This document shows, one piece after another, positions 1-64,000 of a DNA stretch of 64,000 bases (position 1 is the stretch's first letter; every line of letters begins with the position of its first letter). Under the pieces are notes generated by a model, which ran no database searches, was not told the DNA's origin, and worked only from the letters and a program-made list of their open reading frames with translations. Source of the stretch: Gemmatimonas phototrophica (GTDB taxonomy: Bacteria; Gemmatimonadota; Gemmatimonadetes; Gemmatimonadales; Gemmatimonadaceae); the NCBI GenBank assembly GCA_945869195.1, contig CAMBNV010000005.1:1-64000 (forward strand). Direction: 5' to 3'. The position numbers and the translations under genes are program-made.

Positions 1-119
1 GGGCAACCGCGCGGGCCGACATCTTCGACTACATCGAGCGCTTCTACAATCCCACCCGGAGGCACTCAACCCTCGGCAACAAGAGCCCGATCAACTTCGA
101 GCGAGCGGCAGTAGCTTAA
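1..119 (+). CDS. IS3-family transposase OrfB, C-terminal end only
   Basis: The window opens inside the last 38 codons of an insertion-sequence transposase; the TAA is at 117-119. Visible residues include [18 protein letters not shown] followed by SPINFE, the conserved tail of IS3-family OrfB (DDE, rve integrase core) enzymes that cut and join element ends together with OrfA. Only the C-terminus is in view, so intactness cannot be judged. A probable terminal inverted repeat follows at 125-149, and the element abuts the remains of an integron recombination site, suggesting it inserted into an attC. Confidence 0.85.
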
Positions 120-124
120 CTCCT

Positions 125-149
125 TGTCTACTGAACCCAGTGCAGCTCA
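125..149 (+). repeat. Probable right terminal inverted repeat of the IS3-family element
   Basis: Six bases after the transposase stop the sequence reads TGTCTACTGAACCC and continues to ...GCTCA at 149. Starting TGTCTACT and ending in CA about 30 bp past OrfB is the usual form of an IS3-family right end. The left end lies outside the window, so the repeat could not be matched to its partner. Confidence 0.5.
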
Positions 150-168
150 GTAGCAAGCTGCGTTATGC
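150..168 (-). other. Remnant of an integron attC site (R'' box) cut by the IS
   Basis: On the minus strand GCATAAC (168 to 162) matches the attC R'' consensus RYYYAAC with one mismatch. It is the exact complement of GTTATGC at 2,097-2,091, the proposed start of the cassette that runs toward it. A circularised cassette should pair its own R'' with its own first bases, so the match supports this being the cassette's attC. The rest of the site is missing because the IS3 end lies at 149. Confidence 0.5.
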
Positions 169-338
169 GGCACTAGGCAGGACCATTTTATGCGCCTTTG
201 ATTGCAGGAGACATTCTGCGTTCGGTCAGCCGAGTACATCTGAGACCACCACCGGCAGACGTCTCTCGGGGATAGCGTGCTGTCTTGGTCCGAAGAAACG
301 CTCTCGGAACATTGACACGCAGTCTGCCAATGCCCACG

Positions 339-1850
339 CTACCGTTGGAACTGCGTGCCTGCGAGCAGATACGAGTTCCCCCGGACATTGCTGAACTCGA
401 TCCGCCGCTGCCCGCCGGCCAGCTCCACTACCCGCACACCGAAGTCCGCGCCGTTGCCGTCGTAACGCGATGTCGTGACGAAGTTCAGCACGCTGTTCCA
501 TGCTGGATTCGACTCCCGCTTCTCTTCGAAGTCCCATAGCTGGACGATGAACACGCCAGTACCGTGGAGATATTCACTCAGGAAGCCCATGGCTTCGTTT
601 ACCGAAAGGAATCGCGCATTGGCCTCGGGGGCGACGAAGTGGACGACCGCGGGGTCGCGCCCGGCCGACTCGATGGACATCGTCCACCGACGGTAGAGCA
701 GTGGCAGCAGGGGCCTCCCGCAACGGCCGAAGGCGCTGACGATGCTGGTTGTCTCGCCCCGCTCAAGCGTGACCAGAGTCTCGACGCCGTTGAGACTTGC
801 TTGGCTGATGGCGTCGGACTTGTAAAGGAGCGGAATGTTGTCGATGAGGTACGACTGCACTGAATACTGCGTGGGCGCCGCGCTCACGACTCCCGTGGCA
901 AGGCCAGATCGCTGGCGATAATAGAACACATAGTCAGGAATCGCCGCGCGTAAGCTGGATTGCGCCTCCGTATAGGAGCCAAGGAGTGGCCACGTGGTGC
1001 AGCCGCCGTCCGCGAACGACAGCGAGCCAGAGTATATGTTCGATTCAATGATGTAAGTAATGCCCGAGCCCGGTGTGTGCAGGCGATGGACGCCAAAGAT
1101 GAGACGGAGCGACCGGCTTTGGTTCTCGACCACCTGCATCCGATACCGGATGCCGATGAGATCGTTGGGCCCTGGTGCGAACACCGGACGGAACCCACTC
1201 AACCCGTACACGGTCGCGCCAGTCACACGAAGCGTCGCCGGGGCTGACGTGGTGGACGCGACGGGGTTCTGTACCACCACAGCGAATGAGGCTCCGCTAT
1301 CTGCCCGCGTCGTCGTAGCGATAGTGTGGTTGCCAAGTGTTGCTCCCGGAATCGGAACGCCATTCCTGAGCCACTGAAAGCTGAGCGGCGGTGTTCCCTC
1401 TGCCGTAACCGCAAACGTGGCTGACTGGTCGATCGCAACCGAAAGATCTTGGGGCAGTGCGAGTAACGCTGGGGCAATCGGAGTTCTCACCCCTAACAGG
1501 GCGGATGTCGACGTGACCGTTCCCGCGACGTTGCCTACGGTCACTGAAAAGGCCGCACCGGAATCTGCGTGCATTGCGGGTGGCGACGAATAGGAACTGG
1601 AGGTGGCGCCTCCAATCGGTAGGCCGTCTCTGTGCCATTGGAATGATAGGGGCCCCTTACCCTGCGCACTGACACTGAAAACGGGCGTCTCACCAACGTG
1701 AACGAGCGCGTTTGCCGGCTGCAATAAAATGGACGGGACAACGGGCGCTGGCGCGAGGGCGTCGCGATCTGCCGCGCACCCGAACAGGCCAGCAATCAAT
1801 GCGAGCGCGACCAGGTCCCCCGTGCGTGGACGTGTAGGGCGAAGTTGCAT
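339..1850 (-). CDS. Secreted lipoprotein with two immunoglobulin-like domains (probable integron cassette gene)
   Basis: Encodes 503 aa of unknown function. The start was chosen at an ATG that gives a lipoprotein signal: a hydrophobic stretch ending LIAGLFGC, with Cys as the lipidation site. A longer reading to 1,997 adds 49 residues lacking a signal and is less likely. Two consecutive Ig-like repeats follow (roughly residues 35-200), each with a FQW tryptophan (SFQWHRDG, SFQWLRNG) and a DSGA turn, as in bacterial surface Ig domains. The C-terminal 300 residues are a mixed region not recognised. It lies between attC 2,091-2,226 and an attC remnant at 162-168, so it is probably the next cassette of the array, at about 1.9 kb a large one. 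Role at the cell surface is inferred from the signal only. Confidence 0.72.
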   Translation of the reverse strand: MQLRPTRPRTGDLVALALIAGLFGCAADRDALAPAPVVPSILLQPANALVHVGETPVFSVSAQGKGPLSFQWHRDGLPIGGATSSSYSSPPAMHADSGAAFSVTVGNVAGTVTSTSALLGVRTPIAPALLALPQDLSVAIDQSATFAVTAEGTPPLSFQWLRNGVPIPGATLGNHTIATTTRADSGASFAVVVQNPVASTTSAPATLRVTGATVYGLSGFRPVFAPGPNDLIGIRYRMQVVENQSRSLRLIFGVHRLHTPGSGITYIIESNIYSGSLSFADGGCTTWPLLGSYTEAQSSLRAAIPDYVFYYRQRSGLATGVVSAAPTQYSVQSYLIDNIPLLYKSDAISQASLNGVETLVTLERGETTSIVSAFGRCGRPLLPLLYRRWTMSIESAGRDPAVVHFVAPEANARFLSVNEAMGFLSEYLHGTGVFIVQLWDFEEKRESNPAWNSVLNFVTTSRYDGNGADFGVRVVELAGGQRRIEFSNVRGNSYLLAGTQFQR

Positions 1851-2090
1851 ATTGGAGTGAGTCAGGTCTGGCTGAGTGTTCGAGCGGAAGGGCCAACTGG
1901 CCCAGCGTCTGCGCCCCAGTCGCCTCATGCCCGCCGGAAGTCGAACCGCCGGAGCCACTGCGTACTCAGCTGGAGCAAGTTGTGCTCGATGGCGCATTTC
2001 TCGATGTCCCCAAGCCTATAGAGTGACGCGTGCTGCAGGGCGAAATGGTATCATCTTGCGCGCTCGGACGAAAGGTCAGGGTATCGGTCC

Positions 2091-2226
2091 GCATAACGTT
2101 TGGTTGTGCTGCGGCCGCTCCCATTAAGATGCAGGTGGGCGGCCGCGCCGTACCGAAGTGTACGATAAAGCGCGGCCGCCCACCTGCTTCACTGACGCGG
2201 CCGACTGCACCAACCTTCGTTAGGGC
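2091..2226 (-). other. Integron attC recombination site (136 bp)
   Basis: Read on the minus strand the site runs from R'' GCCCTAAC (2,226-2,219) to R' GTTATGC (2,097-2,091). The L'' and L' arms pair (GGTTGGTGCAGTCGGCCGC against a copy lacking two bases), and the extra unpaired bases fall in L'', fixing the orientation as minus. The variable centre holds a perfect 18-bp inverted repeat at 2,131-2,148 and 2,170-2,187. IntI acts on the folded bottom strand of such sites. Strand, spacing and position 55 bp after the 2,281 stop codon all fit the cassette gene next to it. Confidence 0.82.
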
Positions 2227-2706
2227 GCCTGAGCACGAATCTGGGCGTCGAGACCGGATACCGAGTGCGCGGACGCCGGCTCAGGCAGCCACGAGAAGTA
2301 ACTCGCGGTTGCGCCACTCCAGTCGGGCGAGCCCGCCGACGAGCAAGCCCTCCACGAGTAGATGGGCGAGACCGAACTTCGATGCGTTCGCAGCGACAAT
2401 GATCGCAGTGAGTCCGCACAGTCCGGCCCACAACGCGTTCGCCACCACCAAGAGCACGATGAGCGCTCGCGGCCTGAAGCCTCGACGTGCAAGGGAGAAC
2501 GAAAACGTCCCGTATGCCACGTTCGCGACGCCCATGACGATGAGGAGGTCGACCGGCAACGCGTAAAGCCGGCTCAACCATCCGGAGAATGCCAGCGTGA
2601 GCGCGCCGCTGAGAAGTCCAGCACTGCAGTCGATCCATAGCAACGACCGGAGTAGACGCACGCTTGAGACTCTCCGCGACGACGAACGATGTGTGGGTCG
2701 CCCTAA
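2097..2706 (-). mobile_element. Integron gene cassette, 610 bp
   Basis: Bounded by the G/TT cleavage points of two attC R' boxes (GTTAGGGC at 2,707-2,700 and GTTATGC at 2,097-2,091). Its first bases TTAGGGC are the exact complement of its own R'' GCCCTAAC, as required for a cassette that once circularised. It contains one gene starting 45 bp from the 5' boundary and ending 55 bp before attC, the typical promoterless cassette layout. Confidence 0.78.
2281..2661 (-). CDS. Small integral membrane protein carried as an integron cassette
   Basis: A 126-aa protein that I cannot assign to a family. The GTG start at 2,661 was chosen because GGAG lies about ten bases upstream and the cassette boundary is only 45 bp away; the longer frame to 2,784 would run through the neighbouring attC. 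Residues 5-110 contain about four hydrophobic segments, including a stretch around LPVDLLIVMGVANVAYGTF and another around LIVLLVVANALWAGL, separated by short basic loops (SLARRGFRPR). This indicates a compact inner-membrane protein. Cassette proteins of this size are commonly of unknown function; no catalytic motif is visible. Confidence 0.75.
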   Translation of the reverse strand: MRLLRSLLWIDCSAGLLSGALTLAFSGWLSRLYALPVDLLIVMGVANVAYGTFSFSLARRGFRPRALIVLLVVANALWAGLCGLTAIIVAANASKFGLAHLLVEGLLVGGLARLEWRNRELLLVAA

Positions 2707-2793
2707 CGCTGGCTTCTGTTGCGAGCGGACCGCCCGATGCTTCGTGCTGCGCTGATGGTCGGTCCGCTCGGCAACAGCAAGCATCGTTAGGCC
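2700..2793 (-). other. Integron attC recombination site (94 bp)
   Basis: On the minus strand R'' is GGCCTAAC (2,793-2,786) and R' is GTTAGGGC (2,707-2,700). The arms GCTGTTGCCGAGCGGACC and GGTCCGCTCGCAACAG pair along 17 bp, with one extra C in L'' (TTGCCGAG against TTGCGAG), giving the same minus orientation as its neighbour. It is the attC of a cassette whose body would lie above 2,793, now replaced by the IS91-family element. Confidence 0.85.
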
Positions 2794-2799
2794 CGCGCC

Positions 2800-4500
2800 A
2801 CGCGAACGTTGCGTCGAAACAGCCCGTCGCGCAACGGAACGGTGACGGGCCGCTTGTACGGTGGGTGTATGCTCGGCGCTCCCGTGACTCGGAGCACCGA
2901 TGGCCGAGCCCGCGCCCGCGGCGCGTGGCGTCTACAAACCCCGACGGCCCCAAGCGTCGCCGCTCTTTCGGTTGGTGTCGGATCACCTGCACCGACTGCA
3001 GACGGTCTACGACGAGCGCTTCGCCCGCGAGTACGGCCCGTGGCGTCCGGTGGTCGGCGACGTGGCCGACAAGTTCCTCGCCTGCGGGGTGCTCGAGCAC
3101 GGGTTCGCCCGCATCCGCTGCGAAGCCTGCACGCACGAGTACCTGCTCGCGTTCTCCTGCAAGTGCCGCTACTTCTGCCCCAGTTGCCACGCCAAGCGCC
3201 TGGCCATCTGGACGCAGTGGCTGGACACCACGCTCCTCGCGCCCGTGCCGCACCGGCAAGTGGTGCTCACCATCCCCAAGCGGCTGCGCGCGTATTGTCT
3301 CTATCGGCGCCGCCTGCTCGGCGAGATCGCGCGTGTCGCCGCCCGCACCGTCACGGCCGCCATTCGCACGCTGACCGGCGAGCGCGACCTCGCGGTCGGT
3401 ATCGTGGCGTGTCTGCAGACGCATGGCTCGCGCGCCAACTGGCATCCGCACCTGCACCTCCTCGTCACCGACGGCGGGTTCCGGCTCGACGGGTCCTTCG
3501 TCTCGTGGCCGGCGCATGACACGGCCCGTTTGACGGAAGCGCTTCGCCGCGCCGTGCTCCGGCTCTTCGTGCGCTTGGCCCTCTTTGACGAGGACCAAGC
3601 CGCCGGGATGCTGACGTGGCCGCACTCGGGGTTCCATGTCCACACGGCCGTCTGGGTCCCCGAGGACGATCGCGCATTCGCGACCCGCCTCGCGCGCTAC
3701 TGCGCCCGCAATCCCGTCGCGCTGGAACGGCTCACCTACGACCGCGCCGCCAAGGCCGTGACCTATCGCTCCGATAAATCCGAGGGCCCGACGGCGGGGA
3801 CCGAAACCGCCGACCCGCTCGAGTTCCTCGCCCGGGTCCTCGTGCACATTCCGGACAAGGGCCACGTTACCACGCGGTACTACGGCTGGTACGCCAACCG
3901 CCCGCGCGGGATGCGGGTCAAGGCGGCGCTCGCCGCCATGGACGGGCCGCCGGCGATCGTTCGCGCACCACGCCTGGCGCCAAGCGAGGCCACCCGCCGG
4001 TGGGCGGCGCTCCTGCAGCAGATCTTCGAAGTCGACCCGCTCGCCTGTCCCACCTGCCACGGCGCGATGCGCATCGTCGCCTTCATCACGCAGACGTCGG
4101 TGATCGACCAGATCCTCGCGCATCTCCGCGCCCGCCTTGCGCCCGCGGCCCACACCGGCGCGCGGAGCCCCCCTTCGACGCGGGCCCCCGCGAGCCGGGG
4201 CACGGCCCGCGCCCCACGCCCGTTCGCTGCCGCCCCGACGACCCCATGAGGTCGCGCCCCCCCCCCCCGACGCCCCGCGGCCACGCGGGGACGTTCGGCG
4301 TGCGCGGTCGTCCCACGGGCGCGTCCGATTAGGCCCCGCCGGCCTCGGCCACCCCACGCTGACCGCCGCTCGTACGGCGCGCACGGCGCCCGTGCGAGAC
4401 GCAGGGCACACCGCCGCCCGTCCGCGGCGCTGGCGAGGTAAGGGATCGCGCCGTACGTTCGACGAGTAGTCGACCGACCCCGATTGAAATTCCTATCCCG
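2800..4500 (+). mobile_element. IS91-family insertion sequence, apparently full length
   Basis: Contains an intact Y2 transposase (2,900-4,249) and a right end shared with a second, truncated copy at 12,705-13,499. The last identical bases are TTCCTATCCCG, ending at 4,500 here and at 12,705 there, after which the flanks differ. This TTGAAATTCCTATCCC end resembles the origin ends of IS91/ISCR elements, which move by rolling-circle replication. The left end is not defined; it lies between the attC at 2,793 and the start codon, where a hairpin GCCCGTC...GACGGGC (2,822-2,850) may belong to it. Confidence 0.7.
2900..4249 (+). CDS. IS91-family Y2 transposase
   Basis: A 449-aa rolling-circle transposase. 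An N-terminal zinc ribbon is marked by C74-x2-C77, C87-x-C89 and C93-x2-C96 (FCPSCHAKRL). The HUH metal motif is HPHLHLL at about residues 182-188, and the tyrosine motif YYGWYANR lies at 327-334, with Y327 and Y331 the likely DNA-nicking pair of the Y2 class. A C-terminal CPTCHGAM motif ends the conserved part; the last 50 residues are Ala/Pro/Arg-rich. Length and motif order match functional family members, so the element could be active. It has inserted next to the attC at 2,700-2,793 and interrupts the integron array. Confidence 0.93.
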   Translation: MAEPAPAARGVYKPRRPQASPLFRLVSDHLHRLQTVYDERFAREYGPWRPVVGDVADKFLACGVLEHGFARIRCEACTHEYLLAFSCKCRYFCPSCHAKRLAIWTQWLDTTLLAPVPHRQVVLTIPKRLRAYCLYRRRLLGEIARVAARTVTAAIRTLTGERDLAVGIVACLQTHGSRANWHPHLHLLVTDGGFRLDGSFVSWPAHDTARLTEALRRAVLRLFVRLALFDEDQAAGMLTWPHSGFHVHTAVWVPEDDRAFATRLARYCARNPVALERLTYDRAAKAVTYRSDKSEGPTAGTETADPLEFLARVLVHIPDKGHVTTRYYGWYANRPRGMRVKAALAAMDGPPAIVRAPRLAPSEATRRWAALLQQIFEVDPLACPTCHGAMRIVAFITQTSVIDQILAHLRARLAPAAHTGARSPPSTRAPASRGTARAPRPFAAAPTTP

Positions 4501-5056
4501 CCCGCACAGTGGCACGCCTTCGTCGTGGCTGGATTGCCGCGTACGTGACAACAGGCACATTCTCCATCCCCGTTCAGCACGAGGTTATTGAGGATCAGTA
4601 CCCGCTTCTTCTCATCAATGGATCGATGCTCGCCAGCATCATTCTTCGTATCGCGGAAATCGCTGTACACTCTGTCGACTCAATCATCACGACAATCGAT
4701 GAGGAGTATCCTACTCGCGTTAGCGGCCGTCGCCCAAGTGAGATTCTACGCGATTAGCAAGTCTCACGACGACTTGTCAGAAGTGGCTTCGCTTTTTCTG
4801 ACAGCGACACGGCGCGCGCAATGTACGCCGGCGGGCACTTACGCGGCTACCCGAACGGGCGACCGCAGGGTGAGGAAGCATGCCTCATTGGAGGGGTGAT
4901 TAGCGAGGCTCGAGTGGCGGCGGTGCCCCTTGTAGCGCATGAGATGGCGGCCGAGGCTGGTGTTCCCGTCGAACCCCCATCTCACAATCAGTCTCCGACT
5001 CTGCCGCCCACTCATGGGCACGGCAACCGAGGATGCGAGTGGTGAGGCAGCCGCTC
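4501..5056. other. 556-bp stretch without a supported gene
   Basis: Lies between the IS91 right end and the 3' end of the nuclease-methylase gene. Short frames exist (for example 4,509-4,757 on plus) but none has a ribosome site, a recognisable product or a convincing composition. A hairpin TGTCAGAA/TTCTGACA at 4,775-4,803 is the only structure noticed; it lacks a U-tract. A lone GTTAGCG near 4,720 has no partner and is not taken as an attC. Confidence 0.4.
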
Positions 5057-8000
5057 TCATTGCAGAGGGGCGGGCGGCACGAAAGTACCATTTGTCAGAA
5101 GGTCGGTCACTTCGACATCGACCTTTTCAAGTAGCTCGTGCTGTCGTTCAATTCTGGAGATGACATCGAGGAGGTCCTGCGCGTTACTGTCTTTGAAGGT
5201 GCCGCGGAGGTACGCCGACGTGCGTTCGCGCAACCACTTGTCGATGACCGGATGTCCAGCGATTCGCGTCCCCATTACGCGGGCCGGCACGCCAGAGATG
5301 ATGACCGAATTCATATTCTCCCCGATCAACGTGAGAGCCAGCGACTCCTCTTGGTAGCTAAACTCGCGAAGGGAAATCTCCGTAACGCCGCTTGGCCACG
5401 CAGCAACTAATGACGGCAATAGTGTTACCGCAGTCTGAAAGTTCTCGTAACCCGCGAGCCTTTCGCCGAGCGCACAGAGACTTGCCCTGACGGTCTCGTC
5501 AAATGCAATAGGTATGCGAGGCGGGGCAGAGGGGTCGGAGGACGCGAACAAGACGCCCTCGAACGTCTCCAAATAGGCAGCGCTGCTCATGACCGCAAAT
5601 ACATAGTATAGAACACTCCGACTGGGGTTCGGCGCGAACGCGAATAGCGCCTCGACGTCAGCCGTTAGGTTGGAGCAAATGGCGTGAGACCCGTCTTTGG
5701 GGTTGGTCTTAGGATAGAGGTCACAGTACAACATTGCATTGCCGCGAGCAGCGATGTCATTGTCCGGAAGGTCCCACGCAAACGTGACGAAGCGTGTTAG
5801 GGTCTCACCTACGTCCTTTGGGGCTGGAGCCATCGCAATACCTACCGCGCCCTTGGCGAATGCTCTCCGCACCTCAGGCCTGGAACGCGTTCCACCGCCG
5901 GGAGCATCATTGAGGGCATTCCATACGCCATCGCTCTCTGCTAGCCACCCGCGCAAGAATGGCCGGAAGAGATAGGGCTTCCGAAGCGCCGCACTGCTCG
6001 CAACGACGCCAAGTGAAGCTCGCACAGCCGGCGTGAGCTTATTGGCATTCGGGCGCTTTTTTTGCCCAGAGAACCATTGATCGACCATTTCGTTGTTCGT
6101 GACGCCGGTCCCAGAAGCGATGGCTTTGCACCGGCGTTCAAGAAATGGCTCAGACGTGTGGAACAGCAGGGCCGCAGGTGCAGCCTTGATGCCGGAACAC
6201 TTTTCTGCAAAGATGCCAGAATGCGCCCCAGTCTTGGCTAGCGGCCAGCACTGCAGCCATTCTTTCGCTGGGTACGATTGGGCCGGTGCGAACAACCACG
6301 GTTCTTCGTCCACCGAAAGTGCCTGAAAGGCACCGGGGTCTGGCGAGGCCGCAAGGTAACTCTTCTTCTCCGCGACAGTTGAAGCCGCGATAGATAGATG
6401 AAATACCTTGGCGGCGACGCTCCCCGTGTGAGCGGCTGCTTGCGGCGTGATAGACGGGTGGCCACCAGCCAACACGGGTACCGCCGGCGCGCTCGCGGAT
6501 GTTGGGACCGCGCCCCCGTCATCTGACCTTAGGTCTGCTTCGCCAACTGGAGATGCAGCAGGAGAGGTGCCTCCTTTGCTGGAGCCGGACGGGGTCGCTC
6601 CCCTGAGGACAGCCAGCAGAACCATGCGACCCTGCTGGACCTGAAAGAGCGAGTGCGTCGCTCCACCGGCACGTGCATCCTCATCCAGTTCCAGTACGTA
6701 GACCGCTTGGAAATGCCTGGTAAGCCACCGTCTCGCGTATTTGAAGGACACCGCTTGCGCAAAGGCGCCAGGCAAAACTAGCGCAACGATTCCGCGACCA
6801 GAGTCCAGCACGCGCTGCGCACACCAACGGAGGAACCGAAATGCTTCGTTGTTAAGTGCCTTTTGAATATTCTGTCGGTCAGACAGTTCACGCACGGGCG
6901 GCCGAAAGTCAGCCAACTGTCTTTCGATCGTGAGCCGAGCGGCGTCGCCAACACGTCGAATCGAGGAAGGCGGGTTGCCGATGACAACGCGAAGAGGTGG
7001 CTGGGCCAGTGAACATGCCTCGCGGAGCTCGTCACTGAATCCGTCGGTGCCCAGCTCCGGTGTGCGCAGCAAGTTGTCCGCGAGGGTATCAGTCAGCAAT
7101 ACTCTGGTCCTGTTGGCATACACAGTCCCGTTCGTCGCGCCGGCGAGCCGGTAATGTGCCAAGGCGTATGGTGCAGGAAGCACTTCGAAGCCCACCAAGA
7201 GTGGGACATGGTCACCAGATGGAGTGCAGTGCCGGACCACGGATTCGAGGAAACCACCCGTCCCACAGCAGGGGTCGATAATTCTCTCTGCTAGCGTCGC
7301 CAGCTCATTTCCGAACTCTTGCACCGAGAGTGCGTTCGTAGTTCTGACCAGCCAATCCGTGAGTTCAATCGGCGTGAAGAAGACTCCCCTCTCGAAGCGG
7401 ACCTTAGGACTAAAGGCGACGAGAAACTGCTCGAACAACGCGTGGAAATCCTGCGGGCCGGGCTCCGTGCCCATGTACTCCGCATGCGCGAGCAGTCCAG
7501 TAACATCTGAATACCAGTCCCGCAACCACCCGTCCATGTCGAGACAGTCCCCGAGGAGGTCGGTGATGGCCTTGAATGGCCGGAGCGCCTCGGCCTCCTC
7601 GGAGTCGTCATCTGCCCAAAATGCTGAGATCTTCGCGCGGCGCGCCTCTGGATCTTCGCTTCCTTCGAGAAGCCGTGTGTGCACATAGAACAATCCAAAG
7701 GTCAAGACTTCTGCGATGAAGTCGGCACACTGGTCCGGGTGTCGAAGGGTCCGGTCGTGGTGTTCGCTAACCACACCCTGTAACTCATGCAGCGAGATGA
7801 TTAGGCGATCCTCCTCATTGGAGGACCCGCTACCCGCCGGAGCCTCCAGCAGGGGCCGTACCGCCCTCGCCAGCAGCCGCGCACGACGGGCGAGTTGTTC
7901 CACTAACTGTCGCTCCGTCCATTTGCGAAAGCCTGGATTCTCGAGCAGCCCCCGAAACAGAGTCTCGCTACCAACATCAACGGGAAGCGTGGCCCAGTCA

Positions 8001-8446
8001 CCTGCGCTCGGTAGCGGCTTGGGCACGAGCGAAGTACGAACTGGCGCGGAGCCGGGCCCCTCGTAGTACAAGAACTCGATACCATCGAAAACAAAAACCG
8101 GGCGACCCAGTTCTAAGTAGCGCTGGACCTGTGAGTCCTCCTTTGCCGACAGCGTCAAGGGCCCCGACTTGTCCAGGCTCTTGTGGTCGCCGAGGCAGAA
8201 TACTCCGAACGTCTTCCGGTCCTCCAAGCGCCAATCAGGTTTGCTCTCACGAGTGACATGCGTATCGTGATGAACCGCAATGTCGGCGCCGGGTTGCTTG
8301 AACATGTCCACCAGCGCGTCGACGAATCGATGCACCTGCGGACGCGTCGCCATCTCAATAGAAGTGGCGCCGGAGTCTTCGGCATCACGGCACGCACGCT
8401 GGAACTCGCGAAGATACGTTCTCACGAGTTTTTCGTAGGTCATCAT
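5057..8446 (-). CDS. Nuclease-methylase-like restriction protein (Type ISP/IIG-related, no helicase)
   Basis: A 1,129-aa protein. The N-terminus carries a PD-(D/E)xK-like nuclease signature (PD at 70-71, D87-H-K89 in GDHKS). A helical linker follows, then an N6-adenine-type methylase core: RGVFFTP near 353-359, SAM-binding DPCCGTGGF at 391-399, GFEVLPAPYALAHYRL at 419-434, and catalytic motif IV reading GNPPSS at 490-495. Type ISP enzymes normally have NPPY; here Ser replaces the aromatic residue, so adenine methylation may be impaired. The C-terminal 400 residues would be target recognition. Type ISP proteins also carry an SF2 helicase between nuclease and methylase; none is seen. The gene starts 1 bp after the 8,448-9,509 methyltransferase gene, in an operon with two cytosine methyltransferases. 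Probable role: restriction of foreign DNA. Confidence 0.8.
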   Translation of the reverse strand: MMTYEKLVRTYLREFQRACRDAEDSGATSIEMATRPQVHRFVDALVDMFKQPGADIAVHHDTHVTRESKPDWRLEDRKTFGVFCLGDHKSLDKSGPLTLSAKEDSQVQRYLELGRPVFVFDGIEFLYYEGPGSAPVRTSLVPKPLPSAGDWATLPVDVGSETLFRGLLENPGFRKWTERQLVEQLARRARLLARAVRPLLEAPAGSGSSNEEDRLIISLHELQGVVSEHHDRTLRHPDQCADFIAEVLTFGLFYVHTRLLEGSEDPEARRAKISAFWADDDSEEAEALRPFKAITDLLGDCLDMDGWLRDWYSDVTGLLAHAEYMGTEPGPQDFHALFEQFLVAFSPKVRFERGVFFTPIELTDWLVRTTNALSVQEFGNELATLAERIIDPCCGTGGFLESVVRHCTPSGDHVPLLVGFEVLPAPYALAHYRLAGATNGTVYANRTRVLLTDTLADNLLRTPELGTDGFSDELREACSLAQPPLRVVIGNPPSSIRRVGDAARLTIERQLADFRPPVRELSDRQNIQKALNNEAFRFLRWCAQRVLDSGRGIVALVLPGAFAQAVSFKYARRWLTRHFQAVYVLELDEDARAGGATHSLFQVQQGRMVLLAVLRGATPSGSSKGGTSPAASPVGEADLRSDDGGAVPTSASAPAVPVLAGGHPSITPQAAAHTGSVAAKVFHLSIAASTVAEKKSYLAASPDPGAFQALSVDEEPWLFAPAQSYPAKEWLQCWPLAKTGAHSGIFAEKCSGIKAAPAALLFHTSEPFLERRCKAIASGTGVTNNEMVDQWFSGQKKRPNANKLTPAVRASLGVVASSAALRKPYLFRPFLRGWLAESDGVWNALNDAPGGGTRSRPEVRRAFAKGAVGIAMAPAPKDVGETLTRFVTFAWDLPDNDIAARGNAMLYCDLYPKTNPKDGSHAICSNLTADVEALFAFAPNPSRSVLYYVFAVMSSAAYLETFEGVLFASSDPSAPPRIPIAFDETVRASLCALGERLAGYENFQTAVTLLPSLVAAWPSGVTEISLREFSYQEESLALTLIGENMNSVIISGVPARVMGTRIAGHPVIDKWLRERTSAYLRGTFKDSNAQDLLDVISRIERQHELLEKVDVEVTDLLTNGTFVPPAPLQ

Positions 8447-8447
8447 G

Positions 8448-9509
8448 CTATCTGCCCCGGGCGGTCAAGGCGTCGCGTACCGCTGTTCCGAGCGCGGCGG
8501 CGAAAACGGGCGGAACCGCGTTTCCGATCTGCCTGGCGATCTCGACCTTCGTGCCCACAAACCGATAGTCCGGGGGAAACGTTTGGAGCAACGCGCCTTC
8601 ATAGAGCGAGATCGTCCGCAACTGCTCGGGATGCCCGAACATCCCTCGCGTGAACGAATCAAAGCGCGCGGTGATCGTCGGGGCGACTTCGTCCCAACTC
8701 ATTCGACCATAGACGTTTCGATGACCGATTTGGTCCGCACTGAAGCGATGACACTCTGCCAGTAACTCCACCGGAAGGTGCTCCCGCCCCTGTCCGCCCT
8801 TGAGCGCGCGCAGCCGAGCCACATTCTTCTCTGTCAGTCGGTCAGCGCGGTGTCCGGGAAATGCCGGATGGTCTCCCCCAGCAGCAGGGGGAGGAGGGAG
8901 GTTCCCAATGACCTCACGTACACTTTGTGGCCGCGACGTGACCTTGCGTGGCCAAGCGAAGACGGTGTGCCCATCAGGAGCCAGCTCGCCAACGAGAATG
9001 TAGCGTCGACGCCGTTGGGGTACACCATACTCCTGGAAGTCCAAAACTAATTCGTGGCAGCAATACCCTTCATCACGCATTCGCTTCTTGAAGCGCTCGA
9101 GTACGGACCTTCCACGGCTTCCCCCGATCCCCGGCACATTCTCCAAGACAAAGAACGCAGGCAGGGCCTCGATAATCAGGTCACCATAATCGTCCACGAG
9201 CAAGTTGCGCTCGTCATTCTCGGCGCCGACCGTTCGCTGAATGCTAAATCCTTGGCAGGGCGGCCCTCCTGCCAAGAGGTCGAGTTGCCCCCTAATCAGT
9301 CCAGTGGTCGAGAGTAATCCCTCACGCAACACATCTCGCACGTCGGCGCACAACGAGGGATGGTCGAGATACTTCCGGTTTGCCTCTACGGTTGCAATAG
9401 CTGACTCGTCGAGGTCAAAAGCGAGAAGGATGTCGAATCCTGCCCTCTGCAGGCCAATAGAAAGGCCGCCCGCGCCACAAAAGGCATCAACGGCAGAGAA
9501 GCCGTTCAT
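8448..9509 (-). CDS. DNA (cytosine-5-)-methyltransferase
   Basis: A 353-aa m5C methyltransferase with all main motifs in order: motif I DAFCGAGGLSIGL (8-20), motif IV GGPPCQGFS with the catalytic Cys near residue 87, motif VI ENVPG, motif VIII YGVPQRRRRYILVG, a short target-recognition region, and motif X RQIGNAVPP. It methylates cytosine in a DNA site that cannot be read from sequence. Its ATG overlaps the stop of the upstream methyltransferase gene (ATGA at 9,506-9,509), so the two are translationally coupled, and the nuclease-methylase follows 1 bp later. It most likely protects host DNA from the co-encoded restriction protein. Confidence 0.95.
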   Translation of the reverse strand: MNGFSAVDAFCGAGGLSIGLQRAGFDILLAFDLDESAIATVEANRKYLDHPSLCADVRDVLREGLLSTTGLIRGQLDLLAGGPPCQGFSIQRTVGAENDERNLLVDDYGDLIIEALPAFFVLENVPGIGGSRGRSVLERFKKRMRDEGYCCHELVLDFQEYGVPQRRRRYILVGELAPDGHTVFAWPRKVTSRPQSVREVIGNLPPPPAAGGDHPAFPGHRADRLTEKNVARLRALKGGQGREHLPVELLAECHRFSADQIGHRNVYGRMSWDEVAPTITARFDSFTRGMFGHPEQLRTISLYEGALLQTFPPDYRFVGTKVEIARQIGNAVPPVFAAALGTAVRDALTARGR

Positions 9510-10753
9510 CTACGACTCATTTTCAAGCCCGCAATAACGCCAGCAAACGAGTTGTTGACTGGTGCAGCGACCAAGTCCTCTACGGGCATTTCTTCGGGAA
9601 CCTCTCCGCGCAAGCTCGCTAGAATGGATGACGCAACCGCAACGGACAGCAACGGTGGAACGGCCTCCCCGATCTGACGAAAGACATCGTCAGAAGTGCC
9701 CGCAAAAGAAAAACCGTCGGGAAAGCTCTGCAGCCGTGCCGCTTCCCGCATTGTAAGCCCACGATCTTGTTCAGGATGAATGAATCTTCCGCTGGCTGGA
9801 TTGCGTGCGTAATGCGTAATCGTTATCGCGGGGCGATCCCAGTACAACCGACCGTACACATCGGCAAACCCAGCGAAGTTCTGCAGGCATTTCGGACCAA
9901 CGCCGGCTGGGCGGCTTCCACCATTCTTCGGCACAGCTCTTATGACGTCCAAGGTAGATGCACGATGCGCTGCGCTCTTGTGAAGACTGTCCGTCTTGCA
10001 GGGCTTACCTGCTGTTACCACCGGGAGGTCGCCAATCGCATCCCGGACGGTTCGGAACTTCTGGTGAGGGAGCCTGGGAAAGGGGAGCAAGAAGGGGCGC
10101 TTCATCGCCACGACGAGGGAGCGAAACCTCTCCTGCGGGACTCCTTGCGCCGCGGCATTGTGCACCGCCTGCTTGACCACGTAGCCGACCCGTTCGAGGC
10201 TCTCGCGAAAGTACAGAAAGTGCGACCAGTACTTCGATGATAAGAGTTCCGGAACGTTTTCCATGACCACGCAATCAGGCTGCATCGAGACGGCGACTTT
10301 CGTGAACGCCTCGACGAGCCCGTTTCGCTCATCGACCTCGTCCCAGTTCTTCTTACGATGGGCTGAGAAACCCTGACAGGGGGCGCATCCGATCAGGACC
10401 GTCGGCCGGTCCGCTCGATAGTCGAGACGCCCAAGTAGTGCACTGCGTGCGCGCGAAGAACGCGCGAGTTCTCTTATATCGACCGCAATCGCGGGCACGG
10501 CGAAGTTGCGGCGATACGTCTCCAGCGAAGCTTCGTTGATGTCTACCGCACCCAATAGTTCAAACGCATTGAGGGAGTGCGCGAGCGCGGCGAAACCCAA
10601 AGACATGCCTCCGCAGCCAGAGAACATGTCAATCACTTGAACCTCACCACCGACACGAGGAACGGATAGCGGCTGCCAGCGCTCAAGGGAGCGCTGGCCT
10701 ACGCGGAAGTACTCATCTGCAGCTTGGTGACGGGGCGTCCGGGCAACGACCAT
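9506..10753 (-). CDS. DNA (cytosine-5-)-methyltransferase, first gene of the R-M operon
   Basis: A 415-aa m5C methyltransferase from the ATG at 10,753; a TTG at 10,828 would add 25 poorly conserved residues and neither start has a strong ribosome site. Motif I VQVIDMFSGCGGMSLGF lies at about 38-54, then motif IV GCAPCQGFS with the catalytic Cys, ENVPE (motif VI), GVPQERFRSLVVA (VIII) and RQIGEAVPP (X). It differs clearly from the second methyltransferase in the target-recognition region, so the two probably modify different sequences or different strands of an asymmetric site. It leads the three-gene minus-strand operon ending at 5,057. Confidence 0.92.
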   Translation of the reverse strand: MVVARTPRHQAADEYFRVGQRSLERWQPLSVPRVGGEVQVIDMFSGCGGMSLGFAALAHSLNAFELLGAVDINEASLETYRRNFAVPAIAVDIRELARSSRARSALLGRLDYRADRPTVLIGCAPCQGFSAHRKKNWDEVDERNGLVEAFTKVAVSMQPDCVVMENVPELLSSKYWSHFLYFRESLERVGYVVKQAVHNAAAQGVPQERFRSLVVAMKRPFLLPFPRLPHQKFRTVRDAIGDLPVVTAGKPCKTDSLHKSAAHRASTLDVIRAVPKNGGSRPAGVGPKCLQNFAGFADVYGRLYWDRPAITITHYARNPASGRFIHPEQDRGLTMREAARLQSFPDGFSFAGTSDDVFRQIGEAVPPLLSVAVASSILASLRGEVPEEMPVEDLVAAPVNNSFAGVIAGLKMSRR

Positions 10754-11180
10754 TCGTTCGGAAGGTGGGGCAGGCGTGGAATAGGTGGTCAATCCAGTGC
10801 TCGTTAGGCAGGTTCTGGGCTTTGACAAAACGGATACGGAGAATGTACGAAAAGTACGGAGGCCCTACGACATTTCAGGTTTATAGGCGAACAGCTGCAA
10901 CTTCGCTCTAGCACCCGAATATTCGGTCATGACTGCGGCAGGGCCACCGCGGTCTTTTGGAGTGACTGCTGGCCGTCGCCCGCCGCCAGCAGGTTGGTGG
11001 AGTTGCGGGCCGGTGCCCTTGGCGGAGACTCCAGTCTTATCGAGCACTGACCCGTATCATAAGAGTACCCGCAAGAGCGTGCTGCTTGTAGAGGTGCTGA
11101 ATCGTGCCGAGAGTGCCGGAGGCTCCACCCTCACGCCGCTACCGCCAACCGCACAATCTCTGCCCACCGGATCAGTCGCC
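10754..11180. other. Upstream region of the R-M operon with a remnant of a duplicated gene end
   Basis: No gene is supported. Near 10,846-10,860 a partial palindrome GTACGAAAAGTAC lies upstream of the methyltransferase start and could be an operator; no clear -35/-10 pair was found. At about 11,128-11,180 the minus strand reads IRWAEIVRLAVAA then stop, a diverged copy of the last codons of the CHAP-like gene (IRWAEMVRKAVAA at its 3' end near 11,388). This indicates a partial tandem duplication that left only the tail. Confidence 0.45.
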
Positions 11181-11372
11181 CTAGTTCCTCAGCGCCAGCC
11201 TATCCACCTTGATCGCGATCAATTTTCGGAGTCGCGGTGTCGCCTCGTCATGCTCGAACCGACTCTCGATCTCGCGGGCGAGTGCCTGGAGCTCAGGGAT
11301 GGATTCCGTGAGCTGGATACGGCCTAGGTAGCCAGCCATCTCCAACGGGGTCATCTCGGGTGAATCAGACAT
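11181..11372 (-). CDS. Small hypothetical protein, 63 aa
   Basis: A 63-aa protein from an ATG 15 bp after the stop of the CHAP-like gene, on the same strand. The sequence MSDSPEMTPLEMAGYLGRIQ and the following ELQALAREIESRFEHDEATPRL are typical of a soluble, mostly helical, acidic protein; no cysteines, signal or membrane segment are present. The family is not recognised. The tight spacing suggests cotranscription with the hydrolase, possibly as an accessory or immunity-type partner, but that is inference. Confidence 0.6.
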   Translation of the reverse strand: MSDSPEMTPLEMAGYLGRIQLTESIPELQALAREIESRFEHDEATPRLRKLIAIKVDRLALRN

Positions 11373-11387
11373 GCGCGCCTGTTCCGC

Positions 11388-11948
11388 TCACGCCGCCACC
11401 GCCTTCCGCACCATCTCCGCCCACCGGATGAACCGGTGCCCATCCACCTCCCGGAACGTCCTGACCTTCCGCAACGTCGTGTGCCCATTGCTCGACCCAT
11501 CATCGTTCGTGTTCCCCTCCACCGTCACGCAGACGTGCACGTCCCGCTCGTGCACCCGCTCCTCCTCCTGCACGCCGACCACGATCCCGGTGTGGATGAA
11601 CCGGTTGCGCATCCGGCTGTAGAGCAGGAAGACATCACCGACGTAGGGCTCGTCGCGCAACACGCCGTTCGCACGCGCCGCCCGCGCGAGCGCGTCGCAA
11701 CTCCCCGTGGCCGGCAGCGGCCAGCTCGACCGCTTCGTGAGGTGATCGTAGTGCGCCGAGTGGCCCACGTGATGCACGAACGCCGCGCACCAGGGCTGAC
11801 CGGGCGGGAGTGAGACGCTGCGGAGGAAGTGCTCGACCATCTGCCCACGGTTGTCCCCGCCCTGCTCGCTCACGCCGATGAAGGCGTTGGCGGCGGCGAC
11901 CAGGAGGGCCGGGCTGAGCGGCACGATGTGCGATCGGTGCGAGAGCAT
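11388..11948 (-). CDS. CHAP/NlpC-P60-like amidase-fold protein
   Basis: A 186-aa protein. The segment QPWCAAFVHHVG has the Cys-centred WCAAFV motif of CHAP (cysteine, histidine-dependent amidohydrolase/peptidase) domains, and HTGIVVGV further on supplies the expected histidine. NTNDDGSSNGH near the C-terminus resembles the third block of phage-type CHAP domains. Such enzymes cleave peptidoglycan stem peptides or cross-bridges. No signal peptide is apparent, so export would need another route (for example a toxin or phage-type delivery). It lies 12 bp after the FecR-like gene and 15 bp before the 63-aa gene in one minus-strand operon. Confidence 0.7.
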   Translation of the reverse strand: MLSHRSHIVPLSPALLVAAANAFIGVSEQGGDNRGQMVEHFLRSVSLPPGQPWCAAFVHHVGHSAHYDHLTKRSSWPLPATGSCDALARAARANGVLRDEPYVGDVFLLYSRMRNRFIHTGIVVGVQEEERVHERDVHVCVTVEGNTNDDGSSNGHTTLRKVRTFREVDGHRFIRWAEMVRKAVAA

Positions 11949-11960
11949 GGTGACCTCGGG

Positions 11961-12695
11961 TCAGCGGGAGGTGGGGAGGCGAACGGGATTGCGACCGCGC
12001 ACGAGGCGCGCGCTTCCGGGCTCGACCATGACGAGGCTCTGATCCACGTCCACGGGTTCGATCACGGGCGCCAGCGTCATCGGCGACGGCGGGAGTGCCC
12101 CATGACCGGGGAGCGCGTGGACCTGCACGTCGGTGGTGTCGGCGCGCGCGATCACGGTGAACTCCGACTCACTGGCGGTCACGTACCCGACGGGGGTCTG
12201 CACGACGAGCGCCTTGGTCCGTAGCCCTGCGTCGAGGGGCTCGAGTTCCGGCACCCGGAACCGCGCCGTGCCCGTGAGGATCAGGTGCCGCATCCCGCGC
12301 AGCCGGCGCTGGGCGACGCGCAGTTCCGCCCCCGGCGTGAGCCGTACCGCGATGCCGTTCTCGAGCGTGATCCAGCCGCTCTGGTACGGCACCAGATCGG
12401 TCGCGGGCTTGGCCGCGACCGCGCCGCTCGGCGCGACCCAGCCGTCCGTGGGAACGGGGAAGTATTTGGGCCTGATCACGTCGACCCAGATGGTGGCGCC
12501 GAGCGGGACGGCGACCATGAACGCGACCACGAACCACAGGATCCGTTCCCAGGTACGCCGGCTGCTCCAGAGGACGCGATCCGGTGCGGGTGCGGGTGCC
12601 GGTGCCGGTGCCGGCGCGGGCGGCCCTGCCGGTGGCTCCTGCGGCCGGTTCGGGAACCCGGTCCGCTTCACGAACTCGGCCCAGTCCCGCTCCAA
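11961..12695 (-). CDS. FecR-like anti-sigma/regulatory protein, N-terminus lost at IS91 junction
   Basis: The frame gives 244 aa from a TTG at 12,695, ten bases inside the border of the IS91 copy, with GGAGGG just before it. The visible N-terminus GELERDWAEFVKRTGF looks internal, so the original start was probably removed by the element. A Pro/Ala linker, encoded by short GGTGCC-type repeats (about 12,585-12,625), is followed by one membrane helix (LWFVVAFMVAVPLGATIWV). The periplasmic part resembles a FecR domain: WITLENGIAVRLTPGAELRV, then RFRVPE and VVQTPVGYVTASESEFTV. FecR proteins relay outer-membrane signals to ECF sigma factors; no sigma gene is adjacent. Whether the truncated protein is made is uncertain. 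Confidence 0.65.
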   Translation of the reverse strand: MERDWAEFVKRTGFPNRPQEPPAGPPAPAPAPAPAPAPDRVLWSSRRTWERILWFVVAFMVAVPLGATIWVDVIRPKYFPVPTDGWVAPSGAVAAKPATDLVPYQSGWITLENGIAVRLTPGAELRVAQRRLRGMRHLILTGTARFRVPELEPLDAGLRTKALVVQTPVGYVTASESEFTVIARADTTDVQVHALPGHGALPPSPMTLAPVIEPVDVDQSLVMVEPGSARLVRGRNPVRLPTSR

Positions 12696-12704
12696 CTCGC
12701 CCTC

Positions 12705-13499
12705 CGGGATAGGAATTTCGATCGGGGTCGGTCGAGTATACGGCGCGATCGCCGCCCCCGCGAGCGCCGCCAGACGGGCGGCGACGTGCTGGCTGACGCG
12801 ATCGCGCGCCTCGTGGGCCGTGCGACCGGCGGTTCCCGTGGGGGGTCGATGCCAACGGGGACCGATCTGACGTACCGTCGGGACTCCCGCTCACGCCACA
12901 GGTCCCCGCGTCGTCGCGGGGCGTCGGGGAGGGGCACTCATGGGGTAGTCGGGGCCTCGGTGGACGGGCGTGGGGCACGTGACGGGCCCCGGCTCGTGGG
13001 GGCTCGTGTCGATGGGGGGCTCCGTGCGCCGGTGTGGGCCGCGTGCGCCGCGCGGGTGCGGAGGTGCGTGAGGATCTGGTCGATCACCGAGGCCTGCGTG
13101 ATGAATGCGACGATGCGCATGACGCCGTGGCAGGCGGGACACGCGAGGGGGTCGACCTCGAAGATCTGCTGGAGCAGCGCCGCCCACCGGCGGCTGGCCT
13201 CGGTGGGCGCGAGTCGTGGTGCGGGGACGATGGCGGGCGGCCCGGCCGCGGCGGCGAGCGCCGCCTTCTCCCGCATGCCGCGGGGGCGGTTGGCATACCA
13301 GCCATAGTATCGCGTCGTGACGTGCCCTTTGTCGGGGATATGGACCAGCACCCGGGCCAGGAACTCCAGCGGGTCCACGGTCTCGGTGCCGGCCGTCGGA
13401 CCGTCCGACTTGTCGGATCGGTACGTCACGGCCTTCGAGGCGCGGTCGTAGGTGAGCCGCTCCAGCGCGACCGGATTCCGCGCGCAGTACCGGGCGAGA
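12705..13499 (-). mobile_element. Truncated IS91-family copy (3' part only)
   Basis: Homologous to the element at 2.8-4.5 kb but inverted and lacking its 5' two thirds. The right end ...GAAATTCCTATCCCG ends at 12,705, abutting the FecR-like gene. Similarity to copy 1 begins abruptly near 13,499 (CTCGCCCGGTACTGCGCG), where it joins an unrelated membrane-protein gene. The fragment keeps about 190 transposase codons. Copy 1 has about ten extra bases near GACGAGTAG before the right end, so the copies are not recent duplicates. Confidence 0.85.
12938..13499 (-). pseudogene. IS91-family transposase, 5'-truncated
   Basis: Retains the C-terminal ~185 residues, beginning LARYCARNPVALERL and running through RYYGWYANRPRGM to a CPACHGVM zinc motif, nearly parallel to the intact transposase at 2,900-4,249. 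The zinc ribbon and HUH motif are absent, so it cannot catalyse transposition. The reading frame continues upstream into unrelated sequence and gives a false longer ORF to 14,053. Confidence 0.85.
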
Positions 13500-14136
13500 A
13501 CAGCGCGACGGTGCGCAGACGGCGGGCGTCGCCTCCCCGCGTGGCACGGACCCAGAGCGGTGGCAAGGCAAAAAGCAGCGCCAGCCCCACCGACGACAGG
13601 TGCGTCAGCACGGTGGCGGCAAACAGCGCGGCGGCCAGCGCGAACCGGGCGCGACGACCCCGTCCAGCCGGCGAGTCGAGTGCCGCTCCGAGCGTCGCGA
13701 CAAACGCAAGCGCGAGCGTCAGGCCCACGCCCTGCTTCGCGACGGTGATCAGATAGAAACTCCCCGCTGCGGTCGCGACCAACGCGGCGCCTGCCACGCC
13801 CGCCGCGCGTTCGCCGGTCGCGCGGCGGACGATCGCGTAGACCGGCACGGCGGCGAGCGCGGTGGCGAGCGCGGCGCCGAGCTTGGCGCCCGCGATCGGG
13901 CCGAACGCCCACGCCCCTGGCAGCATGAGCCAGAATGCCATGGGCGACGCCGGGTAATAGAGGTGGTGATCGCGTAGCAGCGATCGCAGCTGGACGGCAT
14001 AGTAGAACCCGTCGATGCCGAGGGGGTAGGGGGATGACTCGAGGAATCGCCACCGCGCGACGAAGGCGACAGCCACGATCGCGGCGACCGCCAGCACCGC
14101 GAATAACGGAGCCAGTCGGTCCAGCTGCGCACGCAT
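13426..14136 (-). pseudogene. Multi-pass membrane protein (GT-C glycosyltransferase-like), 3'-truncated by IS91
   Basis: The ATG at 14,136 starts a protein of about 210 genuine residues. It opens with a hydrophobic helix, then the loop GIDGFYYAVQLRSLLRDHHL and several further membrane segments separated by arginine-rich loops. A first-loop acidic residue in PYPLGIDGFYY is reminiscent of GT-C fold lipid-linked sugar transferases, a tentative resemblance. Near 13,500 the frame runs into the IS91 fragment and ends out of frame at 13,426, so the C-terminal half is lost. The start lies 25 bp beyond the half attC at 14,161, so the gene may have been joined there by rearrangement. Confidence 0.6.
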
Positions 14137-14160
14137 TGTGGTCACGTGAGAAGGATCGCT

Positions 14161-14167
14161 GTTAGAC
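14161..14167 (-). other. Candidate attC R'' box after the toxin-antitoxin cassette
   Basis: GTCTAAC on the minus strand matches RYYYAAC exactly, lies 10 bp after the toxin stop codon, and is the exact complement of GTTAGAC at 14,748-14,742, the proposed start of the same cassette. No matching L'/R' half was found downstream before the membrane-protein gene, so the attC seems to have been cut by rearrangement. Confidence 0.45.
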
Positions 14168-14177
14168 AGCTGCGGGT

Positions 14178-14474
14178 TCACGCGCGCCGACGCCAGCGGC
14201 GCGGATTGCGGACCTGGCCGAGGCAGCCGCGGATCTCAACACGTCCGTCGAGTTTTCGATAATAAATCGCGTACGGAAACTTGGTCATCAAGAGGCGACG
14301 AAGACCGCGGTGCACGTCCGGCCCCGCCTCGGGCATAAACTGCACCAGTTCGAACGTCCGATCGAGGGCGTCAAGGAACTCGTCGCCGAGACCAATCCGT
14401 TGCGTCTCGTACCATTTGAACGCATTGCTGATGTCGGTTCTCGCTCGCGCAGTGAAGGCGAGCGCGGAGCTCAT
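14178..14474 (-). CDS. RelE/ParE-family toxin
   Basis: A 98-aa protein; the ATG at 14,474 overlaps the antitoxin stop by 4 bp (ATGA). The profile is that of the RelE/ParE toxin superfamily: LAFTARARTDISNAFKWYE, then GLGDEFLDALDRTFELV, then FPYAIYYRKLDGRVEIRG and a closing NPRRWRRR. Toxins of this group are stabilised by their cognate antitoxin and act on ribosome-bound mRNA or DNA gyrase; sequence alone does not say which. It sits directly downstream of the antitoxin and appears to be part of the first integron cassette, where such pairs are thought to stabilise arrays. Confidence 0.88.
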   Translation of the reverse strand: MSSALAFTARARTDISNAFKWYETQRIGLGDEFLDALDRTFELVQFMPEAGPDVHRGLRRLLMTKFPYAIYYRKLDGRVEIRGCLGQVRNPRRWRRRA

Positions 14475-14692
14475 GGCTTCGGACGCCCCAAGTGCGCGCG
14501 CACGTCTTCCCAAGAGAGCGTGGCTTGTTCAGTGGGATCGTCGAGGCGCTGGTCCAACTCCTCGCGATGCCACTCGGGCACACCGACAACATCGGGCGAC
14601 GCGGCGAGGCTATCCCAGACATCCTCAACGAGCCGCAGCCGGTCGGCCGGCGGCAATCGGAGAATTTCGTCTAAGAGCGCGTTGGGCGTCAT
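14471..14692 (-). CDS. Addiction-module antitoxin (TIGR02574-like)
   Basis: A 73-aa protein matching the small putative addiction-module component family: an N-terminal LLDEILRLPPADRLRLVEDVW block, then DSLAASPDVVGVPEWHREEL and a variable C-terminus. Such antitoxins bind the RelE/ParE toxin encoded immediately after and often repress the operon. The start codon is 55 bp from the proposed cassette boundary at 14,747, comparable to the 45 bp seen in the well-defined cassette at 2,097-2,706. Confidence 0.88.
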   Translation of the reverse strand: MTPNALLDEILRLPPADRLRLVEDVWDSLAASPDVVGVPEWHREELDQRLDDPTEQATLSWEDVRAHLGRPKP

Positions 14693-14741
14693 GACTCAAA
14701 CTCGCAGGATTTGGCCGGGAGAACAAGGCCGGCTCGTGTAA

Positions 14742-14806
14742 GTCTAACGTGGATTAGCTTGACCTGCCTATTCCATTGTTCCCTGATTAGACAGGTCTGC
14801 ATAATC
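14742..14806 (-). other. Candidate attI or first recombination site of the integron
   Basis: The minus strand ends with GTTAGAC (14,748-14,742), a perfect GTTRRRY core, immediately before the toxin-antitoxin unit. Upstream is an imperfect hairpin with arms GATTA..GACCTG at 14,752-14,766 and CAGGTC..TAATC at 14,792-14,806. Proximity to intI suggests attI. The hairpin is also compatible with a degenerate attC, so the class is unsettled. Confidence 0.4.
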
Positions 14807-15253
14807 AGCGACAGAAAGCTTGGATGCGGACGAGCCCCTCGCAAGTACCTCGCGTGCCAACGTCTAGCCGCCGGGCGCTCAGCTAACCCTTTAGTACGTG
14901 GCGCGCAGGCTGTGCCACTCGCCTCGCAAGCTGTTGCACTCGCCTCGCAGGTTGTTGCTCCTGCCCTCGCGCTCAGTGCTCCCTCTCCCCGATCGTCGAC
15001 TCCCGATGTGCCGGCTGATCGAGCCCCCGCCCTATACAACTGTTTTGAGGGGCGATACCTATAAATGCCAGATTGGCGGTGCGGATTTGGCAGTCGGCTT
15101 TATAGAAAAAGATCCGCCGCGCGACTACGCTAAGCGCGCTGCGCCAAATCGAGCGCGCGCTGCGACGATGGACCGACCTGCTAGCGAACGAAGCCTGTCT
15201 CTGGACCCTCGTCCCGCCCCCCTGCAGTCCCCCGCGCCCGCCACCAGCGCCCA
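14807..15253. other. Leader between integrase and first cassette, no gene
   Basis: Holds a 21-bp tandem repeat in two near-identical copies (14,916-14,936 and 14,937-14,957, each starting CACTCGCCTCGCA) plus a decayed third start at 14,958. An AT-rich patch at about 15,040-15,115 contains minus-strand TATAAA (15,104-15,099) and could hold the cassette promoter, but no convincing -35 was found. No open frame with coding character was seen. Confidence 0.45.
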
Positions 15254-16243
15254 CTACACCGGCCTCCGACGCGACGGTAGCCCGTCCAGCGGACTCCGCA
15301 CCCCCAACCCCCCGCGGTTCAGCACGTGAGTGTAGATCATCGTCGTACTCACGTCGCGGTGCCCCAACAGCTCCTGCACCGTCCGGATGTCATAGCCCGC
15401 CTCCAAAAGGTGCGTCGCGAAACTGTGCCTGAAGGTGTGGCACGTCGCGCGCTGACTGAGGCCCGCCGAGCGCGCACCCGCGGTCACCGCGGCCTGCACC
15501 ACCGTCTCGTGAAGATGATGACGCCGCCGTTCCCCGGTCTCCGGGTCGCGGTACTCGCGCGTCGCGGCAAAGACCCACTGCCACTCCCATCGACGACCGG
15601 ACTGCCCACCGAGCTTCACGCGCATCGCATCCGGCAGCGCTACGTACCCAGCGCCGCGCCGCACGTCGAGGTCGTGCTGTGCCTGGCGCGCACTCAAGTG
15701 GATCCTCATGTCCGCGACGATGCTCTCCGGTATCATCGTGCGCCGGTCGCGCCCACCCTTGCCGTGCCGCACCGTGAGCTCGCCGCGGTCGAGGTCGAGG
15801 TCCTTCACGCGGAGTGTGCAACACTCCATCACACGCAGGCCGCTACCGTACAGGATCCGAGCCATCAGTTGCGATACGCCGTTCATCCGCTCGATCACTC
15901 GACGCACATCGTCGGCGCTCAGCACCGTCGGCAGGCGAGCCGCACGCTTCGCGACGAGATGGTCCGTCGGCGCGGCCATCGGCCGCTCGAGCACCACCTC
16001 ATAGAGGAACCGGAGCGCGGCGAGCGCCTGGTTCTGCGTGCTCGCACTCACCTTCCGGTCGCGCGCCAGGTGCGTGAGGAAGTCACGCACCTCCGCGAGG
16101 TCCATCGCGCGCGGATGCCGGCGGCCATGGTAGCCGATGAACCGGCGTACCCAGTGCTCGTATGCCTCGAGCGTGCGCGGGCTGTAGTGCTTCGCCGCGA
16201 GCCGGTCCCGCAGGACCTGCAGCAGCGTGGGAGGAGTGGCCAT
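15254..16243 (-). CDS. intI: Integron integrase IntI
   Basis: A 329-aa tyrosine recombinase. Catalytic residues are R137 (GSGLRVMEC), K162 (GKGGRDR), H269 and R272 (HTFRHSF), H295 (LLGHRDV) and nucleophile Y304 (MIYTHV). The integron-specific insert absent from XerC/XerD is present at about 198-245: YVALPDAM, then RRWEWQWVFAA and GERRRHHLHETVVQ. The protein ends LNRGGLGVRSPLDGL, the standard IntI tail. It excises and inserts gene cassettes at attI/attC. Cassettes lie beyond its 3' end in the same orientation, whereas in class 1 and Vibrio integrons intI points away from the array. Only 53 bp separate it from the upstream esterase gene on the same strand. Confidence 0.95.
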   Translation of the reverse strand: MATPPTLLQVLRDRLAAKHYSPRTLEAYEHWVRRFIGYHGRRHPRAMDLAEVRDFLTHLARDRKVSASTQNQALAALRFLYEVVLERPMAAPTDHLVAKRAARLPTVLSADDVRRVIERMNGVSQLMARILYGSGLRVMECCTLRVKDLDLDRGELTVRHGKGGRDRRTMIPESIVADMRIHLSARQAQHDLDVRRGAGYVALPDAMRVKLGGQSGRRWEWQWVFAATREYRDPETGERRRHHLHETVVQAAVTAGARSAGLSQRATCHTFRHSFATHLLEAGYDIRTVQELLGHRDVSTTMIYTHVLNRGGLGVRSPLDGLPSRRRPV

Positions 16244-16296
16244 GCCTTGAATTCTCCCGTGCGCGAGCGGGAGTCACCAGCGGACCTCCGCAGGCG

Positions 16297-17190
16297 TTAC
16301 CGCTTCGCCGCTCGTACGTCGCGCGGAGCGAGCACGAACCCGCGGATGCGCCTGAGCACCTCGCTGTCGCCACGGCTGGTGCGCGCGAACGCACCGACGG
16401 TCACGCCATGGTCGCCGGGGACCCAGAGCTCGTCCACCGAGGCACCGACCTCACGCAGGTGCGCCACGAGCGACGTCGTGTTGCGCGGCCGGACCGTCGT
16501 GTCGTCGCGACCCATCGCAAGCAGTGTGCGCGGGACGTCGTGCCGGACGAAGTGGACCGGCTGCGCATCGTGCTCGCGCTCCGCCGATCCGCCGAAGGTC
16601 GCGCGCAGCAGCTTGGAGTCGAGCACGAAATCATACGGTCCGGATAGACCGATGAAGCCGGCGAATATCCCGGGCGTGAGTCCCTGCTTGGCGAGATATC
16701 GCTCGTCATACGCCACGAGCGCGGTGATCTGCGCGCCGGCGCTGTGGCCCATGAGGAAGAGTCGCGTGGTGTCACCGCCCCACTCGCCGACTCGTGCGCG
16801 CGCATGCGCGACGCCGGCCGCGACGTCATCCACGAACGCCGGAAAGCGCGTCGCGGGCATCAGGCCATAGTTGGGCAGCACGGCGACGAAACCCTGCATC
16901 GCGAGTCCCTGCCCCACCCACCGGTACGCCTTCTTGTCACCGCTCTCCCAACTGCCGCCATGCACGAAGATCACCACGGGGAGCGGACCGGGCAGGGGCA
17001 GACCATCCGCGCCGCGCGGACGGTACACATCGTAGCGCTGCCGCTCACCAGCGCCGTACACGACCTCGATGCGCGGCGCGTCGCCGTTCTCCATGACGTT
17101 GGCAGCGCTGAGCAGGATGCCGGTGCAGCCCCACGACGAGAAGGCGAGGGCGGCGGCGAGGAGGAGTGAACGGGATGGCACGCCGCTCAC
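16297..17190 (-). CDS. Alpha/beta-hydrolase (carboxylesterase) lipoprotein
   Basis: About 297 aa. The GTG at 17,190 overlaps the stop of the upstream peptidase gene (GTGA); a GTG at 17,181 is also possible. A signal peptide ends in the lipobox SSWGC. The hydrolase signature is complete: oxyanion HGGSW, nucleophile GHSAG, an aspartate in GRDDT and a histidine in GDHGV. The family resembles the BD-FAE/esterase-lipase group that cleaves short-chain or acetyl esters; the substrate is unknown. Coupling to the S9 peptidase suggests a shared role in degrading external polymers. Confidence 0.85.
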   Translation of the reverse strand: MSGVPSRSLLLAAALAFSSWGCTGILLSAANVMENGDAPRIEVVYGAGERQRYDVYRPRGADGLPLPGPLPVVIFVHGGSWESGDKKAYRWVGQGLAMQGFVAVLPNYGLMPATRFPAFVDDVAAGVAHARARVGEWGGDTTRLFLMGHSAGAQITALVAYDERYLAKQGLTPGIFAGFIGLSGPYDFVLDSKLLRATFGGSAEREHDAQPVHFVRHDVPRTLLAMGRDDTTVRPRNTTSLVAHLREVGASVDELWVPGDHGVTVGAFARTSRGDSEVLRRIRGFVLAPRDVRAAKR

Positions 17191-19400
17191 GGAACGATCG
17201 CCGCCGGCACCTTGAGGAACCGGTCGTACCACCCCACCAGCGTCTCATGGAAATGCGTGAACTCGCGCTCATTGGTCATCGGGATCCCATGACCACCCTC
17301 GGCGTAGTTCACCCACTCGACGTTCTTCCCGAGCCGGCGCAGCGCGTAGTACATCTCGCGCGTGTTGATCGCCGGCACGTTGTGGTCCTCGCCACCCGTC
17401 ATGAGCAAGAGCGGCGTCGTGATCCGATCGGCGTAGAGCACGGCCGAATGCTCGATGTACTTCATCGGCGCCTCCCAGAGGGTCGCACCGATCCGGTCCT
17501 GACTCCGCTCGGCGGCGTGCGTGTTGCGGTCACCGAGGCGGGGAGAGTCAGTATAGAACGAAATGAAGTCGACCTTCCCGGAGATGTTGACAGCCGCCTT
17601 GAAGCGCTTGGTCTGCGTGATCAACAGGTTGGTCGCGTAACCACCGTAGCTCGTGCCATGCACGCCGAGGCGCCCCGAGTCGGCAACGCCCATCGCGATC
17701 ACCTGGTTCGCCGCCGCCGTCACACCCTTGAGCCAGGCCTCGCCGGGATACCCGGTCTCGAAGCCCACGCTCGGCTTCACCACCGCATAGCCGCGCGAGG
17801 CCAGGAGATTCGCCATCGCGTCAAAGGTGTCGTCGAAGAACGTCTCGTAGACGAGAAAGATCGTCGGTGCGGGCTTCGCCCCATTGGTGGGGTGATACAG
17901 CACGCCCCATTGTGGCGTGCCGTCGGCGTCGAGGTAGCGGATGAGCTCGGTGCGCGCGAGCGACTGCGGCCCGAGCTCCGGGTTCGACTCGATCAGACGG
18001 CGCGGGCTGCGGAGTGCCAAGTCCGCGACGTAGGGATCGGCGGGCCGGTTCGATGCGCCGATGTTGAGCGCCATCGTCTCGCCGTTCCGCGAGAGCTGCA
18101 CCCCGGTGCGGAACTGCCCGTCACGCGCGAGAGTGTCGGTGCGACTGCTCGCCCGGTCCCACCGCACCAGTCCGCGTTCCCAGCGGTCGCGCCTGTTCAC
18201 AGCGAGATAGACGTAACGGCCGTCGTGCGACCACTGCAGCACGGTCGGCCGCGGACTCGTGAGGTCGGTGCTGTCGGGCAGCACGGCGATGCGGGTAATG
18301 GCACCCAGCGTGTCCACGAGGTAGAGCCCGTCGAGCCGCGAGGCGATCACGGCGTCGCCAAGTGGTGCAGTGCGCACGAGACTCCAGCGCGTCCGGGCGC
18401 GACGGTCGCGCGCGGCGCGGCTCGTGTCGCTCGCGGGAATCGAATCGGCGGCGAGGATCCGGCGGCGCGTGGAGTCGGCGTCGTCACCGACGCGCCCCAT
18501 CCACACCGCGCCGTCGCGTGCATAGAAGAACCGCCGCGAGTCCTCCGCCCACTGCAACGTCACACCCCGCAACGTCGGGAAGATCACGCGCGTCGCGGTG
18601 TCACCACCCACGCGTGCGACCACACGCTCCGTGCGCCCCATGATCGTCTCGTAGTCCGTGCGCCTGGTGATGTCGTCGTTCCAGACGCGCACGTTGCCGT
18701 CGGACGAGATCGCCCACGACGCGATCATCCCGTCGGCGATCAGCGTCTCCACGCGCTGCGTCGCCGGAGTCCAAGCCGCGACGGCCCGACGATTCACCTC
18801 GCGACGCAATGCCTCCCACGGCAGGAACGGCTCCCGCTCCCCCGCGCCGAGATGCGTGATCGGTCCGCGCACCATGGTCGCAAAGCGCTCCTGGACCTGC
18901 GTGCGCCATACGTCGGTGCGGAGCGCGAAGTAGAGCTGTGTGCCCGCTCCGTTCCAGCGCAGCTCGGAGTTCTCGGCGACGTAACTCCCCGCCGCCAGGC
19001 GCGACGCGGTGCTGCGACCCGTGGCGCGCTCCCACACGACGATGCGGGAACGGTCGTCGACCAGTTCGATGAATGCAAGCCGTGTGCCGTCGGGCGACCA
19101 GGTCGCCGCGCGCACCGGCCGCCTGCCCGCGAACACCGGCCGCCGCTCGAGGGTGCGGGTGTCCACTGCGAAGAGCTCTACCGGCACCACCCGCAGATAG
19201 CTCGGGTCACCATCGCGCGCAGCGACGACACCCAAGGCGTCGCGACGGCGGCTCGTAGTGAGCGCGAGCGATCGGCCGTCGTCGCTCAGGTCGGCGACCG
19301 TCGCGGTGGCGACGTCGAGCAGAGCGGATGCGCGCAGGGAATCCGTCGATGCCTGCGGTGCGAACGCGACGATCGTCGCGATGAAGAGTGGAGTCAACAC
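17187..19400 (-). CDS. S9-family serine peptidase (prolyl oligopeptidase type), exported
   Basis: A 737-aa protein with a short signal peptide (LFIATIVAFAPQAS). Residues ~25-480 form a beta-propeller-like region with WD/PQQ-type turns (WSPDGTRLAF, LQWSHDGRYVYL). The C-terminal catalytic domain has GTSYGGYATN with the nucleophilic serine, an aspartate in TGGEDHNVP and a histidine in EGGHGIPM. Such enzymes release peptides or dipeptides in the periplasm. Its stop overlaps the start of the esterase gene. Confidence 0.92.
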   Translation of the reverse strand: MLTPLFIATIVAFAPQASTDSLRASALLDVATATVADLSDDGRSLALTTSRRRDALGVVAARDGDPSYLRVVPVELFAVDTRTLERRPVFAGRRPVRAATWSPDGTRLAFIELVDDRSRIVVWERATGRSTASRLAAGSYVAENSELRWNGAGTQLYFALRTDVWRTQVQERFATMVRGPITHLGAGEREPFLPWEALRREVNRRAVAAWTPATQRVETLIADGMIASWAISSDGNVRVWNDDITRRTDYETIMGRTERVVARVGGDTATRVIFPTLRGVTLQWAEDSRRFFYARDGAVWMGRVGDDADSTRRRILAADSIPASDTSRAARDRRARTRWSLVRTAPLGDAVIASRLDGLYLVDTLGAITRIAVLPDSTDLTSPRPTVLQWSHDGRYVYLAVNRRDRWERGLVRWDRASSRTDTLARDGQFRTGVQLSRNGETMALNIGASNRPADPYVADLALRSPRRLIESNPELGPQSLARTELIRYLDADGTPQWGVLYHPTNGAKPAPTIFLVYETFFDDTFDAMANLLASRGYAVVKPSVGFETGYPGEAWLKGVTAAANQVIAMGVADSGRLGVHGTSYGGYATNLLITQTKRFKAAVNISGKVDFISFYTDSPRLGDRNTHAAERSQDRIGATLWEAPMKYIEHSAVLYADRITTPLLLMTGGEDHNVPAINTREMYYALRRLGKNVEWVNYAEGGHGIPMTNEREFTHFHETLVGWYDRFLKVPAAIVP

Positions 19401-19464
19401 GGGCAGACCGGTCCGGGTGGGGGTGCGGCAGAAACTTACCGGTCGCGGCGGCGCGTGTCACGCG

Positions 19465-19728
19465 CTGATCAGGTCGCTCGAGATTCGCTTCGCGGCGACT
19501 ATGCGTCGCCAGACCGAACTCGACTGGAACTGCGTACGCCCCCGATTCGAGGAGCACCCCAAGAAGCTCCAGACGCTGTTCCCAATGGAGCAGACTGGCG
19601 GAGAGCCCGATGGGATCGAGCGGGACAAGAAGACCGGTGCGCTGATCTTCTGTGACTGCTCACCGGATACGCCGCGCGTCTGTCCCCGTGAGAAGCTGGA
19701 GGGAGAGGTACGGAACTGGGGTCTTTGA
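19465..19728 (+). pseudogene. DUF4256 protein fragment
   Basis: A plus-strand frame without a proper start reads LIRSLEIRFAATM, then a TGGEPDGIERDKKTGALIF block and DCSPDTPRVCPREKL, which matches the N-terminal half of DUF4256 proteins (usually about 180 aa). It stops after about 85 residues, at the place where the opposite strand carries the end of another truncated gene. Likely a deletion relic. Confidence 0.65.
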
Positions 19729-19842
19729 CTGCGCGTCCCGAACCTTGCCGAACAGGGTGACTCCGCTGGCCGGGGGCTGCGCCATTGCGGTCGACTCACC
19801 ACAGAGCGAGAACAGCATCAGGAGGAGGAAACGCTTGGTCAC
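19660..19842 (-). pseudogene. Signal peptide plus start of a carboxypeptidase-regulatory-like domain, truncated
   Basis: A GTG at 19,842 begins a signal peptide (KRFLLLMLFSLCGESTAMAQ) followed by VTLFGKVRDAQSKTPVPYLSLQLL, the first strands of a CarboxypepD-regulatory-like domain as found at the N-terminus of TonB-dependent receptors and other surface proteins. The frame stops after 60 residues, exactly where it overlaps the DUF4256 fragment on the other strand, indicating that both genes were cut by one deletion. Confidence 0.55.
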
Positions 19843-20021
19843 GGTTCTCGCCGTTGTATGCGGGTCGCGGCGGGTCGATGTGGCGCCAAGGCCCCCGGTT
19901 CCGGATTGAACGTCATCGTCATGTGCGTGAACCCCGACAGCTGCTCCAGGGGTGACGGCAGTTCGAGGATTCCTTCCGGAACTGGTGGCCATACCATCGG
20001 TATCGGCTCCGGTAGCGCGGG

Positions 20022-20540
20022 TTACGGAATCGGTGGGTCGGACGGACGCCGCGCGCGGCTCGTCGTCTGGGTGTGCCGTACGACCCACCTTGCGCCGCGT
20101 CGCTCGAGGATGGCCGTGCCGCGCCCGACCGCATCGACCTTGCGCTCACCGGCGTCGGCCGCAATGGCGTATTGGAAGATCGCCCACGCCAACGGTCCGG
20201 CGACGCGGACTTGGATCTCGTAGGGGCGGTAGCGGAAGTTCGCAAACTGCTTCAGCTCGGGCCCGATGTGATGGTCGCGGTAGTCCACCCAGCCGCGATT
20301 GATGCCCGCGCCCTCCACCACAGTGAGACTGTCGCCCGCATAAAGAGTGTCGAGTGCTACGAGGTCCTTCCGCTCCGCCGCCGCAAAGAGTGCGCGGATC
20401 GCGCCCGCCACGCCCACCTGCTCGCCGCGGAGCACGGTGTCGGGAGCCATGCGATCGCGCCGCGCCGCCTCCTGGGCGCCGAGAGGGAGCGTGGCGCCGA
20501 GCGCCGCGAGCGCGGTGATGACGGTGCGAATGCGTTGCAT
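20022..20540 (-). CDS. Secreted SnoaL/DUF4440-like (NTF2-fold) protein
   Basis: A 172-aa protein with a signal peptide ending GATLPLGAQ. The body fits the NTF2-like DUF4440/SnoaL fold: an early helix AIRALFAAAERKDLVALDTLY, then DSLTVVEGAGINRGWVDYRDHH and late strands WAIFQYAIAA and RWVVRHTQTT. Members include ketosteroid-isomerase-like proteins with varied or no catalysis; function is not predictable. It is the only intact gene between several truncated ones. Confidence 0.75.
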   Translation of the reverse strand: MQRIRTVITALAALGATLPLGAQEAARRDRMAPDTVLRGEQVGVAGAIRALFAAAERKDLVALDTLYAGDSLTVVEGAGINRGWVDYRDHHIGPELKQFANFRYRPYEIQVRVAGPLAWAIFQYAIAADAGERKVDAVGRGTAILERRGARWVVRHTQTTSRARRPSDPPIP

Positions 20541-20640
20541 GGGTTCTCAGGGAGAGGAGGGGTGCGAGCGCGATCGAGGCGACGCGCGCGCCCTCTGACG
20601 ATAGCGGCCGCAGCTCCGGCCACGCAAGCTGCGGACGCCG

Positions 20641-21057
20641 TTACCAGCCGCGCTCGAATCCCAACTGTACCACCCGTGGCAGTCCCGGCAATAATCCGCG
20701 CGATCGGTCCACCACGACGGTGCGATCAGTCAGCTTCTTTACCGCAAGCCAGGGCCGAGCCCCCGTGGCGAACACCGGCGCGTTGAGCGGATCGCCGAAC
20801 TGCTCGCTCACCCTCACTGATTCGACGCGCAGGTCGATCCCCGACGGGTGTCGCCCGCCCACAGTGGTGGTCAGCATCGCTGAAGGCGCGTAGGGAAGCC
20901 GGTTGCCCGTCACGCGCACCTTCGCGCCCGTACCGCCAGCATTTTGCTCAACGTACACCTCACCCTCCACATCGCCGCCCGCCACGACCATATCTCTGTC
21001 GCTTGATATGTTGCCGTCTGACTCCGCACCGCCTGACCCATGGCATTCATCGGCCAT
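20641..21057 (-). pseudogene. TonB-dependent receptor, C-terminal fragment
   Basis: Residues from about 43 on read VRVTGNRLPYAPSAMLTTTV, then GGRHPSGIDLRVESVRVSEQ and end LPGLPRVVQLGFERGW. The GNRLPYAP turn, the paired strands and the aromatic C-terminus match the last strands of TonB-dependent outer-membrane barrels. Real receptors are 700-1,000 aa, so only the end survives; the first ~40 residues look unrelated. Confidence 0.55.
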
Positions 21058-21210
21058 TGCAAGAGTTTACCAGCACCGAGCGCACCTCCCGAGGCGAGAA
21101 CGCGACCGCAAGGGCCGCCTGCGACATGTATTTAAAGCGATTCGATGATCCCGAGGAGTGCCGCGAATTCGCACGACGCCCTCCGGTTATGCCGGAGGAT
21201 ATGACGGAAA

Positions 21211-21247
21211 CACAATGGGAGAGCGCGAAGAGCGCTCTCCCATTGTG
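21211..21247 (-). terminator. Strong hairpin downstream of tRNA-Leu
   Basis: A perfect 16-bp inverted repeat (CACAATGGGAGAGCGC and its complement) with a 5-base loop, 27 bp past the 3' end of the minus-strand tRNA. No long U-tract follows. A second small hairpin CCTCCGG/CCGGAGG is at 21,180-21,198. Probable transcription end or processing structure. Confidence 0.6.
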
Positions 21248-21273
21248 CACTAACTCCAAACCCTGTAACCAGA

Positions 21274-21357
21274 TGCCCAGAGGGGGAATCGAACCCCCAT
21301 GAGGTTGCCCTCGACGGATTTTGAGTCCGTTGCGTCTGCCGGTTCCGCCATCCGGGC
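21274..21357 (-). tRNA. tRNA-Leu (anticodon CAA)
   Basis: Minus strand. Acceptor GCCCGGA pairs with TCTGGGC including one G-T pair; the anticodon stem ACGGA/TCCGT encloses the loop CTCAAAA, giving anticodon CAA. The long variable arm GAGGGCAACCTC is typical of leucine tRNAs and the T-arm contains GGTTCGATTCC. CCA is not encoded. Confidence 0.95.
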
Positions 21358-21401
21358 CACCCGCGCAAACTAACGCCGACGAGCGGCCGGATGAAGCACC
21401 C

Positions 21402-22013
21402 TCAGGGACGACCGGTCGGCGGACGCGCTCCACCTCGAGGGGGCCCGCCCATCCCGGGTCGTCCACCGGGCGTCATCCCACCGGGCGTCATCCCACCCGG
21501 CCGGCCCACGCCGCCGCCCACCGGCGGACGCATCCCCTCTTCCCGCATCTCCATCATGCGACCACGAATCTGCTCCTCGATCGCGAAGTACCGGGCCCGC
21601 TGAATCGGGGTGAGAAAGGTCCCGAGTTCCCGCTGCTGCGCCTCGAGCTGCTCAAAGCGCTCACGCTGCACACCGAGCAGCTGATCGAGTAGCCGCGCAA
21701 CCTGCGCCTGCCGCGTCGTGTCGCCCGACTGTATCTCGTCGCGGAGGTCAATCCGCACGTCACGCTCGCGCCTAAGCAGTGCGCGCCGCTGCACGTCGAG
21801 CCGACGATTGGCCTCGCCAAGTTTGCGCATCTGATCATTGTTGAGCCCGAGCTGCAGCCGTACCACTTCGCCCATCCGCTGGCGTACGCGCGCCTCAAGC
21901 GAATCGCGCTCGGCGGCGGGCGGGCGCCTTGGGTCCTGCGCACCCGCCACGGTGCCCGATGCACCGAGCGCGAGTAGTGTACACATCAACCCCATGACGT
22001 ATGGCGTAGGCAT
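21402..22013 (-). CDS. Spy/CpxP-like periplasmic protein with Gly/Pro/Met tail
   Basis: A 203-aa exported protein (signal ends TVAGAQ). The centre is a helical hairpin rich in charged residues with the LTPIQRARYFAIEEQI motif characteristic of Spy/CpxP/ZraP-type envelope chaperones and heavy-metal sensors. The last 50 residues are a disordered Gly-Pro-Met-Arg tail (GGMTPGGMTPGGRPGMG) encoded partly by a 15-bp tandem repeat (21,466-21,495). Its ATG overlaps the anti-sigma stop by one base, so it belongs to the sigma/anti-sigma operon and may modulate or be the output of that stress circuit. Confidence 0.82.
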   Translation of the reverse strand: MPTPYVMGLMCTLLALGASGTVAGAQDPRRPPAAERDSLEARVRQRMGEVVRLQLGLNNDQMRKLGEANRRLDVQRRALLRRERDVRIDLRDEIQSGDTTRQAQVARLLDQLLGVQRERFEQLEAQQRELGTFLTPIQRARYFAIEEQIRGRMMEMREEGMRPPVGGGVGRPGGMTPGGMTPGGRPGMGGPPRGGARPPTGRP

Positions 22014-22642
22014 CAGCGGCTCTCCGGGCTATCGACGATTGGCTGTCGCATTGTTGTAGGCTCGATCGGCATGGTGCCGTCGACCTGATCGAGTTCGGCG
22101 AGTAGCGCTGCGAGGTCATCGGAGGACAGGTCCACGAGGGGATCGCCCAGGGAGAGTTCACCGTCCGCTGGAGAGTATGTCGCCGCGGAGGCGGTCACCA
22201 ACACCCCGGCTGTGTCGGGAGCCACGGCGCGGTCGTCGGTCGATGGCGCACGCTCGCCCCACCGAACCGAGAGCGAGGTCACGATCAACAGGGAGGCGGC
22301 GGCAGCCACGAACCGTCGCGAGCGCCAGATGGACCGACCGACGGTCAGCGCTGCCGTCGGCGCGGCCGTTGCGGCCCCCTGTTCCAACCGGAGTCCGGAG
22401 GTCGACCCGATCACCAAGCGCTGAACGTCGCGGTTCACGGCACGGGCGATCGCCTCGACATCGACCCGCGGTGCGCCGGCCAACAGCACGAGACGCGACG
22501 TCTCGAGGATTGCGAGTTCAGCGGCGCAGATCGCGCAGTCGGAGACGTGGGCACGCACTCGGTCCGCCTCGGCCACCCCAAGCGACCCGTGCGCCAGTAG
22601 CGGCAAGCGATCGCGGCGCTCTTCGTTCGGGCAGTCAGTCAT
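22013..22642 (-). CDS. Zinc-finger anti-sigma factor
   Basis: A 209-aa membrane protein. The N-terminal zf-HC2 domain has the ligand pattern H-x3-C-x2-C in RAHVSDCAICAAEL, which binds and inactivates a partner ECF sigma factor. One membrane helix (FVAAAASLLIVTSLSVRWG) follows near residue 115, and the C-terminal part is periplasmic and acidic. It overlaps the sigma-factor gene by 8 bp and the Spy-like gene by 1 bp. Confidence 0.88.
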   Translation of the reverse strand: MTDCPNEERRDRLPLLAHGSLGVAEADRVRAHVSDCAICAAELAILETSRLVLLAGAPRVDVEAIARAVNRDVQRLVIGSTSGLRLEQGAATAAPTAALTVGRSIWRSRRFVAAAASLLIVTSLSVRWGERAPSTDDRAVAPDTAGVLVTASAATYSPADGELSLGDPLVDLSSDDLAALLAELDQVDGTMPIEPTTMRQPIVDSPESR

Positions 22643-23192
22643 TGCTCAGCTCCTCCTTGATGATCCGCATGGCATTGTGGTAGTGCACCCGGCACGCCCC
22701 ATCGGTGCTTTCCACGACTTTGGCGATCTCGTTGTACGGCATTCCTTCCGTGACCCGCAGGGTGAAGACGTCACGCTGCAAGGGCGTCAGACGGGCCACC
22801 GCGTCCCTGACCCGTGTCGCCGTCTCCTCCGCCACCAGCCCGTCGAGCGCGTCGTACCCCACCACGGCATGCCTCTCGTCGAGCTCCACGCCCTCCGGTC
22901 GTCGTCGTTCCGTGCGCGACCGGTCGAGCAATAGTCGCTTGCAGATCGTAAAGAGCCAAGTCCGGAGCGAGCTGTCGGCGCGAAACGTCTCGAGCGAGGC
23001 GAACGCCCTCACGAAGGTGTCCTGCACCAGCTCGTCCACCCCCTCTCGACCCCCGAGGCTCGCAGCGAAGCGGGCCAACGGCTGTGCATGCCGCTCCACC
23101 AGCGCCGTGGCTGCCCGCTGATCGCCCCGCCGCCAACGGGCGATCAATGCCTCGTCGGTGGAATCAAAGGTCCCGGAGATTGGGTAAGCCAT
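22635..23192 (-). CDS. ECF (sigma-70 family) RNA polymerase sigma factor
   Basis: A 185-aa protein with region 2 (ALVERHAQPLARFAAS, then ELVQDTFVRAFASLETFR and SLRTWLFTICKRLLLDRSR) and region 4 (LTPLQRDVFTLRVTEGMPYN with EIAKVVESTDGACRVHYH). The length and the absence of regions 1 and 3 define an ECF sigma factor. It heads a three-gene operon with its anti-sigma factor and a Spy-like protein, suggesting an envelope-stress regulon. Confidence 0.93.
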   Translation of the reverse strand: MAYPISGTFDSTDEALIARWRRGDQRAATALVERHAQPLARFAASLGGREGVDELVQDTFVRAFASLETFRADSSLRTWLFTICKRLLLDRSRTERRRPEGVELDERHAVVGYDALDGLVAEETATRVRDAVARLTPLQRDVFTLRVTEGMPYNEIAKVVESTDGACRVHYHNAMRIIKEELSND

Positions 23193-23241
23193 ACGTTCAC
23201 CCGATGAGACGCCGGCAGCTGTCCGGCGTTAAGATTGGCTT

Positions 23242-23916
23242 GTGACCATCCCAGAAATCATCGCCCACCGAGGCGCCTCCAGAGAACGTCCGGAGAATAC
23301 CCTGGCCGCCTTCCGCTGGGCAGTGGAGCTCGGGGCCGACGCCGCGGAGCTCGACGTCCACCGCACCGCCGACGGCGTCGTCGTGATTCACCATGACGCC
23401 ACGATCGTCGGATGGGGGGCGATTCGGACGCTCACGGGGGCGCAGGTGGCCACGCTCAGGGTGCAGGGCGAGCCGGTCCCGACGCTCGACGACGTGTTCG
23501 CGGCCGTCGGAGCGGCCCTCAGGATCTATGTGGAGCTCAAGGGAAGCGATGTCGCCCGCGGCGCCCTCGACTGCATCGCGCGGCAGCCGAGCGGGCTGGG
23601 CGCGGCGGTGCATTGTTTCGACCATCGACTGGTGGCCCAGGCCCGGCAGATCGCTCCGCAGGTGCCTCGCGGCGTACTCGAGGTGAGCTACCCGGTCGAT
23701 ACGACCGCGGCCGCGCGCGCGGTCGACGCGCGCGATCTCTGGCGCCAGCGCGATTTCATCGATGAGGCGTTCGTCACAGCGGCACACGCGGAGGGACGCC
23801 GCGTCATCGCGTGGACCGTGAATGACGCATCCCAGATGCGCCGCCTCGCGGGCTGGGGTATCGACGCGATCTGCACCGATGACGTCCTCCTCGCGAAGAA
23901 GACGCTCGGCTCGTAA
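23242..23916 (+). CDS. Glycerophosphodiester phosphodiesterase
   Basis: A 224-aa GDPD-family enzyme starting at a GTG. Conserved residues are IIAHRGASRERPENT (catalytic His and metal site), ELDVH and HHD (IHHDATI), and an E-x-K strand YVELKG; the end contains the usual WTVND and GIDAICTD. It hydrolyses glycerophosphodiesters to glycerol-3-phosphate and an alcohol. No signal peptide, so cytoplasmic. It is divergent from the sigma-factor operon, with only 49 bp between the genes. Confidence 0.92.
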   Translation: MTIPEIIAHRGASRERPENTLAAFRWAVELGADAAELDVHRTADGVVVIHHDATIVGWGAIRTLTGAQVATLRVQGEPVPTLDDVFAAVGAALRIYVELKGSDVARGALDCIARQPSGLGAAVHCFDHRLVAQARQIAPQVPRGVLEVSYPVDTTAAARAVDARDLWRQRDFIDEAFVTAAHAEGRRVIAWTVNDASQMRRLAGWGIDAICTDDVLLAKKTLGS

Positions 23917-24025
23917 GTTTTTGCTCTGCCAGGGGTCCCTTGTGCTCACTCGTTTGAATTCCTCTGTAGGCTCGGTGCACGCCGCCCCGAGCTCGTTGCC
24001 TCCTCAATCGCTGAGGTTGAATCTC

Positions 24026-25471
24026 GTGTTCCGTCATACCCAACTCTTTCTCGCGTTCGCGGCCACGGGGTGCGCCGTCGCATCCACCGCGACCCTCCCC
24101 ACGCCGCACCCAGCACCCGTCGCCACTCCGGTCACGGCGACCGTGCGCCCCGCACTGGGTGCCGGCGCGACCTCGCGACCCAACGCCGACCCGTTCCTGA
24201 GCACCTATGCACCCTTCGCCTCGCGGGCGACGGTGATCCGCAACGTGAATATTTACACGGGTGCGGGGCCCCTCATTCGGAACGGTTCGATCCTGCTGGA
24301 GGACGGCAAGATCGCCGCGGTCGGTGCCGCGGTGACTGCCCCGGCGAATGCGGTCATAATCGACGGCGAGGGCAAATACGTGACGCCCGGGCTGATCGAC
24401 ACGCACTCGCATCTGGGCGTGTACCCGGCACCGAGCACTGCGGCGCACAACGACGGCAATGAGGCCACCGCTCCGGTGACCGCGCATGTGTGGGCCGAGC
24501 ACTCCGTCTGGCCGCAGGATCCACAGTTCCCCCGCGATCTCGCCGGCGGGACCACCACGATCCAGGTGCTCCCCGGCTCGGCCAACCTGATTGGCGGGCG
24601 TAGTGTGGTGCTAAAGGTCGTGCCCTCACGTTCCGTGCAAGGGATGAAGTTCCCAGGCGCGCCCTACGGACTGAAGATGGCCTGCGGTGAGAACCCCAAG
24701 CGTGTCTATGCGAGTCGCGGACCGGCCACGCGGATGGCGAACGTCGCCGGGTATCGCGCGGCGTGGATCGGAGCGGAGTCCTACCGTCGTCGCTGGGATG
24801 CGTGGCTCGCCAAGCCCGAGGGGGACGCGCCCACCCGCGACCTCAACAACGAGACGCTGGCGGACGTGTTGCGCGGCAACATCCTCGTGCACAACCACTG
24901 CTACCAGGCAGACGAGATTATGCAGATGATCGACATCGCGAAGGAGTTCGGGTACCAGATCCGCTCCTTCCATCATGGCGTCGAGACATACAAGATTGCC
25001 GACGTGCTCGCGCGCGAGGGCATCTCGGCGTCGATCTGGTCCGACTGGGGCGGCTTTAAGATGGAAGCGCTCGACGGCATCAAGGCGAACGTCGGTCTCA
25101 CGCACGTGGCCGGAGCGCGCACCATCGTGCACTCCGACGACGCCTCCTACTCGCAGCGCTTAAATCAGGAAGCGGCCAAGTCGCTCGCCGCAGCCCGACT
25201 CGCTGGCTTGAGCATCAGCGACGAGGACGCCGTCCGGTGGATTACGATCAACGCGGCATGGGCGCTCGGCATCGATCGCCAGACCGGCTCGCTCGAGGTC
25301 GGCAAGAACGCCGACGTCGTACTCTGGTCAGCGAACCCGCTCAGCGTCTACGCGCGCACGGAGAAGGTGTGGATCGACGGCGCGATGCTCTTCGATCGCG
25401 CGGATGCAGCACAACGTTGGCGCACCGACTTCGAGCTCGGCTACGTCCCTAACGACGGAGGGCGCCGCTGA
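24026..25471 (+). CDS. Exported amidohydrolase-family protein (metal-binding)
   Basis: About 481 aa from a GTG preceded by GAGGTTGA; the lipobox-like AFAATGC suggests a lipoprotein. The fold is the composite urease/dihydroorotase type: N-terminal strands TGAGPLIRNGSILLEDGKIA, then GLIDTHSHLG with the HxH metal pair, later histidines in VHNHCYQADE and RSFHHGVE, and HSDDAS supplying the metal aspartate. Family members hydrolyse amides or cyclic amides, including dipeptides. The next gene encodes a paralogue without the metal residues and overlaps by one base, so the two probably work as a pair. Confidence 0.88.
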   Translation: MFRHTQLFLAFAATGCAVASTATLPTPHPAPVATPVTATVRPALGAGATSRPNADPFLSTYAPFASRATVIRNVNIYTGAGPLIRNGSILLEDGKIAAVGAAVTAPANAVIIDGEGKYVTPGLIDTHSHLGVYPAPSTAAHNDGNEATAPVTAHVWAEHSVWPQDPQFPRDLAGGTTTIQVLPGSANLIGGRSVVLKVVPSRSVQGMKFPGAPYGLKMACGENPKRVYASRGPATRMANVAGYRAAWIGAESYRRRWDAWLAKPEGDAPTRDLNNETLADVLRGNILVHNHCYQADEIMQMIDIAKEFGYQIRSFHHGVETYKIADVLAREGISASIWSDWGGFKMEALDGIKANVGLTHVAGARTIVHSDDASYSQRLNQEAAKSLAAARLAGLSISDEDAVRWITINAAWALGIDRQTGSLEVGKNADVVLWSANPLSVYARTEKVWIDGAMLFDRADAAQRWRTDFELGYVPNDGGRR

Positions 25472-26766
25472 TGCGCGCCATCACGATTCTGCGCCTCATG
25501 GCGCTCGCAACACTCGCGACCGGCCCGACCGCCAGCGCCCAGGTCACCGCCATCATCGGCGGCACGGTCTATCCCGTGAACGGACCACGAATCGAGAACG
25601 GGACCGTCCTCATGCGCGGCGGCAAAATCATCGCAGTCGGCACCAACGTGTTGGTCCCCGCCGATGCCGAGCGGATCGACGCGCGTGGTAAGTGGGTGAC
25701 CCCAGGATTCATCAACAGCGCCACCTCGCTCGGACTCAGCGAGGGCGGCAGTCCGCAGTTCTCTGGCGGATACAATGACACCGGGGCGCGCGCGACCGAC
25801 GGGGTCACGGCAGCATTCGAGGCGTGGAAGGGGCTCAACCCGGCCAACACCTTTATCATTCCTGCACGTCAGGAAGGCGTAACGAGCGTTCTGGTCGCGC
25901 CGACCGGCGGAATGGTGGGCGGCCAGGCCGCCGTGATCGATCTGATCGACGCCGTGGCGGCAGGCGAAATGGTGCGCCGCGCGCCGTTGGCCATGGTCGG
26001 CGATTTCGGCAATCCCCTCGGCGGTTCAACAGACTCGCGCGCCGAGTACTGGGCCAGGTGGCGCCGCCTTCTGGACGACGTCAAGGCGTATCAGGGCCGC
26101 CGAGCGGCGTACGAGGCGGGCAATACCCGCGACCTCGAGGCGTCGCGGGCGAATCTCGAAGCGCTCGGTCCCGTGGTGAGTGGGCAGATGCCGCTGTCGC
26201 TCGGGGTCGACCGGGCATCCGATATCATCGCCGCGCTCGCGTTCGCCAAGGACTACGGACTGCGTCTCTGGATCAGGGGTGGGGCCGAGGCCTGGATGGT
26301 CGCACGGGAGATCGCGGCGGCACGAGTACCAGTCTTCACCGGTGCGATGAGCAACATCCCGACCGATTTCAACTCGCTCGGCCAGCGTCAGGAGAATGCC
26401 GGGCTGTTGCGTGCGGCGGGAGTCACCGTGGTGCTGATCGGCAACGGACCCGGCGGCCCGGAGTCGTTCAATGTGAGAAACATCCGACAGGAGGCCGGGA
26501 ATGCCGTCGCGTACGGACTCTCGTGGGACGACGCGCTGCGCTCGATCACGCTGGCGCCCGCCGAGGTACTCGGGGTGGCTGGCCAGATCGGCGCAATCGC
26601 AACGGGCCTCGACGCCAATGTGGTCGTCTGGAGCGGAGATCCGTTCGAGTTCTCGTCCGTTGCCGAGCAGGTCTTCGTGCGCGGACGCACGTTTGACACG
26701 AAGAGCCGCCAACAGCAGCTCACGGAACGCTACCTGACCTTACCACCCGCGTATCGACGCCCCTGA
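25471..26766 (+). CDS. Amidohydrolase-like protein lacking the HxH metal motif
   Basis: A 431-aa exported paralogue of the preceding gene (signal ends GPTASAQ). The scaffold is conserved (GTVLMRGGKIIAVG, WVTPGFINSATSLG), but where active members have DxHxH it has NSATS, and the expected downstream histidines are not seen. It therefore probably lacks the binuclear metal centre and may be a regulatory or structural partner. Start overlaps the stop of the active paralogue (TGATG). A strong terminator follows at 26,781. Confidence 0.85.
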   Translation: MRAITILRLMALATLATGPTASAQVTAIIGGTVYPVNGPRIENGTVLMRGGKIIAVGTNVLVPADAERIDARGKWVTPGFINSATSLGLSEGGSPQFSGGYNDTGARATDGVTAAFEAWKGLNPANTFIIPARQEGVTSVLVAPTGGMVGGQAAVIDLIDAVAAGEMVRRAPLAMVGDFGNPLGGSTDSRAEYWARWRRLLDDVKAYQGRRAAYEAGNTRDLEASRANLEALGPVVSGQMPLSLGVDRASDIIAALAFAKDYGLRLWIRGGAEAWMVAREIAAARVPVFTGAMSNIPTDFNSLGQRQENAGLLRAAGVTVVLIGNGPGGPESFNVRNIRQEAGNAVAYGLSWDDALRSITLAPAEVLGVAGQIGAIATGLDANVVVWSGDPFEFSSVAEQVFVRGRTFDTKSRQQQLTERYLTLPPAYRRP

Positions 26767-26780
26767 TCGTCCTGCGTGGC

Positions 26781-26818
26781 AAAAAGCCCCGGCGCGCCTC
26801 AGCGCGCCGGGGCTTTTT
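26781..26818. terminator. Bidirectional intrinsic terminator
   Basis: A5-GCCCCGGCGCGC, short loop, GCGCGCCGGGGC-T5: a long GC stem flanked by A and T tracts that can end transcription from both sides. It separates the plus-strand amidohydrolases from the minus-strand rng-rplU-rpmA operon. Confidence 0.9.
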
Positions 26819-26855
26819 CTGGCGGATCGAACGCTCTCCATGACCCCCACACAGA

Positions 26856-26886
26856 AACGCCCCGCTCTGTGAAGCAGCGGGGCGTT
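26856..26886 (-). terminator. Hairpin after rpmA
   Basis: AACGCCCCGCT and AGCGGGGCGTT form an 11-bp perfect stem 22 bp downstream of the rpmA stop codon on the minus strand. Probably works with the stronger hairpin at 26,781-26,818. Confidence 0.65.
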
Positions 26887-26907
26887 CGTCAGGCCGACCA
26901 ATGCGCC

Positions 26908-27174
26908 TTAGGAGGCGATCGCAACCGGGTAGACGGAAATCTTGTAGCGGCTCTTGGACTTGTGCTCGAACTTCACGGCGCCTTCGATCAGCGAATAGAT
27001 CGTGTAATCCGTGCCCATCCCGACATTGTTGCCGGGGTGCCACTTGGTGCCGCACTGGCGTGCGATGATGTTGCCGGGAATCACCTTCTCCCCGCCGAAC
27101 TTCTTGATGCCGCGGTACTGCGGGTTGGAGTCGCGCCCGTTACGGGACGAACCAACGCCTTTCTTATGTGCCAT
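26908..27174 (-). CDS. rpmA: 50S ribosomal protein L27
   Basis: An 88-aa protein beginning [20 protein letters not shown] and containing [14 protein letters not shown] and HPGNNVGMG, diagnostic of L27, whose N-terminal tail reaches the peptidyl-transferase centre. No Firmicute-type leader needing cleavage is present. It lies 18 bp after rplU, the usual arrangement. Confidence 0.98.
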
Positions 27175-27192
27175 GGTATCCTCTTTCCCCGG

Positions 27193-27510
27193 TCAGCCGA
27201 GGGTGATGTCGCGGATCCGGACCTCGGTGTACCCCTGCCGATGGCCCTGCTTTTTCGAATAGTTTTTGCGGCGCTTGAACTTGAAGACGACGATCTTGTC
27301 GCCGAGACCGTGTTTGACGATCTCCGCGGTGACCGAGGCGCCTTTAAGCGTGGGAACGCCGACTTTCACGTTGCTGCCGTCGGACCCGAGAAGGATGTCA
27401 TTGAACTCGACCACGGCACCGGCATCACCCAAGAGGGTGGGCAGTCGGAGGGTCGTGCCCTTCTCAGCGCGGAACTGTTTGCCGCCGGAGCGGAAGATTG
27501 CGTACGACAT
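27193..27510 (-). CDS. rplU: 50S ribosomal protein L21
   Basis: A 105-aa protein, [20 protein letters not shown] at the start and [18 protein letters not shown] near the end, the highly conserved 23S-rRNA-binding signature of L21. It precedes rpmA by 18 bp and follows rng by about 100 bp on the same strand. Confidence 0.98.
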
Positions 27511-27611
27511 GGTGAACGGCTCGGGTGATACGGTTTTCGATGCGAGCCGAGAAAACTATCCGATTGTCAGGTGCCGGTCAAGTGGCGACGCGACGCGAGA
27601 GTGCATGGCCG

Positions 27612-29243
27612 CTACGCCACCGCGTACTGGCTCGTGATGTCCCGCCCCGCCCCCTTCACCAGCATCTTGAACTCGTCCGGCTTGAGCAGGGGGTCGTCAC
27701 GCAGTTCGACGGAAAAGCCGAGCCCCTTTTCGAGGCGCCTGATCAGCTCCTTCTCCTCCTCGAGGACATACATCACGGTATCGGGATGCAGCTTCACCAC
27801 GAGAGCATCGCGGCGCCCTTCGCTTGCGACTCGACGCACCGCACGTTCCATCCGTCTCACGATTGTTTCCGCCGTGAAGACACGACCGGTCCCGCTGCAG
27901 ACCGGACAGGCTTCGGTCATCGCATGTAAGTGGCTCTGCCGCACGCGCTGGCGCGTCATCTCGATCAGGCCCAGGTCGCTCACGGCGAAGGCCTTGGTCC
28001 GAGCGCGATCACGAGTCAGGTGCATGCGCAGTTCCTGCAACACCTTGTCGCGGTTCGCCTTGGTCTCCATGTCGATGAAGTCACACACGATGATGCCGCC
28101 AACGTCGCGCAATCGCAGTTGCCGCGCGATCTCGCGCGCCGCCTCAACATTCGTCTTGGTGACGGTCTTCTCCGGATCCTTCTTGCCCGTGAATCGCCCG
28201 GTGTTCACGTCGATCGAGATGAGCGCTTCGGTCGGTTCGATGATCAGGTACCCGCCACTCGGTAGGTCACAGCGCCGCTTGAAGAGGTCGCGGATCTCTG
28301 TCTCGACGCCCTCCTTGTCGAACAGCGGCACCTTGTCCTCGTACAGATTCACGCGATCGATCAGCTCGGGCGCGATGCCCTCGAGATACTCGACGATCTC
28401 GTTATAGACCTGTTTCGAATCGACGGTGAGGCGGTCGATCTTTGTCGTGAAAAGATCGCGAATGATCCCGCGCGTGAGGGATGTCTCGCGGTGGAGCAAC
28501 TTGGGTGCGTTGCCGACAAACTTCGTCTTCTTGTTGATCTTCTGCCACTGACCGATCAGGGTCTCGAGCTCGCGCCTAAACGTCTCCTGCGTGACGTCCT
28601 CGCCGACCGTCCGCACGATCACGCCACCCGAATCCTTAGGCAACACGGTCTGGACCTGCTCGCGCAGCCGCTGACGTTCCGCGCGTTCACCGATCTTGCG
28701 ACTGACGCCGACGCGTGAGGCGAACGGCATGTAGACGAGAAAGCGGCCGGCCATCGACACCTGCGCCGTGACGCGCGGTCCCTTGGTCGAGATCGGTTCC
28801 TTGGACACCTGGCAGATGAGTGACTGGCCGCGCTTAAGCACGTCCTCGATCTTGGGCGGATCATTCCGCCGGCGTCGGCCACCACCGCCACGACGGGGCT
28901 TCTTCGCGGGCTCGGGGGCCTCCTCGACGGAAGCGCCCTCGGCCGCGGGGTCGTCGACGTCGTCCGCCTCGTCCTGTTCTCCGGCGTCCTCGTCGTCGTC
29001 ATCGTCCCCGTCCTCGTCGTACACGAGGTCGGAGTTATGAAGGAATGCGCTCTTTTCGGTGCCGATGTTTACGAACGCCGCCTGGAGACCCGGCAGTACC
29101 GCCTCGACCTTCCCGAGATAGATGTCGCCGACCATCCGCTTATTCTCTGGACGTTCGACCTTCAGTTCAACGAGCTGTTCGTCCTCGAGTATCGCGACGC
29201 GCACTTCGCGCTGCGTCGCGCTGATCAAAATCTCGCGCTTCAT
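27612..29243 (-). CDS. rng: Ribonuclease E/G family endoribonuclease
   Basis: A 543-aa enzyme; the ATG at 29,243 (MKREILISATQREVRVAIL) is the standard start, and the frame to 29,345 adds unrelated residues. An S1 RNA-binding region (DIYLGKVEAVLPGLQAAF) is interrupted by a long insert of acidic residues followed by a Gly/Arg-rich basic patch. The catalytic part contains ISIDVNTGRF, GIIVCDFIDM with the metal-binding aspartate, and a zinc-link CPVCSGTG. It processes rRNA and decays mRNA by 5'-end-sensed cleavage. Cotranscription with rplU and rpmA is the common layout. Confidence 0.93.
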   Translation of the reverse strand: MKREILISATQREVRVAILEDEQLVELKVERPENKRMVGDIYLGKVEAVLPGLQAAFVNIGTEKSAFLHNSDLVYDEDGDDDDDEDAGEQDEADDVDDPAAEGASVEEAPEPAKKPRRGGGGRRRRNDPPKIEDVLKRGQSLICQVSKEPISTKGPRVTAQVSMAGRFLVYMPFASRVGVSRKIGERAERQRLREQVQTVLPKDSGGVIVRTVGEDVTQETFRRELETLIGQWQKINKKTKFVGNAPKLLHRETSLTRGIIRDLFTTKIDRLTVDSKQVYNEIVEYLEGIAPELIDRVNLYEDKVPLFDKEGVETEIRDLFKRRCDLPSGGYLIIEPTEALISIDVNTGRFTGKKDPEKTVTKTNVEAAREIARQLRLRDVGGIIVCDFIDMETKANRDKVLQELRMHLTRDRARTKAFAVSDLGLIEMTRQRVRQSHLHAMTEACPVCSGTGRVFTAETIVRRMERAVRRVASEGRRDALVVKLHPDTVMYVLEEEKELIRRLEKGLGFSVELRDDPLLKPDEFKMLVKGAGRDITSQYAVA

Positions 29244-29533
29244 GTGTACCGGCGGCTGGTGAGCCCGCGGACCCGCTCCGAATCGTCCACGCGGCAACCG
29301 CCCGGTCGTTTGCGCTGGTCCACCCCTGGGGAGTGATCCGAGCAACCGGGAAGCGTCGGCGCAGCGTGCGATCCATCATGGATGCTGGTTCCGAGAGATG
29401 CCGGGACGCGGGGCCCCGGCAGACAATGCGCCCCGCGGACCGCCGGGGCGCCGAAATAACTTGGTCTCTGTATGGGTACTATGCGTTCCGGCCCCGCGCA
29501 ACGGACCGGGGGCGGTCGGCCCTACTGCCACCA

Positions 29534-30745
29534 CTAGAGCCCCGCGATCAGGTGCCTCGCGATGACGATGCGCTGAATCTCCGATGTGCCCTCGCCAATC
29601 TCGCCGATCTTCGCGTCGCGCATCATCCGCTCGACCGGATAGTCCTTCGTGTAGCCGTAGCCGCCGTGCAGCTGGATCGCTTTGACGGTATTGCGCATCG
29701 CGAGTTCGGAGGTGAAGAGCTTCGCGATCGCCGCCTCCTTCCCATACGGATGTCCGTGCTGCGCGAGCCAGGCCGCGTGGTACACCAGGTGGCGTCCTGC
29801 CTCCAGCTCGGTCGCCATATCGGACAGCTGAAAATGCACACCCTGGAACTCCGCAATCCGCCGGCCGAACTGTTTCCGCTCACTGGTGTACTTCACTGCC
29901 TCCTCGAACGACCCCTGCGCAACGCCAAGGGAGAGGGCCGCGATGCCGATGCGACCAGCGTCGAGTGTCTTCATAAAGTTACCGAAGCCCTTCCCCTCCT
30001 CTCCGATTCGATTCTCGACCGGGACCTCGACATCCTCGAAGATGAGTTCGCGGGTATCGGAGGCACGCCAGCCCAGCTTGTCCTCCTTCTTGCCGGAGCG
30101 GAAACCCCGCATCGGCGCGATGTCAGGATCGTGCCCGACGCCAAGATCCCGCACGCGCTCGAGATCGCAGCAGTCCTTGGTGACGACGAAGCTGGAAATT
30201 CCCTTCGTTCCCTTGCCTGGGTTCGTCACGGCGGTGATGACGAAGCTCTCTCCGACGCCACCGTGTGTGATGAACCGCTTGGTTCCATTCAGGAGGTAAT
30301 GGCTTCCCTTCTTCACCGCCGTGGTCTTGGTCCCGCCGGCATCCGACCCCGCATCAGGCTCGGTCAGGCCAAAACCGCCAAGGATCCGACCGCTGGCAAG
30401 GCGCGGAACGAAACGGCGCTTCTGCTCCTCGGTGCCGAAGTTCACGATTGGCGAGGTCCCCAGCGTCGTGTGAGCCGAAATCGTGATTGAGTGCGAGGCG
30501 CAGACGCGCGCGAGTTCTTCAATCGCGATGATGAAGCTGATGGTATCGAGCCCGGAGCCACCGAGCTCCTCGGACCAGGGGATCCCGAGGAGACCGAGGT
30601 CGGCCATCTTCTTTACATTTGCCCAAGGGAACTCCTGGGTGTCGTCGAACTGCCGCGCGACCGGCGCGACCTCTTCGCGAGCAAACGCACGGACCATCTC
30701 CCGCGTGGCGAGGTGGTGGTCCTGAAAATAGATCGAGTCGTGCAT
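29534..30745 (-). CDS. Acyl-CoA dehydrogenase
   Basis: A 403-aa FAD enzyme starting at the ATG at 30,745. Features: [15 protein letters not shown] (flavin/substrate loop), [15 protein letters not shown], the helical C-terminal domain with [20 protein letters not shown], and a [19 protein letters not shown] block whose glycine-flanked region precedes the catalytic base, followed by GEGTSEIQR. It oxidises acyl-CoA to trans-2-enoyl-CoA, passing electrons to ETF. No other beta-oxidation gene is adjacent. Confidence 0.95.
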
Positions 30746-30819
30746 GACCGGAGGCTGATGGAGAGGAGAGGCACGCGCGCCGAACTTCGGCACCCTACCG
30801 CCGCGTAATACAGTGCAGT

Positions 30820-32463
30820 CTATGGTGCCTTCGCACGGAACACTTGGGTGAGCGGCTGTCCGTCGAGGCGCTCGGCGGGGCGAATACCCAAGAGCTGGGC
30901 CAGCGTCGGGGCGATGTCCACGACGCGGGCAGCTCCGGTGATGCGTCCCCGAGTAAACGGCGCACCCCAGAAGATGATCGGAACATTCGTGTCGTAATCG
31001 TGCGGTGATCCGTGGGTCGCCGTGCTGCCCCGGCCAAAGTAGCTATAGGGGTCGAGCGTGATCGTAGCGATCACATCGCCCCCCGGGCGGAACGTGTGTA
31101 GCCAGCGACGTGCGATCGGGTCATTGACCGTGTCCGCCGTCGCCAGGTCGTCGATCACGTCCACCCGAGCCACCCCGCGAATCCGTCGTGCCTCCCGGGC
31201 AAAGAGGCGGGCCGCCACGCGCACCTCCGCCTCCTGGCCCACAACCCTTGATCGGTCGACTTCAAAGGTCTGACCGTCAAAGCGAAACGCGCCCGATTCC
31301 ATACGAGCACGGCGCACGACCGGCGACACGGCGTCGAGTGCGGCATTGAACGCTTCGCGGTATACGCGGGTGGCACGCGCATTGTCGCCCCAACTCGACC
31401 GCACATCGGGACTCGGTGCGACGCCATGGTCGGACGTGAGGACCACGACGATCCGGTCAGCACCGCGGAGGGCCACGAGGGAGTCCAAGAAGGCGCCGAG
31501 CGCGCGGTCGACACGCAGCACCTGATCGTGCAGCTCACGCGAGTCGGGTCCCCAGCGGTGCCCCACGGCGTCCGTGGTCGACAGGGAGATCGCAAGCAGG
31601 TCAGTCTGCGGCCCGGCTCCGAGGTCCATGGCTCGGACTCCCCGCCAGGCGAAGTCGAGTGTGAACTCGTCCATCGCGGGGAAACCGAGTATCGCGCCGC
31701 GCACGCGGATCCCGTCTTCAGGAATGACGTGGGGAAAGTTCACCTCGCCACTCACCATTTCACCGGGTGTTGAGTCCCGCTCTGGGTACGCCGCAAGTGG
31801 CAGGAGGGGCGTCCAGATAGCGCCCGCATACCGCTGGACACGGTCTTCCGCGTTGTACTCCTGTACCCAGGTCGGCAGCGAGTCTGCGTACCACGAGCTC
31901 GTGACAAAGGCACCGGCATCAGCTCCATACCAGAAGACCGGAAGCTTCGCACGACCGATCGGCAGGATTGCCGAGCGATCCTTGCGGGAGACCGACAGTA
32001 CCCTCGTCCGCGGATCAGCCGCCCGCATCCAATCCGCAAGCGCGGTTCCTTTGAATCGGAACGGTGAAGCGCCCAGTCCGGCGGAGCCGACGAGCGGCGC
32101 ATCTACCGTACTGACCCCGTCGCTGTTCGCCACGATGCCGGTCGAATACGGGAACCGCCCCGAGAGCATCGATGCATGCCCCGGCGCGGTCTCGGTGATC
32201 GCATGGTCCTGCACCCCCTGGGGGGCGAAGGCGCCCTCGTCCATGAGGCGCCGGAGGCCACCGGTGAGTTGGGAATCCCAGCGCGTGAGGTAGTCGGGCC
32301 GGAGCTGGTCGATCGCGATGAAGACCACGAGAGCCGGCGGTCCCGCGACCGAACCAGGGGCAGCCTGCGCCCAGACGGGCGCGACGGCCGCTCCCAGGGC
32401 GGCAGCGACAACGGCAGCGGTGCCCGCAAGGGAAGAAATAGCGGCGGGTCGAGCGAAACGCAT
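30820..32463 (-). CDS. Exported alkaline-phosphatase-fold phosphodiesterase/phosphatase
   Basis: A 547-aa exported enzyme (signal ends PVWAQAA). Metal and nucleophile signatures: [15 protein letters not shown] (metal aspartate), [14 protein letters not shown] (nucleophilic threonine), [16 protein letters not shown] and [13 protein letters not shown] (metal-binding Asp/His). The order fits the PafA/NPP-type phosphatase family acting on phosphate mono- or diesters in the periplasm. It probably helps in phosphate scavenging; no Pho-box was searched for. Confidence 0.9.
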
Positions 32464-32583
32464 ATTATCGAGGAGTTAGGGACAGCAAGAAGATACCCCG
32501 TTAATGGCGGGTTGGACTAGTTGCTATCGGCGGTTTGGTGCTGCACCTTCCCATTTTCCAGCCACCCCTAATATACGAGCCGC

Positions 32584-33606
32584 ATGGCCATCTCCCTCTC
32601 CGATCTTCCAGTCTGGCGCAACCTGATGGCGCGCACCGCTCTCTGGTACCTGATCGTCGGCGCTCTCTTCTATCTGCTGCGCGATATCGTGCCGGCGGGC
32701 ACCGGACTCTTCGCTGCAACGCAGCTGAAAGAGATTATCCGCGGCACTTCGACGGCGCTAAGTTCACCGTCTCCGCTGCCAACGGCGGTCGGCGCGTCGA
32801 TCGCGATGTTGTCGGCCTTCGTCACCGCGTTGCCCGTGGCGTGGATCTACACGCTCACGCGTCGAAAAAAGGGATACCAGCAGTCGGTCGTTCAGACCTA
32901 CCTGATCCTTCCGGTGGTGGCGGCGGCCATCGTCGTCCTGGTCAAGACGTCGGTCGAGCTCGCCTTCTCGCTGGGTGGCATCGTGGCCGCGGTACGGTTC
33001 CGGACCTCGCTCGATGACAGCAAGGATGCCGCTGGCATCTTCGTGGTTATCGGCATCGGCATGGCGGCCGGTGTCGCTCCAGAAGTCGCGTGGGTGATCT
33101 CTATCGGATTCAATGTGCTCATGGTCGGCATCTGGAGGAGCGACTTCGGAAAGCCGACGGCACTCGAGGGAAAAGAGGCGGAGCGGAAGCTCGAACGGGC
33201 GCTTGAGACGGCGAATCGCACGGGCATGTTCTTGGCTCGCATGGACGAGGAGGTCTTGAAATCAATGTCGCAGGATCAGCTCGAGGCGCTCGCCGACCGC
33301 GCGTGGCGCCGGCACAAACGCAATGACCCTGACCAGGCGGAGAGCGACTCGTTGACCTCGGAGCGTCCGAGCTTCGGGAATTTGCTCCGGATTCGAACGG
33401 TGGACGTCGAGCGGGCGCGGGCGGTCTGCGAGCCCTGCTTCGCGACACTATTCAGTAATTGGATGTACCTTGGAAGCGTCAGCGAGCATGACATCCGCGT
33501 ATTGGAGTACGGAGTTACAATGTTGGATACTGTGACCCCAGGCGTTGTCACGGACGACCTCAATGGATTCCCCGACTCGCCGCTCCGCGGCGTGGAGATC
33601 AGATGA
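32584..33606 (+). CDS. DUF4956 membrane protein
   Basis: A 340-aa protein with four hydrophobic segments in the first 190 residues and the DUF4956 signature GGIVAAVRFRTSLDDSKDA followed by IFVVIGIGMAAGV. The C-terminal 140 residues are cytoplasmic, with a charged helical stretch. DUF4956 proteins often sit beside CotH-like or VTC-domain (polyphosphate polymerase-type) genes; here a CotH-like gene overlaps by 4 bp. Biochemical function is unknown. Confidence 0.88.
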   Translation: MAISLSDLPVWRNLMARTALWYLIVGALFYLLRDIVPAGTGLFAATQLKEIIRGTSTALSSPSPLPTAVGASIAMLSAFVTALPVAWIYTLTRRKKGYQQSVVQTYLILPVVAAAIVVLVKTSVELAFSLGGIVAAVRFRTSLDDSKDAAGIFVVIGIGMAAGVAPEVAWVISIGFNVLMVGIWRSDFGKPTALEGKEAERKLERALETANRTGMFLARMDEEVLKSMSQDQLEALADRAWRRHKRNDPDQAESDSLTSERPSFGNLLRIRTVDVERARAVCEPCFATLFSNWMYLGSVSEHDIRVLEYGVTMLDTVTPGVVTDDLNGFPDSPLRGVEIR

Positions 33607-34643
33607 CGCGGGTCCTTCTTCAGTTGATCCTCGTGATGCTCGCCGTCGGGATATCGCCGCGCGGCGCGAGTGCGCAGGCGCTCTTTAGCTCCGAGGCGCC
33701 GGTCGAGCTCACCCTGACGACGAACCTTCGCGACATGTTGCGGGAGCGCGATTCCACCGCGCTGCGTTGGTTCGGGGCCGCAATGACCTATACCGACGCC
33801 GGCGGTGCCGTGCGCAGCATGCCCACGGAACTACGAGCGCGCGGTCACTTCCGCCGCCAGGCGCGCAACTGCGGCTTCCCGCCGCTCTTTATCCGCGCGG
33901 AGAAATCGGTGCGCGACAGCTCGATCCTGCAGGGAAATCCTCGCCTCAAGATCGTCACCCCCTGCCGCCCTGCTCAGGTGGATTATCAGCAGTACATCCT
34001 GATCGAGTATCTGATGTACCGCACCTACTCGGTGATTCAGGATGTCCACCATCGCACACGGCTCGCGAACATCACCTACAAGGACTCGACCAACCGCGTC
34101 GCTCCGATTGTTGTGACGGCGTTTCTCCTCGAGGTCGGAGAGGAGGTCGCCGATCAGCACAAACTCCAGTTCGCCGAGACGCCGGGGGCGCTCTTCGATG
34201 ACGTCGACGCGACGACGCTCGATCGTCTCTCGCTCTTTGAGTATTGGATCGGCAATACCGACTGGTCACTCTCTGCACTCCACAACGTCGAGATGCTTCG
34301 CGACTCGCTCGGCATCTACACGCCGGTTGCGTACGACTTCGACTGGTCCGGTGCCGTGAATGCGCGCTACTCGTTCCCCAACGCCACGCTCGGCATCCGC
34401 ACCGTGCGCGAGCGGCTGCATCGCGGCCCGTGTCGGACCGCGGAACAGTGGGCGCCGACCCTCGTTCACTACCGCGCGAAACGGGCCGCGATCGATTCGA
34501 TCTGGGCCCTGCCGCTCGCCGGCCTTGACCCCAAGGTACGCGCGGACACCAAAGGCTATCTCGACCAACTCTGGCCGATCCTCGACAATCCCCGGCAGTT
34601 CGGCCGGGCGGTCGTCGATATCTGTCAGAAGCTGGGGAACTGA
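33603..34643 (+). CDS. Secreted CotH-like protein
   Basis: A 346-aa protein with a signal peptide ending PRGASAQ. It is weakly similar in layout to CotH atypical kinases: an RARGHFRRQARNCGFP segment where CotH has RGNS..P-K-x-YR, a long QYILIEYLMYRTYSVIQD helix, LSLFEYWIGNTDWSLSALHN, and YDFDWSG resembling the metal-binding D-x-D loop. Assignment is tentative because the first motif is diverged. The ATGA overlap with the DUF4956 gene supports a joint function. It converges on recQ with only 3 bp between the stops. Confidence 0.55.
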   Translation: MTRVLLQLILVMLAVGISPRGASAQALFSSEAPVELTLTTNLRDMLRERDSTALRWFGAAMTYTDAGGAVRSMPTELRARGHFRRQARNCGFPPLFIRAEKSVRDSSILQGNPRLKIVTPCRPAQVDYQQYILIEYLMYRTYSVIQDVHHRTRLANITYKDSTNRVAPIVVTAFLLEVGEEVADQHKLQFAETPGALFDDVDATTLDRLSLFEYWIGNTDWSLSALHNVEMLRDSLGIYTPVAYDFDWSGAVNARYSFPNATLGIRTVRERLHRGPCRTAEQWAPTLVHYRAKRAAIDSIWALPLAGLDPKVRADTKGYLDQLWPILDNPRQFGRAVVDICQKLGN

Positions 34644-34646
34644 CCC

Positions 34647-36794
34647 TCAGGCGCGTCTGAGTATCGCGAGAAACGCTGCACCGAACTTTTCTAAGCGCGC
34701 AGGTCCCACCCCGTGCACCCGGGCGAGTTCGCTCGAGGTGCGCGGACGGGCGCGGACCATCTCTCGAAGTGAGCGGTCAGGACAGATCAGGTAGGCGGGG
34801 ACCCCGTCGTCCTTGGCGAGGCGGCTGCGCACCACTTTGAGCGCGTCGAGCAGCTCGATTTCGTCTCGTGTGAGCGGGGCATCGGTGGCGCCGGCGGTCC
34901 CGCGGGAACTCGTGCTCGTCGCCTCTGGACTCGGCCTGGCGCGCGTACCTGCCCCGCCCCGCCTGCCCTTCACCGCGGCTACCCCAAGACTGGCGGCAAT
35001 GTGCACCCCGAGGCAGTTATCGCAGCCATCGCATTTCGGGCGCGCCGCCGGGTCGCCGAAGTAGCGCAGAACGAACGCGCGGCGGCACTGGTCCGTGTAT
35101 GCGTATTTCTGCATCAGCTCAAGTTTGCGCAACTCCCCACGTCGACGTCGGTCGAGCCCGACCCAGTCGACCGGCCACTCCGTAATCGCCTTTGCCTTGT
35201 CGGTGAGCGTGATCCCCTCGCCGAGTCGACGCCAGACCACCATCTGCTTGTCTTGCAGCAGCTCGAGGAGTCCGGTCGCACCGATGGGGCCTCCGACGCC
35301 CGGCGGGAGCGCATCCAGGTCGGCGACGATGCCGAGATGGAACCGCTCACCCGCCCGCCGCCAGAGCGAACGCAGAAGCGCAAGCTCGAGTCCGTGCTCA
35401 CGCTCAGTGAGCTCCGACTTAATCCGTGCAGGCGTCGCGAGAAGCCGCACCTGCGCCTTCGCGCGCGACCCGTCGGCCACCGCGAGTGCCCCGCCCCGCG
35501 CGAGGATGCGCAACGCTGACTCGGCTTCGCGGTCACTGACCTTCCCCCGCGCTTCGGCGGCGATCGCGGCCGCGTTGTCTGAGACGAGCCCTTGCCGGTC
35601 AGCACAGCGGCAACAGGCTTCATACACCGCCGTCACGACCTCCCGTTCAGGAAGTGCGCCGCTAATAAAGAACTCGTGCATGAAACGATCAGGGAACGCA
35701 TGGAGCAGGATCGCCGTGGCGGGCTGCCGATCGCGCCCGGCACGCCCCGCCTCCTGGTAATAGGCCTCGAGCGTGCCAGGCATCGCATGGTGCACGACGA
35801 GTCGCACGTTGGCCTTGTCGATCCCCATGCCGAATGCGTTGGTCGCGACGATCACGCGGGCGCTCCCCCGCATAAAGGCATCCTGCACCTCCGCGCGATG
35901 CGCATCATCGAGGCCGGCATGATAGGCGACCGCCGCGACGCGCGCGTGCTGCAGCATCGTCGCGATCCGCTCGACCGTCTTGCGCGTGCTGGCGTACACG
36001 ATCGCGACGCCATCGTCGACGCGCTCCCGGAGGAGATCGATCAGCGTTGCGTCCTTCGCGGCATCATTTATGGTCGCGATCACCTGGTAACTCAGGTTGG
36101 TGCGGTCGAACCCCGTGAGCACGAGCGTGGGATCGCGGAGTCCTAGCTGCCGGGCGATATCTTCGCGCACCTCGGGCGTCGCGGTCGCGGTCAGAGCGAC
36201 GGTGGGCGGCGCTCCGAGACGCTGGCGTACCTCCTTGACCCGAAGGTAGCTCGGCCGAAAGTCGTGCCCCCACTCGCTGATACAGTGCGCCTCGTCGACC
36301 GCCAGCAGGCGCACGCCCACCTCCTTCAAGCGTTCGGCCGTCGTGCCCATATCAAAGCGCTCGGGAGCGACATAGAGCAACTTGATCTCGCCGCGTCGGA
36401 CGCGCGCCATCCGGTCGCTCACTTCGGACGCCGAAAGGGTGCTATTGATGAAGGTGGCCGGAAGCCCGCGGGCGGTCAGCGCGTCGACCTGGTCCTTCAT
36501 CAGGGAGATGAGCGGCGAAAGCACGACGGTCAGGCCGTCGAGCATCAGCGCTGGCACCTGAAAACAGACCGACTTGCCGCCCCCTGTCGGGAGCACGACG
36601 AGCGTATCGCGCCCCTCGAGCACCGCCGTGACCGCCTCAGTCTGTCCAGGGAGGAAGTCCGGGTAACCAAAACGATCCTGCAAAAGGAGGCGCGCCTCCC
36701 CGAGACGCGACGGCGCGGCGAGAGTTGTGGCGAGAGCGGGAACGGTGACGGGCACGGCGAAGGATAACGGAACGGGTCGTCGGGGCCCCATCAC
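34647..36794 (-). CDS. recQ: ATP-dependent DNA helicase RecQ
   Basis: A 715-aa SF2 helicase: LPTGGGKSVCFQVPA (Walker A), AVDEAHCISEWGHDFR (DEAH box plus aromatic-rich loop), YYQEAGRAGRDRQPA (motif VI), a zinc-binding region ending CDGCDNC, a winged-helix region, and an HRDC domain at the C-terminus (RTSSELARVHGVGPARL). It unwinds DNA 3'-5' in recombinational repair. Two Met codons at 36,794 and 36,791 are possible starts. Confidence 0.97.
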   Translation of the reverse strand: MMGPRRPVPLSFAVPVTVPALATTLAAPSRLGEARLLLQDRFGYPDFLPGQTEAVTAVLEGRDTLVVLPTGGGKSVCFQVPALMLDGLTVVLSPLISLMKDQVDALTARGLPATFINSTLSASEVSDRMARVRRGEIKLLYVAPERFDMGTTAERLKEVGVRLLAVDEAHCISEWGHDFRPSYLRVKEVRQRLGAPPTVALTATATPEVREDIARQLGLRDPTLVLTGFDRTNLSYQVIATINDAAKDATLIDLLRERVDDGVAIVYASTRKTVERIATMLQHARVAAVAYHAGLDDAHRAEVQDAFMRGSARVIVATNAFGMGIDKANVRLVVHHAMPGTLEAYYQEAGRAGRDRQPATAILLHAFPDRFMHEFFISGALPEREVVTAVYEACCRCADRQGLVSDNAAAIAAEARGKVSDREAESALRILARGGALAVADGSRAKAQVRLLATPARIKSELTEREHGLELALLRSLWRRAGERFHLGIVADLDALPPGVGGPIGATGLLELLQDKQMVVWRRLGEGITLTDKAKAITEWPVDWVGLDRRRRGELRKLELMQKYAYTDQCRRAFVLRYFGDPAARPKCDGCDNCLGVHIAASLGVAAVKGRRGGAGTRARPSPEATSTSSRGTAGATDAPLTRDEIELLDALKVVRSRLAKDDGVPAYLICPDRSLREMVRARPRTSSELARVHGVGPARLEKFGAAFLAILRRA

Positions 36795-36848
36795 GAGCGC
36801 GCAGTGCGGTGCGGCGTCACGCGGGCCCGCGGTCCGATGCGCGTGACG

Positions 36849-39359
36849 CTAGACGGCGCGCGAGAAGTGCCCGCGCGTGAAGGCGTCCCCGACGATCGCA
36901 CGCACCGGACGACCCGGGGCACGGCCATCGGCCACCGCCGCGAGTGACGCGATGTAGCCACCCACGATCGCCGCCACGTCGTCCGTGAAGACGTTGAATA
37001 CCAATCGATACCGCCGGAGACCTGCCACCCAGAGACGGCTCAGGAACTCGGTCCCCTCGACTGGGCGTGAGTGCAGGAGGCGGTTGCGACAGGCGTAGTC
37101 GGTCGCGACCGGAAAATCATAGCCAGCGGGATCCTTGAGGACGGTATCCACGTGCGTCTTGGTGCAGAGATCCCGGCAGTGGGTCGGCGTACGGTCGAAC
37201 GCCGCACTGAGGACGCAGTGCTCGAGCGTCATGCCTTCTGGACGTCCGTAGACAAAGACGTCGAAGCGGTCGCCCTGCCAGGGGGCCGTGATCGCGGCGA
37301 TCTCCTCGACCGTGAGTTCGACCGAGGGGGTGATCCGCGAAGCGCCCAGCGTGAAGAGTTCGGCGGCCGTGTGTTGATTGAAACAGTTCACGGCGTAGTC
37401 GGCCACGACGTCGCGCCCCTGTGTCGACAGCTCCGCGAGTAGGCCAAGGTGACCACAGAGCAGCGGTGTACCGAGTGCAAGCCACTTATCGAGCTTCCGG
37501 TGCTCTTCAGGCCGAACAATCGTCGGCAGCCGGAGCCGAAAGACAGCCCCGCGCGCAGTCACCTGGTGTGCCAGCGCCTGCACGCGCGATACCGCCGGAA
37601 ACGGATGTCGGAGGAACGGATCGAACACGATCTCACCCGCCCCTGCCTCGAGCGCCGCCTCCGCGTCCTCAATGCGCCACACTTCGGCAATGACGACCGC
37701 CGCCGATGACGCTGCCGATGACGCCGCCGTCGCGACCAGCGGCGGCGCGATACGGAGATCGCTGATCACCACACCCACCAACGACTCCCGTTCAGCCTCA
37801 GCCGCCTGTCGAGTCCAATCCCGCTGTACGAGGAGTTCATCCACGGCAGCCTGACGCAGGTGGTTCAGCTGGCGCACCGGCAGAAAGAGCCCCGCGGCGA
37901 GTCCGCTCGTATCGACGTCGGCGAGGACGAAGGGCGTCTCGCCCAGTCGTCCAAGCTGTTCCCGCAGTTGCGTCGAGTCGATCGCGCGCGACGCGGCCGG
38001 TGCGAGTACCGTCTCGCTGCGCACCGTGACCTGGTGATTGTCGGCGGTGACGATCGCCTCTAGAGGGCCGCCCGCAACACCAACGACTCGAATTGAGAGC
38101 GGCACTCGTCGGCGTCGCGCAGTGCGCCCCACCGTCGCGAAGCTCGCACGCGCGCGATCGAGCAGTGCCGCCTGTGCACTCCGCACCACGCGCCATCCGA
38201 TCGCGACCCGATGCCGGGCCCTAATCGCCTGACGCCAGACGCCATCGTGCGCGGATAACGTGCGGACCGTCCCGGCGGTGAAACCGGTGCTCTCAAGATG
38301 CCCCCCCGCGGGCGGCTCGAATCCAAGTCCGTCGCGCTCCGCGATCGGCGCGCGCACCTCAACGATGACCTCGCCATCGGCGAAACCGATGACCGTGCCG
38401 AGTTCGACCCCGCGGTTGTCTGGCTGCGTTCGCGTGACGTACTCCCGACCCGCCCGCCCGCCGTACATACCCCCGGTGAAACCCCTCGAGAAGATTTGCA
38501 CGAGTGGTTGCACCTCCTCGAACGTCGGGGGCACGAACTCACCCTGCTCAACTTGGCCGAGAAACTCGCGGTAGCCACGGGTGACCGTCGCGACGAATTC
38601 CGGCTTCTTCTTCCGTCCTTCGATTTTAAGGCAGCCGATCCCTGCCTCGGCGAGCTGGGCGAGATGATCCCAGGCGCCGAGGTCCTTCGCAGAGATCAGG
38701 TAGCCACGGTCGAGTTCGGCTCCGCTCTCGGCGTCGCGCAACACGTAATCTTTTCGGCACGACTGCGCACACGAGCCGCGATTCGCCGACCGGTCTGAGA
38801 TCATCCCCGACATGAAACACTGGCCGGAATACGCGATGCAGAGCGCGCCGTGCACAAAGGACTCGAGCCCGAGCGTTGGGACGGCGGCACGGATCGCGCG
38901 GATATCGTCAAGCGTGTTCTCCCGTGCAAGCACCACGCGGTCGATCCCGAGTCGCTCCATGACCTTGGCGCCCGAAGCGTCATGTATCGTCATCTGCGTC
39001 GAGCCGTGGATCTCAAAGCCCGGGTAGGTGCGCTGAATGAGCCGCACGAGGCCAATGTCCTGGACGATCGCCGCGTCGACGCCGCGATCAATGCATTCGC
39101 CTAAGTAGCGAAGGGCGTCGGCCAACTCGGCCGGCTTGATCAGAATATTGAGTGTGAGGTAGATCCGTGCGCCGCGTTCGTGCGCGATCAGGCAGGCCTG
39201 CTCTAGTTCATCAAGCGAGAGCTGCGCCCCATCGTCACGGGCATTGAACTGCGATGCCCCGCAGTACACCGCGTCGGCCCCGTTCGCGACGGCCGCCCGC
39301 ACCGCGTCGAGCGAACCAGCGGGCGAGAGGAGTTCGGGGATCTTGCGTGGCGCGGTCAT
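36849..39359 (-). CDS. U32-family peptidase/tRNA-rRNA hydroxylation protein
   Basis: An 836-aa protein, long form of peptidase family U32. The N-terminal barrel starts PELLSPAGSLDAVRAAVANG, and the U32 signature ESFVHGALCIAYSGQCFMS is followed by NRGSCAQSCRKDY with clustered cysteines that could bind iron-sulfur. A second collagenase-like repeat lies C-terminally, with CVLSAAFDRTPTHCRD. The closest known relatives by layout (RlhA/YdcP) take part in 23S rRNA C2501 hydroxylation; proteolytic activity is doubtful. It lies 8 bp after a DinB gene. Confidence 0.85.
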   Translation of the reverse strand: MTAPRKIPELLSPAGSLDAVRAAVANGADAVYCGASQFNARDDGAQLSLDELEQACLIAHERGARIYLTLNILIKPAELADALRYLGECIDRGVDAAIVQDIGLVRLIQRTYPGFEIHGSTQMTIHDASGAKVMERLGIDRVVLARENTLDDIRAIRAAVPTLGLESFVHGALCIAYSGQCFMSGMISDRSANRGSCAQSCRKDYVLRDAESGAELDRGYLISAKDLGAWDHLAQLAEAGIGCLKIEGRKKKPEFVATVTRGYREFLGQVEQGEFVPPTFEEVQPLVQIFSRGFTGGMYGGRAGREYVTRTQPDNRGVELGTVIGFADGEVIVEVRAPIAERDGLGFEPPAGGHLESTGFTAGTVRTLSAHDGVWRQAIRARHRVAIGWRVVRSAQAALLDRARASFATVGRTARRRRVPLSIRVVGVAGGPLEAIVTADNHQVTVRSETVLAPAASRAIDSTQLREQLGRLGETPFVLADVDTSGLAAGLFLPVRQLNHLRQAAVDELLVQRDWTRQAAEAERESLVGVVISDLRIAPPLVATAASSAASSAAVVIAEVWRIEDAEAALEAGAGEIVFDPFLRHPFPAVSRVQALAHQVTARGAVFRLRLPTIVRPEEHRKLDKWLALGTPLLCGHLGLLAELSTQGRDVVADYAVNCFNQHTAAELFTLGASRITPSVELTVEEIAAITAPWQGDRFDVFVYGRPEGMTLEHCVLSAAFDRTPTHCRDLCTKTHVDTVLKDPAGYDFPVATDYACRNRLLHSRPVEGTEFLSRLWVAGLRRYRLVFNVFTDDVAAIVGGYIASLAAVADGRAPGRPVRAIVGDAFTRGHFSRAV

Positions 39360-39367
39360 ACCACAAT

Positions 39368-39919
39368 CTACACGACTTCCGCCGTGACCTCGTGCAGCTG
39401 CAGGAGGTGCCGCTCCTCATGCCGCGCGATCAACAACGCCCACTGCCAGCCGTCGAGTGGTCCGAAAAACGGGTGGGGGTAGCTCAGCAGTGAAAGTCGT
39501 GGCCCCACCGACTGCATCGCCGAGAGCGCGCGCACTCGCCCGTCGCTCCAGCGTTCGCGTTCGGCAGTGAGATCAATCTGCCCGGTGTCCGGGGGACGAA
39601 TCAGATCGGGGGCAGCGACCTTTCTGCTGCGGTTTCGGAAGTCGTAGATATCCAGGAGGGTGAGCACCACGTCTAACCGAGGCCCAGGTGGCACGGTCGC
39701 GTACAACGGGATCGTCGCATCGAGCTTCACCACCAGACTAGCGACGCCGCGCTCTACCTTGGCCAGGTGCCAGATAATCTGGGCAGGCGTCCACTGCCCC
39801 GGGGGTGCGACGTGTACGCGTCCTGGAGGAACGGCGTCGAGCGCCGCCTCGAACTCGCGGCGGACTCGTACCATTTCGGCCGCGATCGCCATAACGCGGG
39901 AGTCAGTGCGTAGAACCAT
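39368..39919 (-). CDS. DinB-family protein
   Basis: A 183-aa four-helix protein. GQWTPAQIIWHLAKVERG and HEERHLLQLHEV carry the conserved metal-binding histidines of the DinB/YfiT fold; the central region LLDIYDFRNRSRKV forms the connecting helix. Members include bacillithiol- or mycothiol-dependent transferases, but the thiol and substrate cannot be assigned. Probably cotranscribed with the U32 gene. Confidence 0.85.
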   Translation of the reverse strand: MVLRTDSRVMAIAAEMVRVRREFEAALDAVPPGRVHVAPPGQWTPAQIIWHLAKVERGVASLVVKLDATIPLYATVPPGPRLDVVLTLLDIYDFRNRSRKVAAPDLIRPPDTGQIDLTAERERWSDGRVRALSAMQSVGPRLSLLSYPHPFFGPLDGWQWALLIARHEERHLLQLHEVTAEVV

Positions 39920-40090
39920 GAGATCTCAGCACAGGGGGAGGTGGAGTGAATGGTCCGGCGCGTGGCCCGCGATGACTACACGGTAGTGAGCGGCGCCGTG
40001 CCCCGCCATGCCGGCGGCTGCCCCCCCCCAAAGCGCCGAGCGAAACCAGGGGCCCTGTTGGCGCGTATAGCCAGCAACAGGGGTCATCAC

Positions 40091-40378
40091 ATGTCGGTTC
40101 TAATCGGTCTCGCAGTGGCGTTCGGGGTTTCGTGGGTCGGCTACAGCGCTGCCCGTCGCTTGGTGCGTGAGCGGCTCCGCTACGTAGCGGCGGCCCTCTC
40201 GCCTGGCGCGGCAATATTGGCAGGGCTCATCGCCGCGATTATCGCGTATCCGGTGGCGTGGCTCCTGCCGTTCATCGGTCCGGCGACAGCACTCGGCTTC
40301 GGAGTAGGCACCGGCCTCGGGGCGCGCGCGGGCGCCGCGGATGTGAAGCGCGGCTATCGAGTCAGCGACGGCGGCTGA
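40091..40378 (+). CDS. Small membrane protein, 95 aa
   Basis: The ATG at 40,091 opens a 95-aa protein with a membrane helix at the N-terminus (LIGLAVAFGVSWVGYSAA), a long hydrophobic segment AILAGLIAAIIAYPVAWLL and a Gly-rich amphipathic stretch LGFGVGTGLGARAGAAD. No family recognised. The segments 39,920-40,090 and 40,379-40,396 contain no gene. Confidence 0.6.
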   Translation: MSVLIGLAVAFGVSWVGYSAARRLVRERLRYVAAALSPGAAILAGLIAAIIAYPVAWLLPFIGPATALGFGVGTGLGARAGAADVKRGYRVSDGG

Positions 40379-40396
40379 GTCGAGAGACCGGGCGCG

Positions 40397-40567
40397 TTAG
40401 CCGCCCATTGTCGCGCCGCGCCGCCCAACGAACCGGAGCAAGAACGCTACGACGACGAGCCCGATGCCAATCCAGCGCACCACCTCGGACTGCACGCGCA
40501 CACCGGTCAGAAAGACGGCGACGCCTACCGCCGCGATGATGAGCTTTGCCGTCATCCGCTCCGTCAC
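40397..40567 (-). CDS. Very small membrane protein, 56 aa
   Basis: A 56-aa frame starting at a GTG that overlaps the upstream stop codon (GTGA at 40,564-40,567). It has two hydrophobic helices (LIIAAVGVAVFLTGV and WIGIGLVVVAFLLRFVG) separated by a short loop and a basic end RFVGRRGATMGG. The stop overlap and codon-position GC bias support translation. An internal ATG at 40,555 is an alternative start. Function unknown. Confidence 0.6.
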   Translation of the reverse strand: MTERMTAKLIIAAVGVAVFLTGVRVQSEVVRWIGIGLVVVAFLLRFVGRRGATMGG

Positions 40568-41619
40568 GGCAGGTCCTCACGACTCGTACCGGGAATCTCG
40601 AGTACAAACTCAGCCCCGAACGCTTTCGACGGTGTCAGGAAGCCGACTGGCACACCTCCCGCCATCAGGCGCTCTGCCGCCCGCACGGCCGCGAGGGCCG
40701 TCAGTGTGTACCCGTTCGGCGCCGTCAATCGGGAGCGCACGACTGCCCCGTTCGCATCAGTCGCCTCACCCCACACCTGACTCTGTGTGCGCGCGAGTGC
40801 CCCTGCGCTCGGACCAGCAGGACGGCTCTGCAGCCGTGCGAGCATGAAGCGCTTCATGGCGTCCAGCCGCAGCACGGGCTCGAGAAGCCGACTCACCCGC
40901 AATGTACGGAGCCCCCCAGACGACGTCGCCATATAGGTCGTGATGTTGGGGATACCGGTGCTATGGAATGCCGTGGAGACATCGCCCCAGGGGATCGTCA
41001 CGCAGAGTCGTGTCTTGTCAGCAAACTGAATCTCCCGGGTCCGCCAGGCGGTGGGGACGCGCGTGATTCGTCCGTCGCGACGGATCGCGCCACCACGGCC
41101 CATTCCTTCAATAACGGTCGCGGCAGTGCCGCGAGATGGCCCCGATCCGCCGCTAAAAGCGAGGGTGAGCGAGGTAGCTCCCGGCAGACGACGCTTCAGA
41201 TGCGCTGCGAGACAGTCCGTGGGCACGACATCGAAACCGACGCCAGGCAGAAGGGTGATTCCCGCCTCGCGCGCGCGTTCGCTCCTCGTTGCGATCTCTT
41301 CGAATACGGCGATTTCCCCGGTGATATCGAGATAGTGCACCCCCATTGCGACGCAGGCCTCGAGCATCGCACTCACGGTACGGACGAACGGTCCAGCGCA
41401 GTGAAGCACGGCGCCCATTCCCCCGAGCGCCGCCCGCAAGGCCTTCGCGTCCTCGAGAGAAGCTGGCCGCGCTTCCAGGCCGTGCTGCGCAGCGAGCGCG
41501 CGGACGGCCTCGGCGTTGCGCCCGGACAGCACGGGGCGGAGTCCACGCCCGAGCGCTTCGTCGAGAATGAGGCGCCCGGTGTATCCGGTGGCGCCGTAAA
41601 TCAGCAGTGGCTTGAGCAT
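40564..41619 (-). CDS. Saccharopine-dehydrogenase-like NADP-binding oxidoreductase
   Basis: A 351-aa protein with an N-terminal Rossmann motif LLIYGATGYTGRLILDEA, then PVLSGRNAEAVRAL and VLHCAGPF, HYLDITGE, GVGFDVVPTDCLAAHLKRRL, which together mark the saccharopine dehydrogenase / trans-acting enoyl-reductase group. In known relatives the partner substrate is a lipid or polyketide intermediate; here the substrate is unknown. It lies 41 bp after the acyl-CoA carboxylase gene on the same strand. Confidence 0.88.
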   Translation of the reverse strand: MLKPLLIYGATGYTGRLILDEALGRGLRPVLSGRNAEAVRALAAQHGLEARPASLEDAKALRAALGGMGAVLHCAGPFVRTVSAMLEACVAMGVHYLDITGEIAVFEEIATRSERAREAGITLLPGVGFDVVPTDCLAAHLKRRLPGATSLTLAFSGGSGPSRGTAATVIEGMGRGGAIRRDGRITRVPTAWRTREIQFADKTRLCVTIPWGDVSTAFHSTGIPNITTYMATSSGGLRTLRVSRLLEPVLRLDAMKRFMLARLQSRPAGPSAGALARTQSQVWGEATDANGAVVRSRLTAPNGYTLTALAAVRAAERLMAGGVPVGFLTPSKAFGAEFVLEIPGTSREDLP

Positions 41620-41660
41620 GAGCGTAAAAGGTAAGGCCCGGACGTGTCCGTAAGCGTCGA

Positions 41661-43316
41661 TCAGCGCGGGGGACCGACCATCGATGGAATCACGAACGGC
41701 CCGAGGTGAGGTCCAGGATTTTGCCAGGCCGCGCGCAGGGCCATTGCCAGTGCGGTTCGCGTGTCCTCGGGGTAGAGGATCGCGTCGATGAAGCCGCGGG
41801 CGCCGGCGTACCGTGCATCAAGTTGTTGGTCATAGTCCTCGCGCATCTCGGCGATCGACGCACGCACCGTTTCACTCGGCTCGCGACCCGCGACCTGCGC
41901 GGCAGCCATCGCCGGGCCGTGCACCGCGGCGACCGCGGCCTCTCCCTCCATCACGGCCATCCTTCCCGTCGGCCAGGAGAAGATGAAGTCGGGGTCGAAG
42001 CCCTGTCCCGCCATCGCGTAGTAGCCGGCCCCCGAGGCATGATTCACCGTCAGCACGAGCTTTGGCACGGTCGCGGTAGCCATCGCCTCGACCCACCGCG
42101 CACCGGCACGGATGATCCCTTCCTGTTCGGCTTCCTTCCCCACCATGAAACCCGAGACGTCCTGCACAAAAAGCAGCGGGATCCCCTCGCGATCGCATCG
42201 GTCGATAAAGAATGCCACCTTTTCCGCACTCTCAGCATAGATGATCCCGCCCAAGCGCGGCGGGTGACCCGCACGACCCTTAATCAGTCCGCGTGCGTTG
42301 GCGATCACGCCGACCGGGATTCCCTCAATGCGCGCATCGCCGCAGATGAGCTCCTTGGCCAGCTGGGGCTGGAACTCGTCGAGCGAGCCGTCGTCCAGGA
42401 CCGCCCGGAGCACCGCGTGCATATCGTACGACAGGCGATGATCGGCAGGGAGCACCTGATAGAGTGACTCAGGGTCGACTCCAGACGGCAGGTCGGGGTT
42501 GTGCGGTGCGACGCGCACCGGTGGCGCGAGTCGCGACACGAGTTCGCGTACCTTCGTGAGGCAGCCCTGGTCGTCCTCGAGCGCGTAGTGCGCAACGCCA
42601 CTGACTTCTGTGTGCATCGTCGCCCCACCGAGTGTCTCACCGTCGACGGTCTGGCCGGTGGCTCCCTTCACCAGGTTCGGGCCTCCGAGGCCCATGAACG
42701 ACGTGCCCTTCACCATGAGGATCACATCACTCAGGGCGGGCAGGTACGCGCCGCCGGCGACGCATTGCCCCATGACCGCCGCGATCTGCGGGATACGCAG
42801 ATACCGCCGCATGAGCGAGTTGTAGTAAAAAATGCGCGCCGCGCCGTACTGTCCCGGGAAGACGCCGCCCTGATACGGCAAGTTCACGCCGGCCGAGTCG
42901 ACGAGATAGAGGATCGGAATGCGGCACCGCATCGCGCACTCCTGTGCGCGCAGGATCTTCGGGATGGTCTCCGGCCACCATGAGCCCGCCTTGACGGTCG
43001 CATCGTTTACGACGACGACGCATTCGCGGCCGTGGACCTGCACGATGCCCGTGATGACCCCCGCCGCGGGTGCCTCGCCGTCGTAAAGGTCATGCGCGAC
43101 AAGGAGACCGAACTCCAGAAAGTACGAGTCAGGGTCCTTGAGTGCGGCCACCCGCTCGCGCGCGGTGAGCTTGCCCTGCGCGTGTTGCTTGGCGATGCGG
43201 TCCGGACCCCCACCGAGTCGCAGGCGACTCTCAAGCTCACGGCATGCAGTCGAGAGCTCCCTCAGGCGCTCCTTCTCCGGTGACGCCACCTCCGTCGAAG
43301 GGCGCGCCACCCTCAC
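41661..43316 (-). CDS. Acyl-CoA (propionyl/methylcrotonyl-type) carboxylase, carboxyltransferase subunit
   Basis: A 551-aa carboxyltransferase starting at a GTG that overlaps the stop of the B12-binding gene. Crotonase-fold halves: [20 protein letters not shown] (first half), [15 protein letters not shown] and the second-half signatures [15 protein letters not shown] and [20 protein letters not shown], all typical of MccB/PccB-type proteins. It transfers CO2 from carboxy-biotin to acyl-CoA. Its location beside methylmalonyl-CoA mutase subunits favours propionyl-CoA; the motifs are nearest methylcrotonyl-CoA carboxylases, so the substrate stays open. The biotin-carboxylase subunit is not in the window. 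Confidence 0.88.
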
Positions 43317-43723
43317 ACTTCCTGGTGGCGCGCCGCGAACCAGATGCGGATGTAATCGACGAGCGCTGAGGTCGGAGTACCCGGTCCGAACAGCTTGCCG
43401 ATTCCCATCCTCTCCAACGCCTCCATATCCTCTTTCGGGATGATCCCACCCCCGGTAATCAGGATGTCATCCCGCCCCTGTTCGTTGAGGAGCGCGCGGA
43501 CGCGTGGGAAGAGCGTCATATGCGCACCAGAGAGGACCGAAAGACCGACGACGTCGGCGTCTTCCTGCACGGCCGCCGTGGCGATCATCTCTGGTGTCTG
43601 GTGGAGGCCGGTGTAAATGACCTCCATACCGGCGTCTCGCAAGGCAGCCGCGACGACTTTTGCACCACGATCATGGCCGTCGAGACCAGGCTTGGCGACG
43701 AGAACTCGGATGGGACTGGACAT
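43313..43723 (-). CDS. Methylmalonyl-CoA mutase, B12-binding subunit
   Basis: A 136-aa cobalamin-binding domain. [20 protein letters not shown] carries the D-x-H-x-x-G motif whose histidine replaces the lower axial base of B12; GLSVLSGAH and [12 protein letters not shown] complete the fold. It is the free-standing C-terminal module of methylmalonyl-CoA mutase; the catalytic subunit is encoded at 45,121-46,815. Overlaps the carboxylase start by 4 bp. Confidence 0.95.
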
Positions 43724-43776
43724 AGCTGGAAACTAGCTCGTCGGTCGCATCGTCGCGAGGCGCAAGCGCCCTGACC

Positions 43777-44262
43777 TCAGGGCCGCGTCGGTTTCAACCG
43801 GACCGTGGTTGGCACGACACTCTCTACGGTTTCCACGTGGCTTCTCCGGCACGTCGTCCGATTCCCTCTCGCGTCGAAGTTCCAGGCGTCACAGACCACG
43901 GTTCGTACCATCACCCGTTTCTGGTAGGTCAGCATCGCCCGCACGGACGGATGGATCCGGTCGAAGGCCACGCGCACATCAGCGCACAGGTACCCGATGG
44001 AGCCGCCTGGCCTCGAGCTCGTGTCGTACCGGCATGGCCCCGGCGTCATCTCGAGGTTCACCGAATCGTCGGTCACGGTGAACCAGCCCTCCGCGACGAC
44101 ACCGGCAGCACCCGACCGCACGACGAACTCAAAGGTGCCCTGGGCTCTATTGGAGGCCGACGGAAGCGTGGTCCGGGTGACGGTATCCTGTGCACCGACC
44201 GCGGTCGGGCTAGCGACCGCCGCGACGACCAGAGCGTGCATCCACCAGCGGGGGACCGGCAT
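43777..44262 (-). CDS. Hypothetical exported protein
   Basis: A 161-aa protein with a signal peptide (HALVVAAVASPTAVGAQ). The mature part is beta-rich with three cysteines that could form disulfides (GPCRYDTS, GYLCADV, VVCDAWN). No family recognised. It sits between the methyltransferase and the B12-binding subunit, all on minus, but shows no link to propionate metabolism. Confidence 0.6.
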   Translation of the reverse strand: MPVPRWWMHALVVAAVASPTAVGAQDTVTRTTLPSASNRAQGTFEFVVRSGAAGVVAEGWFTVTDDSVNLEMTPGPCRYDTSSRPGGSIGYLCADVRVAFDRIHPSVRAMLTYQKRVMVRTVVCDAWNFDARGNRTTCRRSHVETVESVVPTTVRLKPTRP

Positions 44263-44357
44263 TCAGGCCTCCTTGACACATTCTGAAGGTGACAGTCGAG
44301 AGTTGTAGCCAACGACGCGACATCGGCTGTCTCGCGGACACTGCGTCGGCCACTCCC

Positions 44358-45110
44358 CTACTCCTTCCGCGCGAGAAGGAGCATCTCGCTCGAGCGGCGC
44401 GTGAGCGGCTTCAGGCTGAATGAGTCCCACGCCTGTTCCACAACGAGCCCGGACTCGAGCATCAGTTCGGCAAGGCGTGTCGCGGTATACAGTCTGATCC
44501 GATGCTCGCGGCGCTCGGTGCCGCGCTTACCCTGCCAGACTGAGTTAATCGTCAGGAAGCCAGACACGGGGTCGAACCCGCGGTCCTGCGCGATAATCGT
44601 CCCGTCGTTCGTCTGCCACCAATCGCTCGGCAGGAACTTCGCCATGACGCCGTCGCGGCTTCCGCCCTGCCAGACGAGCATCCCCCCGGGTTTAAGCACT
44701 CGCGCGAACTCGCGAATCACCTGCGCATCGTCGCGCGCGTCGGCGAAGAAACCGAAGCTCGTGAAGAGGTTGAGCACGGCGTCGAAGCGGCCGGTCCAGG
44801 CGGCCGGGAGCTTCCGGAAGTCCCCCCGACGGTAGCGCAGGGTGCGACCGGTACCGCGCGCCCTGGCGATGTCGATGAGATGCGCCGAAAGATCAAGGCC
44901 GTCGACGTCGTAGCCCGCCTCAGCAAGGAGGTGCGCATGCCGCCCCTGTCCGCACGGGATGTCGGCGATGCGTGCCCCCGACTCGAGTTGCAGCAGGTCG
45001 ATGAGACGCGAGACCTGCTGTCGGTCGGAGACGAGATCGAAGAGCGGCTCGTACTCGCGCACATATCCCTGGTCGAAATATGTCTTCCACCAGTCCGCGT
45101 GGGCGGTCAA
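44358..45110 (-). CDS. Class I SAM-dependent methyltransferase
   Basis: A 250-aa protein. The TTG at 45,110 was chosen because GAGAGG lies six bases upstream and the preceding gene stops ten bases earlier; an in-frame extension to 45,242 would overlap that gene with unrelated residues. SAM-binding motif I is ARIADIPCGQGRHAHLLAEAG with a D-x-x-CGxG core, followed by DVDGLDLSAHLIDIAR and LNLFTSFGFFADARDDA. Acceptor unknown. It separates the two methylmalonyl-CoA mutase subunit genes. Confidence 0.85.
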   Translation of the reverse strand: MTAHADWWKTYFDQGYVREYEPLFDLVSDRQQVSRLIDLLQLESGARIADIPCGQGRHAHLLAEAGYDVDGLDLSAHLIDIARARGTGRTLRYRRGDFRKLPAAWTGRFDAVLNLFTSFGFFADARDDAQVIREFARVLKPGGMLVWQGGSRDGVMAKFLPSDWWQTNDGTIIAQDRGFDPVSGFLTINSVWQGKRGTERREHRIRLYTATRLAELMLESGLVVEQAWDSFSLKPLTRRSSEMLLLARKE

Positions 45111-45120
45111 AGTGCGCCTC

Positions 45121-46815
45121 TCAAAAGAACACCGGTTCCCGGTACGCACCGAAGACGTCCTCGAGCGCCGCGCGGATCTCATACAGCGTGCAGTAGCTCC
45201 TCGCGCACTCGAGGATGAACGGCACGACGTTCTCCTGGCCACGCGCCGCCTGTCTCAGCCGGTCAATATGCGCCGTGCACCGCGCTTCGTCGCGCGTGAG
45301 GCGAAGCCGGGCGAGGGCCGCGGCCTGATCCTTTGCGGCCTGCTGGTCGAACTCGAGCAACGGGATCGTCAGCTCCTTCTGTCCGGTCTCAAAGGCATTC
45401 ACACCCACAATCAGGCGGCGGTGCTGCTCGATCTCCCACTGCTGGCGTGCCGCCGCCTCCGCGATCTTCCGTTGGAACCATCCATTCTCGAGTCCGGTCA
45501 CCACGCCACCCTGTTCCTCGATCTGTCCGAAGATCGCTTCGGCTTGGCGCTCCATCTCGTCGGTGAGTTGCTCCACGTAGTACGAGCCGCCCAGGGGATC
45601 GATCACATTCGGCACACCGGTCTCGAACGCGAGCACCTGCTGCGTACGCAGCGCGACCTCAACGGCATCCTCGGTCGGCAACGCGAGCGTTTCGTCCATC
45701 GAGTTCGTGTGCAGTGACTGCGTCCCACCGAGTACAGCGGCCATCGCCTGATACGCGACGCGCACGATGTTGTTCATCGGCTGTTGCGCCGTGAGCGTCA
45801 CGCCGGCGGTCTGAGAATGGAACCGCATGATCAGCGAACGCGGATTCCTTGCGCCGTACCGTTCCCGAAGATGGCGCGCCCAGATGCGCCGCGCCGCACG
45901 CAACTTTGCGATCTCTTCGAAGAAGTCGTTATGGATATCCCAGAAGAACGAGAGGCGCGGGGCAAAGTCGTCGACATCGAGCCCGCGCGCGATCCCCCGT
46001 TCCACATACGTGAATCCATCGGCGAGCGTGAACGCGAGTTCCTGCGCCGCTGTAGCGCCCGCTTCGCGGATGTGGTAGCCGCTAATCGACACCGTGTTCC
46101 ATTGTGGCACGTGCTCGGAACCGTACTCGAACATATCGATAATCAATCGCAGCGCCGGCTCGATCGGGAAGCACCAGGCATGCTGCGCCATGTACTCCTT
46201 CAGGATGTCGTTCTGGACCGTCCCCCGGAGCTGATCAGGCTTGACACCCTGCTTCTCTGCGGCCGCGATATAGAAACACCAGAGGATGATCGCCGGACCG
46301 TTGATCGTCATCGACGTCGAGACCTGGTCGAGCGGAATCCCGTCAAACAGGGCTTCCATGTCTGCGAGTGAGCTGATCGCGACTCCACACTTCCCGACCT
46401 CACCCTCCGAACGAGCGTGATCGGAGTCGTAGCCCATCAGCGTCGGAAAGTCGAAGGCCACCGAGAGCCCGGTTGTTCCGTTCTTCAGCAAGAACTTATA
46501 CCGCTCGTTGGTCTCCTTGGCCGACCCGAATCCGGCGAACTGCCGCATCGTCCAGAGCTTTCCACGGTATCCGGTCGGATGGATGCCGCGCGTGAACGGA
46601 TAGACACCTGGCACTTCGAAGGCGCTGCCCGCCGACCCGTCGAGATCAAGTGCCGTGTAGAGCGGCGCGACCTCCCATTCGGAGTTCGTGTACGCGATAT
46701 CGCGCTTTGCGCCGGCGTCGAAGCGTCGGCGCCAGGCGTCGACCTCGGCGCGGAGCGCATCGAGCTCCTGTTGCATCGCGGCGACGGTCGGATTGATATC
46801 GGGATGTGCAGTCAT
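45121..46815 (-). CDS. Methylmalonyl-CoA mutase, large (catalytic) subunit
   Basis: A 564-aa subunit without its own B12 domain. Typical signatures: [20 protein letters not shown] (the active-site tyrosine and arginine region), [34 protein letters not shown] and [14 protein letters not shown]. It interconverts methylmalonyl-CoA and succinyl-CoA with adenosylcobalamin bound by the 136-aa subunit. Coupled by ATGA to meaB upstream. Confidence 0.95.
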
Positions 46816-47912
46816 TGGACCAACCCAGTGAGAGTGCCGGCTGCGACGCAGCGAACGAGGAGCGCTTCGGCCACAGCCAACGGCGTCGTCTCCCCACGCT
46901 CAAGTGCGGGAAGTTGTGAAGCCAGCCATTCCTGCGTTGACGCATCGGTCCAGAGTCGGCGACGCACCCGATACTCAACCGCATCGACGACCCGCTCCTG
47001 CAACCGCGTCCTACGGCGCGCCTGCAGCGTCCCGCTCTGCTCAAGATACGCGAAATGCCGGTCGAGAGCCGCCGCGAAATCGGGCAGACCTTCGCCGTTC
47101 GTTCCCACCGTCCGCAACACCGGCGGAGTCCAATGCTCAGCGTCGATGCGCCGCGCGACCTTGCGGGCGATCCGCTGGGGGTTCACCTGCTTGAGGTCGA
47201 CGCCGTGATGCGCCGGCACCCCCTTGAGTGTCGCGCCGCTCCGCAGCCCGAGCATCAGTTCGATGTCGTTCCGCAACCGGTCTGCGCCAGGACGGTCAGC
47301 TTTATTCACGACGAAGAGGTCGGCAATCTCCATCACACCCGCCTTGAGCGTCTGGATCGAGTCACCGGACTCGGGAACGAGCACCACCGTGCTCGTGTCG
47401 GCGATTCGCGCGATATCGAGCTCACTCTGCCCGACGCCGACGGTCTCGACGATGATTCGATCCATCCCGAACGCGTCGAGCACGTCGCACACCTCACGCG
47501 TAGTCGAGGCAAGACCACCCAGCGTCCCGCGCGTTGCCATCGAGCGGATGAACACGTTGGGATCCAGGGCCACGCGCTCCATGCGGACACGATCACCGAG
47601 CAGCGCGCCCCCGGTGAACGGTGAGGTTGGATCGACCGCGACGATGCCGACCCGCAGACCTGCGCCTAGATACGTTTCGGCGAGCAGGGTCGTCAGGGTC
47701 GACTTTCCCGCGCCGGGCGGACCCGTGATGCCGACGCGACGCGCACGCCCGAGCCGCGAATGACAGGAGGCGAGCAGCCGATCACTTCCGGCACGGTGAT
47801 TCTCGACGATGCTCACCGCGCGCGCGAGCGCCGCCTTCTTGCCAGCAGAGAACTCGATCAACAGCGCATGCAACGCTGCCGGAGCGTCCGCCGCGAGTGT
47901 CAGTGGCTTCAC
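46812..47912 (-). CDS. meaB: Methylmalonyl-CoA mutase-associated GTPase MeaB
   Basis: A 366-aa G3E GTPase: [20 protein letters not shown] (Walker A), [34 protein letters not shown] and [10 protein letters not shown] (base specificity). It loads adenosylcobalamin into the mutase and protects it from inactivation. Starts with a GTG overlapping the upstream CNNM gene and couples to the mutase gene. Confidence 0.96.
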
Positions 47913-48874
47913 CGTTCCCCCAGGGCAACGTCGTCGTGCTCGTCGTTAATATCACCCACGAACTCCTCCACGAGGTCCTCGAGCGTGACTAGGCCGAGCG
48001 TCTCACCGGCCGCGCCACGGACGATCGCGAGGTGCTCCCGATCGCGCAACATGCGTCCCATCAACGCCTGACAGGGCTCCTCGGGAGTCGCAATGGCCAC
48101 GTGCCGTAGCGACCGAAGAGGTGCCTCTGGGTGCGCGATGACGTCCCAGGAAGTGAGCATGCCCACGATGTGGTCGAGCGTACGTTCATACACCGGCATC
48201 CGACTCAACTTGGACTCCGAGAGCACGCGCGCCACCTCGTCTGGAGGGGCGGCCCGTTCGATGGCCACGATGTCCGCCCGTGGCGTCATCACCTGCCCCA
48301 CCCGCGTACTCCCGAACTCGACGACGCCACTGATGATGGCACGCTCTCCCGCCACACCGAGCCCCTCGACCTCTCCCTCGCGAAGCAGGTCGTCGAGCGA
48401 CTCCGCCGCCGTCGGTCCGATCGCGGCGACGGTCCCGCGCCACCGTTGCACGATCCACATGGCGATCGCGGTGAGGGGAGCATTGATCCGTTCGACACCG
48501 CGCAGGAGCGGGAGGAAGATCGGCAACGTCTCTGAAGGCCAACGGCGCGCGAGTGCCCGCGGAATCAGTTGACCACACACGAGCAGCAGAACCGTCGCGG
48601 TAAGCAGGGCGCGAATGAGTAGGAGCGGTTGGTCACCCACCTGCAGTCCGATCAGGGCGCCCAGGGCGAAGACGGTGCCCGCGATGCCCGTACCCGCGGC
48701 GAGCAACAGTCGTCGCGGCCACTCGAGATGGAGCGCCGCGGTGCTCGCGCCGGCGAGTCGACGCTCAGCCCAGTGGCGCAGCCAGATCCGACTCACACTC
48801 CGCAACGCCGTCGCCGCGCCCGTGAGCACGCCGACGACCGTCACGAGGAGCAGCATGGGCAGTTCTCCGTTCAC
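47909..48874 (-). CDS. CNNM/CorC-type protein (DUF21 plus CBS pair)
   Basis: A 321-aa membrane protein: hydrophobic N-terminal DUF21-like region with about three helices (LLLVTVVGVLTGAATALRS and following), then a CBS-domain pair (GVVEFGSTRVGQVMTPRADI; SKLSRMPVYERTLDHIVGML). A short acidic tail follows and a CorC_HlyC domain is not evident. Such proteins are linked to magnesium or cobalt efflux. A second, longer paralogue precedes it with a GTGA overlap. Confidence 0.85.
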   Translation of the reverse strand: MNGELPMLLLVTVVGVLTGAATALRSVSRIWLRHWAERRLAGASTAALHLEWPRRLLLAAGTGIAGTVFALGALIGLQVGDQPLLLIRALLTATVLLLVCGQLIPRALARRWPSETLPIFLPLLRGVERINAPLTAIAMWIVQRWRGTVAAIGPTAAESLDDLLREGEVEGLGVAGERAIISGVVEFGSTRVGQVMTPRADIVAIERAAPPDEVARVLSESKLSRMPVYERTLDHIVGMLTSWDVIAHPEAPLRSLRHVAIATPEEPCQALMGRMLRDREHLAIVRGAAGETLGLVTLEDLVEEFVGDINDEHDDVALGER

Positions 48875-50121
48875 AACGAATCCTCGTACGACCGAACGGA
48901 GTGGACCGGTTCGAGGAAGACGCGTTCGATTCGCCGGCGCACCACGCGCTCGACGACGAGCCGATGGCCGCCAATCACCATCTCCTCCCCAGCTCTCGGC
49001 ACGCGGCCGAGCAGGTCCATGATGAGACCACCGATGGTCCTGACATCACCTCGACGGACATCCTCCCCGGTGAGATCCAATAGCGCGTCAAGAGTAACGC
49101 TCGAAGCAAGCCACAACTTCCCTCCGTCAGCGCGCTCGACGTCAGGCCGATCCTCGTCGCCTTCGTCGCGGATGTCTCCGACGATGAGCTCGAGGACGTT
49201 CTCAAGTGTCACGAGGCCGGCCGTTCCACCGAACTCGTCAACGACGATGGCGAGATGGCGCCGCGTCGCGCGGAAGTCCCGCAGCTGCGCCTCAACGTTC
49301 TTGGACGCCGGAATGAAAAGCGCCGGCCGCACGAGGGCCTGCCAGCCACCGACCGGCTCGTCATCGGAGAGGAGCGCCGCGAGCAGATCCTTGGCGTAGA
49401 GGACTCCCACGACCTCGTCAAGGGTACCGTCGAAGACGACGAGTCGAGCATGCTTCGCGCTGCGCACCCGATCGGCGACCTCGGACCAGTGTGTCTCTCG
49501 CTCGATACCGACGATCTCGAAGCGCGGCACCATGATTTCCTGTACTCGCGTATCCCCAAGCGAGAAGACGCCGTGCAGCATGACCTCACCCGCCCCCTCA
49601 ACCTCGGACTCGGCGGCCACCATCTCTCGAAATCGCTCGAGGGCATCTCCGCGATCATCATCGTTCGGCGGTGGCGGCGGCAGCACGGTGTCGAGCAGGC
49701 GCTCACACCAGCCGCTCAACGCGACCACCGGCGCGCTGAGGCGCTCGACCAGGTGAACGACCGGGAGCACCGCCACGAGCCCTCGCCCGCCCGCGGCGTC
49801 CCCCGCCGCTCGCGCGGCGGACTCGGAGAGAACGACAAGAGCGATCCCCGCCACGACTACGACCGGGGCGAGATACATGGTGGGCACCCAATCACTCGAG
49901 AGCAACGCGACGGCCGTCGCCGCCCCAGCGAGTAACTGCGCTACGATGCGCCCAAAGGCAAGTCCACGATGCACGAGCTCTCGGCGCGCAAGCAGCGCGC
50001 GCACCCGAGCATCCGCTGGAGGTTCGTCCTCTTCGAGCCCGAGGAGACCACCGTCGGCGAAGACGCAGAGCGCGGCGACGAGCGCAGCACCGCACGCGAA
50101 GACCACCCACGCGATCGTCAC
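48871..50121 (-). CDS. CNNM/CorC-family protein (DUF21, CBS, CorC_HlyC)
   Basis: About 416 aa from a GTG at 50,121 that overlaps the ybeY stop (GTGA). The DUF21 transmembrane region is followed by a CBS pair (LGDTRVQEIMVPRFEIVGIE and LDEVVGVLYAKDLLAAL, HLAIVVDEFGGTAGLVTLEN) and a C-terminal CorC_HlyC domain (VERADGGKLWLASSVTLDAL). Relatives sustain magnesium homeostasis; older haemolysin labels reflect history, not activity. Downstream paralogue is shorter, so the two may form a heteromeric pair. Confidence 0.9.
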   Translation of the reverse strand: MTIAWVVFACGAALVAALCVFADGGLLGLEEDEPPADARVRALLARRELVHRGLAFGRIVAQLLAGAATAVALLSSDWVPTMYLAPVVVVAGIALVVLSESAARAAGDAAGGRGLVAVLPVVHLVERLSAPVVALSGWCERLLDTVLPPPPPNDDDRGDALERFREMVAAESEVEGAGEVMLHGVFSLGDTRVQEIMVPRFEIVGIERETHWSEVADRVRSAKHARLVVFDGTLDEVVGVLYAKDLLAALLSDDEPVGGWQALVRPALFIPASKNVEAQLRDFRATRRHLAIVVDEFGGTAGLVTLENVLELIVGDIRDEGDEDRPDVERADGGKLWLASSVTLDALLDLTGEDVRRGDVRTIGGLIMDLLGRVPRAGEEMVIGGHRLVVERVVRRRIERVFLEPVHSVRSYEDSL

Positions 50122-50552
50122 GCCTTGAGTGCCCTCGCGAGCAGGCGTTCCTGTCGCCTCCACATGAGCGACGTGGTGCGCGACTCGTCTTCAGGATGTC
50201 CATGACCAACGACGTGGAGCGTTCCATGCACGACGAGGCGTACGAGCTCCTCGCGGACCGGCACTCCGTGGCGTTTCGCGTTGACAGAGGCGATCTCAGG
50301 ACAGATGTAGATGTCGCCAATCACCGCGCCCAGAGGATCGCGGAAGCCGAACGAGATCACGTCGGTCGCGCCCGAATGCCCAAGATGCCGGCGGTTCATG
50401 GCAGCGATGCGCCGCCGCGAGACGAGCGTAATTGAAAGCAGGGCGGCCCCGGCCTTCTCCGCGCGAAGCACCAGCGCTCCCACCCGAGCAAGCCGCGCGA
50501 GCGCGACGGAGCTTCGCACACCCTCGGACTGCACCGCCACATTCGCGGTCAT
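50118..50552 (-). CDS. ybeY: Endoribonuclease YbeY (rRNA maturation factor)
   Basis: A 144-aa metalloprotein with the invariant zinc motif in VVHGTLHVVGHGHPEDE (H-x3-H-x5-H) and the upstream TDVISFGF strand. It takes part in 16S rRNA 3'-end maturation and ribosome quality control. ATGA overlap with the PhoH-like gene; both genes travel together in many bacteria. Confidence 0.95.
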   Translation of the reverse strand: MTANVAVQSEGVRSSVALARLARVGALVLRAEKAGAALLSITLVSRRRIAAMNRRHLGHSGATDVISFGFRDPLGAVIGDIYICPEIASVNAKRHGVPVREELVRLVVHGTLHVVGHGHPEDESRTTSLMWRRQERLLARALKA

Positions 50553-51511
50553 ACGCGGACGTCCGCAGCGTACGCCTTCACGATGTCGCGCACGAGACGA
50601 TGCCGTACGATGTCGACCTCGGTGAAGTAGTGAAACCCGATCCCTGCGATCCCCGGCAGGATCCGTTCGATCTGCAGCAGCCCACTCTCTTCGCGTTTGG
50701 GAAGATCGACCTGCGTCTTGTCCCCGGTAATCACGGCACGCGAGTTCAGACCCAGCCTGGTGAGAAACATCTTCATCTGCGCATTCGTCGCGTTTTGGGC
50801 CTCATCGAGGATGACAAAGGCATCGGCCAATGTGCGACCGCGCATATACGCGAGCGGCGCGATCTCGATCACGCGTGTCTCGAGCGCGCGAATCACGCGC
50901 TCCGGCGGCATGAGATCATCCAGTGCGTCGTAGAGCGGGCGCAGGTACGGGTCAACCTTCGCCTGCATATCGCCTGGCAGGAAACCAAGCGATTCACCCG
51001 CCTCGACCGCCGGACGTGCGAGCACGATCCGCTTCACTCGCTTTCGCGCGAGTGCGTCGACCGCCGCGGCCACGGCTAGGTAGGTCTTGCCGGTGCCCGC
51101 CGGCCCGATACCGATCACGATCTCGTTATCGAGCATTTTCTGCATGTACTCGCCCTGCCCCTGTGTTTTCGGCTGGATCACCTTGCGGGCACCGGGGACC
51201 ACGAACCGCCCCGACGTCGCCCCTTCGCGGACGGGGCCTTCGATGGAAAACCGCAGGACGTCGTCAGGGTCGATCGCCTGCCGCTGCCTGGCCTGATCGA
51301 TCATCCGCGCCGCGACGGCGGCGGCCCGCTCCACCTGGTCGTGTGCGCCGGTGATCACGAGTGCGTCGCCGCGCAGGGTCACCCGGACCGGGAAGAGCTT
51401 CTGCAACTCCGCGAGATTAGAATCGCCCGCACCCGCCAGCGATAAGAGGTCCGCGCCCTCCGTCGATAGGCGGAGGGTGGTGTTCTCGCCGGACACTAGG
51501 CCGTCACTCAC
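50549..51511 (-). CDS. PhoH-like ATPase
   Basis: A 320-aa protein with an N-terminal KH-like region and the PhoH P-loop (IGIGPAGTGKTYLAVAAAVD), then RIVLARPAVEAGESLGFLPG, DAFVILDEAQNATNAQMKMF (Walker B) and VITGDKTQVDLP. These are the classic PhoH/YbeZ blocks; YbeZ works with YbeY in RNA metabolism. Starts at a GTG overlapping the aspS stop. Confidence 0.95.
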   Translation of the reverse strand: MSDGLVSGENTTLRLSTEGADLLSLAGAGDSNLAELQKLFPVRVTLRGDALVITGAHDQVERAAAVAARMIDQARQRQAIDPDDVLRFSIEGPVREGATSGRFVVPGARKVIQPKTQGQGEYMQKMLDNEIVIGIGPAGTGKTYLAVAAAVDALARKRVKRIVLARPAVEAGESLGFLPGDMQAKVDPYLRPLYDALDDLMPPERVIRALETRVIEIAPLAYMRGRTLADAFVILDEAQNATNAQMKMFLTRLGLNSRAVITGDKTQVDLPKREESGLLQIERILPGIAGIGFHYFTEVDIVRHRLVRDIVKAYAADVRV

Positions 51512-53304
51512 GCGCGCGGTACCGTGCGGATGTGTAGTTCCTCGAGGTCCTGCACCGGCACTACGCTCGGCGCACCCTCGTACAGCGCGCGCGCGGCCGT
51601 GGTCTTCGGGAACGCGATGACGTCGCGCAGCGAGGTGGCGCCAGCGAGGAGCATCGCCATACGATCGAAGCCGAACGCGATGCCGCCATGGGGGGGGGCA
51701 CCCGCACGAAGTCCTTCAAGGAGAAAGCCAAACCGACGCTCCTGCTCAGACTCGTCGCCAATGCCAAGTAGCGCGAACATCCGCGACTGCACCGCCGCGT
51801 CACTCGACCGCATGCTGCCGCCACCGAGTTCCATGCCGTTAAGCACGCAATCGTAGGCCAGCGCACGCCAACGCTCGGGTGCGTCGGGATGCGCGGCCAT
51901 GTCGTCGGCATGCGGCGCGGTAAACGGATGATGCACCGCAGCCAACGCGCCGGTATCCGGGTCCTGATCGAACATCGGGAAATCGAGCACCCAGACGAAT
52001 CGGCGCTCGTTCGCCCCGGCAAGATTGAGCCGTGCCGCGCACTCCTGCCGCACCCGGTCGAGCGCCGGACTCGAGAGGCGATCCGCCCCAGCGACCGCGA
52101 GCAACAGATCGCCCTCGGCGAGTCCGAGCGCGCCCTGCGACTCGGCCGACAGAAACTTCGCGAGCGGGCCCTCGACTGCTCCACCCACCGACCTGAGGCG
52201 GATGAGCCCCCCCGCACCAGCCCCTTTGGCAATCGCTTCGAGCTCGTCCACCTGCTTCCGACTCCACACACCAGCGCCCGGCACGACGATCCCGCGGACG
52301 CGCCCACCGGCGGCGAGCGCCGACTGGATGATCGCCGACTCGCTCGTGGAAAACATGTTCGTGTAATCGCTGATGACGAGGCCATAGCGCAGGTCTGGAC
52401 GGTCGCAGCCGAAACGCTCCATCGCATGACCGTAGCTCATCCGCTGGAAGGGGAGCTGAATGGTGATCCCCGCCTCGGCCCAGAGCGCCTGCACGAGCCC
52501 CTCGGCCATCGTGATGATGTCCTCGCGACCGATGAACGATGCTTCGATGTCGATCTGCGTGAACTCGAGCTGTCGGTCGGCACGCAGGTCCTCATCGCGG
52601 AAGCAGCGCGCGAGCTGAAAGTATCGGTCGAACCCTGCGCACATGAAGAGTTGTTTATAGATCTGCGGCGACTGCGGCAGCGCATAGAACTCACCGGCGT
52701 GCGCACGACTCGGCACCAGGAAGTCGCGCGCGCCCTCGGGCGTCGGTTTCGTGAGGATCGGCGTCTCGAGCTCGAGGTACCCGAGCGCACTCAGATAGCG
52801 ACGCGATACTTGCAGGAGGCGGTGTCGGAGCATGAGCGCGGACTGCAGCTCAGCCCGGCGTAGATCGAGTACGCGATGCCGCAGACGGAGTTCCTCGGCG
52901 GGTGGCTGCGCGTCCTTGCCTGCTGCCACCGGGATTGCCGGCGTCACGGCCGGTCCGACGATGCGAACGGCTGTCGCGCGCACCTCGATCTCGCCGGTCG
53001 CCATTTCCGGGTTGTACTGGTCGCGCGGACGTTCGAATACGGTGCCCTCGATGACGACGACGCTCTCGACCCCGACGGCCGCCGCCCGGGCGATGACATC
53101 GGCCGTGGCCCAGTCGGGATTAAACGCCACCTGCAACAGGCCTTCACGATCGCGGAGTAAAAAAAAGACGAGGCCACCGAGATCCCGGGAGCGATGCACC
53201 CAGCCGCCGAGGGTGACGCGCACGCCCACGTCGGCGCGACGCAGCACGCCGCCGAGATGGGAACGCATCGAGGTGGCATCAGGGGATCCCGTCGTTTCAG
53301 TCAC
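51508..53304 (-). CDS. aspS: Aspartyl-tRNA synthetase
   Basis: A 598-aa class II synthetase. The GTG at 53,304 overlaps the VanZ stop (GTGA) and gives the normal length; the frame to 53,688 is an artefact. The OB-fold anticodon domain comes first (GWVHRSRDLGGLVFFLLRDR), then motif 1-2 (YLELETPILTKPTPEGARDF, RCFRDEDLRADRQLEFTQID), the bacterial insertion domain and motif 3 (GIAFGFDRMAMLLAG). Whether it is discriminating or also charges tRNA-Asn depends on gatCAB, which is not in view. A G9 run (51,689-51,697) sits in the coding region near PPHGG. Confidence 0.97.
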   Translation of the reverse strand: MTETTGSPDATSMRSHLGGVLRRADVGVRVTLGGWVHRSRDLGGLVFFLLRDREGLLQVAFNPDWATADVIARAAAVGVESVVVIEGTVFERPRDQYNPEMATGEIEVRATAVRIVGPAVTPAIPVAAGKDAQPPAEELRLRHRVLDLRRAELQSALMLRHRLLQVSRRYLSALGYLELETPILTKPTPEGARDFLVPSRAHAGEFYALPQSPQIYKQLFMCAGFDRYFQLARCFRDEDLRADRQLEFTQIDIEASFIGREDIITMAEGLVQALWAEAGITIQLPFQRMSYGHAMERFGCDRPDLRYGLVISDYTNMFSTSESAIIQSALAAGGRVRGIVVPGAGVWSRKQVDELEAIAKGAGAGGLIRLRSVGGAVEGPLAKFLSAESQGALGLAEGDLLLAVAGADRLSSPALDRVRQECAARLNLAGANERRFVWVLDFPMFDQDPDTGALAAVHHPFTAPHADDMAAHPDAPERWRALAYDCVLNGMELGGGSMRSSDAAVQSRMFALLGIGDESEQERRFGFLLEGLRAGAPPHGGIAFGFDRMAMLLAGATSLRDVIAFPKTTAARALYEGAPSVVPVQDLEELHIRTVPRA

Positions 53305-53675
53305 GGCTGTTGTTCCTGACGCCGGAGCGCCAGCGAGAGGAGACGGTGCGCGGCGAGTAGTCCCACCGCCGCACCGATGGTATCCGCGGCCCAATCGAAG
53401 ACGCTCGCCTCTCGACCCGGGATCCAGTCCTGGTGCACTTCGTCCAGCAGGCCGAATACCGTGATCCACGCAAGCGCGGCGAGCAACGACAGACGAGTGC
53501 GAGGCACGGGCAGCACGCGCGCAACCAGGGCACCGAGCGCGGCGTACACGCTGAAGTGGACGACTTTGTCCGCTCCCTCGACATGAAAGTCCACACTCGG
53601 GCTCGGCCACGACGTCAGGAGCAGAATCACCCCGGACCAGGCAATCGGAGGCCACCATTGCGACAGGATAGCCAT
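53301..53675 (-). CDS. VanZ-like membrane protein
   Basis: A 124-aa protein with four hydrophobic segments and the VanZ signature: DKVVHFSVYAALGALVAR, ITVFGLLDEVHQDWIPGRE and SVFDWAADTIGAAVGLLAAH. The ATG at 53,675 is preferred; longer frames to 54,113 would overlap rlmN on the other strand. VanZ-like proteins are of uncertain function, some giving low-level teicoplanin resistance. Coupled to aspS. Confidence 0.82.
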   Translation of the reverse strand: MAILSQWWPPIAWSGVILLLTSWPSPSVDFHVEGADKVVHFSVYAALGALVARVLPVPRTRLSLLAALAWITVFGLLDEVHQDWIPGREASVFDWAADTIGAAVGLLAAHRLLSLALRRQEQQP

Positions 53676-53849
53676 CGCAGACCCACATGAAGTTCTCACG
53701 CGGCGACGCGAGGGTCCGAGGGGCAGTCGGCCCAACCGTTCCGGAGTCGGTTTGTAGTGGACATTCGAGAGTGTAAAGCTAACTCCCGTCGATACTTGGT
53801 GGTAGCCGCGCGCTGTTGACCGACACTCGGCAGGCAGGTATGCTGCATC

Positions 53850-54923
53850 ATGCTGAATCTGCTCGACCTGACCCCCACTGATGCCGAATTCGCTCTCCGT
53901 GAGTTCGCCGTGGCACACGGAGATGCCGCCTACCGGGGCAGCCAGGTTATGCCACACCTGTGGGCCAAGCCGGTCGGATCGTTCGGCGAAATGACAGACC
54001 TCCCGGCCGCGTTCCGTGAGCTGCTCGCCGCGCACTTCACCCTCCCTCGGCTCGCGCTCGAGACCGAACAGCAGTCGACAGACGGCACCAGGAAGTTCCT
54101 GTTCCGTATGCACGACGGGCAGGCGATAGAGACGGTGGCGATCCCCGACGGCGAGCGGATGACGTTCTGCATCTCGTCACAGGCGGGGTGCGCGCTCCAG
54201 TGCTCGTTCTGCGCCACCGGCGCCATGGGCTTCGCGCGCAACCTCGCGGTCCACGAGATCGCAGGACAGGTGCGCGAACTCGCGTTGCTCAACCCGCCGA
54301 TACGCGCGACGAATATTGTGTTTATGGGCATGGGTGAGCCCATGATGAACTGGAAGGCGGTCACCGACGTCCTGACCGTCCTCAACGATCCGAAGGGTTG
54401 TGGTATTGGCGCCAGGCACATCACCGTCTCGACCGTGGGCATCCTCCCGGGCATCGTCGCACTCGGCGAGCGAAAAGAGCAGTTTCGTCTCGCACTGTCG
54501 ATCCACGCCCCGAGTGACGACCTGCGACAGAAGCTCATGCCCGTCAACACGAAGTACCCGCTCGCCGACGTCATCGATGCGGCCGCGGAGTTCGCCCGCA
54601 GGGTCACCTTCGAATACGTGATGCTCGGGGGCGTGAATGACCAAGCGCACCATGCGGATCAGCTCGCCGCGCTGGCACGGCGCTGCAAAGCGTTCGTGAA
54701 CCTGATCCCGTTGCATCCGGGCGGGGCGCTGGGCTTCACGCCGACGTCGCCCGAGGCGATCGCCAAGTTCGCCAGGAAAATCCGCAACAGCGGCGTCGAA
54801 GTGGCGATCCGAAAGAGCCGCGGCATCGACATAGCTGCCGCCTGCGGACAACTACGGGTCGAACGGCAGCGCCGGCGGCCGCCAGCGAGCCCCGAGCACG
54901 ACCGTGAGGTCGACGTAGCGTAA
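53850..54923 (+). CDS. rlmN: 23S rRNA (adenine-2503-C2) methyltransferase RlmN
   Basis: A 357-aa radical SAM enzyme: the C-x3-C-x2-C cluster is in SSQAGCALQCSFCATGAMG, with later blocks VFMGMGEPMMNWKAV, STVGILPGI and SIHAPSDDLRQKLMP. Catalysis also needs the conserved C-terminal cysteine, seen in DIAAACGQL. It methylates A2503 in 23S rRNA and A37 of some tRNAs. The 3' end overlaps the convergent LytR_C gene by 72 bp, so the last ~20 residues, which are basic and unconserved, are shared DNA. Confidence 0.96.
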   Translation: MLNLLDLTPTDAEFALREFAVAHGDAAYRGSQVMPHLWAKPVGSFGEMTDLPAAFRELLAAHFTLPRLALETEQQSTDGTRKFLFRMHDGQAIETVAIPDGERMTFCISSQAGCALQCSFCATGAMGFARNLAVHEIAGQVRELALLNPPIRATNIVFMGMGEPMMNWKAVTDVLTVLNDPKGCGIGARHITVSTVGILPGIVALGERKEQFRLALSIHAPSDDLRQKLMPVNTKYPLADVIDAAAEFARRVTFEYVMLGGVNDQAHHADQLAALARRCKAFVNLIPLHPGGALGFTPTSPEAIAKFARKIRNSGVEVAIRKSRGIDIAAACGQLRVERQRRRPPASPEHDREVDVA

Positions 54924-55289
54924 CGAATCGGGGCGCACTTCGATCCGCGCCCCACCGAGTGCCTTGACTGCCAGCGCGCCCCACTCCATGCGACCCGTCC
55001 GCACGAGCACAATCGAGCTATCGACCTTCGCGTCCCAGTTGCCGGTGCCGACCACGTCGAAACCCGCATCCCGCATCGCCGTGGTGCCGCGACGCGCGAG
55101 CCCACGCACCCCGGTCCCGTTGAACACCTCAACGCGAATGCGCGTGGTATCGGCTACGACGCGCGCGATGGCATTCCTCGCGCCCCCGTCCCGTGGACTC
55201 GCGTCGCCCGAGTGGCGCCGCCCCCACCCGTACCATCCGAGCCCGACCAACACGAGCGCGGCCAGGATCCAGCGCCCAGGTTTTATCAC
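54852..55289 (-). CDS. LytR C-terminal-domain protein
   Basis: A 145-aa protein with an N-terminal membrane anchor (WILAALVLVGLGWYGW) and a LytR_C-like domain (RIRVEVFNGTGVRGLARRGT, TVVLGARW near the end). The GTG at 55,289 overlaps the upstream stop (GTGA). In other bacteria this domain follows LytR-CpsA-Psr phosphotransferases; here it stands alone. Its 3' end overlaps rlmN on the opposite strand. Confidence 0.78.
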   Translation of the reverse strand: MIKPGRWILAALVLVGLGWYGWGRRHSGDASPRDGGARNAIARVVADTTRIRVEVFNGTGVRGLARRGTTAMRDAGFDVVGTGNWDAKVDSSIVLVRTGRMEWGALAVKALGGARIEVRPDSLRYVDLTVVLGARWRPPALPFDP

Positions 55290-55828
55290 CGAATGGAGTT
55301 CCAGAGTCCGACGGCCTCGGGGAAGAGCGCCTTCCCTTCTCGAAGCGTCCACTCGAGGCGCATCCGCACGACCTGACGGAAAACGCCGTCGAAGTCATGC
55401 GGCAGATGCTCGGCGAGGAACATGCGATCGCCGCGCATGAAGTTGCGACCTGGCTCGAGAAAATCTGCCATGTACAGCGCACGCCCGGCCCGGTCCCAGC
55501 CCGCGGAACCCATCGTATGCCACCGCACCCCGTTGAGCACACTCGAGCGCGTTTCGCCGATCGACGAGAGGAGGGCCGCGGCCGCCGGACCATGCAGCAC
55601 CTCGAGCGGCAGGTCGTGCCCCGCACCGAGGCGGCGCAGCTCGTCCTCCGGTGCATCACGGAGCGCGTCGTGGAACCGACCGACGTCGTGCCAGACCTGC
55701 GACTCGTCGCTGTCAAGGTTGAGCCGCACCGCCCAGCTGTCTAGGAGGCTCGTGACGCGGACGATATGCGCGAGGCGCTTCGCGCTCACCTGGGCCCAGC
55801 TGGGCATGTCGAGCAGCGGCTCTCTCAT
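55286..55828 (-). CDS. YqeK-like HD-domain hydrolase
   Basis: A 180-aa HD-superfamily protein. Metal ligands are suggested by HIVRVTSLL, WHDVGRFHDAL (HD pair), LHGPAAAALL, VRWHTMGSAG and YMADFLEPGR, the same order as in bis(5'-nucleosyl)-tetraphosphatase YqeK. It probably hydrolyses Ap4A-type nucleotides. Followed by the LytR_C gene with a GTGA overlap, an arrangement often seen around yqeK and the rsfS region. Confidence 0.85.
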   Translation of the reverse strand: MREPLLDMPSWAQVSAKRLAHIVRVTSLLDSWAVRLNLDSDESQVWHDVGRFHDALRDAPEDELRRLGAGHDLPLEVLHGPAAAALLSSIGETRSSVLNGVRWHTMGSAGWDRAGRALYMADFLEPGRNFMRGDRMFLAEHLPHDFDGVFRQVVRMRLEWTLREGKALFPEAVGLWNSIR

Positions 55829-55874
55829 CTGGCGTGTGGGTTACGCAGCGAAGGCTCGGCGACTGCAGTCGCCA

Positions 55875-56657
55875 TCAACTGGCCAAGGAATCCAGCGCGG
55901 CACGCAACTCCCGCACCAGCACGAGCGCGTCGTCGACGCTGGAGTCGGCAGCCTTCACGAGCGCACTCCCTACCACGATACCATCGGCCATCGCGCCGAT
56001 TTCTCTTGCCTGCCCGGCATCTGAAATCCCGAAGCCTACGCAGATGGGCAGAGCGCAGACCGAGCGCAACTCCGCCAGGCTGCGCGGCAGATCCGCGGCG
56101 ATCTGGGACTGCATCCCAGTCACGCCAAGTCGCGAAATGAGATAGACGAAGCCGCTGCCATGCTTGGCGATCTCTGCCATCCGCGCCAGCGGCGTGGTCG
56201 GCGCCACAAGCCGAACGAACTCCAACGGGCCACCGCCGAGCCACGCCTCGCGCTCGGGGTCCATGCCGACCGGCAGGTCGGTGACGAGCACGCCCTGCAC
56301 GCCAGCGTCTGCAGCGCGTGCGAGTACCTGTTGGCCGGCCGCCAAGAGCGGATTCAGGTAGCTAAACAGCACGACCGGTACGCTCGGGCGGACCTCGGAC
56401 ACGAGCGCGAGGGCGCCATCGAGCGTCATCCCCTGCTCCAGTGCGCGCTGCGAGCTCGCCTGAATCACCGGTCCGTCCGCGAGCGGGTCGGAGAACGGCA
56501 CCCCGAGCTCGATGACGTCGGCACCGGCCGCTGGGAGTTCGCGGAGCAGTCGCAGTGAGGCGGCAGGGTCCGGGTGCCCCGCCGTGACATAGCAGACGAG
56601 CGCGCGGCGCCCCAGGGCGCGGCACTCCACCAGATGGTCGGTCAACGCGCGTGTCAT
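55875..56657 (-). CDS. trpA: Tryptophan synthase alpha subunit
   Basis: A 260-aa TIM barrel. VIELGVPFSDPLADGPVIQA contains the catalytic glutamate and aspartate; FVYLISRLGVTGMQS is the loop that closes over indole-glycerol phosphate. It cleaves indole-3-glycerol phosphate and channels indole to TrpB. Overlaps trpB by 1 bp at the end of a trpC-F-B-A run. Confidence 0.96.
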   Translation of the reverse strand: MTRALTDHLVECRALGRRALVCYVTAGHPDPAASLRLLRELPAAGADVIELGVPFSDPLADGPVIQASSQRALEQGMTLDGALALVSEVRPSVPVVLFSYLNPLLAAGQQVLARAADAGVQGVLVTDLPVGMDPEREAWLGGGPLEFVRLVAPTTPLARMAEIAKHGSGFVYLISRLGVTGMQSQIAADLPRSLAELRSVCALPICVGFGISDAGQAREIGAMADGIVVGSALVKAADSSVDDALVLVRELRAALDSLAS

Positions 56658-57856
56658 CAGGTATCGCCTGCGGCACGAGCGGCGATTAGATCAGCCACCT
56701 GGGAGACATCTTTGTCCCCACGGCCGCTCACGCAGAGCAGCACGGCATCGTCGCGGGACCAGCGTCCGCGCGCTCCCGCGATCCACGCCACCGCATGCGA
56801 CGTCTCGAGCGCGGGGATAATTCCCTCCAGTCGGCTCAACAACTCGAATCCGGCGAGCGCGGCCTCATCCGTAACCGACACGTAGGTCGCTCGACCGGAG
56901 TCCCTGAGGAAGGCGTGTTCGGGTCCGACTCCCGGGTAGTCGAGGCCCGCGGAGATCGAGTGCGCGGGATGGATCTGCCCGTGGGCATCCTGCAAGAGAT
57001 AGCTGAGGAATCCGTGCAACACACCGGGGACTCCCTTCGTCAGCGACGCCGCATGACGCCCGGATTCGACTCCCTCTCCGGCGGCTTCGACGCCAATCAG
57101 CTCGACTGCCTGGTCGTCAACGAACGCGTGGAAGATTCCCATCGCGTTGGATCCACCGCCGACACAGGCGACCACCGACGTCGGCAGGCGGCCCGCGCGT
57201 GCGAGCATCTGTGCACGGGCCTCGCGTCCGATGATAGCCTGAAAGTCTCGCACCATGCGCGGAAACGGCGCAGGTCCCACGACCGATCCAATGATGTAGT
57301 GCGAGTGCGTGGAGGTCCCTACCCAGTCGCGGATGGCCTCGCTCGTCGCGTCTTTGAGCGTGCGGGTACCCGACGTCACCGGCACGACGGTCGTACCCAT
57401 GAGCTGCATGCGGAAGACGTTCAGCTGCTGCCGCCGCATGTCCTCCTCGCCCATATAGACGACGCACTCGAGGCCGAGACGGGCGCACGCCGTCGCCGTC
57501 GCCACGCCGTGCTGACCCGCCCCCGTCTCGGCAATGATGCGGCGCTTCCCCATCCGCTTCCCGAGCAACGCCTGCGCGTACGAGTTGTTGATCTTGTGCG
57601 CGCCAGTGTGATTGAGGTCCTCGCGCTTGAGCCACACGGTCACGCCCACCTCCTCGGAGAGCCGAGGGGCCTCAGTAAGCAGCGATGGCCGACCGACATA
57701 GTGTTGGAGCACCTGATCGAGTTCGGTGACGAACTCCGGATCGGCGAGCGCCTCGGCGAGCGCCACCTCGAGTGCTTCGAGTGCTGGCACCAGGGTCTCA
57801 GGGACATACCGCCCACCAAATGCGCCGAACCGATCAGAATCGCCCGCGGCCATCAA
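56657..57856 (-). CDS. trpB: Tryptophan synthase beta subunit
   Basis: A 399-aa PLP enzyme: [20 protein letters not shown] carries the PLP lysine, [15 protein letters not shown] the substrate-activating glutamate, and [13 protein letters not shown] the phosphate loop. It condenses indole with serine. Coupled to trpF by an ATGA overlap and to trpA. Confidence 0.97.
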
Positions 57857-58506
57857 TCCTCGCTGGAGCGCGTCGCAATGGCGAACGCCCGCATCAGTTC
57901 AGGGTCCTTGATCCCCGGCGCCGATTCGACGCCGGACGACACATCCACCACGCGCGGCGCAATCAGCCGCACCGCCTTCTGCACATTGAGCGGCCCTAAT
58001 CCGCCGGCAAGGACCACTGGGGATCGCTCTGCGGTCCGACGGACCGAGTCCGACGCGCCTGACCAGTCGAATGCCACGCCGGTACCGCCAGACCGACTCC
58101 CAACCGCCGTATCGAACACCACCGCGTCGACCGCCGACAACACCGCCTCGCTGAGCAGCTCTGGCATCGCGCCCATCACGCGGACCACCACCCAGATCTC
58201 GCCATTGAACCGCGCGCGCAAGAGGCGCACGCGCTCCGCCGTTCCCCCAGCATGCAATTGTAGCACATGGAGCTTCGTCTCGTCTGCGATCCGAATCATC
58301 TCGTCGATAGAGATATCACCGAACACTCCGACGCGGCGCACGGGTGCGTCAGCGAGACCGGAGAACATCGCCCTGGCACTCGGGGCGTCGATCCGTCGCG
58401 GACCACTGGCAAAGATCGCGCCGACGAAACCGGCGCCGAGTTCCGCGGCACACGCCGCGTCCGCGGCGCGCGTCAGCCCGCAAAACTTGATTTCAGGACC
58501 GACCAC
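57853..58506 (-). CDS. trpF: Phosphoribosylanthranilate isomerase
   Basis: A 217-aa enzyme starting near [18 protein letters not shown], the catalytic cysteine in KFCGLT and the catalytic aspartate in VFDTAVG. It performs the Amadori rearrangement of phosphoribosylanthranilate. Overlaps trpC by 14 bp. Confidence 0.95.
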
Positions 58507-59329
58507 GGCGCCTCACCTCGCTGAGCGCGCGCACCGCGGCCGCGCCATCACCGGCCGCAGACAGGATAGACCCGACGAGAACCGCGTCCGCCCCCGCTTC
58601 GGCGGCCCGTTCGACCTCGAGTACTCCGCGCACGCCGCTCTCGTAGACCGCGACCCGGTCCGCGGGAATGCGTGCCAGCAGGCGCAGGCCGATGGCGTCG
58701 TCGATAACCAGCGTCTCGAGATCACGGTTGTTGACGCCGATTACGGCCTCTGGCACGGCCAGCGCCGTGATCAGCTCGCTCTCGCTTCGCACCTCCACGA
58801 GACACTCCAGTCCCAATGCGTAGGCTTCTGCCGCCAAAGAGTGGAGTCGTTCGGATGGCAGCGCCCGTGCGATGAGTAGCACCGCCGACGCGCCCACCGC
58901 ACGCGCCTCGAGCAGCTGGATCGTCGAGGAGATGAAGTCTTTGCGCAGGAGCGGAATCGCGACCGCAGCGCTGACCTCGGCAAGATCGTCGAGCGACCCA
59001 CCGAACCGCGTCGGCTCCGTCAGTACAGAAAGCGCCGCCGCTCCCCCCCGCGCATACTCGACGGCGCGAAGGTTTGCCTGGAGGCCGTCGTTGATCACTC
59101 CCTTGCTCGGGCTGCGTCGTTTGAGCTCGGCAATGACAGACACCGCTCCACCACGGAGGGCCGCAGCAAAGCCCGGCGGCGCCGGGGCCGCCTCCGCCCT
59201 CGCCCGTAGTACGGCGAGCGCTCCCGGCATCTCCGCGGTGAGGCGAGCCTGATCGGCCGACCTGCGCGTGAGTTCGCCGAGCGGCCCCACGGGCGGGACC
59301 CAGGCGGTCGCGTCTTGTGCTTCGGTCAA
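58493..59329 (-). CDS. trpC: Indole-3-glycerol phosphate synthase
   Basis: A 278-aa barrel: VIAELKRRSPSKG, ALSVLTEPTRFGGSLDDL, LLRKDFI and VIGVNNRDLETL are the substrate-binding and catalytic loops. The start is a TTG without a clear ribosome site. It is divergent from lexA with a 103-bp gap, so the promoters share that interval. Confidence 0.94.
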   Translation of the reverse strand: MTEAQDATAWVPPVGPLGELTRRSADQARLTAEMPGALAVLRARAEAAPAPPGFAAALRGGAVSVIAELKRRSPSKGVINDGLQANLRAVEYARGGAAALSVLTEPTRFGGSLDDLAEVSAAVAIPLLRKDFISSTIQLLEARAVGASAVLLIARALPSERLHSLAAEAYALGLECLVEVRSESELITALAVPEAVIGVNNRDLETLVIDDAIGLRLLARIPADRVAVYESGVRGVLEVERAAEAGADAVLVGSILSAAGDGAAAVRALSEVRRRGRS

Positions 59330-59432
59330 TGTTCGGATACCGTTACTTCGGGTACTGTTCGGGAGTCCACCCGGTGCCAGTCGGATTCGGCCGGCGCGCC
59401 TTCATTTTCAGACTATCTAGAGGAACACAGCG
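59330..59432. promoter_or_regulatory. Shared trpC/lexA promoter region with direct repeat
   Basis: Contains TGTTCGG twice (59,330-59,336 and 59,356-59,362, 26 bp apart) and related GGATACCG / GGGTACTG halves between them. Position upstream of lexA makes autorepression by LexA plausible, but the repeat is not a known SOS box and its reading as an operator is a guess. GAGGAA at about 59,420 is the lexA ribosome site. Confidence 0.35.
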
Positions 59433-60041
59433 ATGCCGCTCACGAAGCGCCAGCGACAGATCCTAGACTTCCTCACGAGCTCCTCGGGAGCGAATGGCTA
59501 CGCCCCCAGCTTCGAGGAGATCGCGGAGCAGTTTAACTATAACTCACTGGCCACGGTTCACGAGCACCTCTCCAATCTGGAGCGGAAGGGGTACATCAAG
59601 CGCACGTACAACGAGAGCCGCGCGATCGAGATCTTGCCCTCGGACATCTTCCCGCGATCGGTGGAGCTCCAGATTCTCGGCGCCGTCGCGGCGGGCATGC
59701 CAATCGAAGCGTTCGAAAGTCAGGAGACGATCGCGGTCCCGGACGACTTCCTACGCCGCGCTGGCAATCACTACGTCCTGCGAGTCCGCGGAAACTCGAT
59801 GATCGAGGACCAGATTTCGGATGGCGACTACGTGGTCGTCCATGATCGCCCAGCCGCCGACAACGGCGAGATGGTGATCGCCATGCTCGAGGACTCTGGG
59901 GCGACCGTGAAGCGCTACTACCGCGAGCGCGACGGACGGATCCGCCTGCAGCCAGCCAACGAGTCGATGGCCCCGATCTATGTCCACGAGGACCAGGTCC
60001 GCGTCCAGGGCATCGTCGTCGGAGTGATGCGCCGCTACTAG
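59433..60041 (+). CDS. lexA: LexA SOS repressor
   Basis: A 202-aa repressor. The N-terminal winged helix-turn-helix reads TKRQRQILDFLTSSSGANGY with ATVHEHLSNLERKGYI as recognition region. The self-cleavage site is A87-G88 in AVAAGMP, with catalytic S122 (GNSM) and K160 (ATVKRYY). RecA-ssDNA triggers cleavage and induces the SOS genes. It lies inside the trp cluster, divergent from trpC and convergent with trpD (4 bp apart), and could regulate the 15-kb integrase in trans. Confidence 0.97.
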   Translation: MPLTKRQRQILDFLTSSSGANGYAPSFEEIAEQFNYNSLATVHEHLSNLERKGYIKRTYNESRAIEILPSDIFPRSVELQILGAVAAGMPIEAFESQETIAVPDDFLRRAGNHYVLRVRGNSMIEDQISDGDYVVVHDRPAADNGEMVIAMLEDSGATVKRYYRERDGRIRLQPANESMAPIYVHEDQVRVQGIVVGVMRRY

Positions 60042-60045
60042 GCTG

Positions 60046-61080
60046 TCATCGATAGGCGGCGGACGCGCCCCGAAGCCGTCCCAGCGCGTCCCAGCCCTTC
60101 CCCGCCTTCAGCGCCGCGCGAATTTCGTTGACGGCGACCGTCAGCGTGGTCGCACGTCCCGAGACGTAGTATGCCGCCGCCGCGTTCAGCACCACCGCTG
60201 CCTCTGCACCTCGCGGACCTTTTCCAAGCAACACGCGCTCGATGATGCTGGCGTTTTCTGCGGGTACACCGCCCGCGAGATCGGCCGCGTCGATATCGCT
60301 GCACCCGAGTGCACCGGGATCGATCACCCAACGTGTCATTTCGCTGCCGCGCAGCTCAACCACTGTGGTCGGCCCAATCGGCGACACCTCATCCATCCCC
60401 TCCACTCCGTGAACGACGAGGGAATGCGCGGTCCCAAGCTGGGAAAGTGCTCCCGCGATCAGATCTACGCGTAGGGGGTCGGCGACCCCAATGACCTGTC
60501 GCCCAGCCCCGGCCGGATTCGCAAGGGGACCAACGAGATTCATGACCGTCTGGATCGCCAGTTCGCGGCGAACCGGGCCGATATGACGCATCGCGGGGTG
60601 CATCGCTGGAGCGAACATAAAGACGATGCCAGCATCGTCCAATACGCGGGCCATCCGGTGGACCGGGATGTCAATCGACACACCGAGCGCCTCAAGCACG
60701 TCGGCGCTGCCGGACTTCGACGTGAACGAACGGTTGCCATGCTTTGCAATCCGCACACCGGCGCCCGCGGCGAGTAGCGCGGCCGCGGTCGAAATGTTAA
60801 ACGTGCTCAGCGCACCTCCGCCCGTGCCGCACGTATCGACGAGTCCGGTCGGATCGGGCACGTCGAGCCTGGTCATGGCTTCGCGCAGCGCACGGGCCGC
60901 ACCGGCGACCTCGCTGGCGGTCTCCCCGCGGACGCGAAGGCCCATGAGCAGCGCAGCCATCTGCGCCGGGGTGCCCTCGCCAGCCATCACGGACCGAAAC
61001 ACCACCGCGGCCGCGTCGCTGTCGAGTCGTTCGCCGGCAGCCAGCTTGCGGAGCGCGAGCTGCAGGATACTAGCGCTCAC
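60046..61080 (-). CDS. trpD: Anthranilate phosphoribosyltransferase
   Basis: A 344-aa enzyme from the GTG at 61,080: GLVDTCGTGGGALSTFNIST (PRPP-binding), KHGNRSFTSKSGSADVLEAL and FMFAPAMHPAMRHI. It transfers phosphoribosyl to anthranilate. It is separated from trpC-F-B-A by lexA and reads in the same direction. trpE and trpG are absent from the window. Confidence 0.95.
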   Translation of the reverse strand: MSASILQLALRKLAAGERLDSDAAAVVFRSVMAGEGTPAQMAALLMGLRVRGETASEVAGAARALREAMTRLDVPDPTGLVDTCGTGGGALSTFNISTAAALLAAGAGVRIAKHGNRSFTSKSGSADVLEALGVSIDIPVHRMARVLDDAGIVFMFAPAMHPAMRHIGPVRRELAIQTVMNLVGPLANPAGAGRQVIGVADPLRVDLIAGALSQLGTAHSLVVHGVEGMDEVSPIGPTTVVELRGSEMTRWVIDPGALGCSDIDAADLAGGVPAENASIIERVLLGKGPRGAEAAVVLNAAAAYYVSGRATTLTVAVNEIRAALKAGKGWDALGRLRGASAAYR

Positions 61081-61180
61081 AAACCTGACCGTGGAGCAGC
61101 TCGACAGGCAACTCGTCGGTGACATCGGCGAAGATGCGACCGAGCGTCTGCGCCCACGAAAAATGCAGTTTGGCGGTCAT
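61070..61180 (-). CDS. Possible 36-aa protein upstream of trpD
   Basis: An ATG frame MTAKLHFSWAQTLGRIFADV runs 36 codons and ends (TAG at 61,072-61,070) just inside the trpD start, overlapping it by 11 bp. The overlap suggests translational coupling. It has one tryptophan only, so it is not a typical trp attenuator leader. No ribosome site or family recognised. Confidence 0.35.
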   Translation of the reverse strand: MTAKLHFSWAQTLGRIFADVTDELPVELLHGQVCER

Positions 61181-61277
61181 GAGGGGTGAAAGCTCGCTCG
61201 CGGCCCTATGTCAGTCAATGAACCCGCGCCGTGATCCGTTCCTTGAACTCACCCTGTGCGCACGATAGTTTCTATTG

Positions 61278-62063
61278 ATGGCGGAGCGCACTCTCCAGCT
61301 GGTCCTGCAGTACGACGGCACTGAGTTCGCCGGCTGGCAGGTCCAACCCGGTCGGCGCACCGTGCAGGGGGTACTCGAGAGTACGATGGCGTCGTTCGCA
61401 AGCTCTCCGGTGCGCGTGGCTGGAGCCGGCCGCACCGACGCCGGGGTGCACGCCCGCGGGCAGGTCGCGAGCGTCACGGTACCCGAACACTGGACGGCCG
61501 AGAAGTTACGGCGCGTGCTCAACGAGAAACTCCCCCATGATCTGTGGGTCTCGGCGGCATTCGAGATGCATCCGCGGTTCCACGCGCGATTCAGCGCAAC
61601 CGCCCGTCGCTACAGTTACACGGTGGGGCTCGACGAGGGCGCTGCCGCTCCGTTTCGGCGTCGGTGGATGCTCCACTGGACCCGGCCCCTTGACCGTGCG
61701 GTGCTGGACTGGTGTGCGCTGCAGTTAATGGGGACGCATACGTTTCGTGGCTTCGCCGTCCGCGGCACAGCGCCGGCCGACGACAATCATCGGTGCGAGG
61801 TCCGTCTCGCCCGGTGGCGCACAGCAACCGCTGGCTTGGGAGATGAGTTGGTGTTCGAGGTATCGGCTAACCGTTTTCTCCATCATATGGTGCGGTTCTT
61901 GGTCGGCACGATGCTTGAGGCAGCGAGCGACAGGCGACCGAAAGAGGACTTACTCTCGCTGCTCGAGGCCGATCGGAATGACGAGGTATCACCCCCAGCG
62001 CCGGCGGTGGGGCTCTGCTTGGAGGAGGTCACCTATCCCGCCGACCTGTACCTGACGCCCTGA
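61278..62063 (+). CDS. truA: tRNA pseudouridine(38-40) synthase TruA
   Basis: A 261-aa enzyme from the ATG at 61,278 (a TTG one codon earlier is in frame). VLQYDGTEFAGWQVQPGRRT and the catalytic aspartate in AGAGRTDAGVHARGQV are conserved, as are the downstream FRGFAVRGT and HHMVRFLVG. It modifies U38-U40 in tRNA anticodon arms. Stop and start overlap (TGATG) with the transaldolase-like gene. Confidence 0.96.
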   Translation: MAERTLQLVLQYDGTEFAGWQVQPGRRTVQGVLESTMASFASSPVRVAGAGRTDAGVHARGQVASVTVPEHWTAEKLRRVLNEKLPHDLWVSAAFEMHPRFHARFSATARRYSYTVGLDEGAAAPFRRRWMLHWTRPLDRAVLDWCALQLMGTHTFRGFAVRGTAPADDNHRCEVRLARWRTATAGLGDELVFEVSANRFLHHMVRFLVGTMLEAASDRRPKEDLLSLLEADRNDEVSPPAPAVGLCLEEVTYPADLYLTP

Positions 62064-62728
62064 TGCGCATTTACCTCGCCACCGTCGCCGCGAACGAGAT
62101 CCGCTGGGCCTCTGCCGCCGGGCTGATCGACGGCGTCGTCGCGACACCGTCGATCCTCGCCACGGAGTTACCCCACGCGGACCCACGCGAGGTGCTCGCC
62201 GAGCTCGCCGAGCGTACGTCGCTTCCGATTTTCGCGAGCGTGCCCTCCGTGGACGCCACCGATATCGCACGCCTGGGCAAGACACTTTCGCGGGTTGCCG
62301 AACAGGTCATCGTGGCCGTCCCTTGCGTGGAGGACGCACTCCCGGCGATCCGGCGCCTCTCCAGCGACGGCGTACGCGTCGCCGCGACCCTTGTGCACTC
62401 GGTGGCGCAGGGCCTGCTGGCTGCCAAGGCCGGCGCGGCGCACGTCGTCGTACCCGTAGACGCGCTCGAGGCCGTTGGTCATGCGGCCGACGCGGTCATC
62501 CGCGGACTCCGCGACCTGCTCGACCGATCTGCGTACGAGTGCGACGTGGTCGCGGCAGGAGCGCCGAGCGCGGCTCGGTTCGCTGAACTCGCGGCCGCGG
62601 GCGCCGACGCCGCAGTCGTCACCCCTGCGGCCTTGCGCGCCTTCCTGCAGCATCCGCTCACTGATCGAGGACTCGACCGATTCCTCGGCGACATCACTCG
62701 GCGCGCGAAACCGCGCCGCACCAAGTGA
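62063..62728 (+). CDS. Transaldolase/FSA-like protein with lost catalytic residues
   Basis: A 221-aa TIM-barrel protein of the fructose-6-phosphate aldolase/transaldolase type by layout (LIDGVVATPSILATELPHAD, HSVAQGLLAAKAGAAHVVV). Compared with E. coli FSA, the Schiff-base lysine K85 is alanine (VIVAVP), Asp6 is alanine (YLATV), and Asn28 is missing (VATPS). It is unlikely to be an active aldolase of this mechanism; it may have a new role or be regulatory. Coupled to truA by a one-base overlap. Confidence 0.8.
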   Translation: MRIYLATVAANEIRWASAAGLIDGVVATPSILATELPHADPREVLAELAERTSLPIFASVPSVDATDIARLGKTLSRVAEQVIVAVPCVEDALPAIRRLSSDGVRVAATLVHSVAQGLLAAKAGAAHVVVPVDALEAVGHAADAVIRGLRDLLDRSAYECDVVAAGAPSAARFAELAAAGADAAVVTPAALRAFLQHPLTDRGLDRFLGDITRRAKPRRTK

Positions 62729-62846
62729 AGACTCACCGAGCGCGCTCGCGTCGTCGGGTTGCCGTCGCGCACGACAGCGACCGCAGTCCCCACCGACTGT
62801 TTATCGAGCGGACTCGCACCGTCTCTTTCACTGAGCTCCGCCTCTC

Positions 62847-64000
62847 ATGACGCACGCCCAGTATCGCTCCCCGCTCGCCGAACGCTACGCCTCAGCGGCG
62901 ATGCTCGAGCTGTTCAGTCCACAGACCCGTCACGGTCTCTGGCGCCGACTCTGGCTCGCACTCGCCGAGGGGGAACAAGCCTTAGGCGTCGCGATACCGG
63001 AACAGGCGCTCGTTGAGATGCGGGCGCACCTCGACGATATCGACTTCAGCAAGGTCGCCGAGTACGAGAAGCGCTTCCGGCACGACGTGATGGCACATGT
63101 GCATGCCTTCGGCGAGGTCGCACCCGCGGCGAAGGGCGTGATCCATCTCGGGGCGACGAGCTGCTTCGTCACCGACAACGGCGACCTGATCCAGATGCGC
63201 CGCGGCCTCGAACTACTGCGCGGACGTGTGATCGCCCTACTCAGGACGCTTGCCACCTTTGCGCGCACGTGGCGCGACCAACCGACGCTCGGGTACACGC
63301 ACCTGCAGGCGGCGCAACTCACGACCGTAGGCAAGCGCGCCACCCTGTGGATGCAAGACCTGGTCCTCGACCTCGCCGACCTCGATCACCGCCTAGCGAC
63401 TCTCCCGCTTCGGGGCGTGAAGGGAACGACCGGAACGCAAGCGAGTTTTCTTGAGCTCTTTGGCGGCGATCACGACAAGGTCCGCGCACTCGACTCGCAG
63501 GTGTGTCACGCCATGGGATTTGCACAGGCAATCCCGGTGAGTGGCCAGACGTACTCCCGCAAACTTGACGCCCACGTGCTCGACGTCGTGGCCGGGATCG
63601 CGACGAGCGCGGCAAAGTTCGCGAGCGACATGAGGATGTTGCAGTCGTTCGGCGAGATCGAGGAACCGTTCGAGACGGACCAGATTGGCTCGTCGGCGAT
63701 GGCGTACAAGCGCAATCCGATGCGCTCGGAGCGGATCAACTCGCTCGCGCGGTTTGTCCAGCAGGTGGCCGGCACCGCCAATCAGACGCATGCTGTGCAG
63801 TATTTCGAGCGAACCCTCGATGACTCGGCCATCCGACGGATTGTAATTCCCGAGGCGTTCCTCGCGACGGATGCGATTCTCATTCTCATGGAGAATATTG
63901 CCATCGGACTCGAGGTGCACCCCGCACGAATCCGCCAGCGCATCAACGAAGAGTTGCCGTTCATGGCGACCGAATCGCTCATCGTGCGCGCCGTGCAGGC
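62847..64000 (+). CDS. purB: Adenylosuccinate lyase (3' end outside window)
   Basis: At least 384 residues from an ATG at 62,847; the frame is open at the window edge. The fumarase/aspartase-superfamily signatures are present: HLGATSCFVTDNGDLIQM, LRGVKGTTGTQASF and SSAMAYKRNPMRSERIN (signature loop). It catalyses two fumarate-releasing steps of purine synthesis. The type resembles the eukaryotic-like ADSL group. 62,729-62,846 shows nothing. Confidence 0.93.
   Translation, partial: MTHAQYRSPLAERYASAAMLELFSPQTRHGLWRRLWLALAEGEQALGVAIPEQALVEMRAHLDDIDFSKVAEYEKRFRHDVMAHVHAFGEVAPAAKGVIHLGATSCFVTDNGDLIQMRRGLELLRGRVIALLRTLATFARTWRDQPTLGYTHLQAAQLTTVGKRATLWMQDLVLDLADLDHRLATLPLRGVKGTTGTQASFLELFGGDHDKVRALDSQVCHAMGFAQAIPVSGQTYSRKLDAHVLDVVAGIATSAAKFASDMRMLQSFGEIEEPFETDQIGSSAMAYKRNPMRSERINSLARFVQQVAGTANQTHAVQYFERTLDDSAIRRIVIPEAFLATDAILILMENIAIGLEVHPARIRQRINEELPFMATESLIVRAVQ

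Follow-up and report, generated by a model that had tools for sequence, protein, structure and literature searches.

Type IIG restriction enzymes hold both cutting and protection in one chain, with SAM feeding both activities, an arrangement that the authors of the BpuSI work described as a "paradox." The window analyzed here, a stretch of 64,000 nucleotides from a Gemmatimonas phototrophica contig (CAMBNV010000005.1, positions 1 to 64,000), raises the question of whether these roles can come apart, as it encodes a large restriction protein with a methylase domain of its own directly behind two cytosine-5 (m5C) methyltransferase genes. Does the large protein still methylate DNA, and if it does not, what would protect the host from the nuclease within the same chain?

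Two m5C methyltransferase genes and a large restriction gene form one operon

The three genes lie on the minus strand of the window in the order A, B, R and make up one operon, just as the initial annotation had described. Gene A (positions 9506 to 10753) encodes an m5C methyltransferase of ~415 aa when read from the ATG at 10753; its frame is open up to a TTG at 10828, and its homologues start near the ATG at 10753. Gene B (8448 to 9509), which overlaps A by 4 nt, encodes a second m5C methyltransferase of 353 aa, and after a spacing of 1 nt it is followed by the gene for protein R (5057 to 8446), a Type IIG/IIL-like single chain of 1,129 aa, as judged from its N6_Mtase and Type_ISP_C domains and from a structure model. 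A and B were indeed two distinct cytosine-5 methyltransferases: both matched PF00145 in Pfam, with E values on the scale of 1e-51 to 1e-54 (2.5e-51 for A and 8.4e-54 for B), and the PCQ and ENV motifs are intact in both. NCBIfam and PADLOC gave concordant assignments, with A and B called as dcm-type and R matching Type IIG REase-MTase models. The gene for R thus sits beside two adjacent, intact m5C methylase genes, as in the two-m5C systems HgaI and LlaJI, and our Pfam searches found neither an AAA nor a McrC domain in R or in the scanned neighboring ORFs.

Protein R is built like a Type IIG/IIL enzyme

Protein R runs from a PD-(D/E)xK nuclease through a helical connector and a gamma-class N6-methylase core to a Type_ISP_C recognition domain. 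The N-terminus that the initial annotation had called PD-(D/E)xK-like contains a canonical active site, D71-x15-D87-x-K89 (8180 to 8236, minus strand), whose residues, in the aligned homologues from other trios, either do not vary or show a conservative D/E exchange. Specifically, D71, D87, and K89 of the PD-x-x15-DxK pattern are invariant in the chromosomal homologues, the viral ones carry D-ExK, and PD-x-x15-[D/E]xK is retained across all aligned trios. The N6-type core, placed by Pfam at residues 334 to 497, retains motif I of the SAM site as DPCCGTG (residues 391 to 397; 7256 to 7276, minus strand), a sequence that is identical in six trios and reads EPCMGTG in E. coli A41. Its motif IV is NPPSS (residues 491 to 495; 6962 to 6976, minus strand), with Ser standing in for an aromatic residue in our alignment of trio and solo proteins. 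The C-terminal specificity domain, Type_ISP_C, occupies residues 745 to 1107 (5126 to 6214, minus strand; PF18135, E 9.8e-15).

The Type ISP enzymes LlaGI and LlaBIII resemble R in their coupler, gamma-class methylase, and Type_ISP_C recognition domain, all of which can be aligned, but they possess an SF2 helicase and read NPPYS at motif IV where R has NPPSS. In Type ISP enzymes, this SF2 helicase-like ATPase is described as lying between the nuclease and the coupler (PMC4666363). In R, we found no helicase family at E<=0.1 in Pfam, the interval from nuclease to methylase is only ~160 aa, and the chain fits that of the helicase-less enzyme DrdV. A hidden helicase was therefore ruled out by Pfam, chain length, and fold.

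We compared R with known structures using an AlphaFold model that drew on 39 relatives (mean pLDDT 84.6), which replaced a poor earlier model from five sequences (pLDDT 57). The best Protein Data Bank sequence matches of R were DrdV, LlaBIII, and LlaGI, and the best whole-length structural match of the model was DrdV (904 residues aligned between positions 4 and 1117; Z 32.9), where an rmsd of 18 suggests that the domains may be placed differently in the two proteins. Alignment with LlaBIII and LlaGI covered residues 173 to 1122, starting at the coupler and running through to the end (Z 32 to 33, rmsd 4.6 to 5.0), and structural similarity to BpuSI was lower (Z 19.3). From the alignment of the model with DrdV, LlaBIII, and LlaGI, we conclude that R is built like a Type IIG/IIL enzyme. 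DrdV and other members of this group, including MmeI and the plasmid-borne solo "type ISP" proteins, likewise combine a nuclease, a connector, a gamma-class methylase, and a recognition domain in a single helicase-less chain, although they keep the aromatic residue after NPP, and the solo relatives come without companion m5C pairs. Since this is ordinary Type IIG/IIL architecture, as seen in DrdV, there is nothing new as such in a Type ISP-like chain that lacks a helicase; the initial annotation was right in its core but overstated the architectural novelty.

The same trio recurs in distant genomes and viral contigs

The idea that the layout might be peculiar to this genome did not survive our searches, which recovered homologous trios elsewhere. 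The order A-B-R was found in six further loci, in Shewanella chilikensis (L002), in E. coli A41 (L003), and on four viral contigs (L022, L023, L024, and L084), and the R proteins of these loci are 31 to 46% identical to that of the window. In Shewanella chilikensis, the same two m5C genes precede the gene for R, whose product is 44% identical to the window protein. Gene A of the window is 51 to 64% identical to gene A of the six other trios, in which PCQ and ENV are intact, and gene B is 55 to 63% identical to its counterparts. We thus observed the three genes to be co-inherited at seven loci. The R gene of L022 (5001 to 8224) is interrupted, as its frame breaks off after 905 aa and a C-terminal remnant is encoded in an ORF that follows.

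The trio is nonetheless rare. It occurred in one of 5,426 complete E. coli genomes, and apart from the trios already named, we found none in 395 genomes of the window's own phylum, in 395 Shewanella-order genomes, or in 398 Pseudomonadota genomes. Searches with gene A among 60 near relatives, and searches of plasmids and phage records, also yielded no further trio, and the last viral scan returned the same four viral trios again.

Motif IV has lost its aromatic residue in every trio

In gamma-class enzymes such as M.TaqI, the aromatic residue of motif IV stacks on the flipped adenine, and because this residue is gone, R very probably no longer methylates. The NPPSS motif that had been pointed out in the window is one instance of a wider pattern: motif IV reads NPP[S/C][S/T] in all seven trios, five of which have Ser and two Cys after NPP, whereas Tyr occupies this position in 40 of the 41 aligned solo relatives and His in the other. 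The solo relatives also differ in their surroundings, as two adjacent m5C genes were found at none of the ~50 solo loci scanned, and a single m5C gene lay near the solo R relative at only one of them (L080). Six other loci show both the trio and the missing aromatic residue, so neither is a product of chance.

These seven loci should not be counted as independent cases. The seven trio R proteins form one clade with a support of 1.0 and a long stem, and the aromatic residue was therefore lost in one event and not in seven. The association of the Ser/Cys change with the m5C pair rests on that one evolutionary event, with all seven loci stemming from one ancestor. Separately, a solo enzyme on a Streptomyces plasmid (L020, 4266 to 7757) carries NPPH at motif IV without m5C neighbors, possibly through a loss of the aromatic residue independent of that in the trios.

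The loss could be part of a general decay of the methylase domain. However, this domain is among the best-conserved parts of R, with 38 to 52% identity to the window R among the trio proteins compared to 23 to 46% for the nuclease, and motif I and the Asn of NPP are kept, which argues against simple decay. The same conservation is compatible with a different hypothesis, in which R still methylates, either because the enzyme can work with Ser or Cys at this position or because a different aromatic side chain does the stacking, with the m5C pair acting as a second layer of protection. BpuSI, which retains a weak methylase beside two companions, offers a precedent for such an arrangement. Yet the gamma class is described by NPPY/F/W (PMC4081073), and an aromatic residue that is absent from 7 of 7 trio homologues was kept as Tyr in nearly all relatives; we consider continued methylation by R improbable. 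As judged from the motif, the non-aromatic motif IV would instead abolish methyl transfer by R.

Related m5C pairs accompany McrBC-type genes

If R does not modify its own site, the protective role would fall to A and B. Across the trios, A and B form separate, well-supported clades that are ~32% identical to each other, and related pairs are also found without R. Three such pairs, 40 to 49% identical to A and B, lie on viral contigs with McrB-like AAA and/or McrC-like genes (L085, 5059 to 10192; L086, 6953 to 11064; L087, 1 to 5498), and a fourth locus (L090) has an A+B pair with no identified cutter. The L085 to L087 loci and LlaJI thus resemble the trio in combining two m5C genes with nuclease genes, but they have a McrBC-type GTPase/nuclease in the place of R. 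That related m5C pairs are common to Type IIG-like and McrBC-like cutters suggests a modular assembly of restriction systems. No R homologue was found beside plasmid m5C relatives of A or B (33 to 42% identical) in the seven regions that we inspected. LlaJI as the direct source of A and B, which the L085 to L087 loci had suggested, was ruled out, as the M1 and M2 enzymes of pNP40 are only ~23 to 26% identical to them, and the likeness to LlaJI is therefore one of analogy and not of shared recent origin.

Such pairs lie beside genes of the McrBC-type family, some of whose members are modification-dependent. One could therefore suppose that R is likewise a nuclease that depends on modification and cuts DNA carrying m5C, or that it belongs to a conflict system, and is not a partner of A and B at all. 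With two m5C methylases in the same operon, however, such a nuclease would find the host's own DNA exposed to it, and R has the architecture of Type IIG enzymes, which are blocked by modification. Even in LlaJI, the McrBC-type nucleases work alongside m5C companions whose role is to protect the host (PMC1459862), and this explanation therefore strikes us as highly implausible.

Alternatively, only one of A and B may protect against R, while the other acts in regulation or on a target of its own. The two are old paralogues, and one-strand modification is sufficient in the case of MmeI (PMC3817140); moreover, the LlaJI operon is cited as being governed by promoter methylation through M1 and M2.LlaJI (PMC11779793). 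Against this possibility, A and B are adjacent not only in the seven trios but also in the four further pair loci, and no conserved 6- to 7-mer operator is shared upstream of A. We regard a single protective methylase as unlikely, although less so than the two alternatives above.

A cutter that may have handed protection to its neighbors

Our preferred hypothesis, which we hold to be probable, is that R is a Type IIG-derived cutter without self-modification, whose methylase fold serves recognition and SAM-gated cleavage, with A and B protecting the host. R would descend from single-chain Type IIG/IIL enzymes with the same series of nuclease, connector, gamma-class methylase, and recognition domain, and the ancestor of the clade would have lost the motif IV aromatic. 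The preserved methylase fold and SAM pocket would then bind the site and switch the nuclease on, with A and B taking over host protection through C5-cytosine methylation within R's site. The suggestion in the initial annotation that the methylase domain serves recognition or allostery instead of modification gains support from its conservation in seven loci.

How A and B might divide this task is suggested by HgaI, in which an asymmetric site is modified on one strand by the first of two m5C methylases and on the other strand by the second (PMC12376442). HgaI and RM.MhoVI both resemble the trio in having two m5C methylases, and the one-per-strand division known for them would probably apply to A and B on a non-palindromic site, although A and B might serve different sites. 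These systems are likened to the trio by description, and in the trio the cutter is a Type IIG-like chain. A role of the trio in phage defense is likewise something that we infer.

Besides HgaI and LlaJI with their two m5C companions, BpuSI and BspLU11III come close to the division of labor proposed here, as they also combine a Type IIG cutter with two companion methylases and do not use the built-in methylase as main protector (PMC3817140). In BpuSI, that built-in methylase is weak, and m6A and m5C companions protect the host; an Asn mutant of its NPPY motif lost both SAM binding and cleavage, which indicates that the methylase fold is needed for cutting (PMC3817140). Unlike the trio, BpuSI and BspLU11III have NPPY with a weakly active built-in methylase, and have one m6A and one m5C companion. 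By analogy, the trio looks like a next step on the BpuSI path, with the Asn kept, the aromatic gone, and both companions m5C. More broadly, we lean slightly toward a Type IIG lineage in which the methylase site was permanently switched off after the capture of a transferable m5C pair, leaving a SAM-gated nuclease whose fold only reads the site, with A and B as an exchangeable protection module of which McrBC-type nucleases also make use.

The claim of a novel layout consequently holds in part. Type IIG enzymes with companion methylases were already known from BpuSI, but we found no description of this exact layout in open-access papers, and judged by these, a conserved, horizontally spread trio whose cutter is accompanied by two m5C methylases and in every case has a non-aromatic motif IV appears to be new. 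If transfer has been lost, as it appears, while the SAM fold was kept, this natural clade would set the two roles of the chain apart and make them testable without engineered mutants. There is also a consequence for annotation. Of the Type IIC/IIG traits, R has an N-terminal PD-(D/E)xK nuclease joined to a gamma-class methylase and lacks NPPY/F/W, and databases label it a Type ISP or Type IIG restriction-methylase, although R is helicase-less and is predicted not to methylate. In E. coli, the genes are labeled one by one as "type ISP restriction/modification enzyme" and "DNA cytosine methyltransferase."

The trio is found among mobile elements

In the window, the trio is contained in a segment of ~8 kb bracketed by inverted IS91-like genes. 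The left transposase gene (2900 to 4249, plus strand; PF04986 and PF14319) belongs to an element with thirteen full or partial matches in the genome, and the right one (12705 to 13498 / 12705 to 14053, minus strand) is an inverted partial copy that is 80 to 84% identical to the left. The trio also has a lower G+C content, 58 to 60% compared to ~65 to 67%. Together with the patchy distribution, the lower G+C and the inverted IS91-like copies on both sides point to horizontal acquisition, and we conclude that the trio is a rare, mobile three-gene restriction-modification system.

The other loci have varied flanks. The Shewanella chilikensis trio adjoins an integrase and tmRNA, that of E. coli A41 is surrounded by IS66 and broken genes, and the trio on L024 is probably in a phage, given a terminase gene on the same contig. 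On L023, a tRNA-Leu gene (39 to 125) lies ~2.3 kb upstream of the trio and is a possible integration site. On L084, the trio is followed by a gene for an OLD-like TOPRIM ATPase-nuclease (13559 to 15256), which suggests a cluster of defense genes.
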